From Desulfobulbaceae bacterium (lineage in GTDB: Bacteria > Desulfobacterota > Desulfobulbia > Desulfobulbales > Desulfocapsaceae), in NCBI GenBank assembly GCA_011390165.1, contig JAABSV010000006.1, positions 1 through 64,000 of the forward strand: a stretch of DNA of 64,000 nt. Reading direction: 5' to 3'. A model generated the notes under the pieces. It was not told the origin of the DNA, ran no database searches, and saw only the letters and a program-made list of their open reading frames with translations. Made by a program: the position numbers and the translations under genes. Every line of letters begins with the position of its first letter. Position 1 is the first letter of the stretch. Shown in pieces: positions 1 through 64,000 of the stretch.

Positions 1-115
1 GGATGCCGAGCTGGGGGGTGACGTCCCCCATCCCGGCCTGGCAGGCGGCAATCACCTTGGCAAGGCCGAGGGTGACGTCGATGTCGTCGCAGATACCAAT
101 GGCGGAGTGGAGCAT
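1..115 (-). CDS. N-terminal part of an unidentified protein, running off the left edge
   Basis: The minus strand opens with ATG at 115 and stays open to the window edge, giving only 38 residues (MLHSAIGICDD, then a helix-like stretch with AKVIAACQAGMG). Codon third positions are GC-rich like the neighbouring genes, and a promoter-like element lies upstream at 172-200. The fragment weakly recalls the beginning of FIST-domain sensory proteins, but that is too short to call. It is divergent from purL. Confidence 0.4.
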   Translation of the reverse strand, partial: MLHSAIGICDDIDVTLGLAKVIAACQAGMGDVTPQLGI

Positions 116-171
116 GGAGGTCCCGGGATGGTGGCGTGGCGGCCGCCGGAAAAGCTGCCGCGAAGAGGTAC

Positions 172-200
172 AGTATAGCCGAAATTTGCCGGAAGCAGAA
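172..200 (-). promoter_or_regulatory. Possible sigma-70-type promoter for the left-edge gene
   Basis: On the minus strand a TATACT -10 (172-177) lies 17 nt from a weak TTCTGC -35 (195-200). The -10 is strong and the -35 poor. The leader to the ATG at 115 would be about 50 nt. Confidence 0.35.
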
Positions 201-295
201 CAAAATGATGCGGAAAAAAAAGCCGATCCATGCTAGTCTTGCCCCGGCGCACCGGCAGGGAGAGCGGAAAAAAAAGATCAGCCGGCTGGCCGGAA

Positions 296-425
296 ATGGG
301 CGAGGCCAGCCGGGCAAGGGCAGCCAGGCGAGGCCAGCCAGCGAGGCCAGCAAGGCAAGGCAAGGGAAGCGGCCGTTTTGCAGGTGGGTCTGGTGGGGCT
401 GGTGGGGCTGGCGGGGCAGGCGAAG
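296..425. repeat. Low-complexity GGCAAGG/GGCCAGC-rich intergenic tract
   Basis: The 368-nt spacer between the left-edge gene and purL contains a degenerate run of GGCAAGG, GGCCAGC and GGTGGGGCT units. An open frame runs through it in phase with purL, but its translation is Arg/Gly/Ala-rich low complexity unlike any PurL, so I treat it as non-coding. Similar tracts occur at 8116-8240 and inside pgeF. Confidence 0.6.
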
Positions 426-483
426 CTGCCCATGGAGAAGTGGTGATTGGACAAGGTGGGATTGGAGAATCAGGGAGTTGACG

Positions 484-3400
484 ATGGTGATGACACGGCT
501 GTACCGGCGGATTGGCGAAGATCGGGCCTACTGCTTCAATATCGAGTCGAGCCGGCCGCTGACCGAGGCCGAGCTGTCCAGGCTGCGGCTGATCCTGGCC
601 GATGGCCTGCAGGCCGACAGTGTGTGGGATACCCCGGTGCTGCAGGGTGATCGTCTGGTGGAGGTGGGGCCGCGTCTCAACTTTGCCACCGCCTGGTCGT
701 CGAACATGGTCTCCATCTGTCGGGCCACCGGCCTTGAGGAGGTCTCCCGGGTGGAGCGCTCACGCTGCTACCTGGTGCCGGCCGGCGAGGAAATCGCCGC
801 CTTTGTCAACCGCCAGCATGACCGGATGACCGAATGCCGCTACCTCGAGCCGCTCACCAGCTTTGCCACCGGGGTGAAACCGGAGGCGGTCTACGAGGTG
901 GATCTGCTCGGCAGGGGGCCGGATGCCCTGCTCGACCTGCCGGGGATATCCATGGACGAGCGGGACCGCAACCTCTACTACGACTACTTTGTCGGCCGAA
1001 AGAAGCGCAACCCGACCATCGTCGAGATCATGGACCTGAACAACGCCAACTCCGAGCACTCCCGGCACGGCTTTTTCCGTGGCCGGCAGGTGATCGACGA
1101 CGAGGAGATGGGCGAGACCCTCTTCGACCTGGTCAGGGCCACCCTCACCGCCAACCCGTCCGGTTCGCTGGTCGCCTTCAAGGACAACTCCAGCGTCATC
1201 GAGGGCTTTACCCTGCAGACCCTGCTGCCGGCCCGGCCCGGCGAGCCCTCGCCGCTGCAGCTTGCTGAAGTCGACTACCACCCCCTGCTCACCGCCGAAA
1301 CCCACAACTTCCCCACCGGCGTGGCCCCCTTTCCCGGGGCCGAGACCGGTACCGGCGGTCGCATCCGCGACGTCCTTGGCACCGGTCGGGGAGGTTTGGT
1401 GATTGCCGGCACCGCCGGCTACTGTGTCGGCAACCTCCATATCCCCGGCTATCCTCTCCCCTGGGAGGAGGAGATGCCCATCCCCGAGACCCTGGCCACG
1501 CCGCTGGCCATTGAGATCGAGGCGAGTAACGGCGCCTCCGACTACGGCAACAAGTTCGGCGAACCGCTGATCCAGGGCTTTACCCGCTCCTTCGACCTGC
1601 GTCTGGCCGGTGGCGAGCGCTGGGGCTACCTCAAGCCGATCATGTTCACCGCCGGTGTCGGCCAGATCGACGGCCGGCTCACCGAAAAGGCCGAGGCGAC
1701 GAAGGGGATGTGCATCGTCCAGGTCGGTGGCCCCGCCTACCGGGTCGGCTTCGGCGGCGGTGCCGCCTCCTCGATGCTCCAGGGGGAGAACGAGGCGGGG
1801 CTCGATTTCAACGCGGTGCAGCGCGGCGATGCCGAGATGGAACAGAAGATGAGCCGGGTGGTCCGGGCCTGCAACGAGATGGGTGACCGTTCGCTGGTCG
1901 AGGTGATCCATGACCAGGGGGCCGGCGGCCCGGCCAACGTCCTCAAGGAGTTGGTGGAGAAGGCCGGCGGCTGGGTGGAGGTGCGCAACATCCGGGTCGG
2001 CGACCCGACCATGTCGGTGTTGGAGATCTACGTCGCCGAGTATCAGGAACGCTGCGGCTTTCTCATCCGGCCGGAGAACCTGGCCCGCTTCCAGGCGATC
2101 TGCACGCGGGAGAAGGTGGCCTGCGAGGTGCTGGGCGAGGTGACCGGCGACCTCCGCTTCGTCCTCCACGACGCCGCCGACAACAGCACGCCGGTGGATA
2201 TCGAACTGCCCCTCCTGTTGGGCGATATCCCCCAGAAGACCTTTTCCGACCGGCGGCTGCCCCTGGTTGACGCGCCGCTGGTGCTCCCCGCCGAACTGAC
2301 CGTTGTCGCCGCCCTGCGTGATGTCCTCCGACTTCTCTCGGTGGGTTCGAAACGCTTTCTCACCAACAAGGTCGACCGGGCGGTGACCGGCCTGGTGGCC
2401 CGCCAGCAATGCTGCGGCCCCCTGCAACTCACCGTCGCCGATGTGGCGGTGGTGGCGCAGAGCCATTTCGGCCGCACCGGCATCGCCACCGCCATCGGCG
2501 AGCAGTCGATCAAGCTGCTGGTCGACCCGGCGGCGGGGGCGAGAATGGCGGTGGGCGAGGCCCTGACCAACCTGGTCTTTGCCCATCTCGCCGACCCCGG
2601 GCGGATCAAGTGCTCGGCCAACTGGATGTGGGCGCCGAAACTGCCCGGCGAGGGGGCCGCCCTCTACGACGCGGCGGCGGCGATGCGCGATGCCATGGTC
2701 GCCGTGGGGATGGCGGTGGACGGGGGCAAGGACAGCCTCTCCATGGCCACCATGGTCGGCGGCGAGACGGTGAAATCACCGCGCCAGCTGGTCATTTCCG
2801 CCTATGCGGCGGTGGCTGATATCGGCCTTGGGGTAACCCCTGATCTGAAAGGGGCCGGCGCCGCCCTTTACCTGATTGATCTGGGCGGCGGCCACAGCCG
2901 GCTGGGTGGCAGTGCCCTTGCCCAGGTGCTCGGCCGGGTGGGGGAAAAGAGTCCCGACCTGGACGATCCGGCCCAGCTGCGCCGGGCCTTTCTGGCGGTG
3001 CAGGAACTCCTTGCCGGCAACTTGCTCGAGGCCGGCCACGACCGCAGCGATGGCGGTCTGCTCACCACCCTGCTGGAGATGGCCTTCAGCGGCAACTGTG
3101 GTCTCGATGTCGACCTGACCTCCGCCGAGCCCAGTCTCTCGCCGCTGGCCGCCCTCTTTGCTGAGGAGCTTGGTCTGGTGCTGGCCTGTCGGCCGGAGGA
3201 GCAGGGGGCGGTGGAGAGGGTCCTGACGGCGGCCGACCTTTCCTGGCAGTTCCTGGGGCGCAGCAGTGCCGAAAAACGGATTCTGGTGCGGGTGAACGGC
3301 CGCCTGCTGGTCGACGAGCCGATGCAGCTGCTCCGCAGCTGGTGGGAGGAGACCAGTTACCAGCTGGAGAGACTGCAGATCGACGCGGCCTGCGCCGAGG

Positions 3401-4296
3401 CGGAGTGGGCCGGCAGCTACGATCGACAGGGCCCCAGGTACCGGCTGAGCTTCACCCCGGAGCCGACCCCGGCCGAACTGCTCGGCCGCGCCGACAAACC
3501 GAAGGTGGCCATCCTCCGCGACGAGGGCTCCAACTCCGACCGGGAGATGGCCGCCGCCTTCCATGCCGCCGGTTTTGAGCCCTGGGATGTGGCGATGAGC
3601 GATCTGCTCAGCGGCCGGATCGATCTTGGCCCTTTTCGCGGCCTGGCGGCGGTGGGGGGCTTTTCCTACGCCGATGTGCCGGAGTCGGCCCGGGGCTGGG
3701 CGGCCACCATCCTCTTCAACCCCCGCCTGCAGGAGATGTTCACCGAGTTTTACCACCGCTCCGACACCTTCACCCTGGGGGTCTGCAACGGCTGCCAGCT
3801 CTTTGCCCTGCTCGGCTGGGTCCCCGGCCCGGGGCTGGCGAGCAGTCGGCAGCCGCGCTTTGCCCACAACCTCTCCGGCCGTTTCGAATCGCGCTGGAGC
3901 ACGGTCCGGGTGGAAGAGAGCCGGGCGATGATGCTGCGGGGGATGGCCGGGCTGGTCTTCGGCATCCACGTCGACCATGGCGAGGGGCGGCTGCTCTTCC
4001 CCGACCCGGAGTTGCTGCCGGCCCTGCGGGCAGGCGGACAGACGCCGATGGTCTATGTCGACGACCAGGGCCGGGCCAGCGAGGAGTACCCCTTCAACCC
4101 CAACGGTTCGCTGGCCGGCCTGGCCGGACTGTGCTCCGCCGACGGCCGCCATCTGGCCCTGATGCCCCATCCGGAACGGGCCTTTCTCCCCTGGCAGGCC
4201 CACTATCTCCCCGAGGAGATGCGGGGGCTGCCGGCCTCACCCTGGCTGCGGATGTTCCAGAACGCCTACGCCTGGTGTCGGGGCGAAGGGGGCTGA
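484..4296 (+). CDS. purL: Phosphoribosylformylglycinamidine synthase (FGAM synthase), large single-chain form
   Basis: This enzyme converts FGAR, glutamine and ATP to FGAM in the fourth step of de novo purine synthesis, in the cytoplasm. At 1270 residues it is the long proteobacterial type carrying the PurS-like, synthetase and glutaminase parts in one chain. The N-terminal domain is followed by the AIRS-like synthetase halves (HSRHGFF and AETHNFPTG near residues 195-280; GGKDSLSM near 748). A class I glutamine amidotransferase forms the C-terminus, with nucleophile Cys1101 in GVCNGCQLF and the His1229/Glu1231 pair in PHPERAF. I chose ATG 484 because an AGGGAG ribosome site precedes it and the upstream in-frame stretch is low complexity; ATG 490 is an alternative. 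The next gene is convergent. Confidence 0.95.
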   Translation: MVMTRLYRRIGEDRAYCFNIESSRPLTEAELSRLRLILADGLQADSVWDTPVLQGDRLVEVGPRLNFATAWSSNMVSICRATGLEEVSRVERSRCYLVPAGEEIAAFVNRQHDRMTECRYLEPLTSFATGVKPEAVYEVDLLGRGPDALLDLPGISMDERDRNLYYDYFVGRKKRNPTIVEIMDLNNANSEHSRHGFFRGRQVIDDEEMGETLFDLVRATLTANPSGSLVAFKDNSSVIEGFTLQTLLPARPGEPSPLQLAEVDYHPLLTAETHNFPTGVAPFPGAETGTGGRIRDVLGTGRGGLVIAGTAGYCVGNLHIPGYPLPWEEEMPIPETLATPLAIEIEASNGASDYGNKFGEPLIQGFTRSFDLRLAGGERWGYLKPIMFTAGVGQIDGRLTEKAEATKGMCIVQVGGPAYRVGFGGGAASSMLQGENEAGLDFNAVQRGDAEMEQKMSRVVRACNEMGDRSLVEVIHDQGAGGPANVLKELVEKAGGWVEVRNIRVGDPTMSVLEIYVAEYQERCGFLIRPENLARFQAICTREKVACEVLGEVTGDLRFVLHDAADNSTPVDIELPLLLGDIPQKTFSDRRLPLVDAPLVLPAELTVVAALRDVLRLLSVGSKRFLTNKVDRAVTGLVARQQCCGPLQLTVADVAVVAQSHFGRTGIATAIGEQSIKLLVDPAAGARMAVGEALTNLVFAHLADPGRIKCSANWMWAPKLPGEGAALYDAAAAMRDAMVAVGMAVDGGKDSLSMATMVGGETVKSPRQLVISAYAAVADIGLGVTPDLKGAGAALYLIDLGGGHSRLGGSALAQVLGRVGEKSPDLDDPAQLRRAFLAVQELLAGNLLEAGHDRSDGGLLTTLLEMAFSGNCGLDVDLTSAEPSLSPLAALFAEELGLVLACRPEEQGAVERVLTAADLSWQFLGRSSAEKRILVRVNGRLLVDEPMQLLRSWWEETSYQLERLQIDAACAEAEWAGSYDRQGPRYRLSFTPEPTPAELLGRADKPKVAILRDEGSNSDREMAAAFHAAGFEPWDVAMSDLLSGRIDLGPFRGLAAVGGFSYADVPESARGWAATILFNPRLQEMFTEFYHRSDTFTLGVCNGCQLFALLGWVPGPGLASSRQPRFAHNLSGRFESRWSTVRVEESRAMMLRGMAGLVFGIHVDHGEGRLLFPDPELLPALRAGGQTPMVYVDDQGRASEEYPFNPNGSLAGLAGLCSADGRHLALMPHPERAFLPWQAHYLPEEMRGLPASPWLRMFQNAYAWCRGEGG

Positions 4297-4330
4297 GCCG
4301 GCCCCGGGTAAGAGGTTTTGCAGGGACTGC

Positions 4331-5659
4331 TCAGTTCTTGCCACTTTTGCGCAGCTGCTTGTCGCGAATGATCTTGAGGATGGTCTGGTCCGCCTGGGCC
4401 ATGCCGGTGTGGCTGAGGGCCCCCATGTTCTGGACGGTCTGGCGGGTGGAGTGGCCGATGATCCCGTCGCTCTCCTTCACCTCCACCCCGTGCAGGGAAA
4501 AGAGGGCGGCCTGGACGGCGGCGCCGGCGGCGGTGTTGAGCTTGATGGCGCAACCGGCCTTCGCCCCGTCGCAGATCACCCCGGCAAGGTCCTCGAGGAT
4601 GTTCTTGATCGCCCCCTCCATGTGGTGGATATCGCCCCCGACCAGGTAGGTGATCCCGGCGGTTGCCCCGGCCCCGGCGGCCACCGAGCAGCCGCAGACC
4701 GCCGACAGCCGGCCGGTGTGGGCCTTGACATAGGCGGTGATGATGTGGCTGAGGCCGATCGCCCGCAACAGGGTGTCGCGGTCGTGGTCGATGAAGTCCT
4801 TGATCGCCCAGATTGGCAGGACCGCGGTGAGGCCGTGGTTGCCGCTGCCGGCGGAACTCATCGCCGGCAGCTTCGCCCCGCCCATCCGGGCATCGGCCGC
4901 CGCCGAGGTGAGCAGCCGGGCGGAGGTGGTCATGTCGCGGGTTAGCAGCTTCTGCTTGATCAGCCGGTCGATGGCCTTGCCGATGCCAAGGCCGCTGCCG
5001 TGCTTTAAGCCGTAGGCGGCGAGGGCGAGATTGTGGTTCACCCCCACCTCGAGAAAATCGAGATCCTCGGCGTCGAGATCGGCGACCAGGCTGAGGAGAT
5101 CTTCCAGGCTCTGTTCCCGCAGCCAGGCCTCCAACTCCGCCATACTCCGCCGGCCCTCCCGGCCGCCGCTCCCACCGCTGAGAAGAGGCGAGTCAGTGAC
5201 TTCCTCGCCATTGCGCCTGAGGCTGACGATGTTGTTGTGGAGGTCGAGGATCAGGGCCTCGGCGCTCTTGTCGCCGTCGCGGAGAAGAACCCGGACGTAG
5301 AGACCGGTCTCCTCCCGGAGATGGAGTTGGACCCGGTTGCCGGCGAGCAGCCGGCCGGCCTCGGCAATGGTTTCTTCATTAATACTTTCCAAGACCTCAA
5401 GGCCCCGGGTCGGGTCACCGCCATAGGCGCCGAGGGCGGCGGCGGTGTCGGCCCCATGCAGTCCGTCGGTACCGGGAATGGTTACCGCCATCGCGTTTTT
5501 GTAGATGTTCGGGTCGACCCAGACCTCGATGGCATCCATCTGCCGCGCCGGCAGCAGGGTTGCGGCAGCGGCCGCCGCCAGGGCGACCGCTACCGGCTCG
5601 GTGCAGCCGAGGGCGAGGGTCACTTCCATGGCCAGGATATCTTTGACGGTGAATTGCAT
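4331..5659 (-). CDS. L-cysteine desulfidase / UPF0597 (YhaM-CdsA) family protein
   Basis: The 442-residue product belongs to the CdsA/YhaM (UPF0597) family. Its archaeal member is an oxygen-sensitive [4Fe-4S] enzyme that cleaves L-cysteine to sulfide, ammonia and pyruvate through 2-aminoacrylate. Family hallmarks are visible: GCTEP near the N-terminus, SAVCGCSVAAGAGATAG, and GVICDGAKAGCAIKLNTA, which together supply the conserved cysteines expected to hold the cluster. The start at 5659 has GGAG seven bases upstream. Only 22 nt separate it from ridA on the same strand, so the two are likely co-transcribed, which fits a 2-aminoacrylate-releasing enzyme. The substrate could instead be serine or a related amino acid. 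Confidence 0.85.
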   Translation of the reverse strand: MQFTVKDILAMEVTLALGCTEPVAVALAAAAAATLLPARQMDAIEVWVDPNIYKNAMAVTIPGTDGLHGADTAAALGAYGGDPTRGLEVLESINEETIAEAGRLLAGNRVQLHLREETGLYVRVLLRDGDKSAEALILDLHNNIVSLRRNGEEVTDSPLLSGGSGGREGRRSMAELEAWLREQSLEDLLSLVADLDAEDLDFLEVGVNHNLALAAYGLKHGSGLGIGKAIDRLIKQKLLTRDMTTSARLLTSAAADARMGGAKLPAMSSAGSGNHGLTAVLPIWAIKDFIDHDRDTLLRAIGLSHIITAYVKAHTGRLSAVCGCSVAAGAGATAGITYLVGGDIHHMEGAIKNILEDLAGVICDGAKAGCAIKLNTAAGAAVQAALFSLHGVEVKESDGIIGHSTRQTVQNMGALSHTGMAQADQTILKIIRDKQLRKSGKN

Positions 5660-5681
5660 CGGATGCTCCTGGCAGCCCGGC

Positions 5682-6062
5682 TCAGCGGGCGATGATGAAT
5701 TCGATTTCAATGGGCGAGCCGAGGGGCAGGGCGGCCACCTGGATGGTCGAGCGGGCCGGCGGCGGGGCCGGGAAGTGCTCGCCGTAGGCGGCATTCACCT
5801 CCTGGAAGTTGCCGAGATCGGTAAGGAAGATGGTGGTCTTCAGGGCCCGGTCGAGGCTGGTGCCGGCCTCTTTGGCGACGGCGGCGGCATTTTTCAGCAC
5901 CTGCCTGGTCTGCTCGGCGATGGTGCCGGCAACCATCTTGCCGGTGGCCGGGTCGATGGGCAGCTGGCCGGAGACAAAGAGCAGGTTGTCGGTGGCCATT
6001 GCCTGGGAATAAGGGCCGATGGCGGCCGGGGCCTGGCTGGTGCTGATCGCTTGTCTGGTCAT
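5682..6062 (-). CDS. ridA: RidA family 2-iminobutanoate/2-iminopropanoate deaminase
   Basis: The 126-residue protein has the YjgF/YER057c/UK114 fold signature: AIGPYSQA near the start, FVSGQLPIDP, and the substrate-binding Arg in PPARSTIQVAALP near the C-terminus. RidA hydrolyses reactive enamine/imine intermediates such as 2-aminoacrylate to the keto acid and ammonia, protecting PLP enzymes. It is first in a two-gene operon with the cysteine desulfidase-type gene. Its length is that of the family and its start has a GGAAAAGA ribosome site. Confidence 0.93.
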   Translation of the reverse strand: MTRQAISTSQAPAAIGPYSQAMATDNLLFVSGQLPIDPATGKMVAGTIAEQTRQVLKNAAAVAKEAGTSLDRALKTTIFLTDLGNFQEVNAAYGEHFPAPPPARSTIQVAALPLGSPIEIEFIIAR

Positions 6063-6121
6063 GGTGTCTTTTCCTGGGAGTGAAGGTGAGTGGTTGTATT
6101 GTGAATATGCAACAATTGGCT

Positions 6122-6150
6122 ATTTTCGTCATTCCGAGCCATTCCGTCAA
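6122..6150 (-). promoter_or_regulatory. Candidate promoter for ridA and the desulfidase gene
   Basis: On the minus strand, TTGACG (6145-6150) and GAAAAT (6122-6127) are 17 nt apart, about 60 nt upstream of the ridA start. The match is moderate. Confidence 0.35.
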
Positions 6151-6362
6151 TGCAAATATTTGCCACCCAAAAAAGTGCTGGCTGATTCGGCATTGCAACC
6201 GAGCAGCAGGGGAAAAGGGAACAAGAAGTGGCCGGGTTCTTCCCGGGCGGGAGGTAAAGATTGCCGCCGACGGCGAGATTCTCGTCCTTGGCCCCAAAAA
6301 AATGGACCGACGACAGTTTGCCCACTTGACAATGGCGAGACGCTTGTGGTACCTCATTGGTA

Positions 6363-6382
6363 TAGTATATTCTGATATACTA
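6363..6382. promoter_or_regulatory. Perfect inverted repeat upstream of the porin gene
   Basis: TAGTATAT (6363-6370), a TCTG spacer and ATATACTA (6375-6382) form a perfect 8-bp inverted repeat about 70 nt before the porin start. A TTGACA hexamer sits at 6326-6331, and the right arm itself contains TATACT, a good -10 sequence, although no well-spaced -35 precedes it. It could be an operator overlapping the promoter. The rest of 6063-6449 shows no gene. Confidence 0.5.
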
Positions 6383-6449
6383 AAGCTAGTCTGGGCCGGG
6401 AGACCGGTATCACAAAAGAGGAGCAACAACTCAGTCGGTGGAGGAACCT

Positions 6450-8009
6450 ATGGTAAAGAGATTGTCGGTACTGGCCCTGGCCGGAATCCTTGCCCTGCCG
6501 TCGCTTGGCGTGGCAGGTGGCGGTAGTGACCAGGTAACGGATCTGGAGAAGAAGATCGAATCCCTGGCCTTGCAGCTCGAAGAGCTGCGGGCCGCCCTGG
6601 CGGCGCAGGCGGCGCAGAACAAGGGGGTGGAGGAGAATGTCCGGAAACTGGATACTAACGTCACTGCCCTGGACGAGAGTGTCGAGCAGCTCGACAACAG
6701 TGTCGCCGATCTTGACGACCGATCGGAGGGGTGGGATCTTGCCTCCCGCTTCGAGTTGTTCGGCGACTTCCGTTCCCGCCTTGACTACTACAATGCCGAT
6801 ACGGTCTTTGGCCGCAGTGTCGAAAACGATACCCTCTGGACTAACCGTTTCCGCCTCAACATGGAGGTGAAGGCCACCGAAAACGTCGAGTTCAAGGGCC
6901 GCCTGGCGATGTACAAAACCTGGGGCAACCAGTCGGCGTTCGGCAACGAGGGCGACCCGATGTTCCCGGTATTCGACGGCAACGTCACCCGTACCCCGGC
7001 CGAGAGCAGTGCCCTCTACGTTGACCGGGCCTTTGTCAACTGGAACAACGTCGCCGGACTGCCGATGTGGTTTTCCATCGGCCGGCGGCCGACCACCGAC
7101 GGCCCGCCGGCCCAGATGCGGATGGGCAGCGACCAGCGCCTGGCCACCCCAATGGCCTTTATGGACTGGCCCTTCGACGGGCTCTCGGTCGGCTATGCCT
7201 GGGACTGGGGGCTTGACTCCCTTGGCGAGAGCCGGGTCCGCTTCTGCTATGGCCGGGGCTTTGAGGCCGGTTCCCAGGACGGGGTGGGCGATGTCGAAGA
7301 CATGGACTTTGCCGGTTTAAGCTGGGATATCCTGAAGACCGAGAAGCGCTTTGCCTACATCCAGAGCTTCATGGCCTTCGATCTGGTCAACTACCCCAAT
7401 TTCCAGGACCCGATCATCGACGCCAATTTCGGCCAGATGAGCGGCATGGGTGAGCGGCGCAACCTCGGTGACGTCTGGCACACCGCCGCCGTCTACCAGG
7501 CCAAGGTGGCCGACCTCAACTACTTCGTCTCCGGCGGCTGGTCGCAGACCAGGCCGGACGAGGGCGGTCTCTTCAACGACCCGTTCAGCCCGGCCGGGCC
7601 GAACCAGGATGAAGAGGACGGCTACTCCCTCTACCTCGGGGTCCGCTACGACCTGGACGATGCCGGCCTGAAGTTCGGTGCCGAGTTCAACTACGGTTCG
7701 GAATACTGGCTGGCGATGTCGCCCGGCCATGACGACATCTACCAGTCGAAGCTGGCCACCCGCGGGCAGGTGTACGAGATCTACACCATCTGGGATCTGC
7801 CCACCGGCGAGGCCCTCTCGAAATACGCCAAGACCTTCGTCCGTCTCGGCTACCAGCACTACGAGTACGACTACTCCGGCTCCGGCGACTGGAACCTCAG
7901 GCCCTACGATCTGGGTAATGCCGGCGACCGCATGCAGATGCAGATGATGGGACTCGACCCGGTGGAGAGTGCCGACCAGGTCTACATCACCTTCGAGGCC
8001 TTTTTCTAG
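6450..8009 (+). CDS. Outer-membrane beta-barrel protein, DUF3373-like porin with N-terminal coiled coil
   Basis: The 519-residue protein starts with a Sec signal peptide (KRLSVLALAGILALPSLGVAG). A coiled coil follows (about residues 25-95, heptad-like LEKKIESLALQLEELRAAL, then NVTALDESVEQLDNSVADL). The rest is a long barrel-type region rich in aromatic residues and alternating polar positions, ending in EAFF with a C-terminal Phe typical of BamA substrates. It resembles the DUF3373 family of putative porins seen in Desulfobacterota and Geobacter. ATG 6450 has GGAGG upstream. The coiled coil probably trimerises or tethers the barrel to peptidoglycan; the substrate is unknown. It is monocistronic, with its own upstream palindrome and a terminator behind it. 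Confidence 0.8.
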   Translation: MVKRLSVLALAGILALPSLGVAGGGSDQVTDLEKKIESLALQLEELRAALAAQAAQNKGVEENVRKLDTNVTALDESVEQLDNSVADLDDRSEGWDLASRFELFGDFRSRLDYYNADTVFGRSVENDTLWTNRFRLNMEVKATENVEFKGRLAMYKTWGNQSAFGNEGDPMFPVFDGNVTRTPAESSALYVDRAFVNWNNVAGLPMWFSIGRRPTTDGPPAQMRMGSDQRLATPMAFMDWPFDGLSVGYAWDWGLDSLGESRVRFCYGRGFEAGSQDGVGDVEDMDFAGLSWDILKTEKRFAYIQSFMAFDLVNYPNFQDPIIDANFGQMSGMGERRNLGDVWHTAAVYQAKVADLNYFVSGGWSQTRPDEGGLFNDPFSPAGPNQDEEDGYSLYLGVRYDLDDAGLKFGAEFNYGSEYWLAMSPGHDDIYQSKLATRGQVYEIYTIWDLPTGEALSKYAKTFVRLGYQHYEYDYSGSGDWNLRPYDLGNAGDRMQMQMMGLDPVESADQVYITFEAFF

Positions 8010-8050
8010 ACGCGCCGGGTCTTTCCGGTCTTTTTGCAGCCCGCTCTACC

Positions 8051-8087
8051 GGGGTGCCCTTGCCAGCGGCGGGGGCACCCTTTTTTT
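8051..8087 (+). terminator. Rho-independent terminator after the porin gene
   Basis: GGGTGCC (8052-8058) pairs with GGCACCC (8074-8080), followed directly by seven T residues. Confidence 0.85.
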
Positions 8088-8188
8088 ATTGCCGCTGGGC
8101 GGCGGCTGTTTTACCATGGAGGCGGAAGTCTGGCAGACTTGGCAAACTCGCCAGAAGAGGTAGACTAGGCAGACTAAGCAGAATAGGC

Positions 8189-8240
8189 AGATTGATCATG
8201 TAGATTGATCAGGCAGGTTGATCAGGCAGATTGGCAACCT
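8189..8240. repeat. 13-bp tandem repeat, about four units
   Basis: Units of the form AGATTGATCAGGC occur head to tail at 8189, 8202, 8215 and 8228, with one or a few changes each. They are preceded by a looser GGCAGACT-type tract from about 8127. The array ends just before the pgeF ribosome site and leaves a short in-frame stretch upstream of the real start. Confidence 0.8.
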
Positions 8241-8261
8241 CAGGCAGAAAGGACGGTACGG

Positions 8262-9221
8262 ATGGGGAAGAATGAGAGGGCAGCAACTCGTACCGGCAGC
8301 TGGCCGGGGGTGGCTGGCCCGGCTTGTCGGTATCGCTTCTTTGACCGGCACGGGGGGGTGAGCCGAGGGCCCTGGGCCAGCGGCAATGTCGGCCGGCGGC
8401 TGGGGGATGACGAGCAGGCGGTAACCGAGAACCGCCGGCGAGTGCGTGCGGAGATGGGGGTGTCGCATCTCCTCTCGGCGCACCAGGTGCATGGTACCGG
8501 CATTTTCTTTTGGGACGGCAGTGGTGACCCGGAGCGGGAGGTGGCCGATTGCGACGCCCTGCTTACCAATGTCGCCGGGGTGGGGCTGATGGTCCAGCAG
8601 GCCGACTGCCAGGCGGTCCTTCTCCATGACCCGGTCCGTCATGCCATCGCCGCCATCCACTGTGGCTGGCGGGGCAGTGTCCAGGGGATTCTTGGCCGGG
8701 TGGTGGCGGCGATGGCCGAACGTTACGGCAGCCGGCCGGCCGACCTGCAGGCGGCGATCAGCCCATCCCTTGGCCCCTGTTGCGCCGAGTTTGTCAACTA
8801 CCGCCAGGAGTTGCCGACGGAGTTTCTTTCCTTTCAGGTGGCCGACAACCATTTTGATTTCTGGCAGATCAGCCGCAGTCAGTTGCAGGCCGCCGGCCTG
8901 GCGGCGGAGCGGGTGGTTTGTGCGCAGATCTGTACCTGCTGTGATGACGACTACTTTTCCTATCGGCGCGCCGGGCGCGCCGGGCCCGCCGTGCGAGCCG
9001 GTCGGGCTGGTTCGGCTGGTCGGTCCGGCAAGGCAGGCCAAACAGGCCAAACAGGCCAGACAGGCAAGACAGGCCAGGCTGGGCAGGCTGGGTCGGCAGG
9101 GCAGGGGGACCTGGCAGAACGCAGGCAGACCGGGCGGCACTGTTCGGTGATCGCCCTTACCGCTCCCGGCTCCCCGCCGCTTTCCGGAACAGATGATGGG
9201 TCGGTCCGGCCCGGGGGGTGA
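8262..9221 (+). CDS. pgeF: PgeF/YfiH laccase-domain protein (purine nucleoside phosphorylase type) with a low-complexity insert
   Basis: This is the YfiH family, a multicopper-oxidase-like fold now known mainly as a zinc purine nucleoside phosphorylase or peptidoglycan-editing factor. The metal-site residues are present: HQVHG (His74, His77), ADCQ (Cys116) and IHCGWRG (His133). After YFSYRR (residue 236) the family normally goes directly to a TGRxxSxI ending. Here about 52 residues of Gly/Ala/Gln/Thr/Arg repeats (KAGQTGQTGQTGKTGQ) intervene before TGRHCSVIAL (290-299). The insert is in frame and may be tolerated because it lies near the C-terminus. ATG 8262 has an AAAGGA ribosome site; the upstream frame to 8205 is tandem repeat. 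The two-component genes follow 3 nt later. Confidence 0.88.
   Translation: MGKNERAATRTGSWPGVAGPACRYRFFDRHGGVSRGPWASGNVGRRLGDDEQAVTENRRRVRAEMGVSHLLSAHQVHGTGIFFWDGSGDPEREVADCDALLTNVAGVGLMVQQADCQAVLLHDPVRHAIAAIHCGWRGSVQGILGRVVAAMAERYGSRPADLQAAISPSLGPCCAEFVNYRQELPTEFLSFQVADNHFDFWQISRSQLQAAGLAAERVVCAQICTCCDDDYFSYRRAGRAGPAVRAGRAGSAGRSGKAGQTGQTGQTGKTGQAGQAGSAGQGDLAERRQTGRHCSVIALTAPGSPPLSGTDDGSVRPGG
8968..9125 (+). repeat. In-frame low-complexity insert within pgeF (9-bp units)
   Basis: The tract consists of GGCCAAACA, GGCCAGACA, GGCAAGACA and GGCTGGGCA-type 9-bp units preceded by CGGGC-rich sequence. It resembles the intergenic tracts at 296-425 and 8116-8240. Its length keeps the pgeF frame open. 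Confidence 0.75.
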
Positions 9222-9224
9222 GCA

Positions 9225-9899
9225 ATGCGTCTGCTGCTGGTGGAAGATGATGCGAAGATCGCCGCCTTTATCGAGAAGGGGCTGAAAGAGGCCGGCTTTG
9301 TGGTTGACCACTGTGCCGACGGCCGCAGTGGCTTGAACCGGGCACTTGGTTTTGCCTACGACGTGGCGGTGATCGATCTGATGCTGCCGGAACTTGACGG
9401 CCTGCGGCTGATCGAGGCGATGCGGGCGGCCTCGGTCAACACCCCGGTTCTGATCCTCAGTGCCCGCCAGTCGGTTGACGACCGGATTCAGGGGCTGCAG
9501 CGGGGTGGTGACGACTACATGGTCAAGCCCTTCTCGTTCAGCGAACTGCTCGCCCGGGTCCAGGCCTTGATCCGCCGGGACAAGAAGCACAGCCAGCCGA
9601 TGCTGCTTGCCTTTGCCGATCTGGAGATGGATCTGCTCAAGCACGAGGTGTACCGGGCGGGGCAAAAGATCGAACTGCCGGCCAAGGAGTACGCCCTTCT
9701 CGAGTACATGCTCCGCCACCCCGGCATCGTCCTCTCCAAAACCGCCATCCTCGAACGGGTCTACGACTACGCCTTCGACCCCCAGACCAACGTGGTCGAT
9801 GTGCTGGTGTGCCGCCTGCGCAACAAGATCGACAGGGAACACCAGAAGAAACTGATCCATACCGTCCGGGGCGTGGGCTATGTCCTCCGGGAGCGCTGA
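9225..9899 (+). CDS. OmpR/PhoB-family response regulator
   Basis: A 224-residue two-domain regulator. The receiver has the acidic pocket ED at 8-9, phospho-acceptor Asp51 (VIDLMLPELDG), Ser80 and Lys102 (YMVKPF). The C-terminal winged helix ends with the typical HTVRGVGYVLRER. The overall sequence is closest in style to CusR/CopR-type metal or envelope-stress regulators, but the signal cannot be read from sequence. It follows pgeF by 3 nt and overlaps the histidine kinase gene by 20 nt, so the three genes are probably one operon. Confidence 0.92.
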   Translation: MRLLLVEDDAKIAAFIEKGLKEAGFVVDHCADGRSGLNRALGFAYDVAVIDLMLPELDGLRLIEAMRAASVNTPVLILSARQSVDDRIQGLQRGGDDYMVKPFSFSELLARVQALIRRDKKHSQPMLLAFADLEMDLLKHEVYRAGQKIELPAKEYALLEYMLRHPGIVLSKTAILERVYDYAFDPQTNVVDVLVCRLRNKIDREHQKKLIHTVRGVGYVLRER

Positions 9900-11301
9900 G
9901 CCCGCCCCGGCCAGGCTGTTCAGGAGGCTGTGGCCGGCGTCGGGCCACTGGCGGCTGGCCCTGCCGCTCTTTGCCTTGCTCTGGGGTGGCACCCTCTCTC
10001 TTTTTGTGCTCTGGCTGTTCACCGTCCGCGGCCATCTCCGTGCAGTCGAGCTGGCGGCAACTGAAAACCTCCTGCACTTCACCCTGCACAGCCACAGTTC
10101 GCCCCTTGCCGGCCCGATCCGGCGGCCGGGTGATCTTCCGCCCGGGCTGGTCTTCGTCCGCCTGCAGCAGGGGGGTGAGCAGCTGCTGCTGGTGGCCGCC
10201 GGCCGGGAAGGGGGGGAGTATCTCGCCCTGCCGCCGGAGTTGAGCGGCGTCTGGTTGCCCTTTGGTGAGGGGAAGGAGCGGCAGCGGCTCACCATCATCA
10301 GCCGGCAGCGGGAGAGCGGTCTCACTCTCCAGGCCGGCAAGGAGGCCGGGGAGAGCTACCGCCTCTACCGCGGTATGGTCAACTGGGCCCTGCTGGTGAC
10401 GGTCGGCAGCGCCATCCCCCTCTGGTTTCTGGTTCTTTTCATCCTTCGGCGAAGCCTTGCCCCCCTGCTGACCACCCGGGAAAGGGTCCGCCAGCTGGCC
10501 GCAGCCGGCGATGGGGTGCTGTTGCCGGAAGAGGGGGTGGCGCCGGAGCTGGCCGGGCTGGCCGTGGAGATCAACAAGCTGCTCAGCCGCAACCGGCGGC
10601 TGGTGGAAGGGATGCAGCAGAGCCTGGACAGCGTGGCCCACGATCTGCGCACGCCGATGACCCGCCTCCGCTCAGTGGCCGAATACGGTCTGCAGGCCGA
10701 AGCTGATCCGGAGAGGTTGCGCGAGGCCCTGGCCGATTGCCTTGAGGAGTCGGAACGGGTCCTGGCGATGCTGCGGATCATGATGAGTGTCGCCGAGGCG
10801 GAGGCGGGGACGATGCGTCTGGAGCTGATGCCGGCAGATCTTGCCGACGGCCTCAAGGAGGTCCTCAGTCTCTATGAGTATGTTGCGGAAGAGTCTGGAA
10901 TTACAGTATCTCTTGCTGCAGAAGAGGGAGTTCCGGTACTCGTTGACCGGATGCGCATCGGCCAGGTCTGGGCCAACCTGCTTGACAACGCCCTCAAATA
11001 CGGTCGATCCGGGGGGTGGGTACGGATCTCCCTGCATGCCGAGGAGGGCTGGGCGGTGGTTCTCTTTGCCGACAACGGCATCGGTATCTCGGCCACCGAG
11101 CAGCCGCGGATCTGGGAACGACTCTACCGTGGCGACCGCAGCCGTTCCAAACCAGGCCTTGGCCTCGGTCTCAGCTATGTCCGGGCGGTGGTGGCGGCCC
11201 ATGGCGGCAGCGTGGCGGTGGCCAGCGAACTGCACCAGGGCAGCCATTTCACCGTCAGGATTCCCATATACCGGGGAGAGCTGAGCTTGATCAACGGTTG
11301 A
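9880..11301 (+). CDS. Membrane sensor histidine kinase, partner of the preceding regulator
   Basis: A 473-residue inner-membrane kinase. A first transmembrane helix (about 25-48) is followed by a short periplasmic domain of about 115 residues, then a second helix (NWALLVTVGSAIPLWFLVLF). A HAMP segment follows, then a HisKA domain with His254 in SVAHDLRTPM, and a HATPase domain with N-box LLDNALKYG, DNGIGIS and GLGLGLSYV. The architecture matches CusS-like kinases paired with OmpR-type regulators. The start overlaps the end of the regulator gene, indicating translational coupling. Its last codons run into a 13-bp repeat. Confidence 0.9.
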   Translation: MSSGSAEPAPARLFRRLWPASGHWRLALPLFALLWGGTLSLFVLWLFTVRGHLRAVELAATENLLHFTLHSHSSPLAGPIRRPGDLPPGLVFVRLQQGGEQLLLVAAGREGGEYLALPPELSGVWLPFGEGKERQRLTIISRQRESGLTLQAGKEAGESYRLYRGMVNWALLVTVGSAIPLWFLVLFILRRSLAPLLTTRERVRQLAAAGDGVLLPEEGVAPELAGLAVEINKLLSRNRRLVEGMQQSLDSVAHDLRTPMTRLRSVAEYGLQAEADPERLREALADCLEESERVLAMLRIMMSVAEAEAGTMRLELMPADLADGLKEVLSLYEYVAEESGITVSLAAEEGVPVLVDRMRIGQVWANLLDNALKYGRSGGWVRISLHAEEGWAVVLFADNGIGISATEQPRIWERLYRGDRSRSKPGLGLGLSYVRAVVAAHGGSVAVASELHQGSHFTVRIPIYRGELSLING

Positions 11302-11328
11302 TCGCGACGGTTGATTGAGAGGGTTGAT
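11296..11328. repeat. GGTTGAT direct repeats with 13-bp period
   Basis: GGTTGAT occurs at 11296, 11309 and 11322, exactly 13 bp apart, across the stop codon of the kinase gene. The period equals that of the repeats at 8189 and 23845. Confidence 0.6.
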
Positions 11329-11390
11329 TAAGACGTTTGTGCGTGGCGGTTGCTTGAGACAGGGGAAGGCAACACCTGTTTGCTTTGCTT

Positions 11391-11416
11391 GGTCGGGGGG
11401 GAGTTCCCCCCCGACC
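11391..11416. terminator. Strong 11-bp hairpin between convergent genes
   Basis: GGTCGGGGGGG and CCCCCCCGACC form a perfect 11-bp stem with an AGTT loop between the kinase gene and katG. No U-run follows on either strand, so it is at best a non-canonical bidirectional transcription barrier. Confidence 0.45.
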
Positions 11417-11445
11417 GATGTGCTTTCAGCTGTTCGCCGCCGAAA

Positions 11446-14140
<2,695 letters not shown>

Positions 14141-14166
14141 AAGAGACCTGTTCTTTATGGAGAACG

Positions 14167-14195
14167 ACTATTTGTTGCCTGCTGGCCCTTGTCAA
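14167..14195 (-). promoter_or_regulatory. Promoter of perR-katG
   Basis: Minus-strand TTGACA (14190-14195) is 17 nt from AATAGT (14167-14172), about 27 nt before the perR start. No clear PerR box (TTATAATnATTATAA) is visible here. Confidence 0.55.
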
Positions 14196-14280
14196 GCCGA
14201 CACGCTACTTTTCAGGACATTTTCTGCCGGCCTCGCCGCCGGACGACCGCCGTCGCTGTGGCAGGGTCGCAAGCCGGCTG

Positions 14281-14340
14281 CCAGAAAATCGGAGAGGCGG
14301 GCGCCGGTTGCCAGACCATCGGAGAGGTGGGCGCCGGTTG
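14281..14340. repeat. 30-bp tandem duplication
   Basis: Two adjacent 30-bp copies (14281-14310 and 14311-14340) differ at 3 positions; each contains GGAGAGG and GGGCGCCGGTTG. They lie in the 468-nt gene-free spacer 14141-14608. Confidence 0.8.
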
Positions 14341-14514
14341 CCGACATCCCTGTCGGTAATGATCTCGGACTGGTTGTGCGGCCCGCCATGTTGTGTGTTC
14401 GATCGCCGCAGGGAGAACCGGCGCTGCCTGCCACCGTATCGGGTATCGCCAGGTTTTGTTGCCACCTCAAGTCATGTGGGGGCCGAACATATCTGCCCGC
14501 GTGCCAGAATGCCT

Positions 14515-14538
14515 CAGTGCCCCAGTGCCCCAGTGCCT
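14515..14538. repeat. CAGTGCCC x3 microsatellite
   Basis: Three head-to-tail copies of CAGTGCCC (the last ending in T). Apart from the perR promoter, this array and the 30-bp duplication, I see nothing recognisable in 14141-14608. Confidence 0.75.
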
Positions 14539-14608
14539 CAATACCGATATGCCATGTCGGGCGAGGTTGGGGAGTGGCCTGCCTGCAGGCGATTGCCCGG
14601 CGGGGAGT

Positions 14609-15349
14609 TCAGCTGATCACGCAGGAGAAGTCGCAGATCAGCGGGGCGTGGTCGGAGAGGCGGACATCGGGAATATAGAAGTTGTCGATACGGATACCGC
14701 TGCTGTGGAGGATGAAGTCGAGCTGCCGCTGCGGGGCGTGGCTGGGGTGGGAGGGGGTGTTTCTGGGGTTGGCGTTGCGCAGGCCGGTGGCGGCGAGGAA
14801 GAGGTTCAGCTCCCGGCTGCCCCAGAAGGTGTTGAAGTCGCCGGCGATGATCACCTCCTTGGCGGTGCTGTCCAGGAGGCTGTGCAACTGCTCCAGCTGG
14901 TTCTGGCGATGGCGGTACTTGAGGGAGAGGTGGACGACAAAGATTGCCACCGCCTGGAGATCGGTCTGGATCACCAGCCGTTTCACCCCCTCGGCGAAGT
15001 AGTGGAACTGGTGGTCGACGATTCCCGCCCGGGCCAGCAGGGCGTTGGCCTGTTTATTGAGCACCGGCAACCTCTGGGCCAGCGAGCCGTTGGCATATTT
15101 GCTCTCCACCACGCAGCTGAAGCCGAGGGCCTCGGCGATGGTCTGGGCCTGGCAGCAGTAGCCGCAGCGGTAGGAACCGGAGTCGACCTCGACCAGGGCG
15201 ACGATATCCGGGTTCTGAGCGGCGATGAAGGCGGTTATCCGCCCCAGGTTCACCTCGGTCCGTTTGAAGAAACCGGCAAAGGGGAGGGGGAGGTGGTAGC
15301 CCCGCTTGTGGCCGGTGGCGTAGCGTATGTTGTAAAGAAGGAATCGCAT
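14609..15349 (-). CDS. Endonuclease/exonuclease/phosphatase (EEP) family hydrolase
   Basis: A 246-residue EEP-fold protein with the family motifs in order: LLYNIRYA near the start, IVALVEVDSGSY (metal-binding Glu), HLSLKYRHRQNQLEQL, IIAGDFNTFWGSREL (catalytic Asp/Asn), QRQLDFIL and LSDHAPLICDF (catalytic Asp-His). Such proteins act on nucleic acids or on phospholipids such as sphingomyelin. The lack of a signal peptide suggests a cytoplasmic enzyme, but the substrate cannot be predicted. It starts 190 nt from hemC and is divergently oriented. Confidence 0.85.
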   Translation of the reverse strand: MRFLLYNIRYATGHKRGYHLPLPFAGFFKRTEVNLGRITAFIAAQNPDIVALVEVDSGSYRCGYCCQAQTIAEALGFSCVVESKYANGSLAQRLPVLNKQANALLARAGIVDHQFHYFAEGVKRLVIQTDLQAVAIFVVHLSLKYRHRQNQLEQLHSLLDSTAKEVIIAGDFNTFWGSRELNLFLAATGLRNANPRNTPSHPSHAPQRQLDFILHSSGIRIDNFYIPDVRLSDHAPLICDFSCVIS

Positions 15350-15538
15350 GGCTGCTATTGTACTGATTATCACCACCCCGGGCAATGGAGGCCCGGCCGA
15401 TATCCGAGAAACTTGCACTTTGCCGCCTGTTTCTTTACAGTGGCGGCAAGAGGGGTGGACCGGCCGGTCCACCCCACAATGGTGGCCGGGCCGCCGGTGC
15501 CCGGCGACATTTTCCGGCAACCGGTAGAAGAGGGTGCG

Positions 15539-16468
15539 ATGATTACCATCGGAACCAGAAAGAGCCTGCTGGCGATGTGGCAGACCGAGACCGTTGCCGC
15601 CTTGCTTGACGCCGCCGGGATGGCTACCCGGATTGACGCCATGGAGACCATCGGCGACAGAATTCTCGATACCTCCATCGCCAAAATCGGCAGCAAGGGG
15701 GTCTTCACCGCCGAGTTGGAGGAGCAGTTGGCGGTCGGCGCCACCGATATCGCCGTCCACAGCGCCAAGGACATGCAGTCGCAGTTGCCGCTCGGTTTTG
15801 CCCTGATCGCCTTCACCGAGCGGGAGAAGGCGGCGGATGTGCTGGTCAGCGACGACCCCGGGATAGACATTGACGACCCCACCCGTCCTCTGGTGGTCGG
15901 AACCTCGTCGGTGCGCCGCCGGGCCCTCCTTCGCCACCACTATCCCCATGTGCAGATCGTCGAGATGCGCGGCAACCTGCAGACCAGAATCCGCAAGATG
16001 CGGGATGGTGCCTGTGACGCCCTGCTCCTCGCCTATGCCGGGGTGAAACGGATGGGTTATGATGGCCTGGTGGTCAGAGAGTTCGACCTGGAGCAGTTTG
16101 TGCCACCAGTGGGGCAGGGGTGCATCGCCATCGAGGCCGCTGACACGCTGGGAGAAGAGAAGCGGCAGCGCATCCGGGCCTGCCTGAACGACCCCGACAG
16201 CGAAAGTTGTCTGCTGGCCGAACGGGCCTTCCTGAAAAAACTGGAGGGGGGCTGTTCGATCCCCGCCTTTGGCCACTGTGTCCTGGCCGGTGGTCAGCTC
16301 ACCCTCACTGCCGGCCTGGCCAGCCTCGACGGCAGCCGGATCCTCCACCACAGCGACAGCGGCTCCCGGCAGGAGGCATTGGCGCTGGGGGAGCGGGTCG
16401 GCGAGGCTATCCTTGCCCGGGGCGGGCGACAGATGCTCGCCGAGATCCGCCGCCAGCAGGCCGGTTGA
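15539..16468 (+). CDS. hemC: Hydroxymethylbilane synthase (porphobilinogen deaminase)
   Basis: HemC polymerises four porphobilinogen molecules into hydroxymethylbilane in tetrapyrrole synthesis. The 309-residue protein has the catalytic Asp78 (HSAKD), the polyproline-binding arginines in GTSSVRRRALL and the dipyrromethane-attachment Cys239 in LEGGCSIP. Length is standard. ATG 15539 has a GAAGAGGG ribosome site; the open frame extends far upstream only because that region lacks stops. No other haem genes are adjacent. Confidence 0.96.
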   Translation: MITIGTRKSLLAMWQTETVAALLDAAGMATRIDAMETIGDRILDTSIAKIGSKGVFTAELEEQLAVGATDIAVHSAKDMQSQLPLGFALIAFTEREKAADVLVSDDPGIDIDDPTRPLVVGTSSVRRRALLRHHYPHVQIVEMRGNLQTRIRKMRDGACDALLLAYAGVKRMGYDGLVVREFDLEQFVPPVGQGCIAIEAADTLGEEKRQRIRACLNDPDSESCLLAERAFLKKLEGGCSIPAFGHCVLAGGQLTLTAGLASLDGSRILHHSDSGSRQEALALGERVGEAILARGGRQMLAEIRRQQAG

Positions 16469-16495
16469 GGCGGCCGGTCCCTCGGTTGCCTTTCC

Positions 16496-16676
16496 TGAAA
16501 AGAAAAGGAAAGAGGAAAAAAGCAAGAGGGGAGAGAATAGAAAAAAGAGGGAAAGAAGAGTGCGATGGGCATGATGAGGGTGGCTGGTACGAGAGCATAA
16601 CAAGGGTATGGCGAAGGTATACAACGAGAATTTCGACGGCATGACGACGGCATGACAACAACATGATGACGGCATA
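16496..16676. repeat. Purine-rich tract and GACGGCATGA repeats
   Basis: The 240-nt spacer between hemC and the oxidoreductase gene contains a 60-nt stretch that is almost all A and G (16496-16560). It is followed by repeated GACGGCATGA-like units at about 16636-16676. Base composition differs clearly from the flanking genes. I see no gene in it. Confidence 0.6.
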
Positions 16677-16708
16677 AAGAGGGCTGAAGAGGGTCCGGGA
16701 GCGGAGAG

Positions 16709-17707
16709 ATGGGAAGACAGATCAGGGTGGGGATTATCGGCACCGGCAAACATGGCAGCCGCTACGCCCGCCATCTGAGCGAGGAACTGGCCGGCAGCTT
16801 CCGCCTGACCGCGATCAGCCGGCGCAACGAGGAGGAAGGGCGGCGGCAGGCGGCAGCCTGGCAGTCGACCCTCTACCCCGACTGGCGGGACCTGGTGGCC
16901 TCAGCGGCGGTGGAGGTGGTGATCAGCGCCACCACCCCCGATCTCAACCCGGCCATCGCCCGCCTCTGTGCCGAATGGGGCAAACCGCTCCTTCTGGAAA
17001 AACCCCTCACCACCGATTACCCGGAAGCGGAGCAGCTGGTGGCCCTCTTTGCCGCCCGCCAAGTACCGCTGACCATCGCCCAGACCCTGCGCTACAACAG
17101 TGTCCTTCTGGCCTTGAAGGAGCGCCTGCCGGCCATGGGCCGGCTGCTGGCCATCTCCGCCTGCCACCGGCTGGAACCGGCCACTCACCCCTGGCTGGAG
17201 GATCCGGCGGTGGCCGGCGGCGGGGTGATCTACCACACCGCCGTCCATCTCTTCGATGCCCTGCGCTTTATCTGCGGCGAGGAGATAGTCCGCCTCCGTG
17301 CCTCGGCGACCAGGCTGCACAGCCGGCAGCTGGAAGACCTGCTGACTGCCGAGATCGTTCTGGCCGGTGGTGCCCGGGGGGTGATCGATGCCGGCAAGCT
17401 GGCGCCGGCCCGCTCCGGCCGTTTCGAGCTGGTCTGTGCCGGCGGCCTGCTGCAGGGGGACCAGATCCACGGCTGGCTGCAGCAGATCGACGGCAGCCGC
17501 TGCCGGACGCTGCCGGTGGCTGCGCCGGCCCCAACCATCCCCCTCCTGCTGCGCGACTGGCACCGCTTCCTCTGCGGCGATGGGGCGAACCCGATCCCCG
17601 GCGAGGAGGGGCTGGCGGCGGTCCGCCTCTGCCATGCCTGTTACCTCTCCGACGCCACCGGCGGCTGGGTCGAGGTCGGCCTCCAAGAGAGAAAAGACGA
17701 ACAATGA
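16709..17707 (+). CDS. Gfo/Idh/MocA-family NAD(P)-dependent oxidoreductase
   Basis: A 332-residue protein with an N-terminal Rossmann fold (RVGIIGTGKHGSRYARHL), the EKPLTTD motif typical of the family (residues 97-103), and a C-terminal alpha/beta domain with GGGVIYHTAVHLFDAL carrying the usual active-site His region. Members oxidise or reduce sugars, inositols or biliverdin-like compounds; the substrate is not predictable. It lies about 160 nt upstream of the ACT-domain gene on the same strand, and the intervening region shows no promoter I can defend. Confidence 0.82.
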   Translation: MGRQIRVGIIGTGKHGSRYARHLSEELAGSFRLTAISRRNEEEGRRQAAAWQSTLYPDWRDLVASAAVEVVISATTPDLNPAIARLCAEWGKPLLLEKPLTTDYPEAEQLVALFAARQVPLTIAQTLRYNSVLLALKERLPAMGRLLAISACHRLEPATHPWLEDPAVAGGGVIYHTAVHLFDALRFICGEEIVRLRASATRLHSRQLEDLLTAEIVLAGGARGVIDAGKLAPARSGRFELVCAGGLLQGDQIHGWLQQIDGSRCRTLPVAAPAPTIPLLLRDWHRFLCGDGANPIPGEEGLAAVRLCHACYLSDATGGWVEVGLQERKDEQ

Positions 17708-17870
17708 ACTGGTCTTGGCGGTCGGGCTCTGCTATACTGGCCCCCCGACTTGAGCAGCGATGCCCGCCAACCAGCCCGCCTGTACCGGCCCGTTTTTTTG
17801 CAGCCCGCTGCCGCCCCTTCAACCGGCCCGCGCCACCCGGACCGTCGTCCGCAGACAAGGAGTTCCGCAC

Positions 17871-18410
17871 ATGGCAAACAAATATCTGTTGACCGCTTTC
17901 AGCAAGGACCGTCCCGGCATCGTTGCCGATCTGGCCCAGGTGATCTACGAAAATGGCTGCAGCCTGGAGGACTCGGCCATGGCCAACCTGGCCGGCGAAT
18001 TTGCGATGATGTTTCTCTTCAGCCCTCTCTCGGCCGGCGACGACGGCGAGTTGGAGACACTTCTCTCCGCCGAGTGCCGCCGCCTGGAGCGGGAAAAGGG
18101 GATCACCGCCTTTATCCGGCCGGTGGATCCGGCCGACCCCGCCCCGCCTGCCGGCAGCCAGTGCCGGGCGGTTCACGTCGAGGGGCTGGATCAGGCCGGG
18201 ATTGTCTACCTGGTGAGCCGCTTTCTCGCCGACAACCAGATCAATATCCGCACCCTCAACTCAAAGATAAGCCAGTCGCCTGAGAGTGGCGCCACCCTCT
18301 ACCGGATGAGCTTGACCGCCGATATTCCCGCCGGCACCACCCTGGAAAAGGTGACCGAGGGGCTGAACCGGATCGGTGAACAGCTCCACGTGGACATCAC
18401 CATCGACTGA
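17871..18410 (+). CDS. Double-ACT-domain protein, GcvR-like
   Basis: A 179-residue protein made of two ACT domains: residues 1-85 (LLTAFSKDRPGIVADLAQVI) and 96-179 (VEGLDQAGIVYLVSRFLAD). This is the architecture of GcvR and related glycine-cleavage regulatory proteins that bind amino acids. ATG 17871 follows AAGGAG at a good distance. No gcv genes are in the window, so the regulated process is unknown. Confidence 0.82.
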   Translation: MANKYLLTAFSKDRPGIVADLAQVIYENGCSLEDSAMANLAGEFAMMFLFSPLSAGDDGELETLLSAECRRLEREKGITAFIRPVDPADPAPPAGSQCRAVHVEGLDQAGIVYLVSRFLADNQINIRTLNSKISQSPESGATLYRMSLTADIPAGTTLEKVTEGLNRIGEQLHVDITID

Positions 18411-18558
18411 CAGGCCCTTGCCGCAGCCCGTGCTTGTTCCACTGTTGCCCCCACCGCTGTCGCCATGTCTCTGTGCGGCACTTTCTCCGGCCGGCGTGAG
18501 CAAGAAATGGCTGGACATGTGCCGTCAACTGTGCTAATTGACTCTACGCACGACAAGT

Positions 18559-18635
18559 CGGGGAGTGGCTCAGTCTGGTAGAGCACAGCGTTCGGGACGC
18601 TGGGGTCGGAGGTTCAAATCCTCTCTTCCCGACCA
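18559..18635 (+). tRNA. tRNA-Pro (anticodon CGG)
   Basis: A complete 77-nt cloverleaf. The acceptor stem CGGGGAG/CTTCCCG has one G-U pair. The anticodon stem CAGCG/CGCTG carries loop TTCGGGA with anticodon CGG. The T arm contains GGTTCAAATCC, and an encoded CCA end is present. A terminator follows 10 nt later. Confidence 0.97.
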
Positions 18636-18645
18636 AAGAATTACC

Positions 18646-18684
18646 AAGGGTTGCTGGCAGTACCTGCCAGCAACCCTTTTTTTA
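18646..18684 (+). terminator. Rho-independent terminator after tRNA-Pro
   Basis: GGGTTGCTGGCAG (18648-18660) pairs perfectly with CTGCCAGCAACCC (18664-18676) across a TAC loop and is followed by seven T residues. Confidence 0.95.
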
Positions 18685-18774
18685 TACTGCCGTATTATGA
18701 CACTGCCTCGGCGCTTGGCATTACCGGTCGGACGATTGAACACTGAAAAAAAACGCTTTGTCGAAGAGTGACGC

Positions 18775-18803
18775 TTGACTCCTTTTTAGAACACCCTTAA
18801 TTC
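18775..18803 (+). promoter_or_regulatory. Candidate promoter of the lipoprotein/Gly-Ser cluster
   Basis: TTGACT (18775-18780) and TAATTC (18798-18803) are separated by 17 nt, about 60 nt before the lipoprotein start. Confidence 0.5.
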
Positions 18804-18861
18804 TCTCGTTTAACCCGGGGGGGGAATTCGACACAATGCAAAGCAAATATTGGAGGCAGCA

Positions 18862-19770
18862 ATGTTCTGGTGTCAATCGACGTTTCTTGGCCTATTCCTT
18901 CTAACCGTCAGTTTCCTCAGTGGTTGTGCTCCCTTACAAACCTCCCAGACAGCCAGCAGACTGCAGCTGATGCCAGCCTCGCAGCCCTTTCTCCAGGCTG
19001 GAGAGTACTATATTTATGATCAGGGAACCGCCGCCATGGTGACCGACAGCAGGGACGGAAACCTGCTCTGGCATATCGGCGACCGAGGCCAGGTGGTGAG
19101 CAGTCAGGATTTTTTCCTTCCCTGGCTTGAGTGGCAGGAAGGTCAAATCAAATATCAGTCGTCGATTACCTCGGTAAACGGAAGTCTGTGGCCCCTCTCC
19201 CCGGGCAAAAAAATGGACTTCGCCGTTACCGAGACGGCAACCGGGACAGATGCCGCCACCTTACCCAAGACGGTGCAAAGAACCTGGCAGTGTCTGGTGG
19301 GGGAAAATCAGCAGGTAAGCGTTCCCGCAGGGACATTTGCCAGCCATGAGGTCATCTGCAAGAGATACTCTGGCGAAGATGGCAACTGGCGCGGTACCGA
19401 GAGATATTATTATGCTCCGGAGATAGGCCACTTTGTAAAACTGGAGAGAGAGCACCCGGTCTGGCCGAAGAAGATCTACTCACTGCAGGACTATGGTTTT
19501 GCCACTACCCGTCTGCCAGCAACTGAGCAGGGCCAGCTGCTTGATCTGCTGACCAGGCTTCTGGAGCGGGGAAAGCCCGGGGAGACGGTGGTCTGGCAGT
19601 CTCAAAGCAAAAAAGCCGCAGCAATTCTCGCCCTGTCTGGACAACAACCGACCTCAGCACAGTGTCGTATCTATAGCAGCACTTTCAGCGTGCAAGGACG
19701 TCAGAGTTCCCACCAATATCAGTCGTGCCGCAACAGCAAGGGCCAGTGGGAAAAAACGAGCAACAGGTGA
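18862..19770 (+). CDS. Lipoprotein with C-terminal surface-antigen-like domain
   Basis: A 302-residue protein with a type II signal peptide (LGLFLLTVSFLSGC; lipidated Cys22), so it is anchored to the outer or inner membrane. The middle region (about 40-230) is an unrecognised beta-rich domain. The C-terminus (about 262-302, with CRIYSSTFSVQGRQ and CRNSKGQWE) resembles the short cysteine-containing C-terminal domain of Rickettsia 17-kDa/RT0821-Lpp0805 surface proteins. ATG 18862 follows a GGAGG site. It is the first gene of a same-strand series with the Gly/Ser protein 69 nt downstream, and its base composition is less GC-rich than the surrounding genes. Confidence 0.7.
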   Translation: MFWCQSTFLGLFLLTVSFLSGCAPLQTSQTASRLQLMPASQPFLQAGEYYIYDQGTAAMVTDSRDGNLLWHIGDRGQVVSSQDFFLPWLEWQEGQIKYQSSITSVNGSLWPLSPGKKMDFAVTETATGTDAATLPKTVQRTWQCLVGENQQVSVPAGTFASHEVICKRYSGEDGNWRGTERYYYAPEIGHFVKLEREHPVWPKKIYSLQDYGFATTRLPATEQGQLLDLLTRLLERGKPGETVVWQSQSKKAAAILALSGQQPTSAQCRIYSSTFSVQGRQSSHQYQSCRNSKGQWEKTSNR

Positions 19771-19839
19771 ACCGCACAGCCTGCCGGGGAGATACCAAGA
19801 TGATATTTTCCGAAACAGGCTGTTGATGGAGGACAAACG

Positions 19840-20406
19840 ATGAAAAAGATGAAGGATAGCTCTGTTTATGAAATATCAGCAAGTTACTGCGAGCAACAGC
19901 TGAGCCGGAGAGAGGCTATGGTCCGCCTGGGTCTTGTTGTGGTTGCCGGCTATGTAGCCCCCACCATGCTGACCATCAGTGACGCCAAAGCCCAGCCCGG
20001 AGGCAGCTCCGGCAGTGGCGGTTCCAGCGGTTCCAGCGGCTCCGGCAGTGGTGGTTCCAGCGGCAGCGGCGGCTCCAGCGGCTCCGGCAGCGGTGGCTCC
20101 AGCGGCTCCGGCAGCGGTGGCTCCAGCGGCTCCGGCAGCGGTGGCTCCAGCGGCTCCGGCAGCGGTGGTTCCAGCGGCTCCGGCAGCGGTGGTTCCAGCG
20201 GCACTTCGGGAAGCCGCTCCAGTGATGGTTCCTCAGGGAGTCTTGGATCCAGTGGTGGGTCAGGAAGCCGGGGTCTCGCTGGCGTATCTTCCTCCAGCAC
20301 CGGCCCCAGCAGCTCAACCGCCGGTTCACAGGGCACATCCGGAATTCAGGATCAAAGCAGCAGACAGGGCTCTTCTCTTGATGACTTCCTGGCCGGCAGT
20401 ATTTAA
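19840..20406 (+). CDS. Tat-exported Gly/Ser-repeat protein; possible modified peptide precursor
   Basis: A 188-residue protein of unknown function. Residues 1-51 look like a leader with a twin-arginine signal: SRREAM (22-27), a hydrophobic stretch (MVRLGLVVVAGYVAPTML), and an AKA cleavage site before Gln52. Residues 53-121 are nearly pure Gly and Ser in an 8-residue repeat (GGSSGSGS). Residues 122-188 remain Ser-rich and end in GSSLDDFLAGSI, which could be a recognition tail. A GGAGG ribosome site precedes ATG 19840. The kinase-like and PqqD-like genes follow directly. Together this suggests a secreted protein whose Ser residues are modified, but no experimental family is known to me. Confidence 0.75.
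   Translation: MKKMKDSSVYEISASYCEQQLSRREAMVRLGLVVVAGYVAPTMLTISDAKAQPGGSSGSGGSSGSSGSGSGGSSGSGGSSGSGSGGSSGSGSGGSSGSGSGGSSGSGSGGSSGSGSGGSSGTSGSRSSDGSSGSLGSSGGSGSRGLAGVSSSSTGPSSSTAGSQGTSGIQDQSSRQGSSLDDFLAGSI
20071..20205 (+). repeat. 24-bp coding tandem repeat (GGSSGSGS)
   Basis: About 5.5 copies of a 24-bp unit containing GGCTCCGGCAGCGGTGGC encode the Gly/Ser octapeptide. Copies are almost identical, with silent GGC/GGT and TCC changes, suggesting recent expansion. Confidence 0.9.
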
Positions 20407-20440
20407 CGAGCGAACCTGACCTGGAGATACGAACCTCCCG

Positions 20441-21286
20441 ATGGCTGAGAAGCGGCTGGTACGGTTGCGTGGTCTCAAACGGCTGATCCTCTTTGACGGC
20501 ACCGTCGAGTTGCTGGATCTCTGTAACCGGGTGTTCGCTGATTTCAGCGAAGAAAGCCGGGCCCACATGAACCGAGACAACCTGGCCGCAGTTATCAGAC
20601 GTGATTCTGACTGGTATGTACGACGTTCCCGTTGGCTACCGGAGGCCGTGAGGCATAACGATGCCCTGGAGGCGGTCTGTGATCTGACCGTCGACTATTT
20701 CCACTGCTTCAGCGAGGATAACCCCGGGACCCTTTGCCTGCATACTGCTGCTGCCAAGGTGGGTTCAGGATTGATGCTTTTTCCCGGCTATTACCGCCAG
20801 GGAAAGAGTCTGTTTACTGCCCATCTGGCCGCCCAGGGAATCGAAATCTTCACTGATGACGCACTGCCGGTTGACGATGATAATGGTTTTGGCACAGCCA
20901 TGGGCCTGTATCCCAGGCTGCGACAGCCTTTGCCGGACACCACTCCAGGGGCGGTATTGTCCTTCATCCGTTCAAGGATCTCAGTGGAAAACCAGAACTA
21001 TATCTATCTCGCTCTGAAGCCGGGAGAACTTGCGGAGTTCGGAACCCGGGAAAAGATCACCGGAATCACCCTGCTTCACCGGGAGAGGGGAAGAACGGCA
21101 GAACTGGAGGAAGTGTCACGGGCAGCTGTGGTCAAGGAGCTGATTTTGAGAAACTTTGCTAAAGATATTGAGGCACTGGAGATCTTGGATCGGGTGATGG
21201 CCATGGTTGCGGCGAGCGACTGCTACCGGCTCTGCTACGATGACCCAGCCCAGGCGGCTGCCCTGATTGCCCGGGAACTGGCATAG
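20441..21286 (+). CDS. HprK-related serine kinase-like protein
   Basis: A 281-residue protein resembling the HPr kinase/phosphorylase-related kinases that sit next to PqqD-like genes (the HPr-rel-A type of system). A Walker A motif GYYRQGKS is visible at about residues 119-126 after a beta-rich N-terminal part. An acidic FTDDALPVDDDNG segment follows and could bind metal. The true HprK capsid-type motifs are not complete, so the substrate is probably not HPr. It lies 34 nt after the Gly/Ser gene and 5 nt before the PqqD-like gene, so the three genes are very likely one operon. I infer that it modifies Ser residues of the Gly/Ser protein or its relatives. Confidence 0.72.
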   Translation: MAEKRLVRLRGLKRLILFDGTVELLDLCNRVFADFSEESRAHMNRDNLAAVIRRDSDWYVRRSRWLPEAVRHNDALEAVCDLTVDYFHCFSEDNPGTLCLHTAAAKVGSGLMLFPGYYRQGKSLFTAHLAAQGIEIFTDDALPVDDDNGFGTAMGLYPRLRQPLPDTTPGAVLSFIRSRISVENQNYIYLALKPGELAEFGTREKITGITLLHRERGRTAELEEVSRAAVVKELILRNFAKDIEALEILDRVMAMVAASDCYRLCYDDPAQAAALIARELA

Positions 21287-21291
21287 AAGAT

Positions 21292-21594
21292 ATGGGCTCG
21301 ACAAAAATTGACCCGGAACAGTTCCTGATAAAAGAGCCCACTGTGGTCGTCAGAGAGGTAGGGGATGAGGCTTTTCTGGTTCACGCCGAGGCAATCCTGC
21401 ACCTCAACCCGCTGGCCGCTGCTCTCTGGAAACTGCTGGATCAACCCTGCAGCATCAGGCAGGCGGTGGACCTGCTGCACACAGTCTACCCCGAGGCCAG
21501 CCGTCAGCAGCTCGACAAGGATGTCGAGCTGCTGTTTGCACAGATGCTTGGCAAGAACCTGCTCCAAACTGTCGACCTGGGTGAGCAGTTCTGA
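21292..21594 (+). CDS. PqqD-family peptide chaperone / RiPP recognition element
   Basis: A 100-residue protein with the winged-helix PqqD fold pattern: VVREVGDEAFLVHAEAILHLNPLAAALWKLLDQP followed by the helical SIRQAVDLLHTVYP. PqqD-type proteins bind leader peptides and present them to modifying enzymes. The ATG is only 5 nt after the kinase stop codon. The obvious candidate client is the Gly/Ser-repeat protein two genes upstream. Confidence 0.82.
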   Translation: MGSTKIDPEQFLIKEPTVVVREVGDEAFLVHAEAILHLNPLAAALWKLLDQPCSIRQAVDLLHTVYPEASRQQLDKDVELLFAQMLGKNLLQTVDLGEQF

Positions 21595-21758
21595 CCTACT
21601 CCCGCCAAGTCAGGACGGGCCATTGCCACAGCAGAGAGTACCATCCCCGTCACCGTGCCAAGAATGCCTGACGCCAGTTCCTGAACCATCCAGGCCCCGG
21701 CGTTTTTCTCTTGAAGATGCTTGCGCACCGCCTTTTTCTGCTTGCCAGCCTCGGCCAT
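21504..21758 (-). CDS. Possible small membrane protein antisense to the pqqD-like 3' end
   Basis: An 84-residue minus-strand frame begins KKAVRKHLQEKN and has a plausible membrane helix (ELASGILGTVTGMVLSAVAM). A GGAG lies 11 nt before the ATG. Its last 30 residues are read antisense to the PqqD-like gene and look like shadow sequence. It may be a short real gene, a degraded gene or chance. No other gene is evident in the 244-nt gap 21595-21838. Confidence 0.25.
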   Translation of the reverse strand: MAEAGKQKKAVRKHLQEKNAGAWMVQELASGILGTVTGMVLSAVAMARPDLAGVGQNCSPRSTVWSRFLPSICANSSSTSLSSC

Positions 21759-21838
21759 TGCTGACTACACTCCTCTTCACCACTTCCGTCCATCTCCCGG
21801 CCGCAGGGCCCAAACACCCACCCCAACCTGGAGGCCAC

Positions 21839-23059
21839 ATGGTCCGTCTGTCCCAGTACAGCGAGAGTGAACGGCAGCATCTCCTCGATCTTCCTTGTCC
21901 GACCTTCGCCACCACCCCCTTCGTTTCCGGCCCACCACTGGCCGAGGCTCGGGTTGCCCTGCTCTCCACCGCCGGTCTGCACCGCCTTACAGACCGGCCT
22001 TTTGCGGTGGGGGAGAGCGGCTACCGCCTTATCCCCAAAGGGGTCAAGGCCAACGAACTGATCATGAGCCATATCTCCACCAATTTCGACCGCACCGGCT
22101 TTCAGCAGGACGTGAATATGGTCTTCCCCCTTGACCGGCTCAATGAGTTGGCCGACGAGGGAGTGATCGCCAGCGTCGCCGACTACCATTACTCCTTCAT
22201 GGGGGCCACCGATCCTGGCGGCATGGCTGATGAGGCGCGCGGCCTCGCCGAGATTCTGAAAAAAGACCAGGTTAATGCGGTGCTGCTGGTACCTGTCTGA
22301 CCCAACTGCACGCGCGCCGTGGGCGGGCTGGCACACTATCTCGAAGCAGCGGGCATTGCCACCACCCAGATCAGCCTGATCAGGGAACACACCGCAATCA
22401 TTCGTCCACCCCGGGCCCTCTGGGTCTCCTTTCCCCTCGGCCGGCCGCTGGGTATTCCCAACAATCCCGGTTTCCAGCGCGATGTGCTGCGGCAGTGTCT
22501 GCAGCTGCTCGAGTGTCCGGCCGGGCCGGTGCTGCAGGACTACCCCCACGACGCCGAGGAGGTGGCCGGTGAGCCTGCCCCCCTCGCCTGTCCGGTCAAC
22601 TTTGCGCCGCCAGCCGATCTTTCCACCGATCTTGGCAGCCTGCTCCACCGCTTTCGGGCCGAGGTGGCCACCATGGAGACCTGGTACGGCTTGGCCGGTG
22701 AGCGGAAAAATCGCCCGGCCGCCCCGATCAGCGGCCTCTCCCCGGCGCGCCTTGCCGAAATCTGTATCGATTTTCTTGAGGGGAAAGAGGTGGCGGTGGC
22801 CGGCGACGGCCAGACGCTTGCCGACCTCCTGCGCACAGCCGCTGAAGACCTGCGCAGCTGCTACTTTGCCGCCATCCTCGCTCAACCGGGGCAGTCCACC
22901 GACCCGGGTAAGCTGGCCGACTGGTTTTGGGGGGAGACCTGTGCCGCCAGGGTGATCAACGAGGTGCGGCAGCGCTGCCTCGACCACCCGGGCAAAGGAA
23001 TGCGCCTGGCCGGCAAACTCCTCCTTATCCCGCGCAACCAGATGCACCGTTTCGTATGA
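21839..23059 (+). CDS. PrdB/GrdB-like reductase selenoprotein (selenocysteine at UGA 22298)
   Basis: Two open stretches in the same frame are separated by a single TGA at 22298-22300. Read as selenocysteine (residue 154), they give one 406-residue protein. The N-terminal half matches the D-proline reductase PrdB / glycine reductase selenoprotein B family: VFPLDRLNELADEGVI, then VLLVPV-U-PNCTRAVGGL, aligning with the PrdB pattern of Sec followed by Cys three residues later. LGRPLGIPNN follows. The C-terminal 170 residues extend beyond classical PrdB. A candidate SECIS hairpin follows the UGA. GGAGG precedes ATG 21839. The partner subunits of proline or glycine reductase are not in the window, so the substrate is unknown; members of this looser family may reduce other substrates. 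Confidence 0.85.
22298..22327 (+). promoter_or_regulatory. Selenocysteine UGA and candidate bacterial SECIS hairpin
   Basis: Directly after the UGA, CCC (22301-22303) can pair with GGG (22325-22327), and CACG (22309-22312) with CGTG (22318-22321) across a 5-nt loop. Position and size fit bacterial SECIS elements bound by SelB, but the fold is short and was judged by eye. Confidence 0.5.
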
Positions 23060-23062
23060 GGG

Positions 23063-23087
23063 GGCTGCCTGCTGGTTGACGGCAGCC
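23063..23087. terminator. Hairpin between convergent selenoprotein gene and hutC
   Basis: GGCTGCC (23063-23069) pairs with GGCAGCC (23081-23087). There is no U-run, so termination is uncertain. Confidence 0.35.
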
Positions 23088-23090
23088 GGC

Positions 23091-23831
23091 TCAGGTCAGG
23101 CTGATGGTGGTGAGTGAGGAGGGGTGGAATCTCCCCCCCAGGGTGTAGCGGGAGCCTGGGTAGTAGAAGGTGCTGAAGGTGGCGACCTGCTCCCCCACCC
23201 AGGTCTTGCGGTGCAGGGCCAGGCAGGGTTCGGCGCTGTTCACCTGGAGGAGATCGCGAATCCAGCGGTCGGGGATGAGGGCCTCGACCACATGCTCGAT
23301 GGAACTCACCGGGGCGACGCTGAGCAGATATTCGCTGGCGGTGCAGCGGGTGAAATCCTGCTCGAGATAGTGCGGGGCAACGGCCGGGTTGATATAGCGG
23401 CAGCCCACCTGGATCGGCACGTCGTTGTCCTTGTGGACGATCACCGAGTAGTAGACAGTGCTGTAGGGGGCGAGCTGCATTGCCGCCGCCAGCTGCGGGC
23501 TGGCCTTCTCTTCCTGGAGGACGTGTACGGTGCAGGAGTGGCGTCCACCGCGGGCGCGGATCTCCTCGGCGATGGAACGGATCTCGAGGAGCGGTGACTG
23601 AGGCTTTCTCTCGGCGACAAAGGTGCCGCGCCCCTGTACCCGCCTGATCCGGCCCTCGTCACTCAGTTCGCGCAGGGCGCGGTTGACCGTCATCCGCGAG
23701 ACGTTGAGGGTGGTGACCAGTTCGGTCTCGGAGGGGATGCGCATCCCGGTGGCCAGTTCACCACTGTCGATCTTGTCGCTGATAAACTCCTTGACCTGAC
23801 GATAGAGGGGCTGCCGTGCCGATTGGTCCAT
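23091..23831 (-). CDS. hutC: Histidine-utilisation repressor (GntR family, HutC)
   Basis: A 246-residue GntR/HutC regulator. The N-terminal winged helix (PSETELVTTLNVSRMTVNRAL, RRVQGRGTFVAE) is followed by a UTRA ligand-binding domain (about 80-240). HutC proteins repress hut genes and are released by urocanate. It lies 40 nt downstream of hutH on the same strand, so it is probably part of a hutH-hutC transcript and autoregulated through the palindromes at 25498-25562. Confidence 0.93.
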   Translation of the reverse strand: MDQSARQPLYRQVKEFISDKIDSGELATGMRIPSETELVTTLNVSRMTVNRALRELSDEGRIRRVQGRGTFVAERKPQSPLLEIRSIAEEIRARGGRHSCTVHVLQEEKASPQLAAAMQLAPYSTVYYSVIVHKDNDVPIQVGCRYINPAVAPHYLEQDFTRCTASEYLLSVAPVSSIEHVVEALIPDRWIRDLLQVNSAEPCLALHRKTWVGEQVATFSTFYYPGSRYTLGGRFHPSSLTTISLT

Positions 23832-23844
23832 TTTCTTGCCGATT

Positions 23845-23880
23845 CTCAGTTGACCTGCTCAGTTGACCTGCTCAGTTGGC
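23845..23880. repeat. 13-bp tandem repeat at the hutH stop codon
   Basis: CTCAGTTGACCTG is repeated at 23845 and 23858, with a third partial copy at 23871 that includes the hutH stop. The period matches other arrays in the window. Confidence 0.8.
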
Positions 23881-25410
23881 CAGGCTGGGGAGCAGCCCGG
23901 TGGTGACCAGGTGGTTGAAGGCCCCGGACTGGATCAGCTCCTGGGCCTTTTTGATGTCCGGGGCAAAGTAGCGATCCTGATCGTAGAAGGCCACTTCCCG
24001 GCGCACGAGTCCTTTGGCTTCTTGCAAGAGCGGCGAGCTCTTCAGCGGTGCCCGGAAGTCGACGCCCTGACAGGCGGCGAGGAGTTCAATGGCCAGCACC
24101 CCGGCGGTGTTGTCGGCCATCTCGGACAGTCGTCGGGCGGCAAAGGCGGCCATGGAGACATGGTCTTCCTGGTTGGCCGAGGTGGGCAGGCTGTCCACCG
24201 AGGCGGGGTGGGCCAGGGATTTGTTCTCACTGGCCAGGGCGGCGGAGGTGACCTGGGCGATCATGAAGCCGGAGTTGAGGCCCCCTTTTTCCACCAGGAA
24301 GGGGGGGAGTTTCGACATGTGGCTGTCGATCAGCAGGGCGATTCGCCGCTCGGCCAGGGCGCCGATTTCGGCAATGGCCAGGGCGAGGTTGTCGGCCGCC
24401 ATGGCGATGGGTTCGGCGTGGAAGTTGCCGCCGGAGATGATGTCGTTTTCTCTGGCGAAGACCAGCGGGTTGTCGGAGACCCCGTTGGCCTCGATCAGGA
24501 TGGTCTCGGCGGCGGTTCTGATCTGGCCGAGGCAGGCCCCCATCACCTGCGGCTGGCAGCGCAGGGAGTAGGGGTCCTGCACCGCCTCGCAATCCTTGTG
24601 GGAGATCTCGATCTCGCTGTGGGCGAGGAGGTGGCGGTAGCAGGCGGCAACGTCGATCTGGGTGCGATGGCCGCGCACCTCGTGAATAAGCGGCTCGAAG
24701 GGGCGGCGGCTGCCCAGGGCGGCATCGACACAGAGGCTGCCGCTGACCATGGCGGCGGCAAACAGCTCCTCGGCGGCGAACAGCCCCTCAAGGGCGAGGG
24801 CAGTGGAGGCCTGGGTGCCGTTGAGCAGAGCCAGGCCCTCCTTGGGCCCGAGGGTGAAGGGCTTCAGGCCGGCCAGGCGCAACCCTTCGCTGCCGGGGAG
24901 AATCTGCCCCTGGTGCTCTACCTCCCCCTCGCCGAGGAGGACGGTGCTCATGTGGGCGAGAGGGGCGAGATCTCCGGAGGCCCCCACCGAGCCCTTCTCC
25001 GGCACACGGGGGTAGATTTCGGCATTGACCAGGGCCATGAGGGCCTCAAGCACCTCCAGACGGATGCCGGAGTAGCCCCGGGCCAGGCTGTTGATCTTCA
25101 GCAGCATCATCAACCGCACGGTCGAGTTGCGCATTGGTCTGCCTACCCCGGCGGCATGGGAGAGGACAATGGAACGCTGCAGGTGCTCCAGTTCATCGGT
25201 GGGAATGATGGTGTTGGCCAGCAGGCCGAAGCCGGTGTTGATCCCGTAGATCACCCGTCCCTGACTGATAACCCTGCTGACCGTCGCCACCGCGGCGTTG
25301 ATTGCCGCCTCGCTGCCGGCGGCAAGAGAGAGGTGGACCGGCGCTTTCGCCGCCTGACGGAGTTGGGCAAGGGTCAAATTTCCCGGTTTGATGCAGAGTT
25401 CTGTGGTCAT
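23872..25410 (-). CDS. hutH: Histidine ammonia-lyase
   Basis: HutH removes ammonia from L-histidine to give urocanate, the first step of histidine degradation. The 512-residue protein carries the MIO prosthetic group triad Ala144-Ser145-Gly146 in [11 protein letters not shown], plus YGINTGFG near residue 55 and [10 protein letters not shown] near 385. ATG 25410 was chosen because the family N-terminus aligns there; the upstream frame runs through the operator region. The ribosome site is weak. It is divergent from hutU across a shared control region. Confidence 0.97.
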
Positions 25411-25496
25411 GGCAAGCTTCTGTATGAAGGGTGGGTGGTGAGGTCGGCCATCCCCGGTCGCCACTTGGCCAGGAGGGTCGGTGAATTGACCAGATG

Positions 25497-25525
25497 ATTG
25501 TATATACAAATGCGCTTCTTGACAA
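25497..25525 (-). promoter_or_regulatory. hutH promoter overlapping a HutC operator
   Basis: Minus-strand TTGTCA (25520-25525) and TACAAT (25497-25502) are 17 nt apart. The -10 lies inside the palindrome 25498-25509, so repressor bound there would block RNA polymerase. Confidence 0.6.
25498..25509. promoter_or_regulatory. HutC operator 1
   Basis: The perfect palindrome TTGTATATACAA matches the known HutC-type sites of the TTGTATnTACAA class. It overlaps the hutH -10. Confidence 0.75.
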
Positions 25526-25547
25526 GCTGTATTTCCAGTTGTACAAG
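25519..25547 (+). promoter_or_regulatory. Candidate hutU promoter
   Basis: TTGACA (25519-25524) and TACAAG (25542-25547) are 17 nt apart. The -10 overlaps a short TTGTACAA palindrome at 25539-25546, which could be a weaker third HutC site. Confidence 0.5.
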
Positions 25548-25550
25548 AGA

Positions 25551-25562
25551 TTGTATATACAA
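25551..25562. promoter_or_regulatory. HutC operator 2
   Basis: A second perfect TTGTATATACAA lies 53 bp (about five helical turns) from operator 1, just downstream of the hutU promoter and upstream of its ribosome site. Confidence 0.75.
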
Positions 25563-25621
25563 GCACGGGGGCACCCCCCCCGAAGCGACCAAAGCTTACT
25601 CAGCCAGGGGAGGAGAAAACC

Positions 25622-27652
25622 ATGTGGAGTACTGCCGAGATAGCCGGGGCGATGCGGATCCGGCTGGATGATGAACTGCCGGAGCAGGAGGAATTTCAAG
25701 CGGGGATCCGCCGCGCCCCCGATCGGGGCTTCCGCCTCAGTCGGAGCCAGACCGAAACCGCCCTGAAAAATGCCCTGCGCTATGTACCACCGCAGCACCA
25801 TGCCCGGATGATCCCCGAGTTTCTCGAAGAGCTGCGGACAAGGGGGCGGATTTACGGTTATCGCTTCCGCCCGCACGGCCAGTTCAAGGCGAGACCGATC
25901 GACGACTATCCCGGCCGCTGCCTGGCCGGCAAGGCCTTCCAGCTGATGATCGACAACAACCTCGACTTCGATGTCGCCCTCTACCCCTACGAACTGGTCA
26001 CCTACGGCGAGACCGGCAGCGTCTGCCAGAACTGGATGCAGCTGCGGCTGATCAAGAGCTATCTCCAGGCCCTGACCGAGGAGCAGACCCTGGTGATGCA
26101 GTCCGGCCACCCACTGGGCCTCTTCCGCTCCAGCCCCGACCAGCCGCGGGTGATCATCACCAACGGCCTGCTGGTCGGCCTCTACGACAACCCCGACGAC
26201 TGGGAGATCGCCACCCAGATGGGGGTCTCCTCCTATGGCCAGATGACCGCCGGTGGCTGGATGTACATCGGCCCGCAGGGGATTGTCCACGGCACCTACA
26301 ACACCCTGCTCAGCGCCGGCCGGAAGATGTGCGGCGTGCCGCCCGAGGGCGATCTTGCCGGTCTGCTCTTCGTCTCCTCCGGCCTCGGCGGGATGAGCGG
26401 TGCGCAGCCAAAGGCGGCGAAGATCGCCGGGGCGGTGTCGATCACCGCCGAGGTCGACCTCTCCCGCATCGAAACCCGCCATCGTCAGGGCTGGGTCGAC
26501 CTGGTCTCCGCCGACCCGGCCGAGGTGCTTCGTCTGGCCTCCCGGGCAAAAGCGGCAAAGGAGGCGACCTCCATCGCTTTCCACGGTAATATCGTTGACC
26601 TGCTCGACCATATGGGTAACGAAAACTTTCCTGTCGACCTCCTTTCCGACCAGACCTCCTGCCATGTGGTCTATGACGGCGGCTACTGCCCGCAGGGGGT
26701 CGATTTTGCCGAACGGACCCGGCTACTGGCCAGTGACCGGGCCGCCTTCCGCCGGCTGGTGGACGCCAGCCTGAGAAGGCACTTCCTGGCGGTGCAACGG
26801 CTGGTGGCGCAGGGTGCCTACTTCTTCGACTACGGCAACGCCTTTTTGAAGGCGGTGTTTGACGCCGGCGTCCAGGAGGTGGTGAAAAACGGCGTCGATG
26901 CCCGCGACGGCTTTATCTTTCCCTCCTACTTTGAAGACCTGATGGGGCCGATCTTCGACTACGGCTATGGCCCCTTCCGCTGGGTCTGCCTGAGCGGCGA
27001 CCCCGCCGACCTGAAGCGCACCGACCAAGCGGCCATGGCCTGCATCGACCCGGAGCGGCGCGCCGAAGACCGCGACAACCATATCTGGATCCGCGATGCC
27101 GAGGCCAACCGGCTGGTGGTGGGCAGCCAGGCGCGGATCCTCTATGCCGACGCCCAGGGGCGGACCGCCATCGCCCTCCGTTTCAACGCCATGGTGCGGG
27201 CCGGCGAGGTGGGGCCGATCATGCTCGGCCGTGACCACCACGACCCCGGCGGCACCGACTCGCCCTTCCGGGAGACCGCCAACATCCATGACGGCAGCAA
27301 TGTCTGCGCCGACATGGCCACCCACTGTTTTGCCGGCAACGCCGCCCGGGGGATGTCCCTGGTGGCCCTGCACAACGGTGGCGGCACCGGTATCGGCAAG
27401 GCGATCAACGGTGGCTTCGGCATGGTCGTGGACGGCAGCGAGCGGGTGGATGGGATTCTCCGTTCGGCAATGTCCTGGGACGTAATGGGCGGAGTGGCCC
27501 GTCGCAACTGGGCCCGCAACCCCAACGCCATGGAGGTGGCGATGGCCTATAACCGGGAAAATGACAACGGCGACCAGATCACCATCCCCTTTCAGAGTGA
27601 GGAGGGGGCGGTGGCTGAGGCGGTGGCACCGCTCTTTGCCGACAGGCGTTGA
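25622..27652 (+). CDS. hutU: Urocanate hydratase
   Basis: HutU hydrates urocanate to imidazolonepropionate using tightly bound NAD as electrophile. The 676-residue protein is of the longer urocanase class. Family segments include YELVTYGETGSVCQNWMQ, the glycine-rich ASSY/GGWMYIGPQGIVHGTYN region, and TNGLLVG and DHHDPGGTDSPFRET near the C-terminus. A GGGGAGGAG ribosome site precedes ATG. hutI follows 10 nt later, so they form one operon with ftcD likely included. Confidence 0.95.
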   Translation: MWSTAEIAGAMRIRLDDELPEQEEFQAGIRRAPDRGFRLSRSQTETALKNALRYVPPQHHARMIPEFLEELRTRGRIYGYRFRPHGQFKARPIDDYPGRCLAGKAFQLMIDNNLDFDVALYPYELVTYGETGSVCQNWMQLRLIKSYLQALTEEQTLVMQSGHPLGLFRSSPDQPRVIITNGLLVGLYDNPDDWEIATQMGVSSYGQMTAGGWMYIGPQGIVHGTYNTLLSAGRKMCGVPPEGDLAGLLFVSSGLGGMSGAQPKAAKIAGAVSITAEVDLSRIETRHRQGWVDLVSADPAEVLRLASRAKAAKEATSIAFHGNIVDLLDHMGNENFPVDLLSDQTSCHVVYDGGYCPQGVDFAERTRLLASDRAAFRRLVDASLRRHFLAVQRLVAQGAYFFDYGNAFLKAVFDAGVQEVVKNGVDARDGFIFPSYFEDLMGPIFDYGYGPFRWVCLSGDPADLKRTDQAAMACIDPERRAEDRDNHIWIRDAEANRLVVGSQARILYADAQGRTAIALRFNAMVRAGEVGPIMLGRDHHDPGGTDSPFRETANIHDGSNVCADMATHCFAGNAARGMSLVALHNGGGTGIGKAINGGFGMVVDGSERVDGILRSAMSWDVMGGVARRNWARNPNAMEVAMAYNRENDNGDQITIPFQSEEGAVAEAVAPLFADRR

Positions 27653-27662
27653 CGAGGCGACC

Positions 27663-28919
27663 ATGAAACAAAAACTGTACCGCAATGCGGCAATCTACAG
27701 CCCCATCGATCGGGGAAAGGCGGCTTCCGGGCCGAATCAGGGGGAACTGGCCCACTTTCCGCACGGCGCCCTGCTGGTGGCCGACGGCCTGATCGCGGCA
27801 GTGGGGGGGGAGGAGGAGGTTCGTGCCAGCCTGGGCGGCGAGGCGGTCGAGGAGATCGACTGCGGTGGCCGCTGCCTGATCCCCGGGTTTGTCGACCCCC
27901 ACACCCATATGTGCTTTGCCGCCCGCCGCGAGGCGGAGTTCAGCCAACGGCTGCTCGGTACCCCCTATCTGGAGATTCTCCGCCAGGGTGGCGGTATTCT
28001 CTCCTCGGTGCGGGCGGTGGCGGCGATGGACGAGGAGAGTCTTCTTGCCAACACCCTGAGACAGGTCCGCCGGGCGCTCAGCTTCGGCACCACCAGTCTG
28101 GAGATAAAAAGCGGCTATGGCCTCGATACCGACAACGAGCTGAAGATGCTGCGGGTGATCGGCAGGGTGGCGGAGAAGGCGGCTGTCGATGTGGTGGCAA
28201 CCTTCCTTGGGGCCCACGCGGTGCCGCCCGCTTACCGGGAGAACCCCGACGCCTACGTCGACCTGCTGATCAGAGAGATGCTGCCGGCAGTGCGGGCGCA
28301 GGGGATTGCCCGCTTCTGCGATGTCTTCTGCGAAGAGGGGGTGTTCAGCCCGGCACAGAGCCGGCTGCTGCTCCTGGCCGCCCGCGAGCATGGCCTGGAG
28401 TTGAAGCTGCACGCCGATGAGGTGCACGACCTGGGCGGTGCCGGTCTGGCCGCCGAACTGGCGGCCCGCTCGGCCGACCACCTTCTTGCCGCCAGCGAAG
28501 ATAATATGGCGGCGATGGCGGCGGCCGGGGTGATCGCCACCCTCCTGCCGGCCACCGCCTACAGCCTGCGCAAGCCCTATGCCCGGGCACGGTTGATGCT
28601 GGAGAAGGGGCTGGCCCTGGCCCTCGCTACCGACTGCAACCCCGGCTCGAGCTATACCGAGTCGATCCCCTTTGTCATCGGCCTGGCGGTGCTCAATATG
28701 GGCCTCAGTCCGGCCGAGGCCCTGGTTGGGGCGACCCTGAACGGGGCCTATGCCATCGGTCTCGCCGACCGGGTGGGGAGTCTCACCCCGGGCAAGCAGG
28801 CCGATTTTCTTCTTCTCGATGGGGAGACGCCGGCGATCCTCGCCTACCATGCCGGGGTCTCTCCGGTCTGGCAGGTGTATAAGAGGGGGGAGATGGTTGC
28901 CGCCGCGCCCCTCTGCTGA
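27663..28919 (+). CDS. hutI: Imidazolonepropionase
   Basis: HutI opens imidazolonepropionate to N-formimino-L-glutamate. The 418-residue amidohydrolase has the metal motif PGFVDPHTHMCFAA near residue 76, a further ligand in FLGAHAVPP, HADEVHDLGG and ATDCNPGSSYTES. ATG 27663 lies 10 nt after the hutU stop and has a GAGG site. It is the third enzyme of the pathway and the operon order is conventional. Confidence 0.95.
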   Translation: MKQKLYRNAAIYSPIDRGKAASGPNQGELAHFPHGALLVADGLIAAVGGEEEVRASLGGEAVEEIDCGGRCLIPGFVDPHTHMCFAARREAEFSQRLLGTPYLEILRQGGGILSSVRAVAAMDEESLLANTLRQVRRALSFGTTSLEIKSGYGLDTDNELKMLRVIGRVAEKAAVDVVATFLGAHAVPPAYRENPDAYVDLLIREMLPAVRAQGIARFCDVFCEEGVFSPAQSRLLLLAAREHGLELKLHADEVHDLGGAGLAAELAARSADHLLAASEDNMAAMAAAGVIATLLPATAYSLRKPYARARLMLEKGLALALATDCNPGSSYTESIPFVIGLAVLNMGLSPAEALVGATLNGAYAIGLADRVGSLTPGKQADFLLLDGETPAILAYHAGVSPVWQVYKRGEMVAAAPLC

Positions 28920-29182
28920 GACAGCTCCGCCGCGACTGGAAACCAGCGCGCAAGCGTTACCCTATGCAGCACGGTGGCAGACCGGTCGGATTTGCCTGCG
29001 GCTGCATCGCCATCAAACATGGCGAAAAGGGCTGCATGGAGAACAAAGCCGGCAGGGGTGCCGACAGGGCTGCCGGCCTTGCCGGCCGGGCAGTCAGGCC
29101 GGAAAGCCGTACCCGCAGCCGCAGGAGAAGTCGACCAGCAGCATTATATAAACTTTATAAAAACTAAATATTTGGAGATACC
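28920..29182 (+). other. hutI-ftcD spacer
   Basis: The spacer contains a GC hairpin (GCCGGCCTTGCCGGC near 29080-29095) and, close to ftcD, an AT-rich TATATAAACTTTATAAA stretch that could hold a separate promoter. No gene is seen. Confidence 0.4.
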
Positions 29183-30811
29183 ATGAAGAAGATCGTCGAG
29201 TGTGTTCCCAATTTCTCCGAGGGACGGAACCGGGAGACCATCGAGGCCATCAGCGAGGCCATCCGCACCACCCCCGGCTGCACCCTCCTTGATGTCGACC
29301 CCGGCGCCTCCACCAACCGCACCGTCTACACCTTTGTCGGTGACCCGCAGGCGGTGGTGGAAGGGGCCCTGGCGGCAGCGCGAGTGGCCGCCAGGCTGAT
29401 CGACATGCGTGGCCACAGCGGCGAGCACCCCCGCTTCGGGGCGATGGATGTCTGCCCCTTCGTTCCGGTGGCCGGGATCAGCTTGGCCGAGTGCGCCGAA
29501 CTGGCCCGGGATTTTGCCGCCCGCGCCGCCGCCGAGCTGCAGGTCCCCTTCTATCTCTATGAGGCGGCGGCCAGCGCCGACCACCGGCGCCGCCTCTCCG
29601 ACCTCCGCCAGGGGGAGTACGAGGGGCTGGCCGAGCGGTTGCGTGACCCGCGCTGGCGTCCCGATTTCGGTCCCGACGAGTTTGCCCCCCGCTGGGGAAT
29701 AACCGCCACCGGCGCCCGCAACTTCCTCATCGCCTACAACGTCAACATCCTCGGCACCCCAAATCAGGCCCACCGCATCGCCCTCAATCTGCGCGAGGCG
29801 GGGCGGGGCGACGGGGAACCCGGCCGGCTCCCTGAGGTGAAGGGGATGGGCTGGTTCGTCCACGAGTACAACCTGGCCCAGGTCACCGTCAACCTGCTCG
29901 ACTATTCGGTGACCCCGGTGCATCTTCTCTATGAGGAGGTGAAACGCGAGGCCGCCCTGCTGCATGTGGGGGTGGCCGGCTCGGAGATCGTCGGGCTGGT
30001 ACCGCTGCAGACCCTGCTTGCCGCCGCCGACTACTATATCGACAGGGAGGGGCTGTTCCTCTACGAGGAGGACCAGAAGGTCCGCCTGGCGGTGGAGCGG
30101 CTTGGCCTCAATGCGGTTGCCCCCTTTGTGCCGGCCGAGAAGATCATCGAGTACCGGATCGCCGAACAACCGGTGGAGCCGCTGGCCGGCTCGACCCTGC
30201 GCGAGTTCATTGAAGAACTGGGTGCCCGCAGCTCCGCCCCCGGCGGCGGCTCGGCCTCGGCGGCCCTGGCGGCCATGGGGGTGGCACTCGGGGCGATGGT
30301 GGCCAAACTCACCTACGGGGTGCGCAAGTTCGAGGCGGTGCAGCCGTCGATGCAGGAGGCCATCCCCGTTCTCCACCGCCTCACCCGGGAGCTGATCCCC
30401 ATGGTCGACGCCGACACCTCCGCCTTCAACGAGTACATGGAGGGGGTGCGGATGCCGAAGCAGAGCGCCGAAGAGCGGGCGGCCCGCCAGGCGAAGATGC
30501 AGGCCGGGCTGAAGACGGCGATTCAGGTGCCCCTCACCACCATGCGGCTGGGCGATGAGGCCTGGGAGGCCCTGGTGCGGGTGGCCCGGGACGGCAACCC
30601 CGCCTCGCGCAGCGATACCCTGGTCGGGGCGGCGGCCCTTGCCGCCGGTATCTGGGGGGCCCACCAGAACGTCCTCCTCAACCTGGAGGGGATCGAAGAG
30701 GAGGGGTATCGCCGTGAGATCCTTGCCGAGGCGCAGGCGATTGTTGGCCGTTCATCGGAAAATCATCGGAAGATACTGGAAATATTCAATACCGATGGCC
30801 TGCTCGGCTAA
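29183..30811 (+). CDS. ftcD: Bifunctional glutamate formimidoyltransferase / formimidoyl-THF cyclodeaminase
   Basis: The 542-residue protein combines an N-terminal formiminotransferase domain (residues 1-300; IVECVPNFSEGRNRETI, RGHSGEHPRFGAMDV) with a C-terminal FTCD-type cyclodeaminase (about 335-540; RSSAPGGGSASAALAAMG). It transfers the formimino group of formiminoglutamate to tetrahydrofolate and then releases ammonia, giving methenyl-THF. This feeds a C1 unit into folate metabolism, and glutamate is the other product. It therefore finishes histidine degradation and gives the organism carbon, nitrogen and C1 units. A 263-nt spacer separates it from hutI; GGAG lies 7 nt before ATG. Confidence 0.95.
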   Translation: MKKIVECVPNFSEGRNRETIEAISEAIRTTPGCTLLDVDPGASTNRTVYTFVGDPQAVVEGALAAARVAARLIDMRGHSGEHPRFGAMDVCPFVPVAGISLAECAELARDFAARAAAELQVPFYLYEAAASADHRRRLSDLRQGEYEGLAERLRDPRWRPDFGPDEFAPRWGITATGARNFLIAYNVNILGTPNQAHRIALNLREAGRGDGEPGRLPEVKGMGWFVHEYNLAQVTVNLLDYSVTPVHLLYEEVKREAALLHVGVAGSEIVGLVPLQTLLAAADYYIDREGLFLYEEDQKVRLAVERLGLNAVAPFVPAEKIIEYRIAEQPVEPLAGSTLREFIEELGARSSAPGGGSASAALAAMGVALGAMVAKLTYGVRKFEAVQPSMQEAIPVLHRLTRELIPMVDADTSAFNEYMEGVRMPKQSAEERAARQAKMQAGLKTAIQVPLTTMRLGDEAWEALVRVARDGNPASRSDTLVGAAALAAGIWGAHQNVLLNLEGIEEEGYRREILAEAQAIVGRSSENHRKILEIFNTDGLLG

Positions 30812-31071
30812 AGGGTGGGCCGCCACCTGTTCATCGTTCCGGCCTGCCCAGCCAGTCCGGCACACTTGTACTCTTCCCCCGGATGCTTTATGGTGCTGAG
30901 CGCCGCAATCCTGCGGCGTGGAAAGTGTTGGACGGTACCCCACCCCGGAAGTTCGGCGCGGTGCGGGGCTGCTGACAGCGGGGCGGCAGAGTGGTGGTGG
31001 CGTGGTATTCGTCCAGACCAGAAGAGCACTAGGTCTGAAACGGTTTCCTTTTCGATGGTGGCAGGGAAAAG

Positions 31072-33186
31072 ATGGCAAACAAACTCTATGTGGCGGGGAC
31101 CGAGCCCCGCAGCGGCAAATCAGCGATCATCCTCGGCCTCATGGAATTGCTCACCCGCAGTGTCAAGCGGGTTGCCTTCTTCCGCCCGCTGACCGATGCC
31201 GACCACCGGCAGGGGGAGCGAGACAACACCATCAATCTGGTCAAGCACCATTTTCATCTCCCCTACGCCTACGAGGAGATGTACGCCTTCACCAGCACCG
31301 AGGCGAGCCAGCTGCTGGCGATGGGCCGCAATGCCGATCTGCACGAGGGCATTCTCACCGCCTTCAACCAGCTGTCGGAAAAAGCCGATTTTGTCCTCTG
31401 TGAGGGGATCGAACTGGAGGGGGTGACGGCCTCCTTCGACTTCGACATCAACGTCGAGATCAGCAACAACCTCGGCTGTCCGGTGATGCTGGTGGCCGGG
31501 GCGAGGATGAAGACGGAGGAGGAACTGGTTCGCTCGGTGCGGGTCTACAGTGAGTCGCTGGCCGAGCGGAGCAGCAATCTGGTGGCGGTGATCATCAACC
31601 GGGTGGCCCCTGACGCCATGGAGTCGGTGCGCGGAAAGCTGGCCGCCGAGATGGCCGGGGCGCAGCGCCTGGTCTACCTCATCCCCAACGACGAAAACCT
31701 CGGCAACCCCTCGGTGGGCGAGGTGGCCCGCCTGCTCAACGCCGAAATTCTCTATGGCGAGGAGAACCTTACCCGCCACGTCCGCAGCTTCACCATTGCC
31801 GCCATGCAGCTGCGCAATCTGCTTGAGCGGATCGAATACGGCACTCTGGTGATCACCCCCGGTGACCGCTCCGATGTCATCCTCGCCTGCCTGGCGGCGG
31901 TGGAGTCGATGACCATGCCCAACATCTCCGGCATTCTCCTCACCGGCGGTCTGGTGCCGGAGGAGCCGATCCAGCGGGTGATCGAGGGGTTCAAGAACAC
32001 CGTCCCCATCATTGCCGTGCACGAGAACACCTACCAGGCGGCCATCCGGGTGGACAAGATCCATGCCGCCATCACCCCCGACAACACCCGGAAGATTATC
32101 CAGGCGCTGGCAGTGTTCGAGCGGCATGTGCAGATGGATGAGCTGAGCGAGCGGATCATCAAGACCAAAACCACCATCGTCACCCCGAAGATGTTCGAGT
32201 CGCAGCTGCTGCAGCGGGCCAAGCAGCACCGGCAGCACATCGTCCTCCCCGAGGGGGAGGATGAGCGGATCCTCAAGGCGGCGGAGATTCTCCTTCGCCG
32301 GGATGTGGTGGATATCACTCTGCTCGGCCAGGAAGAGAGGATCCTCGGCCGGATACGCAGCCTCGGCCTCCATCTGGGCGAGGCGCAGATCATCGACCCG
32401 CAGCAGTCGCCCCTTTTCGAGGACTATGCCCGGACCTACTGCGAGTTGCGGGGCAGCAAGGGGATGACCATGGACAACGCCCGCGACATCATGGGCGGGC
32501 GGAACTTCTTCGGTACCATGATGATCTACAAGGGGGATGCCGACGGGATGGTCTCCGGGGCGACCCATACCACCGCCGACACCATCCGCCCGGCCTTCCA
32601 GTTCATCAAGACCCGCCCTGAATTTTCTGTTGTTTCCAGTATTTTTCTGATGTGCCTGAACGACCGGGTGCTGGCCTATGGCGACTGTGCAGTCAACCCC
32701 GACCCGACCGCCGAGCAGCTGGCCGAGATCGCCATCAACTCGGCGAAGACCGCCGCCCTCTTCGGCATCGAACCACTGGTGGCGATGCTCTCCTATTCCA
32801 GTGGCCGCTCCGGGAAGGGACAGCAGGTGGAGAAGGTGCGAACAGCTACCGATATAGCAATTGAAATGGCCAAGACCCAGTACCCCGGTCTGGCCATAGA
32901 GGGGCCGATCCAGTACGATGCGGCGGTGGACCCGGTGGTGGGCCAAGCGAAGCTGCCCGACAGCCGGGTGGCCGGGCGGGCGACGGTCTTCATTTTTCCC
33001 GATCTGAACACCGGCAACAACACCTACAAGGCGGTCCAGCGCAGTTCCGGGGCGGTGGCGGTGGGGCCGATTCTGCAGGGCCTGCGCAAACCGGTCAACG
33101 ACCTCAGTCGCGGCTGCCTGGTCCCCGATATCGTCAATACCGTGGCCATCACCGCCGTCCAGGCCTACGCCGAAAAGCAGCAGTGA
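31072..33186 (+). CDS. pta: Phosphate acetyltransferase, long form
   Basis: Pta interconverts acetyl-CoA and acetyl phosphate. The 704-residue protein is the long form: an N-terminal BioD-like P-loop domain (GTEPRSGKSA), a DRTGG domain (about 220-340), and the catalytic PTA domain (about 380-704) with IVLPEGEDERILKA, GMVSGATHTTADTIRPA and SYSSGRSGKG. It ends in AEKQQ. No ackA is adjacent. The upstream 260 nt hold a GCCGCAATCCTGCGGC hairpin but no gene. Its 3' end is duplicated near 39292-39386. Confidence 0.96.
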   Translation: MANKLYVAGTEPRSGKSAIILGLMELLTRSVKRVAFFRPLTDADHRQGERDNTINLVKHHFHLPYAYEEMYAFTSTEASQLLAMGRNADLHEGILTAFNQLSEKADFVLCEGIELEGVTASFDFDINVEISNNLGCPVMLVAGARMKTEEELVRSVRVYSESLAERSSNLVAVIINRVAPDAMESVRGKLAAEMAGAQRLVYLIPNDENLGNPSVGEVARLLNAEILYGEENLTRHVRSFTIAAMQLRNLLERIEYGTLVITPGDRSDVILACLAAVESMTMPNISGILLTGGLVPEEPIQRVIEGFKNTVPIIAVHENTYQAAIRVDKIHAAITPDNTRKIIQALAVFERHVQMDELSERIIKTKTTIVTPKMFESQLLQRAKQHRQHIVLPEGEDERILKAAEILLRRDVVDITLLGQEERILGRIRSLGLHLGEAQIIDPQQSPLFEDYARTYCELRGSKGMTMDNARDIMGGRNFFGTMMIYKGDADGMVSGATHTTADTIRPAFQFIKTRPEFSVVSSIFLMCLNDRVLAYGDCAVNPDPTAEQLAEIAINSAKTAALFGIEPLVAMLSYSSGRSGKGQQVEKVRTATDIAIEMAKTQYPGLAIEGPIQYDAAVDPVVGQAKLPDSRVAGRATVFIFPDLNTGNNTYKAVQRSSGAVAVGPILQGLRKPVNDLSRGCLVPDIVNTVAITAVQAYAEKQQ

Positions 33187-33216
33187 GGCTGGCCTTTCAC
33201 CGTCCGCCGCTGGCAG
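33103..33216. repeat. Left copy of the pta/hypB-junction direct repeat
   Basis: This segment covers the last codons of pta and about 30 nt beyond. It recurs in the same orientation at 39292-39407. A 45-bp core (33151-33195 and 39342-39386) is identical; 33103-33150 matches at 40 of 48 positions, with 2 extra bases in the right copy next to the core; the outer right side matches at about 15 of 21. Beyond the pta stop it resembles the 3' end of hypB, including its stop codon. Confidence 0.85.
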
Positions 33217-33240
33217 CCTTGGCCTATCTCTCTTCTTTTC

Positions 33241-34461
33241 TCATTTCAGATTGTTACGGCATATATAGCCGAAAAAAAGAATGAGCATGCCGGAAACAAA
33301 GGTTAAAATTCCCAACAGGTAAATATCCTGCACGCTCTTCTCCAGCAGGCCGCCAAGGAGGGCGCTGCCGATTGCGCTGGAACCGAGCGTCAGGGTCCCC
33401 AAGAGTGCTGATGAGGTTCCTACCCGTTCGGGGAATGCGGTCAATCCGGCTTTCATGGAGATCGGCAGCAGAGCGCCAAAGCCGAGAAAGAAAACGGAGG
33501 ATGCCAGTAATAAGGGCACTACCGTGATCCAGCTGGTCAGCAGGAAAATAAGGAAAAGCACCCCGCCGAGAAAAGCGACGATACAGCCGCTCATAAAGGC
33601 ACTGTAGGCTCCCCAGCGAGTGTAAACAGCCATGCAGAGAAAACGCCCCAACATGAGCGAGCCGACAAGCAACAGGCTGGTGATGCCAAAAGTTGCCGGT
33701 TTCATCTGCAGGAGAGAGATAAAAATGAAAGGCGAACCGACCATATATGCCCCCTGGAGGGCAAAACAAATGATGGTCGGTGCCAGTGGCAAGATGAAGT
33801 TTGCCGAGCGGAGCATCGCCCCGTACGAGGTGAGGGATGCAACTATATTGAAGGGAATGCGCTTTTCCTTTGCCAATGTCTCGGGGGCCAGGCGGTAGGC
33901 AAGCAGGGCGACCCCCAAGGTAACGGCAGTCAGCAGATAAAAGTTTGCCCGCCACCCCAGGGACTGGGTTAAAAACCCGCCAAGCACCGGTGCCAGTGCC
34001 GGAACCAGTCCGCTGATGGTGCCGATCCATCCGAGGATGCGGATCATGTCCTTTTCGTCGAACGCTTCATAGGCCATGGCGCGGGTCGTAACCGCAATGG
34101 CACTGCCTCCCACTGCCTGCAGAATACGACCTGTCAGCAATTCATCATAGGCGTGAGTAACAGCACAGAGGAGTGAACCAATTAAAAAAAAGAAGATACC
34201 CCCAAGAGTCAGGATTCGCCGCCCCCAATGGTCGGACAATGGCCCGAGCAGCACCGAAGCAACGGCAAAACCGGCCATATAGGTGGTTACCGTTACCGCC
34301 AGTTGCGGCGCCGAAAGATTCAATTCTAATGCCATGCTTGGTAAGGCCGGAAGATACAGGCTGGTGGCAAGGCGCACCAATGCCGAGATCAGTATCAGAA
34401 AGATGCTGAGCGCGACAGTTGATACCAAAAGCTGCTTCTGCGGGTTGGTCGGATTATTCAT
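33241..34461 (-). CDS. MFS multidrug transporter, Bcr/CflA-like
   Basis: A 406-residue major-facilitator protein with about 12 hydrophobic helices. The loop 2-3 motif LLGPLSDHWGRRILTLGG is the conserved MFS motif A, and GRILQAVGGSAIAV is the drug-efflux motif B region. It resembles Bcr/CflA exporters. The start is either ATG 34461 or the TTG at 34476, which overlaps the stop codon of the GH3-like gene, so translation is probably coupled. It is last in the island operon and could export the product made by the upstream enzymes. Confidence 0.87.
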   Translation of the reverse strand: MNNPTNPQKQLLVSTVALSIFLILISALVRLATSLYLPALPSMALELNLSAPQLAVTVTTYMAGFAVASVLLGPLSDHWGRRILTLGGIFFFLIGSLLCAVTHAYDELLTGRILQAVGGSAIAVTTRAMAYEAFDEKDMIRILGWIGTISGLVPALAPVLGGFLTQSLGWRANFYLLTAVTLGVALLAYRLAPETLAKEKRIPFNIVASLTSYGAMLRSANFILPLAPTIICFALQGAYMVGSPFIFISLLQMKPATFGITSLLLVGSLMLGRFLCMAVYTRWGAYSAFMSGCIVAFLGGVLFLIFLLTSWITVVPLLLASSVFFLGFGALLPISMKAGLTAFPERVGTSSALLGTLTLGSSAIGSALLGGLLEKSVQDIYLLGILTFVSGMLILFFGYICRNNLK

Positions 34462-34472
34462 CTGCTGGAGTG

Positions 34473-36509
34473 TCAACGTTCGACAACCTGGGCGATCATC
34501 TCCGAGTGGGGCAAGGTATCACAGATAGTGGCTAGCTTAACCTGGCCGGCGGTCACACCGGGGCCGGTACGATCCGCATACAAGAGGTTCAGCCAGCCTG
34601 ATTTCATGACAATGAGGCGTGGCGGGTGGAGGAGTCGTTGATTACGGAACACCTTGTATACGATAGCATTTTCCATTAATCTGGCTTCAAAATCTGCCAG
34701 CCATGCGGCATCGGGATGAGCCACTTCGGCCGGCTCGATACAAAAATCGTATCGGCGCATGGCGCTGTCGGCAACCACACAAAAGTGCTTCCAGGGGATG
34801 TTGCGCTCGGCAAGCGTCTCACAGATCAGATCAGACAGGAATGCGCCGGCAAGCTTTTCGCCGGCCAGATTGGCAATGTCCCTGGTTTTGCTGATGAAGC
34901 GGATATTCGGATTCTGACCGGTAAAGCCGCTGACCTTGATGATGTCGTGCAGATTGTAGCGATACAGACCTGAATAAGAGGTGAGCAGCACGATGTAATC
35001 CTCTCCATCCACCAGTTGGTGGGCCAGCAGCGGCTCCCCGCCGGAGAGGGGCATGAACTCGAAAAAACAACCTTGAATTGCCAGAGGTCCTTCCCTTACC
35101 CCTATTTTCATGGGAATATTGAATTTCCCTTCACTGGCACCAAAGCCGCAGTCAATGTAATCAACGCCTTCTGGTAACCAGCTTTTCAATCCTTCAATGT
35201 AGCGGCCGATGGTGCCGCCCAGCCAGCAGGAAAATATCTTGAGATTCGGCCAGTAATCGCGAGGTTCAAGACGGCCGCGATGTGCTACCATCTGCCGCAG
35301 ATCCTGTGCCCGCTCCGGATCCGGTGACAGCAGTTTTTCCAGGTGAAGCCGGAGTTCAGCCTCCAGTTTCAGTTCCACTGAAATTGTTCCCTGTTCGATA
35401 TCGTTGATCAGGGCTTCTCGTCGATCATGGGCTACCTCCGCCAGTATGGTCAGACGTCCCGGGTTGTTACCGATCACCAGACGCACCTCGGATTTGGCAA
35501 CGGCGAAACGCATGATCAAATAATCCACTGCTGCAGGATCAGTCGCCTGGCGAATTTGGTGCGGAAATGCCATACGGCGTAAAAGTTCTGCAGAGGTTGC
35601 GGCCAGGGTCAAGCCGGATGCAGAACCATAGGGGATTCCGCCGACGGTTGTTCCCATGGCAGCTGCATTGGCAAGGGGAAGAAAAAACCCAACCATTATT
35701 TCCGGGGCCATTTTTGCCAACAGGGCCAAACGGACTTGGCTGACCACTGACTTGGCCAGATCACCGGCGCTGCTTTCCGGAATAAACTTCATACTGCCGG
35801 TCGTTCCGCTGGTGCAGACAAAATGTTGGGGCAATCCGGCAAACAGGAGGTCTTTCTCACAGTTTTCCATCCGCTTGGCATAGGGTTCCAGATCCGCCCA
35901 TTCGCAGACCGGCACCTTTCGGCGGAAATCCTCGACCGAATGGATATCCACAAAGCCATGTTCGCGGCCGAATTCGGTTTCGGCGTTACGCCGGACAATG
36001 TCCATCAGTACGTTGTGCTGGATCTTTTCCACCGAGTGGCAAGCTCCCAGGAACAAACGGACAAGTTCAGGTACGCCCTTCTCCCGCAACTCATCCAGTG
36101 AACGGATGCCTTCCGCGGCGGCTTTGGAGCTTTCCATTGCCCGTTCCTTGAGCTGTCTGCCGATGCTTTGGAGAATTTCCGCCGGAACGTTGAGCTCACT
36201 CGTTCTTTTTAGGGTCTCAGAACGGTTGACGCACAAGACACCCTGGGTTTCCAACTGTTGCAGGAGAGCCAGATTGCAGGCATCGTCCTCTTCGACAAAG
36301 GCAGCAATAACGAACATCGGCGAGGGAACTGCACGTCCACGAACAAATATCGACGCCTGATCGCCTCCATCCGGTTGCAGATCAACATCCTTTGGGGCAA
36401 CCACCTCCAGTTGAACACCTGCTGCCAGAGCCTCCTCGCAGCTGCGGGTCAGTTCCCTTACTTCACAGCCATTGTACAAAATCCATCCATGCATGCGTAT
36501 TCCACTCAT
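34473..36509 (-). CDS. GH3-family acyl-acid adenylating synthetase with RimK-like N-terminal domain
   Basis: A 678-residue protein. Residues 1-102 (HGWILYNG, VVAPKDV, GRAVPSPMFVI, LETQGVLCVNRSETLKR) resemble the pre-ATP-grasp domain of RimK-type ligases without the ATP-grasp itself. Residues about 130-678 are a GH3 domain with all three acyl-adenylate motifs: CTSGTTGSMKFIPES (about 232), GFGASEGKFNIP (455) and SGLYRYNLHDIIKVSGF (513). Plant GH3 enzymes conjugate carboxylic acids to amino acids via an acyl-adenylate. The ATG overlaps the stop of the upstream gene by one base. I infer that it activates an acyl acid, perhaps handing it to the nearby carrier protein or to an amine. Confidence 0.82.
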   Translation of the reverse strand: MSGIRMHGWILYNGCEVRELTRSCEEALAAGVQLEVVAPKDVDLQPDGGDQASIFVRGRAVPSPMFVIAAFVEEDDACNLALLQQLETQGVLCVNRSETLKRTSELNVPAEILQSIGRQLKERAMESSKAAAEGIRSLDELREKGVPELVRLFLGACHSVEKIQHNVLMDIVRRNAETEFGREHGFVDIHSVEDFRRKVPVCEWADLEPYAKRMENCEKDLLFAGLPQHFVCTSGTTGSMKFIPESSAGDLAKSVVSQVRLALLAKMAPEIMVGFFLPLANAAAMGTTVGGIPYGSASGLTLAATSAELLRRMAFPHQIRQATDPAAVDYLIMRFAVAKSEVRLVIGNNPGRLTILAEVAHDRREALINDIEQGTISVELKLEAELRLHLEKLLSPDPERAQDLRQMVAHRGRLEPRDYWPNLKIFSCWLGGTIGRYIEGLKSWLPEGVDYIDCGFGASEGKFNIPMKIGVREGPLAIQGCFFEFMPLSGGEPLLAHQLVDGEDYIVLLTSYSGLYRYNLHDIIKVSGFTGQNPNIRFISKTRDIANLAGEKLAGAFLSDLICETLAERNIPWKHFCVVADSAMRRYDFCIEPAEVAHPDAAWLADFEARLMENAIVYKVFRNQRLLHPPRLIVMKSGWLNLLYADRTGPGVTAGQVKLATICDTLPHSEMIAQVVER

Positions 36510-37966
36510 CAGAGTACCGCCTCTTGGTAGCAATTTTCGATATAGTCGCGTAATTCCAGCGCCAGGGGATCACAGAGTTGAATCCGGCTGAAATCAACAC
36601 GCTGTCCGTAAAGCCGTGTGTACTGTAGCCACCAGCGATCCGGTGTCTCGACAACCAAGCCGCTGAAGAAGATGCGCAGGAACCGTTTGTTGGCTTCAAC
36701 GTCCGGCGATTGCGGCAGCCAGGCAGGAAAGCGGATGTAGACAGTTTTCAAGCCATCAGACTCCAGATCGAACAACCGGGCATGCAGTACCGCGCTTATA
36801 TCCCGGCCTGGAACCTGCACGAAGACTATCGCATAGTCTGCACCCGGATGGCATTGGACATCCAGAACTGTCTGATCTGGTAGATCCGCAGTGCTGTGCA
36901 AAATTTCAACGCTCAAGTTTGCATGGGTGAATAGCCGGTGTACCAGTTCAACATGGCACTCGGGCAGAAAAAAGCTGAGCGTTTTGACCGGCCGAGTAAC
37001 GGCGATGGCGTGCAGAAGGGTTTCCCGCTGCTCATCGGCACTCTCTGCCAGGCTCTTAAACTTTGCCCGGCCATGCACCGAAAGTTTAAGTGCCATCGGG
37101 GTAAAATGGAACATGCCGCAGGCCTTCTGCGAAAGGATGTGCGTGGTGACCAGGTTGGCCTCAAGAATAGTCGGCGAGTCGACTTTCCCTCTGATTTCGT
37201 TGCTGACAACCTTGATTAGCTGAATCAAGCCCATGCTGCGGCGGTATTCCGGCTGCACCATCACCGCGCCGATTTCAGCGACCTCACGAGTATCCGGCGA
37301 ATACAGGATCGCCATATTTCCGACAACTCGATCTTCAGGATTCAGGGCCACGAACGATCTGACCTTGTTCTCGGCAATGGCCTCCCGCAGCTGATCAACA
37401 TAATAGAACTCTTCCTTGCTATAGGAATACCCGTAGTTTCGGTATGCCAGCTCAACAATGCCCGGCACATGCTCCATAGCCGCCGGCATGATCCGAAGCT
37501 TCTCCCGGGAAAGAAGAGCAGCAGGCTCTCCGCCTGTTAGCGAAGCAGGTACTGTAAGATGGGCGAAGCGTTTGACCATGACAGTACGCCAGCCATCACG
37601 CCCATGATTGACGAATTCGTAGTGATCAACCATTTTCTCGATCAGAAAGAGCCCCAATCCATCAACGCTCTCTTCGGGCTGATCTGCTTCATAGCGGGGC
37701 AGGGACTCATGATTGACCGGAAGCCCCATGTTGCTGAACACTATTTTCAGAGAATCGCCGCAGACCTCGCAAATAACCTCGAACTGTTCCTCAAGCCCTT
37801 CGCCTGGGAAATGCTCGATGATATGCAGGCCTGCCTCTTCGGAGGCTATGCCTAATGCTGATATTTCTTTGTCTGTGCCTCCCAGGTATTTGGCTGTTTC
37901 TGTAACAAAGGAAACAAGAATGGGCAAAAACTCAATCCGGTAATATGTTTTGAGTACAAATTGCAT
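36509..37966 (-). CDS. Anti-sigma-factor-type ATPase fused to a GNAT acetyltransferase
   Basis: A 485-residue fusion. Residues 1-135 resemble RsbW-type GHKL ATPases (EISALGIASEEAGLHIIEHF; DGLGLFLIEKMVDHYEFVN). Residues about 155-310 are a GNAT domain (RIMPAAMEHVPGIVELAYRNYGY; EIGAVMVQPEYRRSMGLIQLI, the acetyl-CoA binding part). The last 170 residues are not recognised. The gene has a GAGAGGAG ribosome site, lies 111 nt after the acyl carrier protein gene and overlaps the GH3-like gene by one base. Its role may be acyl transfer to an amine, regulation by protein acetylation, or both. Confidence 0.72.
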   Translation of the reverse strand: MQFVLKTYYRIEFLPILVSFVTETAKYLGGTDKEISALGIASEEAGLHIIEHFPGEGLEEQFEVICEVCGDSLKIVFSNMGLPVNHESLPRYEADQPEESVDGLGLFLIEKMVDHYEFVNHGRDGWRTVMVKRFAHLTVPASLTGGEPAALLSREKLRIMPAAMEHVPGIVELAYRNYGYSYSKEEFYYVDQLREAIAENKVRSFVALNPEDRVVGNMAILYSPDTREVAEIGAVMVQPEYRRSMGLIQLIKVVSNEIRGKVDSPTILEANLVTTHILSQKACGMFHFTPMALKLSVHGRAKFKSLAESADEQRETLLHAIAVTRPVKTLSFFLPECHVELVHRLFTHANLSVEILHSTADLPDQTVLDVQCHPGADYAIVFVQVPGRDISAVLHARLFDLESDGLKTVYIRFPAWLPQSPDVEANKRFLRIFFSGLVVETPDRWWLQYTRLYGQRVDFSRIQLCDPLALELRDYIENCYQEAVL

Positions 37967-38077
37967 AGCAGCGATTCTCCTCTCTGCAACAGTTGGCTGT
38001 ATCCGGAAAATTTCTAAAAAATATTTGCTTACAAAATTATGGCGGTGGTATAAAGGTTAAGGGCCGGAACGAACTCG

Positions 38078-38308
38078 TTATCGCACCTGTTTTCGTTCAA
38101 TGTAATCAATAACACTCTGTACTGTCGTCAGCGATTGCAGGTCTTCATCATTGACTGTTATTCCAAATTCTTCTTCCACAGTAATAATGATCTCCATGAA
38201 ATTTATGGAAGCAATATTGAGATCATCCAGCATCATTTCCGGGCGTATTGTCTGGGGTGTTTCACAAAACTTCTCTATCAGAGACACGACATTTTCAGCT
38301 GTAGACAT
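38078..38308 (-). CDS. Acyl carrier protein
   Basis: A 76-residue acidic four-helix carrier (LIEKFCETP, MEIIITVEEEFGITVNDEDLQSLTTVQSVIDYI). The phosphopantetheine Ser would be Ser34 in NIASINF; the usual Asp of the DSL motif is Ala here. It is clearly not the housekeeping AcpP and is the first gene of the minus-strand island operon. It probably carries the acyl chain used by the GH3-like enzyme or the PlsC-like acyltransferase encoded divergently. Confidence 0.87.
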   Translation of the reverse strand: MSTAENVVSLIEKFCETPQTIRPEMMLDDLNIASINFMEIIITVEEEFGITVNDEDLQSLTTVQSVIDYIERKQVR

Positions 38309-38370
38309 TGTGGGGCTCCTTTTTTTAATTTAGAAAGATTTTTTACTACAAATAACAAAAAAATCATAAC

Positions 38371-38490
38371 GGCAATTGATATATCATAGGGCAAATATTT
38401 ATGGAAGTATTTTCTTGCAGAGCGGCAATTTATATATCATAGATCAATTATCTATTGGCAGTATTTTCTTGCAGAGCGGCAATTTCTGTT
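38371..38490. repeat. 53-54-bp direct repeats in the divergent island promoter region
   Basis: GGCAATTTATATATCATAG-type blocks begin at 38371 and 38424 (with GGCAATTTC again at 38478). A 26-bp block starting AGTATTTTCTTGCAG is identical at 38406-38431 and 38460-38485. The 306-nt AT-rich gap between the carrier protein and acyltransferase genes (38309-38614) holds no other feature I can name. The repeats are positioned to bind a regulator of both divergent genes. Confidence 0.8.
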
Positions 38491-38614
38491 TGAAAATTTG
38501 ATTTCTATCGAAATTTTTTCTTATAAACATTTCTGAACGCAGCTTTAACAGCCTGCCTGGTGACGAACATTGCAAACTAAATATATATCTTTTGTTCAAT
38601 ATATCGAAGCAGTT

Positions 38615-39229
38615 ATGGCGCGAAGTCTCATCAGGATTTTTCTCCGTCCGACCATTAAAGGAACGGAAAATCTGAAACAACTGGCTACTCTGAAAAAAGA
38701 AAAAGGTGTAAGTGTTATTGTTATCGCCAATCATATCAACGATTATGATCCCGTGTACATTTCCTCGGAAGTTGCGCTGGCAACCGGGAGAAGCCTGTAT
38801 CCGGTATTTATTCCGGCCAAAAAGCGATTTTTCAATACTGCTCTAAAGCGATTCTTCATGCTGCTGCACGGTGCCCTCCCCATAGGTATCGGAAGAGATG
38901 AAGATAGCCTTAACTCCCTGAAAGACATCATTGCAAAAATCAAATCCGCTCATACTATTTGTGTCTTTCCTGAGGGACAGGTTTCAACTGATGGAAAAAT
39001 TGGCAAAGACCTTGGTTTCGTAACATTCCTGGCTAGGCGTAGCAGTTTGATTGTTCAGCCGGTATATCTGTCGGGGCTTAAGGGGTGCGATGTCGATTGG
39101 CGCAATATGCTGCTCAGAAGGCGTCGTCTCACCATGATCTTTGGCAGACCGTCAACCGTCGCCCAGGGAAGCAGTGTAGAAAGTATGGCTATGATTACCG
39201 AGGCGGCGAGAGCCGGTGATGGTGGGTGA
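38615..39229 (+). CDS. PlsC-like 1-acylglycerol-3-phosphate O-acyltransferase family protein
   Basis: A 204-residue acyltransferase with the HX4D motif in NHINDYDP (about residue 44) and the FPEGQVS motif (about 122). It is shorter than typical PlsC (about 230-260 residues) and has little of the usual N-terminal membrane helix. The start is ATG 38615, or the in-frame TTG at 38570. It is divergent from the acyl carrier protein gene and belongs to the same lower-GC island. I infer that it moves an acyl group from the carrier protein to an alcohol acceptor. Confidence 0.8.
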   Translation: MARSLIRIFLRPTIKGTENLKQLATLKKEKGVSVIVIANHINDYDPVYISSEVALATGRSLYPVFIPAKKRFFNTALKRFFMLLHGALPIGIGRDEDSLNSLKDIIAKIKSAHTICVFPEGQVSTDGKIGKDLGFVTFLARRSSLIVQPVYLSGLKGCDVDWRNMLLRRRRLTMIFGRPSTVAQGSSVESMAMITEAARAGDGG

Positions 39230-39291
39230 TGGGCCCTTTCGCACTTTGAGTTGGCCACCTTGGAGACCCCAAGATGAGCCACGTTTTTTTG

Positions 39292-39386
39292 CTCAGTCAC
39301 GGCCGCCTGCTTGCCGATGCCGTGAATACCGTGGCCATCTTACCGCCGTCCAGGCCTACGCCGAAAAGCAGCAGTGAGGCTGGCCT
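39292..39386 (+). pseudogene. Remnant of a pta 3' end (right copy of the direct repeat)
   Basis: The DNA encodes GRLLADAVNTVAI, similar to the pta ending GCLVPDIVNTVAI. A 2-bp insertion after ATC (39340-39341) then shifts the frame, although the following 45 bp equal the end of intact pta. No upstream pta sequence exists here, so it is a fragment left at the right edge of the island. Confidence 0.8.
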
Positions 39387-39387
39387 C

Positions 39388-40275
39388 TCACCCTTCGCTT
39401 CTGGCCGGGTTAGCCCGCCGCCGGGTGACCAACCCGCGCAGGTAGTCCAGCCAGGCCTCCATCCCCGCTCCGCTGCGGGCGGAAAGAGACATGGTGCGCA
39501 ACCCCGGGTTGAGCCGCAGGGCATCGGCGGTGGCCTCGGCCACCGGGAAGTCGAAATGGGGGAGCAGGTCGGTCTTGGTGATCAAAAAGATGTGTGAACT
39601 GGTGAAGGCCTTCGGGTACTTGGCCGGCTTGTCCGGCCCCTCGGGGACGGAGACCAGCACCACCCGCTGGTGCTCGCCGAGGTCGAAGGTGGCCGGACAG
39701 ACCAGGTTGCCGACGTTTTCGATGAAGAGCAGTTCGATGGCCTCCCCGCCCGGCTGACGCTGCAGACGATGGAACCCCTTGTGGGTCAACGCCGCGTCGA
39801 GGTGGCAGGCGCCGCCGGTGGTGAGCTGAACCACCGGTACCCCCTTGGCCCGTATCCGCTCGGCATCCCGCTCGGTCTCGATATCCCCCTCGATCACCCC
39901 GATGGCAATCTCGTCGCGCAGGGCCTCGATGGTCTGCTCAAGAAGGGTGGTCTTTCCAGAGCCCGGGCTGCTGATCAGATTGAGAACCACCGCCCCGTTT
40001 TCGTCAAAGTGTTCCCGGTTCGCCCGGGCCAGGGCATCGTTGGCGGCAAAGAGGCTGGCATGCACCGCCACCGTCCGGCTACCAGCCTCGGGCTGGCCGT
40101 GCTCGTGCCCGTGCTCGTGTCCGTGTCCGTGGCCGGTCCCCTCTCCGTTATGATGGCTCTGTCGGCCGCCACTTTGGCTCTGGTGGTTCTTGTGGCTATC
40201 ATGGCTCTGATGGTTCAGGTGGCCGCCGTGGTGGCCGTCTCCGGAAGGGCTGGGGCAGCCGCAGCTATCACACAT
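39388..40275 (-). CDS. hypB: Hydrogenase nickel incorporation GTPase HypB
   Basis: HypB delivers nickel to the [NiFe] hydrogenase large subunit. The 295-residue protein starts with the CDSCGC metal motif, followed by a His-rich stretch (about 17-60) that can store nickel. Then comes a G3E GTPase domain: SSPGSGKTTLLE (Walker A), EGDIETERD, TTGGACHLDA, FIENVGNLVCP and TKTDLLPHFDF. Its 3' end overlaps the island-flanking repeat. A 350-nt gap separates it from the protease gene upstream; hypA is not found in the window. Confidence 0.96.
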   Translation of the reverse strand: MCDSCGCPSPSGDGHHGGHLNHQSHDSHKNHQSQSGGRQSHHNGEGTGHGHGHEHGHEHGQPEAGSRTVAVHASLFAANDALARANREHFDENGAVVLNLISSPGSGKTTLLEQTIEALRDEIAIGVIEGDIETERDAERIRAKGVPVVQLTTGGACHLDAALTHKGFHRLQRQPGGEAIELLFIENVGNLVCPATFDLGEHQRVVLVSVPEGPDKPAKYPKAFTSSHIFLITKTDLLPHFDFPVAEATADALRLNPGLRTMSLSARSGAGMEAWLDYLRGLVTRRRANPARSEG

Positions 40276-40450
40276 TGTCGTTCCTCATCGCTAAGATTGC
40301 ATTTTGGCAACCGTCTGCTATGTCCTTGACTCTCAATCCGTCAAGTCCACAGGTACATCGGTGGCCGTTGCTTCGTTATGGTGCTGGGCTTGGTGCCGCC
40401 GCTCATCGGGCAGTCGGTGCCTCAGGCAGGTACCCGGTCACCAGCAGCCC

Positions 40451-40512
40451 ATTTTCGCCCGGTCTGGTCACCGCATAGAGCGTTTTCGCTTAGCCTGGCT
40501 ACCGCATAGAGC
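40451..40512. repeat. 31-bp tandem duplication upstream of hypB
   Basis: Two adjacent 31-bp copies each end in ACCGCATAGAGC (40451-40481 and 40482-40512). The remainder of the gap 40276-40625 shows a small TGCAGC/GCTGCA hairpin near 40600 and no gene. Confidence 0.75.
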
Positions 40513-40625
40513 TCATCAATAGAGCCAACTCTAGCCCGGCGGCCTGCCTCTGAACGAAGCTGGGGTACTGGCTGATCGGGGTACAGCCGGACTCTGCAGC
40601 CTTTTTGCTGCATCCCGCTGATCGA

Positions 40626-41117
40626 TTACTTCGGCAGAACCGCCACCCCCAGTTCAGCGAGCCGGCGGACCACCATCTCGGCCACCGCCACCTTCTGCGC
40701 CTCCACCACCGCCGAAAGTTCGATGGACTCGGTCAGCTGGCAGGGGATGACGGTGTAGAACTCCACCTGCTCCGGGGCGGCGTCGCGGAGCTTTGTCACT
40801 TCCAGTATCTCCAGAAGCCCCAGCTGGTGCGGCGACATCCGGGTCTGAAAGTTGCCGGCCCGCACGTCATCCAGGGTGAAGAAGTGAAATGATCCTGGTT
40901 CTCCTGCGATATCGACCACATCTATCACCAGTACGGGATCACACTCTTCCAGGAAGGGGGCCATGTAGATGCCGGCGGTGCCGATATCCTGCATCTCCAC
41001 CCTCTCTGGAAAGAGATAGTGCTCCTCGAGGTAGTGGACCACGTGCACCCCGAACCCCTCGTCGGCCAGAAGGAAGTTGCCGATGCCGGCGATACCGATC
41101 TTTTTTTCCATAACCAC
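40626..41117 (-). CDS. Hydrogenase maturation endopeptidase (HyaD/HupD type)
   Basis: A 163-residue peptidase that trims the C-terminal tail of the hydrogenase large subunit after nickel insertion. GIGNFLLADEGFGVH contains the Ni-sensing Glu, VIDVVDIAG the Asp ligand, and MSPHQLGLLEIL the His ligand. The start is taken as GTG 41117 because GGAGG lies 9 nt upstream; ATG 41111 is possible. It follows hypE by 19 nt in the operon. Its substrate here would be the large subunit encoded at 46543-48243. Confidence 0.92.
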   Translation of the reverse strand: MVMEKKIGIAGIGNFLLADEGFGVHVVHYLEEHYLFPERVEMQDIGTAGIYMAPFLEECDPVLVIDVVDIAGEPGSFHFFTLDDVRAGNFQTRMSPHQLGLLEILEVTKLRDAAPEQVEFYTVIPCQLTESIELSAVVEAQKVAVAEMVVRRLAELGVAVLPK

Positions 41118-41136
41118 GTTTCGGCGCCTCCCGCGC

Positions 41137-42150
41137 TCAGCAGATGCGCGGCAGGGGAATGCCGTGCAGGGGGAGGACGATTCTCGCCCCCCCCACCGGG
41201 GTGTTGATCACCACCCGGCCAGGGGTGCCCGCCACCAGCCGGCCGATAATTCTTGCCTCGCGCCCCTCGGGGCGGCTGCGGAGCAGGGCCAGGGCGCGTT
41301 CGGCGGCATCGCCTGCCACCGCCAGCAGACATTTCCCCTCATTGGCGAGATAGAGGGGGTCGAGGCCGAGCAGTTCGCAGGCGGCGCGGACCTCGGGGCG
41401 GATCGGCAGATCCTCTTCGCGGAGGTGGACCTCGAGGCCGGAGGCGGCGGCCACCTCGTTCAGGGTGGTGGCCACCCCCCCCCGGGTCGGGTCACGGAGG
41501 AGATGGACCGCCTGCGGTAACTCGGCGAGCAGGGTGGCAACCAGGCGATGGAGGGGCATGGTGTCGCTCTGCAGATTCCCCTGCAGGGCAATCCCCGCCT
41601 GCCGGGTCATGATGGTGATACCGTGGTCGCCGATGCTGCCGGAGACGAGCAGAACATCCCCGTCTTTAGCGTTTTTTGATGAAATGTCGATTCCTTCCGG
41701 GATAAAGCCGATCCCTGAGGTGTTGATGAAAATTTTGTCCGCCTTGCCCCGCGGCACCACCTTGGTATCGCCGGTGACCACCGGTACCGCCGCTTCCCGG
41801 CAGGCCAGGGCGATGGAAACGACCACCCGTTCGAGGTCGACCATGGGAAAGCCCTCTTCCAGGATCAGACCGAGGCTGAGGCAGTGGGGGTGGGCGCCCC
41901 GCATCGCCAGGTCGTTGATCGTGCCGTGCACCGCCAGCTTGCCGATATCACCACCGGGAAAGAAGATCGGCTCGACCACATAGCTGTCGGTGGTGAAGGC
42001 CAGTCGGCCGGGTTGATTGGCCAAGACGGCGCTGTCCTCCAGGTCGCGGAGGAGGGGGTTGTCGAGATGCCTGAGAAAAAGTTCGGCAATCAGTTGCTGG
42101 CTGGCCAGGCCGCCGCTGCCGTGCTCGAGTTGGATGGTGGCGGCTCTCAT
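41137..42150 (-). CDS. hypE: Hydrogenase maturation protein HypE
   Basis: HypE dehydrates the thiocarbamate on its C-terminal Cys to the cyanide ligand of the [NiFe] site. The 337-residue protein has the AIR-synthase-like fold (HGSGGLASQQLI near the start; TGDTKVVPRG; RDPTRGGVATTLNE) and the obligatory PRIC C-terminus. It overlaps hypD by 4 nt. Confidence 0.97.
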   Translation of the reverse strand: MRAATIQLEHGSGGLASQQLIAELFLRHLDNPLLRDLEDSAVLANQPGRLAFTTDSYVVEPIFFPGGDIGKLAVHGTINDLAMRGAHPHCLSLGLILEEGFPMVDLERVVVSIALACREAAVPVVTGDTKVVPRGKADKIFINTSGIGFIPEGIDISSKNAKDGDVLLVSGSIGDHGITIMTRQAGIALQGNLQSDTMPLHRLVATLLAELPQAVHLLRDPTRGGVATTLNEVAAASGLEVHLREEDLPIRPEVRAACELLGLDPLYLANEGKCLLAVAGDAAERALALLRSRPEGREARIIGRLVAGTPGRVVINTPVGGARIVLPLHGIPLPRIC

Positions 42151-43292
42151 TGCTCTCTCCTGGCGGCGCCTGCCTGTGGCTCGGCAGGGGCGGCGGCGAC
42201 CGGATTGAGCTCCCGGCCGTAACGGAAGTAGGCGGCGCAGGTGCCCTCGCTGGAGACCATGCAGGGGCCGATGGGGGTGGCCGGGGTGCAGCGGCCGGCA
42301 AAGAGCGGGCAGTGCTGCGGGTTGCTGATGCCCTTAAGGATATCGCCGCAGCGGCACCCCTTTGGCTCAGCCGTTTCCGGCAGGGTGATGTTCAGTTGGA
42401 CCATGGCGTCATGGGCGGCGTAGCGGGGACGGATGGCCAGGCCGGAAAGGGGGATCGTCCCCAGACCACGCCAGGCCATGTCGGCCGGAACGAAGATCTC
42501 CTCGACCATCCTGGCGGCGCGCAGGTTTCCCTGCCAGCTTACCGCCCGCGGGTAGGCGTTTTCCACCTTGGCCTGTCCGCTGCCCACCTGGCGGGCGAGC
42601 AAGGTGAGGCCTTTCAGCAGGTCGGCGGTTTCGAAGCCGCCGACCACACAGGCCAGGCCAAAGCGGTCGGCCAGCGGTTGCCAGGCGGCGGCGCCGATGA
42701 TCGAGGAGACATGGCCGGGGCAGAGCAGGGCGTCGATTTTCAGCTGCGGGTCGCTGAGCAGGGCGGTCATTGCCGCCGGCATGGTCTTCTGGGTGGCGAA
42801 GACGAGGAAATTGTCGAGGTGGCGGTGGTGGGCGGCGAGGATGGTGGCGGCTATCCCCGGGGTGGTGGTTTCGAAGCCGACCCCGAAAAAGACCACCTGT
42901 TCGTTGGGGTTGGCGGCAGCCAGCTCCAGGGCATCCATCGGCGAGTAGACGATATCGATCCTGGCCCCCCGCGAGCCGGCCTCGGCCAGCGAACTGCTGC
43001 TGCCGGGGACCCGGAAGAGGTCGCCGAAGATCGCCAGCCGCACCCCGGGCCGGTCGGCGATGGCGATGAAGGCGTCCATATGGGCGGACGAGGTGACGCA
43101 GACCGGGCAACCCGGTCCGGAAACCAGCTCCATCCCCTCAGGCAGGATGGTTCGCAGGCCGTTGCGGAAGATTGCCATGGTGTGGGTGCCGCACACCTCC
43201 ATCACCCGGAGCGGCCGGGTCACTGACCGCCGGAGTTCGGCCACCAGTGGTCCGGTGAGATCCCGGTCGCGGTACTCGTCGAGATGTTTCAT
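42147..43292 (-). CDS. hypD: Hydrogenase maturation protein HypD
   Basis: HypD, a [4Fe-4S] protein, scaffolds assembly of Fe(CN)2CO with HypC. The 381-residue protein has VMEVCGTHTMAIFRNG with the active Cys near residue 34, GPGCPVCVT, and GFETTTPGIA. C-terminal cysteines (RCGDILKG, HCPLFAGRCTP) hold the cluster. It sits between hypC and hypE in the usual order. Confidence 0.97.
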   Translation of the reverse strand: MKHLDEYRDRDLTGPLVAELRRSVTRPLRVMEVCGTHTMAIFRNGLRTILPEGMELVSGPGCPVCVTSSAHMDAFIAIADRPGVRLAIFGDLFRVPGSSSSLAEAGSRGARIDIVYSPMDALELAAANPNEQVVFFGVGFETTTPGIAATILAAHHRHLDNFLVFATQKTMPAAMTALLSDPQLKIDALLCPGHVSSIIGAAAWQPLADRFGLACVVGGFETADLLKGLTLLARQVGSGQAKVENAYPRAVSWQGNLRAARMVEEIFVPADMAWRGLGTIPLSGLAIRPRYAAHDAMVQLNITLPETAEPKGCRCGDILKGISNPQHCPLFAGRCTPATPIGPCMVSSEGTCAAYFRYGRELNPVAAAPAEPQAGAARREQ

Positions 43293-43306
43293 CGTCGATT
43301 AGGCCC

Positions 43307-43570
43307 TCAGGAGAGCAGTTCTTCCGGCGTCTGTTCCGCCAGCTCGCGCAACAGGGCGATGTTTTTCAGGGCCTCCTCGGCCACCAGGGTGTGGATGGCA
43401 AAGCCGGCGTGGATGATCACGTAGTCGCCCACCGCCGGCCAGTGGTCGACGATGTCAAGGCGCACCTCCCGGCTGATCCCATCGGCATCCACCGTCGCTA
43501 CCTGGTTGCTGATTGAGTCGTCCGGATCACCCTCTATCCGGGTCACCCGCATCGGTATCGCGAGACACAT
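43307..43570 (-). CDS. hypC: Hydrogenase maturation chaperone HypC
   Basis: An 87-residue HypC/HupF chaperone starting MCLAIPMRV with the essential Cys2, followed by a beta-barrel core (VRLDIVDHWPAVGDYVIIHAGFAI). It carries the Fe(CN)2CO unit from HypD to the large subunit. The ATG at 43570 is fixed by the Cys2 requirement, and the gene overlaps the hypF 3' end by 44 nt. Confidence 0.95.
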   Translation of the reverse strand: MCLAIPMRVTRIEGDPDDSISNQVATVDADGISREVRLDIVDHWPAVGDYVIIHAGFAIHTLVAEEALKNIALLRELAEQTPEELLS

Positions 43571-45881
43571 GTCGTAGACCTCCAATAATTGTCTGGCCAA
43601 GAGAGACCGCCCCGTCATTGACCGGGAGGCGGTTGCCGGTGTAGAGCTGGTAGTCTTGCAGGCTGTGGAACAGGCCGGTGAGCAGCAGGCTGTTCTGCAT
43701 GCATCCGCCGGCCAGAACCACCCGGCGGATCCCGGTCTGTCCGGAGAGGCGGCTGACCAGGCCGGCAATGGCGGCGATCAGCATGCTGTGGAAGCGCAGG
43801 GCGAGGGTTGCCGTCGGTTGTCGGCGGGCCATTCCGTCCAGCAGCACACTAACAAATTCCGGGGAACTAATCTCCCACTTTCCATCCCGCCGGTGGAGAA
43901 AGAGTTCTTCCCGTTGCCGCCACGCCGCCAGTTCTTCAGGCAGCCAGGCGGGGCCGGCAGCGGATTGGGCCAGGGCTTCCAGTTCCATGGCCGCCTGCCC
44001 CTCGTAGCTGATGGTGGGGCAGAGGCCAAGGAGGGCGGCGACGGCATCGAACAGTCGGCCACAACTGGAAGAGGCCGGGGCGTTGAAGCCCCTGGCCAGC
44101 ATGGCGCCGACCACGGCCAGCTTTTCCGGGTCAAGCCGGCGCAGGCTTGCCGGCAGCCGGTCCGGGCTTAGTGCAGCGGAGCCTCCCTGGGCAAAGAGGG
44201 CCGCCAGCGCCAGCCGCCAGGGCTGGCTGACGGCCCTATCGCCACCGGGGAGGAGCATCCGGCTGAACCGGCCGAGCCGCAGATAGCTGTCGGGCGAGGC
44301 CTGGAAAAACTCCCCCCCCCAGATGGTGCCGTCGTCTCCCAGGCCGGTGCCGTCCAGGACCACTGCCAGCACCGGTTCGGTCAGGCCGTGTTCGGCCATT
44401 ACCGCCACCGCATGGGCATGGTGGTGCTGGATCCGGTAAAGGGGCAGGCCGAGGCCGGCGGCATAGTGGCTGGAGAGGTAGTCGGGGTGGAGGTCGCAGG
44501 CCACCGCCTCCGGCTCGATCTGGAAGAGCTGCCGGTAATGGCCGATGGCCTGCTGGAAGGAGGCGTAGGTCTCCAGGTTGTCCAGGTCGCCCAGGTGCTG
44601 GCTGAGGTAGACGCTCCTGCCGCGGCTGAGGGAGAAGGTGTTTTTCAGGCCGGCGCCGCAGGCGAGGAGTGGTGGCAACTCCCACGGCACCGACAGCGGT
44701 TCCGGGGCCAGGCCTCTGGCCCGGCGGAGGAGGAGCGGTTGGCCGGCCACCAGGCGCTGGAGGGAATCGTCCACCCGGGTGACGATCTCCCGGTCGTGGA
44801 GAAGAAAGAGATCGGCAATTCCCCCCAGACAGGTGATGGCCTCGTCGTTGGCGGTGCAGATCGGTGCACCGCTGGCATTGCCGGAGGTCATCACCAACAC
44901 CTCCGGGCAGTCCGGCTGCTGGAAGAGGAGGTGGTGGAGAGGGGTGTAGGGGAGCATCACCCCCAGTTCACCGATCCGCGGGTGGAGATTGTCGGCCAGG
45001 CGAGTTCCGTCCTTCTCTTGGAGTAAAACGATGGGGTGGGCCGGGGCGGTGAGCAGCCGGCTCTCGGCCGGAGTGAGCCGGCAGAACCGGGCTACCACGG
45101 GGAGGTCGGCCACCATCACCGCCAGGGGCTTGTCCGGCCGCCCCTTGCGCTGCCGCAGCCGGGCCACGGCGGCGGCGGAGGTGGCGTCCACCGCCAGGTG
45201 GAAGCCGCCAAGGCCCCGCAGGGCGACGATCTCGCCCCGGGCCAGGGCGGCGACGGCGCCGGCGACGGCATCGCTTTCGCCTGCCGGGTGCAGCCAGAGC
45301 CTCGGCCCGCAGTCGGCGCAGGCGTTCGGTTGGGCGTGGAAGCGCCGGTTGCCAGGGTCGTGGTACTCCTCGGCGCAGGCCGGGCACATCGGGAAGTGCT
45401 TCATCGAGGTCTTCGCCCGGTCGTAGGGGATGGACTCGACGATGCTCAGCCGTGGGCCGCAGTTGGTGCAGTTGATGAAGGGGTAGCGGTGGCGGCGGTC
45501 ATCCGGGTCGAGGAGTTCTTGCCGGCAGTCGGCGCAGAGGGCAATATCGGGTGGGATGGCGGTGCGGGCCGCACCGGCGGTGCTGGCCAGGATGGTGAAG
45601 TCCCGGGCCGTGCCCGGCCCGGCGAGGGGGTGGGGAGTGAGAGAGGTGATTCTTGCCAGCGGGGGGGGCTGCCCGGCGATCGCCTGAAGAAACTGCTCCA
45701 GTCGCTCCTCGTCGGCAAAGGCGGTGATCACCACCCCGTCAGCACTGTTGCCCACCGTCCCGGTGATGCCGAGACGGTGGGCAAGATTGAAAATGAAGGG
45801 ACGGAAACCGACGCCCTGGACGGTGCCCCGGACGACGATTTCGATCCCCTGCCGATCAGGCCTTATGCTTGAATTTGGCAC
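43527..45881 (-). CDS. hypF: Carbamoyltransferase HypF
   Basis: HypF makes the carbamoyl group used for cyanide ligands. The 784-residue protein has an acylphosphatase domain (VRGTVQGVGFRPFIF), two zinc-finger repeats (CADCRQ, CTNCGPR, CPACAEEYHDP, CADCGPR), and a YrdC-like domain (about 195-370; GGFHLAVDA). A Kae1-like carbamoyltransferase domain follows (HHHAHAVAVM, VLDGTGLGDDGTIWGGE). The GTG start at 45881 overlaps the cytochrome b gene and has no good ribosome site, so the exact start is uncertain, but the acylphosphatase domain begins right after it. Confidence 0.95.
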   Translation of the reverse strand: MPNSSIRPDRQGIEIVVRGTVQGVGFRPFIFNLAHRLGITGTVGNSADGVVITAFADEERLEQFLQAIAGQPPPLARITSLTPHPLAGPGTARDFTILASTAGAARTAIPPDIALCADCRQELLDPDDRRHRYPFINCTNCGPRLSIVESIPYDRAKTSMKHFPMCPACAEEYHDPGNRRFHAQPNACADCGPRLWLHPAGESDAVAGAVAALARGEIVALRGLGGFHLAVDATSAAAVARLRQRKGRPDKPLAVMVADLPVVARFCRLTPAESRLLTAPAHPIVLLQEKDGTRLADNLHPRIGELGVMLPYTPLHHLLFQQPDCPEVLVMTSGNASGAPICTANDEAITCLGGIADLFLLHDREIVTRVDDSLQRLVAGQPLLLRRARGLAPEPLSVPWELPPLLACGAGLKNTFSLSRGRSVYLSQHLGDLDNLETYASFQQAIGHYRQLFQIEPEAVACDLHPDYLSSHYAAGLGLPLYRIQHHHAHAVAVMAEHGLTEPVLAVVLDGTGLGDDGTIWGGEFFQASPDSYLRLGRFSRMLLPGGDRAVSQPWRLALAALFAQGGSAALSPDRLPASLRRLDPEKLAVVGAMLARGFNAPASSSCGRLFDAVAALLGLCPTISYEGQAAMELEALAQSAAGPAWLPEELAAWRQREELFLHRRDGKWEISSPEFVSVLLDGMARRQPTATLALRFHSMLIAAIAGLVSRLSGQTGIRRVVLAGGCMQNSLLLTGLFHSLQDYQLYTGNRLPVNDGAVSLGQTIIGGLRHVSRDTDAGDPDRG

Positions 45882-46500
45882 CGGTAAAGATGGAGGAGAT
45901 CAGCCCCTCCGGTTCCGTGCAGTCGTTCCAGATACAGAGATAGATATGGATTACCGCAAAGATCATGAACCACCACATCAGCAGATGGTGGAGGTAACGG
46001 GCCGACTGCTGGCTGCCGAAGAGCAGAACTCCCCACCCTTCCCAGAAGGAAATCTCCGGGTAGAGCATGAAGAAACCGCTGAGCATCATCACCACCGCCG
46101 CGACAAAGGTGAGGAGATAGGCGAGCCCGGCCAGGATGTTGTGGCCAAGGCGCTCGTCATGGTCGCCGCTCAGGTAGGTGTACTGCAGAAAGGTCATCTT
46201 CAGGTTGTTGAGGTTGCGTCTGGTCACCGGCAGGATGTCCAGGATTCTCTCCTGGGCATTGCCGAAAATATAGAGAAAGAGCCTGATTGCCAGGGCCGCC
46301 GAAAAGACATAGGCGGCGATGAAATGGATGTAGCGCATGGTTGCCATGGGGAAGCTGGCGCTTCCCTCCAGCAGGGTGTTGGTCCACGGGTTGCTGATGT
46401 AGAAGCCGGTCACCACCAGAAAGACGATGGAGAGGGCAAACATCCAGTGGAACAGCCGGAGCAGGATGCTCCAGCAGTGGTATCTTTCATATGTTGCCAT
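45856..46500 (-). CDS. Ni/Fe-hydrogenase b-type cytochrome subunit
   Basis: A 214-residue HyaC/HydC-type membrane cytochrome with four helices and haem-ligating His in LLRLFHWMFALS, MRYIHFIAAYV and RYLHHLLMWWFMIFAVIHIYL. It takes electrons from the small subunit to the quinone pool and anchors the enzyme on the periplasmic side. It follows the large subunit gene by 42 nt, which identifies the enzyme as a membrane-bound uptake hydrogenase. Confidence 0.94.
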   Translation of the reverse strand: MATYERYHCWSILLRLFHWMFALSIVFLVVTGFYISNPWTNTLLEGSASFPMATMRYIHFIAAYVFSAALAIRLFLYIFGNAQERILDILPVTRRNLNNLKMTFLQYTYLSGDHDERLGHNILAGLAYLLTFVAAVVMMLSGFFMLYPEISFWEGWGVLLFGSQQSARYLHHLLMWWFMIFAVIHIYLCIWNDCTEPEGLISSIFTGAKFKHKA

Positions 46501-46542
46501 TGTTTACCTCCTGCGGTTTACCCGAAAAGGATAGAAAATCGT

Positions 46543-48243
46543 TTACATCACCTTCACGTTCACCACTTCCTTTCCTTGCGGGTCGAGCATGTGGACGGCA
46601 CAGGCAATACAGGGGTCGAAGGAGTGGATGGTCCGCAGGACCTCCAGGGGGCGTTCCGGGTCGGCAATGGGGTTGTCCACCAGTGAGGCCTCGTAGGGGC
46701 CTGGCTGCCCTTCCCCGTCACGGGGGCCGGCGTTCCAGGTGGAGGGGACCACGCACTGGTAGTTTTTGATCCTTCCGTCCTGGATGACGATCCAGTGGGA
46801 GAGGAGCCCCCGCGGCGCCTCGTGCACCCCGACCCCGCGCTGTTCCCCCTTCGGGAAGGTGGGCGGGTTGAAGATCTCGTAGTCGCCGGAGGCGATGTTG
46901 TTGACCAGCAGTTCCCAGTGCTTGAGGCAGAGGTCGGCCATCATCCCGGCGCGAACGGCGCGGGCGGCGTGGCGGCCGATGGTGCTGTGGAGGATCTCCG
47001 GTCCCACCTTGACCCCGGCCACGGCGCTGATCCGGGCCAGGGCGGCATCGACGCTCTTCACCGTCTGTTCATGGCCCTGGGCGTAGCCGACCACCATCTG
47101 CGCCAGCGGCCCCACCTGCATCGGCCGCCCCTGGAAGCGGGGGGCCTTCAGCCAACTGTAGCGGCCCTCGTCCTCAAAGCCGGTGAATTTCGGGTCGGTG
47201 CTCGATTCATAGGGGTGTTTCGACCAGTTGCCGTCATACCAGGCCCGGGCGATGGACTCCTCGACGTTTTCCTTGAAGTAGGGGTCGGCATGGACGTTGA
47301 ACGGTTTGATTGTCGCCAGGTCGCCGTCAAAGACGGTGCCACCGGGCAGGTCGGCTTTGGTACCGGCGGCGTCGAGGAACATGTCCGGTGCCGCCAGGTA
47401 GCTGGTCACCCCGGCACCGTAAGGGAGCCACTCGGCATAGAGGGCGCCGACGGCGACGACATCGGTGAGGTAGACCATGTTGATGAAGCCCTTGACCTCC
47501 TCAACCAGCTGCTTGATGTAGTAGAGCCGCTCCATGGTGACTGCGGTCTGGTTTTCCGGATTGAGGTTGGTGGTTACCCCGCCCACCGAGAGGTTCTGGA
47601 CGTGGGGGTTTTTGCCGCCGATAATGGCCAGGGCCTGGGTGGCCTTGCGCTGGTAATCGAGGGCCTCGAGGTAATGGGAGACCGCCATCAGGTTGGCTTC
47701 AGGCGGCAGTTTCATTGCCGCGTGACCCCAGTAGGCGTTGGCGAAGGGGCCGAGCTGGCCGCTGGCGACCAGGGCCTTCACCTTGTCTTTCACGGCGGCA
47801 AACCGTTTCGGGCTGTTTCCCGGCCAGTCGGAGAGGCTGTCGGCCAGGCGGGCGGTGGCCACCGGATCGGCATCGAGGGCCGAGACCACGTCCACCCAGT
47901 CGAGGGCGGAGAGGGCGTAAAAGTGGACGATATGGTCATGGAGACAGTGGATCGACTGGACCATGTTGCGGACCAGCTGGGCGTTCAGGGGGATCTCCAG
48001 GCCGAGGGCGTTCTCCACCGCCCGCACCGAAGCGAGGGCGTGGACGGTGGTGCAGACCCCGCAGATCCGCTGGACAAAGAGCCAGGCGTCGCGCGGGTCC
48101 CGCCCTTTCAGTATGTTTTCCAGCCCCCGGTACATCTGCCCGGACGACCAGGCCTTGGTGACCTTGCCGCCGTCAACTTCGACATCAACCCGTAAGTGAC
48201 CCTCAATCCGGGTGATCGGATCGATGGTGATTCGCTGAGCCAT
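46543..48243 (-). CDS. [NiFe] hydrogenase large subunit (group 1, membrane-bound uptake type)
   Basis: A 566-residue precursor. The L1 motif RICGVC (Cys61, Cys64) and L2 motif DPCIACAVH (Cys545, Cys548, His551) coordinate nickel and iron. The residues after His551 (MLDPQGKEVVNVKVM) form a 15-residue tail for the maturation peptidase. ATG 48243 has a GGAGG site; an upstream open stretch is not conserved. Sec is absent from the active site, so this is the standard NiFe rather than NiFeSe form. It is exported with the small subunit. Confidence 0.97.
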   Translation of the reverse strand: MAQRITIDPITRIEGHLRVDVEVDGGKVTKAWSSGQMYRGLENILKGRDPRDAWLFVQRICGVCTTVHALASVRAVENALGLEIPLNAQLVRNMVQSIHCLHDHIVHFYALSALDWVDVVSALDADPVATARLADSLSDWPGNSPKRFAAVKDKVKALVASGQLGPFANAYWGHAAMKLPPEANLMAVSHYLEALDYQRKATQALAIIGGKNPHVQNLSVGGVTTNLNPENQTAVTMERLYYIKQLVEEVKGFINMVYLTDVVAVGALYAEWLPYGAGVTSYLAAPDMFLDAAGTKADLPGGTVFDGDLATIKPFNVHADPYFKENVEESIARAWYDGNWSKHPYESSTDPKFTGFEDEGRYSWLKAPRFQGRPMQVGPLAQMVVGYAQGHEQTVKSVDAALARISAVAGVKVGPEILHSTIGRHAARAVRAGMMADLCLKHWELLVNNIASGDYEIFNPPTFPKGEQRGVGVHEAPRGLLSHWIVIQDGRIKNYQCVVPSTWNAGPRDGEGQPGPYEASLVDNPIADPERPLEVLRTIHSFDPCIACAVHMLDPQGKEVVNVKVM

Positions 48244-48356
48244 ATGTGCAACCTCCAAAAAAATTTGAGCTTCCTGGCGCCCCCAGACCGTACGGCCCGT
48301 CGGCACCGGCAAATACCTTCACCATCCCGCCCTGCAGGCGTCGGCAAAAGAGTCGG

Positions 48357-49427
48357 TTATTCCTCTTTCTTCCCTTTGATCAAGCGCTTGCCGATGCCGA
48401 CGGCGGCGTGGATGCCCACTGCCGCAGCGGTAACCCCAAGGACCGTTTTGCCGACATTGTCGGCGCTGTCTATAATGCCGCCGCCGGGAATTTTCGCCAT
48501 CGGCAGCCGCTCATAGAAGGGGGTCATGGTGTCCCAGAAGTTCGGTTCGGTGCAGCCGATACAGCCATGGCCGACACTGACCGGCCACACCTCGACATCG
48601 TTGAAGCGGACGGCCGGACAGTTGGAGAAGGTCTCCGGCCCCTTGCAGCCGACCTTGTAGAGGCAGTAGCCCAGTTTGTGGAACTCGTCGCCGAACTGTT
48701 CGACAAAGCGGCCCTCGTCGAAATGGGCGCGCCGCTCGCAGTGGTCGTGGATGCGGCGCCCGTAGGCGAAGAGCGGTCGGTTGAGGCTGTCGAGGACCGG
48801 CAGACGGTTAAAGGTGAGATAGTGGAGAATGGTGCCGAGAAAGGAGATCGGGTTGGGGGGGCAGCCGGGGATGTTGACGATCGGCTTGCCGCTGACCAGA
48901 TCCTGGACACCCACCGCGCCGGTGGGGTTGGGAGCGGCCGCCTGGACCCCGCCGAAGGTGGCACAGCTGCCGATGGCGATGATCGCCGAGGCCTTCGGGG
49001 CCACCTCGGCGAGAATTTCCATGGCCGTCTTGCCGGCGATCATGCAGTAGATGCCGTTCTCCTTGGTGGGAATCGCCCCTTCGACCACCAGGAGAAAGGG
49101 GTGGTTGTTGACCGTGTCGTGGAGATTTTGTTCGGCCTGGTGGCCGGCCGCCGCCATCACCGTCTCATGGTAGTCGAGGGAGATGATGTCCAGCAGCAAG
49201 CGGGCCAGGTCCGGGTGGGAGGCGCGCAACAGGCTTTCGGTGCAGCCGGTACACTCCTGGAAGTGGAGCCAGATGACCCGGGGCCGCTCGGCATTGGCGG
49301 CCGCCTCGACCAGCCTGGGAATCATCGCCTCGGACAGTCCCAGGGCGGCAGCGGCCATCGTGCACCCTTTGAGGAACCCGCGCCGATCAAGCTGCGGATT
49401 CATCGTCTTGCTTACGTTGTCTGCCAT
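48357..49427 (-). CDS. [NiFe] hydrogenase small subunit with Tat signal
   Basis: A 356-residue precursor with a twin-arginine signal (LDRRGFLKGCTMAAAALGL, residues 13-31). It has the proximal cluster ligands ECTGCTE (Cys59, Cys62), GSCATFGG, NIPGCPPNP, the medial/distal cluster region HCERRAHF, YKVGCKGPETF, NCPAVRFN and GHGCIGCTEPNFWD. A C-terminal membrane helix (about 325-345) anchors it near the cytochrome b. It is the first gene of the hydrogenase operon; ATG 49427 has GGAGG seven bases upstream. Confidence 0.96.
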   Translation of the reverse strand: MADNVSKTMNPQLDRRGFLKGCTMAAAALGLSEAMIPRLVEAAANAERPRVIWLHFQECTGCTESLLRASHPDLARLLLDIISLDYHETVMAAAGHQAEQNLHDTVNNHPFLLVVEGAIPTKENGIYCMIAGKTAMEILAEVAPKASAIIAIGSCATFGGVQAAAPNPTGAVGVQDLVSGKPIVNIPGCPPNPISFLGTILHYLTFNRLPVLDSLNRPLFAYGRRIHDHCERRAHFDEGRFVEQFGDEFHKLGYCLYKVGCKGPETFSNCPAVRFNDVEVWPVSVGHGCIGCTEPNFWDTMTPFYERLPMAKIPGGGIIDSADNVGKTVLGVTAAAVGIHAAVGIGKRLIKGKKEE

Positions 49428-49568
49428 ATCAACCTCCTCGCGTTGTGTGACGACAGTGCGCTGGTTGCGCGTATGCTCCGGCATCATCGCTGCCGAAAAA
49501 ATGTGCGGTCAGAAGAGTACGAAGAGTACGTTCTGGCCGTTGGATAGTCTGTTGTCCCGGTGCCGGCA

Positions 49569-49583
49569 GCAACTGGTGTGCCG
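49569..49583 (-). promoter_or_regulatory. Candidate sigma-54 (-24/-12) promoter of the hydrogenase operon
   Basis: Read on the minus strand the sequence is CGGCAC-ACCAG-TTGC, matching TGGCAC-N5-TTGC with one change in the first base. The -24 GG and -12 GC are present with correct spacing. It lies about 140 nt upstream of the small-subunit start. Confidence 0.55.
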
Positions 49584-49788
49584 GCACTGGCCGGGGTCAT
49601 GTCAATTGGGCGGTGGGCGTGGGTTTGGGCGGGAGGGCGTCTCTTGGGCAGGGGAGTAGGTTCACAGGCAGGAAGCGGCCGCTGCTGGCATGCTCAGGGG
49701 AGTACATTTTCCACGGTGTTGTGCAAAAAATGCAGTTTTCTTTGCGCACACGTACCAACTTTCGGTTTGGAAAGACAATATTGAGTGG

Positions 49789-49814
49789 AATTACCTACAG
49801 ACAATTAGGTAATT
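49789..49814. promoter_or_regulatory. Perfect 9-bp inverted repeat, possible upstream activator site
   Basis: AATTACCTA (49789-49797) and TAGGTAATT (49806-49814) are separated by 8 nt, about 220 bp upstream of the sigma-54 element. That is the usual distance for enhancer-binding proteins. The rest of the 538-nt gap 49428-49965 shows no gene. Confidence 0.5.
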
Positions 49815-49965
49815 TTGCCTACCGGATAGCACAGTTGTGGAGCTAAGGCAAGATTTTTTTTGCTGACTGGTCAGTTTGCTGGCCCTGTCGACAAGACGCT
49901 TGCTGGATGGCTGCACAATTTGCACAAAAAAAACAGTATAGAGGGCGGGGTGGAGCGAGGAGAAA

Positions 49966-51447
49966 TCACTTCTTGAGACCAAAGACCCCCCCCTTGGTGC
50001 TCGGGGCAAAGGCCGGCCGGGAGGGTGCGCCACCTCCTCCCCCTTCCACTCTTTTCGGCTGGCGTGGCGGGGCGTCAGGGTGGCGCTGCCGGTTTCGGCC
50101 TGCGTCGCGTCGGGTCTGGTTGGTGGCCGCCTGTGCGCCCGAGGAGGCCGGCGGCAGCGAGGTTGGGGCTGCCGGCAGCACTTCGGCGGGCAGGGGGGTA
50201 CCGGCAGTGGCCTGCAGGTAGAGGTGGTAGAAGAGAAGGGTGCGCTGGAAATAGCTCTTTTTGCGCAGCCATTTCGGCCAGCCGCGCTCCTGGCGGTTGT
50301 GGAGCAGCAGGGCCAGGCTGGTGAGGCTGGTGAGTGTCTCCTGGCGCAGGGAACGGCTCAGGTTCAACTCGACGCCGATTCCCTGGTCGATTTCGGCACG
50401 GATCTCCCTGGTCAGCTGGAACAGTTCCGGGTTTGGCCGGGGTCGGCTGAACAGCTGGCAGCGCCACTCGACCCAGGGGAGGAGGAGCATGGCAAAGAGA
50501 AGATGGTCAGGCTGGGGGGGGATCCTCTGCTCCCGGGCCAGTTGGACAAGCTGGTCGACAGCGGTGAACATCCGGCTCAACAGCCGGTGTACCGGGTTGC
50601 CCGTCCCCTGCTCAATCTTGCTGACCTGGCTGCCCCGGTCGTCTTCGCCGAGCAGGCCGCGATAGAGGGGAAAGAGGGTGGTGAAGACCCCGGCCTCAGC
50701 TGCCAGTTCGAACCAGGGGGCGGCGGCAGCGGAGTGGAGATCCTTGAGAATCTCGTCACGCAGCCGTGAAGGGGGGCAGAGGGGGAGCTTGTCGCAGTTG
50801 CCGACGATCGCCGTCCAGCTCTTGGCTTCAATGGTAAAGCCGGTCCTGGCGGCATGACGGATTGCCCGCAGTATCCGCACCGGGTCGCGGCCGATCCGTT
50901 TTTCCGGCTCGCCGACGATGCGGATGATTGCCCGGTCAAGGTCGTCGATGCCGTTGACATAGTCGATGATGCTCTGCTCGCCGATCTCGAAAAAGAGGGA
51001 GTTGATGGTCAGATCGCGGCGTTGGGCATCTTCACTCAGGGTGCCGAAGGTGTTGTTGGGGGCGAGAACGTTTTCCGGCCCGTCCAGGTCGTGTTCGCTG
51101 AGGGAGCGGAGGGTGCTGATCTCGATGGTTTTCCCTCCCCGGAAGTACACCTGGACCAGACGAAAGCGCCGGCCGATGGTGTTGCTGTGCGGGAAAAGCC
51201 GGCGCAGCTGGCCGGGGCGGGCGTCGGTGCTGATATCGAAATCCTTCGGGAGTCTGCCCAGATAGAGGTCTCGAACCCCTCCTCCGACAAGATAGCCGGC
51301 AAAACCGGCACCCTGCAGTTTTTTCAGGACATTGAGGGCATCCTGGTCCAGCATTGCGAGGGTGATAGGGTGCTCGCCACGGGCAATGATCCGGGGGGTG
51401 GACAGGGCAACGGCACCGTTTTTGGGGGTGAGTGGGGCTGATGACAT
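49966..51447 (-). CDS. pcnB: Poly(A) polymerase I / tRNA nucleotidyltransferase family (PcnB-like)
   Basis: A 493-residue class II nucleotidyltransferase. GYLVGGGVRDLYLGRLPKDFDIST carries the GG-x-VRD and DxD catalytic signatures (about residues 50-73). RRDLTINSLFF and the RNA-binding helical domain (GRDPVRILRAIRHAARTGF) follow. A long basic, Pro/Arg/Gly-rich C-terminal tail (about 430-493) is typical of PcnB rather than Cca enzymes. PcnB adds 3' poly(A) tails that promote RNA decay. It lies 15 nt downstream of the flavoprotein gene. Confidence 0.85.
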   Translation of the reverse strand: MSSAPLTPKNGAVALSTPRIIARGEHPITLAMLDQDALNVLKKLQGAGFAGYLVGGGVRDLYLGRLPKDFDISTDARPGQLRRLFPHSNTIGRRFRLVQVYFRGGKTIEISTLRSLSEHDLDGPENVLAPNNTFGTLSEDAQRRDLTINSLFFEIGEQSIIDYVNGIDDLDRAIIRIVGEPEKRIGRDPVRILRAIRHAARTGFTIEAKSWTAIVGNCDKLPLCPPSRLRDEILKDLHSAAAAPWFELAAEAGVFTTLFPLYRGLLGEDDRGSQVSKIEQGTGNPVHRLLSRMFTAVDQLVQLAREQRIPPQPDHLLFAMLLLPWVEWRCQLFSRPRPNPELFQLTREIRAEIDQGIGVELNLSRSLRQETLTSLTSLALLLHNRQERGWPKWLRKKSYFQRTLLFYHLYLQATAGTPLPAEVLPAAPTSLPPASSGAQAATNQTRRDAGRNRQRHPDAPPRQPKRVEGGGGGAPSRPAFAPSTKGGVFGLKK

Positions 51448-51462
51448 GGGGCTTGCGGCGGC

Positions 51463-52449
51463 TCAGTTGACCGGGTCGAAGCCTCGACCCTCGCGGTAGA
51501 CCGACTCCGCCTGCTCCTTGAACTGCCGGAAAATCTCGGCCACCGGCAGAATCGAATCCATCTTGTATATGTTCTCCCCGGAAAAGACCAGCCCCTCCTC
51601 GATATTGCCGTTTCGGGCCATCATCAGCCGCTCGTTGATGCAGTAGTGGTGGTCACACTTCTTCAGGCAGAGGTGGGAGCATTTGCGGGTGCTCATATCC
51701 TCGCCGTCGTGCATCGCCTTGACGAAGGGGGTGTTGATCGCCCGGCCGGGGAGGCCCACCGGCGAGGAGGTAAGGACGATATCTTCTTTCTTTGCTCGCA
51801 GGTAGGCCTGTTTGAAGGCATCGGCGACATCGCACTCCTCGCTGAGCACGAAGCGGGAGGCGATCTGTACCCCGTCGGCGCCGTATTTATCCATCATTTC
51901 GGCCATCTCGTAGCCGTTGGTGACCCCTCCGGCGGCAATCAGGGGGACCTTGGTGATCGCCTCGCGGATGGGGGGAAAGAGTTCCCGCAGCGGTATGTCG
52001 GTGCCGAGGTGGCCACCGGCCTCCTTGGCCTCGACAATGATCGCCGCCGCCCCCAGTTTCTCCGCCAGCCTGGCCAGGGTGGGCGAGCTGACGATCATCA
52101 CGATGGGGGTGTTGTGCTCCCGACCGATCTTAAAAATATCGCGGGAAAAACCGGCGCCGGTGATGATCATGTCGATGCCGGCGTCGATGGAGCCGACCAC
52201 CAGCTGGTAGAAGTCCTTCATGGCGTACATGATGTTCACCGCCACCACCCCGCTGGTGGCCGCCTTGGCCTTCCTGATATCGGCCTGCAGTTCATCCACC
52301 GGCAGGCCGGAGCCGCCGATCACCCCGATTCCGCCGCAGTTGGCTACCGGTACCGCCAGGGCGGAGGTGGAGACCCGAACCGACATCCCCCCCTGAATCA
52401 GGGGAAAGGGGGCGGTAAAGCCGGCTATGGTGAGTGGTGGTAAATGCAT
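51463..52449 (-). CDS. Nitronate monooxygenase / FabK-like FMN flavoprotein
   Basis: A 328-residue TIM-barrel flavoprotein of the 2-nitropropane dioxygenase family: PLIQGGMSVRVS near the start, EAKEAGGHLG (FMN/catalytic region), IAAGGVTNGYEM and GADGVQIASRFVLSEEC. Near residue 245 it has four closely spaced cysteines (KCSHLCLKKCDHHYC) that occur in some relatives and could bind metal. The substrate is unknown; detoxification of nitroalkanes or an enoyl reductase role are both possible. ATG 52449 aligns with the family N-terminus and a promoter lies at 52505-52533. Confidence 0.85.
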   Translation of the reverse strand: MHLPPLTIAGFTAPFPLIQGGMSVRVSTSALAVPVANCGGIGVIGGSGLPVDELQADIRKAKAATSGVVAVNIMYAMKDFYQLVVGSIDAGIDMIITGAGFSRDIFKIGREHNTPIVMIVSSPTLARLAEKLGAAAIIVEAKEAGGHLGTDIPLRELFPPIREAITKVPLIAAGGVTNGYEMAEMMDKYGADGVQIASRFVLSEECDVADAFKQAYLRAKKEDIVLTSSPVGLPGRAINTPFVKAMHDGEDMSTRKCSHLCLKKCDHHYCINERLMMARNGNIEEGLVFSGENIYKMDSILPVAEIFRQFKEQAESVYREGRGFDPVN

Positions 52450-52504
52450 GCGGAAAAGACTCCAAAAGACATACTTGATGGTGGTATGGTCGGAAAGTTT
52501 CTGG

Positions 52505-52533
52505 ATAATGCACCGCGGTCCGGCATTTGTCAA
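52505..52533 (-). promoter_or_regulatory. Promoter of the flavoprotein-pcnB operon
   Basis: Minus-strand TTGACA (52528-52533) and CATTAT (52505-52510) are exactly 17 nt apart, giving a leader of about 50 nt. Confidence 0.65.
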
Positions 52534-52641
52534 GGACTATGCACCGGTGGCGGACTTTCGCCGGCAGCGGGAATGGCTCCCGCAGAGGTTGTCGGCGGTG
52601 CGCCGGCTGGTCAGGGGTGGTCGCCGGAACTGGAGAGATTG

Positions 52642-52670
52642 TTGACAAGGCCGCTGAAATGCGGTTAGAT
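52642..52670 (+). promoter_or_regulatory. Candidate promoter of hisS-aspS
   Basis: TTGACA (52642-52647) is followed 17 nt later by TTAGAT (52665-52670), about 65 nt before the hisS start codon. Confidence 0.45.
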
Positions 52671-52735
52671 AACCAGTTTTCATTATTTCGTCAATCTTTT
52701 GCCCGGTGCCCGGAGAGGGTAGCAAGGAGAGTACG

Positions 52736-53980
52736 GTGAAAATCAAGGCCCTGAAGGGATTCAAGGATGTGATTCCCGGGGAGGTGGAGCTGTGGCAGTA
52801 CCTGGAAAAGGTGGCCAGGGATGTCTTTGGTCGCTACCAGTTCAGTGAGATCCGTCTGCCGGTCCTCGAAGAGACCGCCCTCTTCGCCAGATCCATCGGT
52901 GAGGGCACCGACATAGTCGAAAAGGAGATGTACACCTTTGTCGACAAGCAGATCACCATGCGGCCGGAGGCGACCGCCTCTCTGCTCCGCGCCTATATCG
53001 AGCATGGCCTCGGCGTCCAGAAGCCGGTCCAGCGCCTCTTTACCATCGGGCCGATGTTCCGCCACGAACGGCCCCAGAAAGGGCGCCTGCGCCAGTTTCA
53101 CCAGCTTGATGCCGAGATTATCGGTTCTGCCAGCCCACGGGTCGATGCCGAGCTGATCGCCATGGCGGCGCTGCTGCTCGCTGAGTTGCAACTGTCGGTG
53201 AGCCTGGAACTGAACTCCCTCGGCTGCCCTGCCTGCCGACCGGCCTACCGGGCCCTGCTGCTCGAGTTCATCGCTGCCCGCCTCGACGGCCTCTGTGACG
53301 ACTGCCGGCGGCGGAGCGCTACCAACCCGCTGCGGGTGCTTGACTGCAAGGTCCCCGGCTGCCGGGAGCGGATTGTCGATGCGCCGGCAATGGCGATGCA
53401 TCTCTGCGGCGACTGCGCCGACCATTTTTCCGGGGTGCAGCAGGCCCTTGATCTCCTCGGGATTACCTATCGTCTCAATAAGTTCATGGTCCGTGGCCTC
53501 GATTACTATTGCCGGACCACCTTCGAATTTATCACCACCGACCTCGGCGCCCAGGCGGCGGTGGCCGCCGGTGGGCGCTACGACGGACTGGTCGGCCTGC
53601 TGGGTGGGCCGGAACAGTGCCCCGGCATCGGCTTTGCCATGGGCATGGAACGCCTGGTGCTTCTGCTTCAGCAACAGCCGGCCCCAGCCCTGCCGGCCGC
53701 CGCCGACCTGGCCATCGCCGCAGTGGGAGAGGAGGCCGTTCTCCTTGCCTTCCCCCTGGCCCAGGAGCTGCGCGCTGCCGGCTTCCGGGTCGCCATGGAC
53801 CACGAGGGGCGGAGCCTCAAGGCCCAGATGAAGCAGGCGGACAAAAGTGGTGCCGCCCGGGCTCTTATTATCGGGGCAACGGAGGTCGCTGCCGGCTACG
53901 GTCTGCTCCGCGATCTGCGCGGAGAGGGGCAGCAGGAAGTTGCCTTGAACAGTGCTGCCCTGGCCGACGCTTTGCTTTAG
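52736..53980 (+). CDS. hisS: Histidine-tRNA ligase
   Basis: A 414-residue class II synthetase. KALKGFKDVIPGE starts the catalytic domain, FTIGPMFRHERPQKGRLRQF is motif 2, RGLDYYCRTTFEF is the histidine-specific signature, and GIGFAMGMERL is motif 3. The C-terminal anticodon-binding domain covers about 325-414. The GTG start at 52736 has AAGGAGA in front; an upstream ATG in frame lacks one. aspS follows after 50 nt, a common pairing. Confidence 0.96.
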   Translation: MKIKALKGFKDVIPGEVELWQYLEKVARDVFGRYQFSEIRLPVLEETALFARSIGEGTDIVEKEMYTFVDKQITMRPEATASLLRAYIEHGLGVQKPVQRLFTIGPMFRHERPQKGRLRQFHQLDAEIIGSASPRVDAELIAMAALLLAELQLSVSLELNSLGCPACRPAYRALLLEFIAARLDGLCDDCRRRSATNPLRVLDCKVPGCRERIVDAPAMAMHLCGDCADHFSGVQQALDLLGITYRLNKFMVRGLDYYCRTTFEFITTDLGAQAAVAAGGRYDGLVGLLGGPEQCPGIGFAMGMERLVLLLQQQPAPALPAAADLAIAAVGEEAVLLAFPLAQELRAAGFRVAMDHEGRSLKAQMKQADKSGAARALIIGATEVAAGYGLLRDLRGEGQQEVALNSAALADALL

Positions 53981-54030
53981 AGTGTCGCAGCAGGCGTCGC
54001 ATCAATTAACCTCTACTACAGAAGAAGAGT

Positions 54031-55815
54031 ATGGAATCAATGGGACAGTTGCGCCGGACGCATTCGTGTAACGCACTCGGCACCGGCGATGTGGGGGCGG
54101 AGGTGACCCTGATGGGCTGGGTCCTTCGCCGCCGTGACCATGGCGGGGTGATCTTTGTCGACCTGCGCGACCGCTGGGGGATTACCCAGGTGGTTTTCAA
54201 CCCGACGGTGGACCCGGAGGTTCATGCCAAGGCGCACCAGATCCGCAGCGAGTGGGTGCTGGCGGTACGCGGCCGGGTGGTGGCCCGCCCCGCCGAGATG
54301 GCCAACACCAAGCTGGCAACCGGTGCCATCGAGGTGCTCGTCGATACCCTGCAACTGCTCAACAGCAGTGAGACCCCGCCCTTCCCGCTGGACGAGGAGG
54401 TGGAGGTCTCCGACACCCTGCGCCTCCAGTACCGCTATCTCGACCTGCGCCGGCCGGAGATGGCCGCCAAGCTGGTGATGCGCCATCAGGCGGTGCAGGC
54501 GGTACGCAACTACCTCAATGAAAACGGTTTTCTTGATATTGAAACCCCGATGCTGACCCGTTCCACCCCGGAGGGGGCGCGGGATTACCTGGTCCCCAGC
54601 CGGGTCAACGCCGGCCGGTTTTACGCCCTGCCCCAGTCGCCGCAGCTCTTCAAGCAGCTGCTGATGATCGCCGGCATGGACCGCTACTACCAGATCGTCA
54701 AATGTTTCCGCGACGAGGACCTCCGTGCCGACCGCCAGCCGGAATTCACCCAGATCGATATGGAGCTGAGCTTTGTCGGCGAGGAGGATATCATCGCCAT
54801 CAACGAGGGGATGGTGGCCAGGCTGTTCCGGGAGACCCGTGGCCTGGAGCTCACCCCACCCTTCCCCCGGCTCACCTATGCCGAGGCGATGGACCGCTAC
54901 GGTACCGACCGGCCGGATATCCGCTTTGGCATGGAAATCGTCGACCTCACCGGCATAGCCGCCGGCTGCTCCTTCAAGGTGTTCCGAGAGGTGGCTGATC
55001 GGGGGGGGACGGTGCGGGCGATCAACGCCAGCGGCTGCGCCGACTTCACCCGCCGGGAACTTGATCAGCTCACCGAGTTCGTTGCCCAGTTCGGCGCGAA
55101 GGGGCTGGCCTGGGTGAAGATCAAGGAGGGTGGCGAGTGGCAGTCACCAATCGCCAAGTTCTTTAGCGAAACGGAGCAGGCGGCCATTGCCGCCGCCACC
55201 GGGGCGGTGGTCGGCGATCTGCTCTTTTTTGCCGCCGACCAGAAAAAGGCGGTGTTCCAGGTGCTCGCCGAGTTGCGGGTGGAGTTGGCCCGTCGCCTGG
55301 AACTGCTCAGCAAAGATGAATTTCGCTTCGTCTGGGTGACTGATTTCCCTCTTCTCGAGTACGACGACAAGGAGAAGCGCTATCAGGCCCTGCACCACCC
55401 CTTCACCGCCCCCCGGGAGGAGGACCTGGACCTGCTGGCGACTGACCCCACGGCGGTGCGCAGCCGTGCCTACGACCTGGTGCTCAACGGCACCGAGATT
55501 GGTGGCGGTTCCATCCGTATCCACCGTCGCGAGCTGCAGGCGAGGGTGCTGGCGGTCCTCGGCATCGACGCGGCGGAGGCGGAGGCCAAGTTTGGCTTCC
55601 TCCTCCGCGCTTTGGAGTTGGGGGCACCACCCCACGGTGGCATTGCCTTCGGCCTTGACCGGCTGCTGATGCTGATCACCGGCAGCGACTCAATCCGTCA
55701 GGTGATTGCCTTCCCGAAGACCCAGAAGGCCACCTGCCCGCTCACCGAGGCCCCCTCTTCGGTGGCCCGCCGGCAGCTCACCGAGCTGCACATCCAGCCG
55801 GACTGGAAGGAGTAG
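54031..55815 (+). CDS. aspS: Aspartate-tRNA ligase
   Basis: A 594-residue bacterial-type AspRS. An N-terminal OB anticodon-binding domain (VTLMGWVLRRRDHGGVIFVDLRD) is followed by the class II core with motif 2 (KCFRDEDLRADRQPEFTQID). The bacterial GAD insertion domain (about 290-420) and motif 3 (PHGGIAFGLDRLLM) complete it. Length is standard. Whether it also charges tRNA-Asn cannot be decided because gatCAB and asnS are outside the window. Confidence 0.96.
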   Translation: MESMGQLRRTHSCNALGTGDVGAEVTLMGWVLRRRDHGGVIFVDLRDRWGITQVVFNPTVDPEVHAKAHQIRSEWVLAVRGRVVARPAEMANTKLATGAIEVLVDTLQLLNSSETPPFPLDEEVEVSDTLRLQYRYLDLRRPEMAAKLVMRHQAVQAVRNYLNENGFLDIETPMLTRSTPEGARDYLVPSRVNAGRFYALPQSPQLFKQLLMIAGMDRYYQIVKCFRDEDLRADRQPEFTQIDMELSFVGEEDIIAINEGMVARLFRETRGLELTPPFPRLTYAEAMDRYGTDRPDIRFGMEIVDLTGIAAGCSFKVFREVADRGGTVRAINASGCADFTRRELDQLTEFVAQFGAKGLAWVKIKEGGEWQSPIAKFFSETEQAAIAAATGAVVGDLLFFAADQKKAVFQVLAELRVELARRLELLSKDEFRFVWVTDFPLLEYDDKEKRYQALHHPFTAPREEDLDLLATDPTAVRSRAYDLVLNGTEIGGGSIRIHRRELQARVLAVLGIDAAEAEAKFGFLLRALELGAPPHGGIAFGLDRLLMLITGSDSIRQVIAFPKTQKATCPLTEAPSSVARRQLTELHIQPDWKE

Positions 55816-55837
55816 CCGGGAAGAGGGGGCCGCCCCT

Positions 55838-55960
55838 TCAGTACCTGCTGTCGGCGAAGCCGACCCAGCCGTCCGCCTCCATTTGAGCCCGGCCAAAATC
55901 GGTCAGGGTGAAGGGGATTGCCAGTTCGCTGCCGTTGCCGGCCCGGCTTTTTTGTCTCAT
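55838..55960 (-). CDS. Small candidate ORF, 40 residues
   Basis: In the gap between aspS and the convergent DMT transporter, the minus strand encodes MRQKSRAGNGSELAIPF and ends GWVGFADSRY before a stop. Codon third positions are GC-rich like real genes, but the ribosome site is poor (GGAAG directly before ATG) and no homologue is recognised. It may be a remnant of a longer gene. Confidence 0.25.
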   Translation of the reverse strand: MRQKSRAGNGSELAIPFTLTDFGRAQMEADGWVGFADSRY

Positions 55961-56069
55961 CTTCCGGGGAGAAGTTTTCTCTCCGGCTTATCCGCTGGCT
56001 CTCTGCCGGCCCCCTCCGCGGCGGCCCCTGACGGTTGCGTCGCTGGTGCCGGATTGCTCAGAGGTCCGG

Positions 56070-56972
56070 TCATTGCCGGGGTCTGTCGACGTTTCTTATC
56101 GGGTGGATGCGGAAGGTGGCGAGAAGGATGCCGGTAAAGATCAGCAGAATCGCCAACAGGTGGGTGGTGGTGAGAATCTCGTCGAGAAAGATGACCGCCA
56201 GGACAGTGCTGAACACCGGCATCAGGTGGATGAAGGGGCCGGCGATATTGGCGCCGAGGATGGAGATCGCCCGGTTCCAGAAGATGAAGGCAAGCACCGA
56301 GGCGAACAGGGCGACATAGAGGATGGTCAGGCCGACTTCGACGGAGAGGGTCATGCTCCGGCCGCTGTTCAGTTCAGCGAGGTAGAAAGGGAAGAGAACG
56401 GCCAGGCCGACGATGGCGATGGCGGTTTGGTAGGCGAAGGGGTGCAGTCCGACGGGGAAGTTTTTCAGATTGGCGGAGTAGAAACCCCAGAGGAAGGCGG
56501 CGATGAAGACCAGGACATCGCCCCGGTTGAACTGGAGGTCGAGAAGGCTCACCAGGTTGCCCTGGGTGATGATCAGCACCACCCCGAAGAAGGAGGTGGC
56601 CACCCCGAGCCACTGCCGCAGTCGGAGCCGTTCGTTGAACAGCAGTCGTGAGACGAGGACGATCACCACCGGAATGCAGGAGTTGACCAGCACCGCATTG
56701 ATCGCCGTGGTGCTCTGCATGGCCAGATAGATCAGGGTGTTGAAACCGGCCACCCCCACTATCCCCTGGAGGGTGAGGTAGCGCCATTTGGCCAGAACGA
56801 GCCGGCGCTGGCGGAGAAGGGGGACCAGGCCGAAACAGGCGAGGATGAGCAGGGCCACCGCCCAGCGCCAGAAGGAGAGGGCGATGGGGGGGATTTGGTT
56901 GTGCATGCCGCGGCTGAGGACAAAGTTCCCCGACCAGAAGAGGGTGGTGAGAATGAGCAGCAGGTAGGGCAT
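56070..56972 (-). CDS. EamA/DMT-family transporter
   Basis: A 300-residue permease with ten hydrophobic helices in two EamA repeats (residues 1-135 and 145-290; FWSGNFVLSRG in the first, AFLWGFYSANLKNF at the start of the second). Such proteins export amino acids or other metabolites. It lies 3 nt after the AI-2E-family gene, so the two are co-transcribed. Confidence 0.88.
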   Translation of the reverse strand: MPYLLLILTTLFWSGNFVLSRGMHNQIPPIALSFWRWAVALLILACFGLVPLLRQRRLVLAKWRYLTLQGIVGVAGFNTLIYLAMQSTTAINAVLVNSCIPVVIVLVSRLLFNERLRLRQWLGVATSFFGVVLIITQGNLVSLLDLQFNRGDVLVFIAAFLWGFYSANLKNFPVGLHPFAYQTAIAIVGLAVLFPFYLAELNSGRSMTLSVEVGLTILYVALFASVLAFIFWNRAISILGANIAGPFIHLMPVFSTVLAVIFLDEILTTTHLLAILLIFTGILLATFRIHPIRNVDRPRQ

Positions 56973-56975
56973 GGT

Positions 56976-58187
56976 TTACGATCCGGAGGACGGAGGGGCA
57001 GCGCCGCTGTCGCTGGTGGAGGGAGGCTCTATCGGGGCGGTGGAGGCCTGCCCGGCCCCGGCTTTCTCGTCGACCCCCTCCTGGGTGGGGGAAGCGGCGC
57101 TGCCGACGGCCGGCACGATGGCGGTCAGCGGCCCCACCTCGGGGAGCTGGTGGTGGAAGGTGTCGGCGTAAATCTCCCAGATGGTGATGAACAGGGCGGC
57201 GATGATCGGGCCGATGATGATGCCCAGGATACCGAACATGGAGATGCCGCCCAGGGTCCCGAAGAGGACGAAGAGGTCGTGCATCTCGGTATCCTTGCCC
57301 ACCAACCGGGGACGGAGGAGGTTGTCGAGGTTGCCGGCCACCAGGCCGCAGAGCAGGGCGAGGATCACCACCCCGATGTAGTCACCGGTGAGGGCGAGGA
57401 TAACCAGGGCGGGCAGCCAGATCAGGGCGGTGCCGACCGCCGGGACGATGGAGGTGACCGCCATCAGGGTGCCCCAGAAGACCGCCGCGTCGATGCCGGC
57501 AAAGAGGAAGGCGAGGCCGCAGATCCCTCCCTGGAGGAGGCCGATCACCAGGGTCCCCTTGAGCGTTGCCCGGGTCACCGAGGTGAACCGGATGAGCAAC
57601 CGCCGTTCGCTGCGGTCATCGAGGGGAAGGAGGTAGAGAATCCGGTTGATCAGCCGGTCGCCCATGGTGAGGAAATAGAACATCACATAGAGCATCACCA
57701 CCGAGGAGAGGACCGCCTCGATGGTCAGCCGGGTAAAGGAGGAGAGGGAACCGATGAGAAAGGAGCTGAGGGTGGTGACCAGTTCGCCGGCCTTGCTGAT
57801 GATGATGTCGCGGTAGGGGAGAACCGCCTCGTAGCCGGGGATGTCCGCCAGCAGGCTGGAGAGGATGGTCGGTTCGTCGAGAAAGCGTTGCACCCAGGGG
57901 GTAACCGAACTGCCGACGCTGATTGCCTGGCTGACCACCACGGTGATCAGCAGGGCCAGAGGACCGAGAACCAGGGCGACGATGCCGGTGACCACCAGCA
58001 CCGAAGCCAGGTTTTTTTGGCCGCCAAGGCGGTCGGAAAGCCGGCGGTGGACGGGGAGGACCATGGCTGAAAAAAGGCCGGCCATGAAGATCGCCATCAG
58101 AAACTGCTTGATCATGGTCAGGAAGAGGGCGGAGATCGCCAGCACCAGACCCAGCAGTACCCATTTGTGCAGGGAGAGTCGTTCCAT
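56976..58187 (-). CDS. AI-2E family transporter (TqsA/PerM-like)
   Basis: A 403-residue membrane protein of the AI-2E transporter superfamily, with about 8 helices and the family segments SSVVMLYVMFYFLTMGDRLI, LVIGLLQGGICGLAFLFAGI, SIVPAVGTALIWLPA and GNLDNLLRPRLVGK. Some relatives are Na+/H+ antiporters or mediate solute export. The tail (about 360-403) is low-complexity Ala/Pro/Ser. Its position between a DMT transporter and lutABC does not reveal the substrate. Confidence 0.9.
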   Translation of the reverse strand: MERLSLHKWVLLGLVLAISALFLTMIKQFLMAIFMAGLFSAMVLPVHRRLSDRLGGQKNLASVLVVTGIVALVLGPLALLITVVVSQAISVGSSVTPWVQRFLDEPTILSSLLADIPGYEAVLPYRDIIISKAGELVTTLSSFLIGSLSSFTRLTIEAVLSSVVMLYVMFYFLTMGDRLINRILYLLPLDDRSERRLLIRFTSVTRATLKGTLVIGLLQGGICGLAFLFAGIDAAVFWGTLMAVTSIVPAVGTALIWLPALVILALTGDYIGVVILALLCGLVAGNLDNLLRPRLVGKDTEMHDLFVLFGTLGGISMFGILGIIIGPIIAALFITIWEIYADTFHHQLPEVGPLTAIVPAVGSAASPTQEGVDEKAGAGQASTAPIEPPSTSDSGAAPPSSGS

Positions 58188-58216
58188 GGTTCAGTGGGAT
58201 GGGCCCTTTTGCCGGA

Positions 58217-59035
58217 TCATCCTGCCTCCGGGGGGGCTGTGCTCTCCGGGGTGTCTTCCCTCTGCTTCGCTGACTCTGCGGGTTGCGCCGAGTGTGCAGT
58301 GTCGCCGGGCAAAGTCGGTTCGCTGAGCAGGATGATATGCAGTTCGCAGGGGCCATGGGCGCCGTGCACCAGGGTGGCCTCGATGTCGGCGGTCTTCGAG
58401 GGGCCGGTGACAAAAACGAAGCTGTCCAGCTGCTGCCGCTGGCCAAGCAGGGCGTAGGCCTCCTCCAGGTCGGCGACCAGCTTCTCGCTGCGGAGCAAAG
58501 CGACATGGATGGAGGGGACCAGGGAGGTGCTCCGCGGCCGTCCCGGGCCACTTATTTCCACCAGTGTTGCCGTCTCGGCAATGGCGATCTCCGGGGCGGT
58601 GATGCCGATACAGGCGGCAATGGTCTTCTCCCGCAGCTGCTGGTCCTGGCTGAAGCTGGTGTGCACCGCCACCGACTCCCGGGAAAAGCGCTGCCAGAGC
58701 CGCAGGCCGGCGATATCCGGGTGGTCGTGGCAGAGCAGATGTCTGGTGTGGCTGAACTCGGGGTCGGTTTGGCGAACCAGCTCCACCACCACCGCCTCCG
58801 CCTCGGCCAGGGAGCTGACCTGGTAGGTGGTGATCCGGTTCTCGGTCGCTGCGGCCAGCAGGGTCTCGGCCAGTTCCGCCAGTTCGGCCGGACCGCGGGC
58901 GGCGATCCGGGCCAGGGCCGGCCGGGGGTCGGGGCTGGCGAAGAGCTGGGGAAAGAGCTTGGCGGGCCGTTCACCATCGGCGGCCTGACCGAGGGCGGTG
59001 CGGACGGTGGCGAAAAACTTTTCCTCGCTGTTCAT
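58217..59035 (-). CDS. lutC: LutC/YkgG-type lactate utilization protein (LUD domain)
   Basis: A 272-residue LUD-domain protein, third component of the LutABC L-lactate oxidase complex. The IGITAPEIAIAETATLV and GRPRSTSLVPSIHVALL segments are the family core; TGPSKTADIEATLVHGAHGP is the conserved C-terminal signature. A Pro/Glu/Ala-rich tail of about 30 residues follows. It overlaps lutB by 4 nt. Confidence 0.93.
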   Translation of the reverse strand: MNSEEKFFATVRTALGQAADGERPAKLFPQLFASPDPRPALARIAARGPAELAELAETLLAAATENRITTYQVSSLAEAEAVVVELVRQTDPEFSHTRHLLCHDHPDIAGLRLWQRFSRESVAVHTSFSQDQQLREKTIAACIGITAPEIAIAETATLVEISGPGRPRSTSLVPSIHVALLRSEKLVADLEEAYALLGQRQQLDSFVFVTGPSKTADIEATLVHGAHGPCELHIILLSEPTLPGDTAHSAQPAESAKQREDTPESTAPPEAG

Positions 59036-60507
59036 ACCTTCTCCTCCCCGCTGTTCTCTGCAGTTTTTTTGGCCACGTCCGGGGTCGGCGGGTGTTTTTG
59101 CCGCCAGCGGGCGGCAAAACTCTGCCTGGCAATGGGCGGCAGGTCACGGCTGTCGGTCCAGCCGGCCGCCGGCCCGACCATCCTGCTGATCATCCGGTTT
59201 TTGCCGATAAAAGGGCGCTGCAGCAGGGCGGCCAGGCGGAGGCCGGCCCGGTAGAGGGCCGGTCTGGTGACCAGATGGCGCCAGAGGCGGAAGGCAAAGG
59301 CCTCGGCCGGGTTCATCTGCCGGGTATCCCATTGGTCGCTGCCGTAGGCCAGTTTGTGGCGCAGGGCGGAGAGCATCCGCGGCAGATCGTTTTCCACCGG
59401 GCACACCTCTTTGCAGGCCCCGCACAGGGTCTCCCCCTTGCAGAGGTCGGCGTGCTTGTTGATCCCCTCCAGCAGCGGCGATACCACCGCCCCGATCGGC
59501 CCGCAGTAGGCGGAGGCGTAGGCGTGGCCGCCGATCTTGCCGTACACCGGGCAGATATTGAGGCAGGCACCGCAGCGGATGCAGGCAAGCACCTCCCGGA
59601 ACTCCGGGTCGGCGAGAATTTTCGAGCGGCCGTTGTCGACGATGACCAGATGGAACTCCCGGGTCTCGCCGGGGGTATCGGCCGGCCCGCCGACGAAGCT
59701 GACATAGGTGGAGATCTTCTGCAGCACCGCACCGCGGGTGAGCAGTTGGAGGGTCTCACGGTGCTCGGCCATGGTCGCCACCACCCGTTCCATCCCCATC
59801 ACCGCCACGTGCACCGGTGGCATGGTGGTGGCCATGCGGATGTTTCCCTCGTTGGAGACCAGACTGATCTGGCCGGTTTCGGCGCAGGCCAGGTTGCAGC
59901 CGGTCAGTCCCATCTCGGCGCTGAGCAGTTTTTCGCGCAGGGCGTGGCGGGCGGCCCGGGTGAGGGTGGGTGGGTCCTCGCTGTAGTCGATGCCCAGTTG
60001 GTCGGCAAAGAGCCGGCCGATCTGCCGCCGATCGAGGTGGATGCAGGGGGCGATGATGTGGGAGGGAGGCTCGCCGGCCAGCTGGACGATGTATTCGCCG
60101 AGATCGGTTTCCACCACCTCGATGCCGGCCGCCTCCAGAACCGGATCGACGCCGATCTCGATGGAGGTCATCGATTTTCCCTTGACCACCCGTTTCACCT
60201 GGTTTTTGCGGGCCACCGCCAGGATGTAGTCGCTGGCATCCTGGGCGGTTTCGGCAAAATAGACCCGTCCGCCGCGGGCACGGACCTTTTCCGCCAGGCT
60301 GGCGAGGATGATGTCGAGGTGGTCGAGGGTGCGCATCCGCGATGCCTTCACCCGCCGGCGCTTTTCCGGGTCGGCCAGCTCCACCCACATGCGCATTGCC
60401 CCCTGGCCGAGCCGTTCCTGGAAGCTGCGCAGGTTCGTCTGCAGGGTGGTCGAGGCGATCCCCTTGATGGCCTCCCGGGTGTAGTTGGACTGGCTGGGTC
60501 GGTTCAT
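59032..60507 (-). CDS. lutB: Iron-sulfur lactate utilization protein LutB
   Basis: A 491-residue LUD-domain protein with two [4Fe-4S] motifs, CIRCGACLNICPVYGKIGG and CGACKEVCPVENDLP, in the C-terminal half. It passes electrons from lactate oxidation toward the quinone pool. ATG 60507 lies inside the end of lutA (ATGA overlap), and lutC follows with another ATGA overlap, so the three genes are translationally coupled. Confidence 0.95.
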   Translation of the reverse strand: MNRPSQSNYTREAIKGIASTTLQTNLRSFQERLGQGAMRMWVELADPEKRRRVKASRMRTLDHLDIILASLAEKVRARGGRVYFAETAQDASDYILAVARKNQVKRVVKGKSMTSIEIGVDPVLEAAGIEVVETDLGEYIVQLAGEPPSHIIAPCIHLDRRQIGRLFADQLGIDYSEDPPTLTRAARHALREKLLSAEMGLTGCNLACAETGQISLVSNEGNIRMATTMPPVHVAVMGMERVVATMAEHRETLQLLTRGAVLQKISTYVSFVGGPADTPGETREFHLVIVDNGRSKILADPEFREVLACIRCGACLNICPVYGKIGGHAYASAYCGPIGAVVSPLLEGINKHADLCKGETLCGACKEVCPVENDLPRMLSALRHKLAYGSDQWDTRQMNPAEAFAFRLWRHLVTRPALYRAGLRLAALLQRPFIGKNRMISRMVGPAAGWTDSRDLPPIARQSFAARWRQKHPPTPDVAKKTAENSGEEKV

Positions 60508-61250
60508 TGTCCACCTCCCTGGCCGGCCCCGGCCAATACCTGGGCAAGATGGAGCACCTGCACCGGCTCGCCCCGCCGCGACAGGCGGCCGAGGATGTTC
60601 ATCAGGCAGGAAATGTCGCAACCCACCACCGCGCCGGCGCCGCTGGCCAGGATGTTGTCAATCTTGGTGTCGACCATGGCGGTGCTGATCTCCGGGTAGT
60701 TGACGCTGAAGGTGCCGCCGAAGCCGCAGCAGGTGTCACTGTCGCGCATCTCGATGAGGGTCAGCCCCTCCACTCCCTTTAGCAGCTGCCGGGGCTGGTC
60801 GATGACCCCGAGCCCCCGGCTGAGATGGCAGGAGTCGTGGTAGGTGACCGTGCCGTGGTAGCTGGCCCCCACCTCGACCAGGCCCAGCTGGTCGACCAGG
60901 TACTGGCTGAGTTCGAAGGTCCTGGCCGCCACCGCTTCCGCCCGGGCCAGCATTGCCGGTTCGTCGGCAAAGAGGAGCGGGTAGGCGTGGCGGACCATGT
61001 GAACGCAGGACCCGGAGGGGCAGACAATCACTTCGGCATCTTCAAAGACGGCGATGAAGTGGCGGGCGGCATCGGCGGCCTCGCGGCGGTAGCCGCTGTT
61101 GAAGGCGGGCTGGCCGCAGCAGGTCTGGTCCGGCGGGAAACGGCAGGGTATACCGAGGCGGTCGAAGAGGGTCACCATCGCTTCCCCGACCTCGGGGAAC
61201 ATGCTGTCGACCAGGCACTGAATAAAGAGGGAAACGGTTGTGTTGGCCAT
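60504..61250 (-). CDS. lutA: Lactate utilization protein LutA (CCG-domain oxidoreductase)
   Basis: A 248-residue protein with two CCG domains: CCGQPAFNSGYRREA near residue 48 and CCGFGGTFSVNYPEIS near 196, which bind an unusual iron-sulfur cluster as in heterodisulfide reductase and GlpC. It is the first gene of lutABC; ATG 61250 aligns with the family N-terminus. No lactate permease is seen nearby. The 290-nt gap 61251-61540 shows no gene. Confidence 0.94.
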   Translation of the reverse strand: MANTTVSLFIQCLVDSMFPEVGEAMVTLFDRLGIPCRFPPDQTCCGQPAFNSGYRREAADAARHFIAVFEDAEVIVCPSGSCVHMVRHAYPLLFADEPAMLARAEAVAARTFELSQYLVDQLGLVEVGASYHGTVTYHDSCHLSRGLGVIDQPRQLLKGVEGLTLIEMRDSDTCCGFGGTFSVNYPEISTAMVDTKIDNILASGAGAVVGCDISCLMNILGRLSRRGEPVQVLHLAQVLAGAGQGGGQ

Positions 61251-61540
61251 GTTTGTACCTGATAATGGGCGCTCTGGGGGGACAGGTTGGCTGCCCCCAA
61301 TCACCCCTCAATTCGCACAATCCCGGGCAAAGGTCAACAACATTTTTCCCCGGAGGATTCCACCCTCGCCGACACCAGCTGGCATGCCGGTCTGCAAAGG
61401 GTGGTTTCTCGTCGGTCGGTACGTGGCAGGTCAATACCCAAAAGAAGACCTGACTGCTGCCAGCTGGTGAGGGTGATAAAGGGGTGTCTTTTTGCCAGAC
61501 CAAGGTTTGTCGAGTGGGTATTTGCGGGCATTTCTTGCTA

Positions 61541-62104
61541 TCACACCAGCCATGCCTCCTTGTTGGGGTAGGGTTCTTCGTTTGGACCCAGCATACCCTG
61601 GCCGTACAGTCTATCCATTTCCCATCGGACTGGGTTTGTACTGATATATTCGCGAATACGGCTTAATTCCAGTTCATTGCGGATGATGTGTTCCCAGTAG
61701 TTGCGTTGCCATACTCTCCCGCCGGGGGTTTGGCGTAGGGCATTGATGTGTTTGCTGACGGCGGATTTGAATGAACGCACAACGGTAGGAAGCGAACCTG
61801 CAACCGGTTGGCCGAATCGTTCCATGGTAGGGGCACGGCATGCCGTGCCCCTACCAATAATGACCACAATACCGTGAAGATGATTTGGCATCACCACAAA
61901 TGCATCCAATTCCGTATTGGCAAAATGAACCGGAATTTCTTGCCAGCATTGTTGGGTAAGCAATCCCGCATCATTTATCCGCATTTCGCCATCAACAATG
62001 TCGCCGAACAGGTATTGTCGGTGGTGGGTACAGATTGTCGTAAAATAGGCCCCGGCCAGAGAATAATTGTACCCCTGCAGACGGGTGGAACGGCGGTTTC
62101 TCAT
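61541..62104 (-). CDS. REP-associated tyrosine transposase (RAYT, Y1_Tnp family)
   Basis: A 187-residue single-strand transposase of the TnpA-REP class: RRSTRLQGYNYSLAGAYFTTICTHH at the start, HUH-type MPNHLHGIVVI near residue 78, the helical FKSAVSKHINALRQ, and a C-terminal VWQRNYWEHIIRN with the catalytic Tyr region. Between HGIVVII and MERFGQP it contains ten residues (GRGTACRAPT) encoded by a perfect REP palindrome. Start at 62104 because the upstream frame is itself made of REP copies. It presumably mobilises the REP elements around it. Confidence 0.88.
   Translation of the reverse strand: MRNRRSTRLQGYNYSLAGAYFTTICTHHRQYLFGDIVDGEMRINDAGLLTQQCWQEIPVHFANTELDAFVVMPNHLHGIVVIIGRGTACRAPTMERFGQPVAGSLPTVVRSFKSAVSKHINALRQTPGGRVWQRNYWEHIIRNELELSRIREYISTNPVRWEMDRLYGQGMLGPNEEPYPNKEAWLV
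61826..61855. repeat. Perfect 30-bp REP palindrome inside the RAYT gene
   Basis: The arms GGTAGGGGCACGGCA and its reverse complement meet at position 61840/61841. The 30 bp are in frame with the RAYT gene. Confidence 0.95.
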
Positions 62105-62130
62105 GGGGGCAGATTGCCTGATATCGGCTG

Positions 62131-62158
62131 GTGGGGGCACGGTATGTTGTTCCCCTAC
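62131..62158. repeat. Degenerate REP copy
   Basis: GTGGGGGCACGGTATG and GTTCCCCTAC preserve most of the REP palindrome, with several mismatches, just upstream of the RAYT start. Confidence 0.7.
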
Positions 62159-62238
62159 CCCTACGAAATGAATATCCCTGTCGGATTTGTGGTTCATGGT
62201 TTCCATTCCATTGTGAATGGTACGGGCATTGACGACGG

Positions 62239-62364
62239 GTAGGGGCACGGCATGCCGTGCCCCTACGGTGCGGCAATCGTTGTATTGGTATGGGCACGGC
62301 ATGCCATGCCCATACGGTGCGGCAATCGTTGTTTTGGTAGGGGCACGGCATGCCGTGCCCCTAC
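62239..62364. repeat. Three REP palindromes in a 49-bp tandem array
   Basis: REP copies at 62239-62266, 62288-62315 and 62337-62364 are exactly 49 bp apart and joined by nearly identical GGTGCGGCAATCGTTGTATTG linkers. The first and third are perfect GTAGGGGCACGGCA palindromes; the middle one carries a GTATGGGC variant on both arms. The third supplies the stop codon of the TAXI gene. Confidence 0.95.
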
Positions 62365-63389
62365 GGGACAATCAGCCGGTCGGGAATCTCCATTCCCTGT
62401 TCGCGGTAGAAACGGGCGGCGCCGGGGTGGAGGGGGACTGGCAGGCCGTCGATGGCCGCCCCCAGGGTGATTGCTTCGGTGGCCGAGTGGATGATATGGA
62501 GGAAGGGGAGGTTGCGGTAGATGGTTTTCACCAGCAGGTAGACCACCTCGTCGTCGATATCGGCGTGGACCGCCAGGAAATTGGGCTGGGCGATGGTGGC
62601 GATGGGCCGGTCCTGACCGGGGTAGGTGCCGGCGGGAATGACGAAACGGCTCCACAGTGGCGAACCGCGGTTCACCGCCTGCAGCTGGGCGTCGGTGAAG
62701 TCGAGGACGGTGATATCCTTGCCGAGGGCGCTGTAGGCCTGGCTCACCGCGCTCACCGGCGGCCCCCCGGGGATGTTCATCCCGTCGATGGTGCCGTTCT
62801 TGATGGCGGCGGCATTGCTGCTGTAATCGATGGCGGCGATCTGAAAATCGTCCCGGAAGTAGCCGAGCTGGCTGAGGATGTGGAAACCGGAGCCCTCGGT
62901 GCCGGAGTGGCGCTGGCCGAGGGAGAACCATTTTCCCCGCAGGGCGGCCAGGTCGGTCATGTCGCCGCTTTTCACATAGTCGGACTTGACCACGAAGTGC
63001 TCAACGTTGTGCCAGAGCATGGTCACCGCCCGCAGATAGGCTTGTCGCCCCTCCCCGGCAAAACTGCCGCTGCCGTTCCACCCCCAGGCCCCGTAGAGGG
63101 CCTGGAGGATGGCAAATTGGGCCTGCCCGTCGCGGAGCATGGTGATATTCTCGGCCGAACCGGCCGAACTGATTGCCGTCAGGGCGATGTCCCGGCTCGG
63201 TTCAAGCTTGACCTTGGTGAGAGTGGCCAGGGCCACCCCCACCGGATAGTAGGTGCCGCCGGTGTTGGCGGTGGCGAGGGTATAGTGGTGTCGCCGGGTT
63301 GTTGCCCCGGCAGGTTGCAGAGAGAGGAGGGTGAGGAACCCGGCCAGCAACAGGGCGGGAATAGGGAGGCGGGAAGCGGGGCGGCGCAT
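62361..63389 (-). CDS. TAXI-family TRAP transporter solute-binding protein
   Basis: A 342-residue periplasmic binding protein with a signal peptide (PALLLAGFLTLLSLQPAGA) and the TAXI features TANTGGTYYPVGVALATL, SSAGSAENITMLRDGQAQFAILQ and GSGFHILSQLG. It collects organic acids (glutamate or similar C4/C5 compounds are typical). The stop codon TAG belongs to the REP palindrome, so the natural C-terminus may have been changed slightly. It lies 1 nt behind the sigma-54 regulator gene. No TRAP membrane subunit is in the window. Confidence 0.9.
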   Translation of the reverse strand: MRRPASRLPIPALLLAGFLTLLSLQPAGATTRRHHYTLATANTGGTYYPVGVALATLTKVKLEPSRDIALTAISSAGSAENITMLRDGQAQFAILQALYGAWGWNGSGSFAGEGRQAYLRAVTMLWHNVEHFVVKSDYVKSGDMTDLAALRGKWFSLGQRHSGTEGSGFHILSQLGYFRDDFQIAAIDYSSNAAAIKNGTIDGMNIPGGPPVSAVSQAYSALGKDITVLDFTDAQLQAVNRGSPLWSRFVIPAGTYPGQDRPIATIAQPNFLAVHADIDDEVVYLLVKTIYRNLPFLHIIHSATEAITLGAAIDGLPVPLHPGAARFYREQGMEIPDRLIVP

Positions 63390-63390
63390 C

Positions 63391-64000
63391 TCAGCTTCCC
63401 CCTTCCAGATAATCCTTGCGGGCCAGGCCATGGGTCTGCATTTTCAGGTTGAGGGTTCGCCGGGGCAGGTCCAGTTCGCTGAGTACGGCCTGGATGTTTC
63501 CCTGGTGGCGGCGCAGAGCCTGTTCGATCAGGCAGCGCTCGAAGTGGCCGATCTGCTCGCTCAGCGAGGGGCCGAAGGCGGGGTGACCGGCATTTTCGCC
63601 GGGCTCGAGGATGGCCGCCAGCCGTTGTGGCGGGGGAAGTGAGGTGATCACATAGCGTTCGGCGATATTTTCCAGTTCCCGGACGTTGCCCGGCCAAGGG
63701 TGGGCGAGAAGGGCGCTCATCGCGGCGGCGGTCAGCGGCGGTGCCGGCCGTCGATAGCGCTCCGCCGCCCGCTGGGCAAAGAACTCGAAGAGCAGCAGGA
63801 TATCACTGCCCCGGCTGCGCAGCGGCGGGATATGGATCTCGGCGAGGTTGAGGCGGTAATAGAGGTCCTCACGGAACAGCCCATCCCGGCAGGCCTGGCG
63901 GGGGTCGCGGTTGCTGGCGCTGATCAGGCGGATATCGATGGGGATGGCCTCGGTGCCGCCGAGCCGCTCGATCTCCCGTTCCTGCAGGACCCGCAGCACC
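63391..64000 (-). CDS. Sigma-54-dependent response regulator, C-terminal part (DctD-like), cut by the window edge
   Basis: About 203 residues of the AAA+ and DNA-binding parts of an NtrC/DctD-type activator: LRVLQEREIERLGG, DIRLISASNRDP (Walker B sensor region), FREDLYYRLNLAEIHIPPLR and HPWPGNVRELENIAERYV. A Fis-type helix-turn-helix follows (NIQAVLSELDLPRRTLNLKMQTHGL), like that of the dicarboxylate regulator DctD. The receiver domain and beginning lie outside the window. It directly precedes the TAXI binding protein and probably controls that transport system. Confidence 0.92.
   Translation of the reverse strand, partial: VLRVLQEREIERLGGTEAIPIDIRLISASNRDPRQACRDGLFREDLYYRLNLAEIHIPPLRSRGSDILLLFEFFAQRAAERYRRPAPPLTAAAMSALLAHPWPGNVRELENIAERYVITSLPPPQRLAAILEPGENAGHPAFGPSLSEQIGHFERCLIEQALRRHQGNIQAVLSELDLPRRTLNLKMQTHGLARKDYLEGGS

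Follow-up and report, generated by a model that had tools for sequence, protein, structure and literature searches.

A candidate kinase–RRE system for phosphorylation and Tat export of Ser-rich repeat proteins in bacteria

Why would a bacterium encode a Gly/Ser repeat protein with a twin-arginine leader directly ahead of an HprK-like kinase and a PqqD-type RRE? We addressed this question in a Desulfobulbaceae genome (family Desulfocapsaceae, assembly GCA_011390165.1), the window being the first 64,000 nucleotides of contig JAABSV010000006.1. The sequence-only reading of this DNA had proposed that the three genes form a modification system acting on Ser of a secreted repeat protein; the unit that it had observed is confirmed, as all three genes lie where it had placed them and at the spacing it had given (Table 1), and the Gly/Ser protein does end in SSLDDFLAGSI. 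A fourth gene within the same range, which it had left undescribed, encodes a lipoprotein, and the operon order is lipoprotein, Gly/Ser protein with twin-arginine leader, HprK-like kinase and PqqD-type RRE. The Gly/Ser protein contains 38% Ser+Thr, against a mean of 11% and a next-highest value of 18% (41 non-overlapping window ORFs of at least 150 aa), and it has no family in NCBIfam or Pfam.

Table 1. Features of the unit and its upstream flank (positions in the window).
Feature	Position	Strand	Basis or remark
tRNA-Pro (CGG)	18559..18635	+	ARAGORN; directly upstream of the unit, context only
Lipoprotein, LSGC lipobox	18862..19770	+	lipobox read from sequence; part of the unit
Gly/Ser repeat protein with Tat leader (188 aa), putative substrate	19840..20406	+	
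Twin arginine R23-R24	19906..19911	+	sequence; RR in 41/42 substrates
YVAPTM, residues 38-43, putative RRE-binding motif YxxPx[hydrophobic]	19951..19968	+	lies within the Tat signal's hydrophobic stretch
AKA, residues 49-51, predicted signal-peptidase-type cleavage site	19984..19992	+	
Core (137 residues; Ser+Thr 46%, Gly 36%), where phosphorylation is proposed	19993..20403	+	
24-bp tandem array, 7.4 copies	20032..20202	+	
HprK-like kinase, 281 aa, PRLRxPLP clade	20441..21286	+	34-nt gap to the Gly/Ser gene
Walker A, GYYRQGKS, residues 116-123	20786..20809	+	profile aligns with HprK/P Walker A
Asp139-Asp140, counterpart of the HprK-kinase DD	20855..20860	+	invariant 8/8; aligned with HprK/P DD
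PqqD-type RRE, 100 aa	21292..21594	+	5-nt gap to the kinase gene; Pfam 2e-12
RRE Asn39, counterpart of LppB N33	21406..21408	+	N 30, D 5, T 1 of 36 loci
RRE Asp77, counterpart of LppB D70	21520..21522	+	D 32, E 4 of 36 loci

Gly/Ser low-complexity proteins arise easily by repeat expansion, and as this gene holds a tandem array the arrangement could be a chance operon, in which an ordinary secreted linker-like protein adjoins an unrelated kinase/PqqD pair. The conserved neighbourhood that the sequence-only reading had called for was, however, found. Four relatives, reached via the kinase alone (42–44% identity), keep the gene order of the window (Gly/Ser protein, kinase, PqqD), and because the arrangement recurs in these four other genomes we regard it as more than chance. 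(A single-sequence kinase search of genome contigs gave no match; an alignment-based search of the contigs recovered the same four genomes.) A complete genome exists for one relative, Desulfopila sp. IMCC35008. Within 252 genomes of the order, a leader profile returned seven full matches (E <= 6.8e-16), all in kinase-bearing genomes, and a kinase search of 257 genomes returned the same seven plus an eighth locus truncated at a contig end. Besides the window and its four relatives, two genomes of the order carry a kinase–RRE fusion adjoining a leader protein of the same type. In another order of the phylum the leader protein stands beside a kinase–RRE fusion and lies at most 1.5 kb from the kinase in 24 of 25 kinase loci (the exception, L156, is without a neighbouring substrate), and fusion and leader protein also occur on Alphaproteobacterial plasmids, of Shinella and Paracoccus. 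The phage records searched gave no match. Judged by these comparisons, repeat protein, HprK-like kinase and RRE are a conserved set; with leader and kinase co-occurring across two orders and on plasmids, the chance operon appears refuted as far as conservation allows, and we accord it next to no weight.

The leader of the window's Gly/Ser protein, SRREAMVRLGLVVVAGYVAPTMLTISDAKA, combines a twin arginine, a hydrophobic stretch and an AxA site, as expected of a Tat substrate, and TatC is present in the genome. The residues Y38 and P41 of its putative RRE-binding motif are invariant across the leader alignment of five close members. The motif YxxPx[hydrophobic], published as an RRE-binding motif (PMC13381572), was present in 42/42 substrate leaders collected, a count that is partly non-independent past the first seven genomes because the substrates were gathered with a profile built from their own leaders; in all 42 the Tyr is at −14 from the AxA-like site, and the twin arginine is missing from the leader of L152 only. 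As controls, the motif occurred in 0/30 ordinary Tat signals and in 11 of 489 arbitrary 36-aa tiles. Two leader-profile matches at 6.6e-3 (L006/L119, one protein adjoining another HprK-like gene) were excluded because they are without YxxP, and the Paracoccus protein of L167 (9.4e-3) was retained because it is a near copy of that of L166. The rest of the leader reads RR..L.LGLA and ..EAxA, and does not follow the consensus YxxPxVLxHQxIxFETxxS of the linear polyphosphorylated peptides (LPP), YxxPx[hydrophobic] alone being common to both. At the level of sequence, then, the leader is a twin-arginine signal in which an RRE motif is embedded, at a fixed distance from the AxA-like site.

The PqqD identity assigned earlier holds (Pfam, 47.7 bits against a cut-off of 23.4), and the RRE profile finds PDB structures of lasso/LPP RREs that bind leaders (TbiB1, PbaB1, LppB and TfuB1). 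In LppB (PMC13381572), N33 holds the leader Pro kink and D70 hydrogen-bonds the leader Tyr, and both positions have their counterparts here (Table 1). With a PqqD-type RRE carrying leader-binding residues and [Y/W]xxPx[hydrophobic] in the precursor leader, the unit has the marks of an RRE-dependent RiPP-like system. Kinase and RRE are fused in 31 of the 36 members.

The P-loop HprK-related kinase had likewise been named correctly: GYYRQGKS and TDD are present, the clade motif PRLRxPLP reads PRLRQPLP, and the protein is related to HprK_rel_A (TIGR04352). With 30.7 bits it lies far below that model's cut-off of 200, a value which, however, 0/93 genomes of the Desulfocapsaceae reach, and it has no family in Pfam. 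GKS and DD are invariant in the eight aligned kinases, which agrees with the motifs of the HprK superfamily, and we take the DD of HprK kinases to be catalytic. The Walker A is atypical in the close group (first Gly absent in 4/5, inner Gly of GxxGxGKS replaced by Arg in 5/5), the canonical form being kept in two distant members, L141 and L156. Similarity to an HprK of known structure is weak (L. casei HprK/P, profile E 0.035), and an AF2 model from five sequences was poor (pLDDT 66), its top Foldseek matches being mostly PEPCK and HprK, all at E values of at least 0.03 and none significant. In a tree of 60 of 72 sequences (L031, L123, L074, L088 and domains shorter than 150 aa excluded) the kinases form a branch separate from the lasso peptide kinases (support 80/91).

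A degenerate Walker A in the close group, together with an RRE motif placed within the Tat hydrophobic stretch, would suit a Tat proofreading chaperone, the kinase-like protein and RRE binding leader and ATP and controlling export while the core stays unmodified. We find this improbable, considering the invariant GKS and DD, the retention of Ser in cores that otherwise vary, and the kinase activity of related HprK-like RiPP enzymes (PMC13381572, PMC8498205).

What the kinase would act on has to be sought in the cores, whose repeats differ completely among the 42 substrates. They are of Gly/Ser or Ser/Arg low complexity, with no sequence sign of a fold, and the Shinella and Paracoccus subtilases bearing the same leader are the sole likely folded substrates seen. 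Ser is the only single residue that reaches 5% in every core (minimum 5.0%, n=42) and the only one always above 1%, the next minimum being that of Arg (0.7%). For Ser+Thr the minimum over the 42 cores is 10.2%; of all residue pairs taken arbitrarily, three have higher minima, Gly+Arg with 22.5%, Arg+Ser with 19.4% and Gly+Ser with 11.3%, and the composition argument for Ser/Thr is not exclusive. Arginine as the modification target was also rejected, since Gly/Ser cores hold 1–5% Arg.

The characterised HprK-like RiPP kinases phosphorylate Ser, and they act on one particular Ser and not on many (PMC13381572, PMC8498205): LppK confines its several phosphates to S3 of the core (PMC13381572), and paeninodin-type kinases target the C-terminal Ser (PMC8498205). 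Single-site (poly)phosphorylation of this kind, limited to a Ser close to either the leader or the C-terminus, with the repeats as an inert spacer, could account for a Ser among the first five core residues in 33 of 42 substrates, although this number is near the expectation from composition alone. Still, the C-terminal residue is Ser in 0/42 substrates, the first Ser comes as late as core position 14 (L158), 20 (L152) or 23 (L145), counted from the cleavage site, and a single site would leave unexplained why Ser is kept throughout the low-complexity cores whereas Gly, Arg and Pro are not. We thus hold modification of one site to be unlikely.

We reason that the unit is rather probably a dedicated system, in which a Ser/Thr-rich repeat protein is phosphorylated in the cytosol and then exported by Tat. 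The RRE would bind the leader via its Tyr and Pro and recruit the kinase, its binding masking the Tat signal until modification is complete; the kinase would phosphorylate Ser/Thr residues throughout the core, so that proteins of the Gly/Ser type become polyphosphoserine polyanions and those of the Ser/Arg type chains in which Arg and phosphoserine alternate; and Tat would export the product, with signal peptidase I cutting after AxA. The proposal keeps the earlier idea of a PqqD/HprK system modifying Ser of an exported repeat protein, which is well supported by the comparisons of neighbourhood, leader motif and RRE contact residues, and gives up its claim that a folded form explains Tat export, as low-complexity cores of either type carry no sign of a fold. 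Use of Tat may be better explained if a modification that depends on ATP has to be completed in the cytosol first. The C-terminal tail, suggested as a second docking site, is unsupported in this role because, by a by-eye core comparison, it is common to five close members only and not conserved beyond them.

Phosphoserine could alternatively be only an intermediate, with a further enzyme glycosylating the phosphate or eliminating it to dehydroalanine, for example. Within the same family, HprK_rel_A loci often include an additional gene that we take to be an NTP transferase. The phosphate of pseudomycoidin is glycosylated by an NTP transferase (PMC8498205). Against this, the neighbours scanned around the window unit and around three relatives (10 proteins) included no lyase or NTP transferase, and also no SpI (SipW-like) peptidase or MsbA-like transporter, the neighbours at the remaining loci having been read as ORF or annotation lists only; we consider a phosphoserine intermediate very unlikely.

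Phosphorylation followed by Tat export, as we propose it, is related to, yet distinct from, the linear polyphosphorylated peptides and the lasso-peptide kinases. The LPP system (LppA/LppK/LppB/LppS; Popov et al. 2026, PMC13381572) shares the HprK-like kinase with a PqqD-type RRE, the YxxPx[hydrophobic] leader motif, the lack of a macrolactam cyclase and, probably, removal of the leader by a signal-peptidase-type enzyme, the leader Tyr standing at Y-16 in LppA as against −14 here (PbaA has W-15). It differs in that its clusters carry a dedicated SpI peptidase, an NTP transferase and an MsbA-like transporter, none of which was among the neighbours scanned here; in addition, the leader here is itself a Tat signal, the substrate has a low-complexity Ser-containing core of 30–170 residues (longer in the subtilases), and kinase and RRE are mostly fused; moreover, LPP occur in Bacillota, whereas we found the present system in Desulfobacterota and Alphaproteobacteria. 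Lasso peptide kinases of the paeninodin type (PMC8498205) resemble it in using an HprK homologue on Ser of a linear precursor and in belonging to RRE-containing clusters, but a lasso macrolactam cyclase (asparagine synthase-like) and a B2 protease were absent from the scanned neighbours and the ORF lists read.

The loci of HprK-related kinase A (TIGR04352) also combine an HprK-like kinase with a PqqD-like protein, and a leader combining RR with [W/Y]xxPx[hydrophobic] was found in 13 of 40 places examined (L118 and L139 resting on ORFs that overlap a longer ORF), although their leader proteins are mostly not low-complexity repeats. The regex of this survey was widened to admit leaders ending V.A; we dropped its matches at L127 and L137 (lasso-type precursors without a Tat signal), at L120 (an unrelated enzyme) and, in L139, one to a shadow ORF.

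Bufferins and other MNIO-modified RiPPs share the principle that a cleavable export signal is the leader of a cytosolically modified protein, and differ in using Sec and not Tat, MNIO oxidation of Cys without a kinase, and a DUF2063-type partner instead of the PqqD RRE (PMC12452194). The word Tat is absent from that text, which asks how a modified precursor bearing an export signal escapes premature export. Our proposal, if true, would give a concrete answer, the adaptor's binding motif sitting inside the signal, and RRE-guided chemistry would extend from short peptides to long repeat proteins. Searches of open-licence papers turned up no account of a system of this kind. In eukaryotes, SR proteins (with SRPK) and phosphophoryn-like phosphoproteins combine Ser repeats, with Arg or with small/acidic residues, and a dedicated kinase; the likeness is one of analogy and not of homology, the present system being bacterial, with an export signal and an HprK-like kinase. 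To our knowledge, it is chiefly in eukaryotes that low-complexity proteins undergo dedicated phosphorylation at many sites, and a bacterial version equipped with a kinase, an adaptor and an export signal of its own would be surprising and would provide counterparts in design to both groups.

A wider proposal, which we entertain with about as much doubt as belief, is that exported hyperphosphorylated repeat proteins are widespread in bacteria, an RRE–kinase gripping YxxP in the composite RRE/Tat signal, phosphorylating tens of Ser/Thr and releasing the product to Tat, and that in Desulfocapsaceae the lipoprotein has the polyanion as its partner in place of an acidic repeat protein. In our main proposal, too, the window's mature protein would work in the envelope with the lipoprotein, relatives using an acidic repeat protein instead. 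The lipoprotein adjoins the cassette in all four genomes (window included) whose contig reaches that far. Its exclusivity to the cassette was rejected, full-length homologues being present elsewhere, and these led to the observation that, of 17 loci outside the cassette, 14 show the homologue paired with acidic repeats or fused to them (no acidic partner at L199 and L204; L198 meets a contig end and has a partial leader; the L213 repeat contains a run of N, and L214 has only a modest acidic stretch). As the lipoprotein relatives pair with acidic repeats, this suggests that phosphoserine substitutes for acidic residues, a contrast blurred because five of the ‘acidic’ partners are Thr/Ser-rich without this kinase (S+T 22–27%, D+E 15–24% in the three measured). 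For the Ser/Arg type, acidity cannot be the common purpose in a simple sense. The C-terminal part of the lipoprotein is DUF3108-like/17-kDa-antigen-like, its relatives scoring below the Pfam cut-offs.

Four plus-strand genes of the window, directly 3' of a tRNA-Pro gene, encode a lipoprotein, a Gly/Ser-repeat protein, an HprK-like kinase and a PqqD-type RiPP recognition element (RRE). The sequence-only reading had noticed a Tat-leader repeat protein beside an HprK-like kinase and a PqqD-like gene, with intergenic gaps of 34 and 5 nt; gene order and spacing were both confirmed. The repeat region consists of 7.4 tandem copies of a 24-bp unit. Using the kinase as sole query against 97 related genomes (E <= 0.001), we obtained matches in 13, the window's own included, of which another four were close (42-44% identity): a Desulfofustis MAG, a Desulfobacterales MAG, a Desulfobulbaceae MAG and Desulfopila sp. 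IMCC35008 (Desulfocapsaceae, Desulfobulbales). All four encode a Gly/Ser-repeat protein with a like leader just 5' of the kinase and, immediately 3', a PqqD protein, and the conserved co-occurrence for which that reading had proposed a search thus holds in relatives found via the kinase alone. The lipoprotein adjoins the cassette in 4/4 cases with sufficient contig, window included (5' in three, 3' in Desulfopila; the Desulfofustis contig, which stops just upstream of the cassette, lies outside this count). The five close Gly/Ser proteins all end in Ile or Leu soon after an acidic residue (DDFLAGSI, DDGSL, DFSSSGI, DDGGI, NDNI).

Coordinates of the cassette, of related loci and of neighbouring features (L-numbers denote fetched loci)
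Feature	Location	Strand	Setting
tRNA-Pro	window 18559-18635		directly upstream of cassette
Lipoprotein	window 18862-19770	+	window unit
Gly/Ser-repeat protein, 188 aa	window 19840-20406	+	window unit
C-terminal end of Gly/Ser-repeat protein	window 20374-20403		window; relatives L002-L005
HprK-like kinase	window 20441-21286	+	window unit
PqqD-type RRE	window 21292-21594	+	window unit
HutC-type histidine utilisation repressor	window 23091-23831	-	window
Tat-signal protein	window 48360-49508	-	window (L040)
Zeta-toxin-like/ParD-like gene pair	L019:2043-3055		Desulfopila
S8 subtilase with Tat/YxxP leader, Ser-containing segment	L165:3151-4488, L166:3236-4504		Shinella, Paracoccus plasmids
Anti-sigma-like protein	L165:1801-2502		beside plasmid cassette
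Anti-sigma-like protein	L199:3006-3716		beside lipoprotein relative
Secreted acidic repeat/lipoprotein pair or fusion	L200-L203, L205-L214		lipoprotein relatives
Parallel-class loci	L100, L106, L108-L111, L116-L118, L121, L123, L124, L139		HprK_rel_A-type kinases

The distribution is patchy: the kinase occurs in 8/257 genomes of the order and, in the same search, in one of the 15 of the window's genus; the host draft genome (3.59 Mb) carries one kinase copy, and TatC is present. Together with the upstream tRNA-Pro and the lower G+C of the cassette region 18862-21594 (57.3 vs 62.7% for the window, about one s.d. of 900-bp windows), this rarity in the genus suggests horizontal gain. Elsewhere, the HutC-type repressor scored above the NCBIfam cut-off, and a Zeta-toxin-like/ParD-like pair (Pfam), ~5 kb from the Desulfopila cassette, is probably a toxin-antitoxin module.

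The substrates share a leader rather than a core. A profile built from 13 leaders was run on six-frame translations of the collected loci, and gave E-values of 5e-17 to 9.4e-3 for members; those of ordinary Tat signals (without the motif) begin at 0.3. Among 42 distinct substrates, RR was found in 41, and YxxPx[hydrophobic], with its Tyr at position -14 relative to the end of the AxA-like site, in all, although the unbiased part of this count is smaller than 42 because the substrates were gathered with their own leader profile. Seven leaders taken beside the kinase without motif filter (the five close loci, G134 and G137) all had the motif. It was absent within 35 residues of RR from 30 ordinary Tat signals (22 distinct starts; the best-scoring TIGR01409 loci among the matches listed, 18 genomes), and occurred in 11/489 arbitrary 36-residue tiles of window ORFs. 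Over 252 genomes the profile gave seven strong full-length matches, all in kinase-bearing genomes, the next being partial (1.6e-4). Two matches at 6.6e-3 (L006/L119, one protein) were excluded for lack of YxxP, though a Paracoccus protein at 9.4e-3 (L167), a near copy of that of L166, was kept. Another Tat-signal protein of the window, presumably of the hydrogenase small-subunit type, has no YxxP in its signal.

Popov et al. 2026 (PMC13381572) demonstrate that discrete RREs of lasso peptides and linear polyphosphorylated peptides (LPPs) bind [Y/W]xxPx[hydrophobic], positioned at Tyr -16 in LppA and Trp -15 in PbaA; the LppB contacts are N33, which holds the kink at the Pro, D70, which forms a bond to the Tyr, and F74, which lines the pockets. 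The aligned residues of the window RRE are Asn39, Asp77 and Leu81, and over 36 loci these positions are N 30, D 5, T 1; D 32, E 4; and L in 34. The best known-structure relatives of the RRE profile were TbiB1, PbaB1, LppB, TfuB1 and PqqD; a further match, 8vd6, is a repeat protein matched through its repeats. Since the RRE motif is present, the contact residues are kept and the relatives bind leaders, the leader most likely serves as Tat signal and RRE ligand at once, the motif lying within its hydrophobic stretch. Tat must see that stretch of a signal, and an RRE bound to the motif within it would mask the signal.

In the kinases, GKS and DD are invariant (8/8 aligned) and line up with those of L. 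casei HprK/P, albeit in a weak match (E 0.035). A pattern search of the kinase table found the PR[LI]RxPLP signature in 32/36 members, against 0/36 of the other HprK-like proteins listed there. In a tree built from 60 of these 72 kinases, the 35 members included make up one side of a branch (80/91 support). The Walker A of the close group is unusual (xxYRxGKS), which leaves room for a loss of kinase activity, the canonical form being kept in two distant members. Characterised HprK-like RiPP kinases act by phosphorylating Ser, and a single residue often receives several phosphates (PMC13381572, PMC8498205).

Distant members, recovered by the kinase profile, broaden the family. G134 and G137, which belong to a different family of the order, encode a leader protein and a kinase-RRE fusion (in a third, G124, the locus is interrupted by a contig end). 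In a phylum sample the profile matched 3/395 genomes, two already known; the third (G483) pointed to a second order with matches in 25/297 sampled genomes, itself included, where a leader protein lies <=1.5 kb from the kinase in 24/25 loci (L156 being the exception). The RRE is in the kinase's frame in 31/36 distinct members and a separate gene in exactly the five close ones. Among 72,556 plasmid records six matched (hosts Shinella and Paracoccus), and in the three examined the fusion, whose sole annotation is 'PqqD family protein', lies 3' of a small leader protein and an S8 subtilase. These three subtilases bear a like leader and a Ser-containing segment ahead of the protease part; those of L165 and L166 are a probable folded co-substrate of the kinase-RRE fusion. 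Genes for a sigma factor and an anti-sigma-like protein lie close to the latter two, the L165 anti-sigma-like product matching zf-HC2 just under cut-off; the anti-sigma-like protein beside a lipoprotein relative was recognised by eye and had no match when scanned against Pfam. Shared regulation of plasmid cassette and lipoprotein relative is possible from such neighbours.

The cores are unrelated in sequence (Gly-Ser; Ser-Arg; Arg-Pro-Ser; Arg-Tyr-Ser; Arg-Tyr/His-Thr/Ser repeats), with Ser+Thr at 10 to 55% (median 20.5%, 42 substrates; for the three subtilases the count stops at core residue 40). As a single residue, Ser alone keeps to 5% or more in every core (next minimum, Arg 0.7%; Gly drops to 0%), while the minima of Gly+Arg, Arg+Ser and Gly+Ser exceed that of Ser+Thr, which limits the composition argument. 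Because Ser persists while its repeat partner changes, the pattern points to the hydroxyl as the putative target of selection.

Independent evidence, which bears on the Gly/Ser type only, comes from the lipoprotein. Full-length homologues exist outside the cassette, and of 17 such loci nine have a secreted acidic repeat protein next door (D+E 34-42% in four; GTDTG/GTDPG/GDTG-type in five, of which three were measured at D+E 15-24% and S+T 22-27%), five an acidic stretch fused to the lipoprotein, one a partial Tat/YxxP leader at a contig end, and two neither acidic partner or stretch nor such a leader. From this survey, the same lipoprotein partner is accompanied either by acidity encoded in the sequence or by Ser repeats and a kinase, as expected if phosphoserine, as we propose, provides the charge. 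The GTDTG type, being rich in Thr, makes this contrast less sharp. Repeats in these pairs and fusions include DPADDDPADDD and GTDTGTGTDTG, and the one acidic partner scanned (L200) matched no Pfam family.

The earlier interpretation, a system phosphorylating or otherwise decorating Ser in a Tat-exported repeat protein, is largely borne out by comparison, the chemistry itself being proposed only. It would work like LPP and lasso-peptide phosphorylation, but we count it in neither class, since the scanned neighbours of the cassette included no LPP peptidase, transporter or NTP transferase and no lasso cyclase, and the cassette leaders do not match the LPP leader consensus. We found no description of such a system in the open-licence literature; the words kinase, HPr and Tat are absent from the main text of two RRE-mining papers. 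The composite leader may be more general than the cassette family, because 13/40 places with HprK_rel_A- or lasso-type kinases have an RR + [W/Y]xxPx[hydrophobic] leader within the fetched stretch, usually as WxxPxI...LPxHA. The secreted proteins of this parallel class carry RR and WxxPxI (or YxxPxI) ahead of an AxA/AHA-type site.
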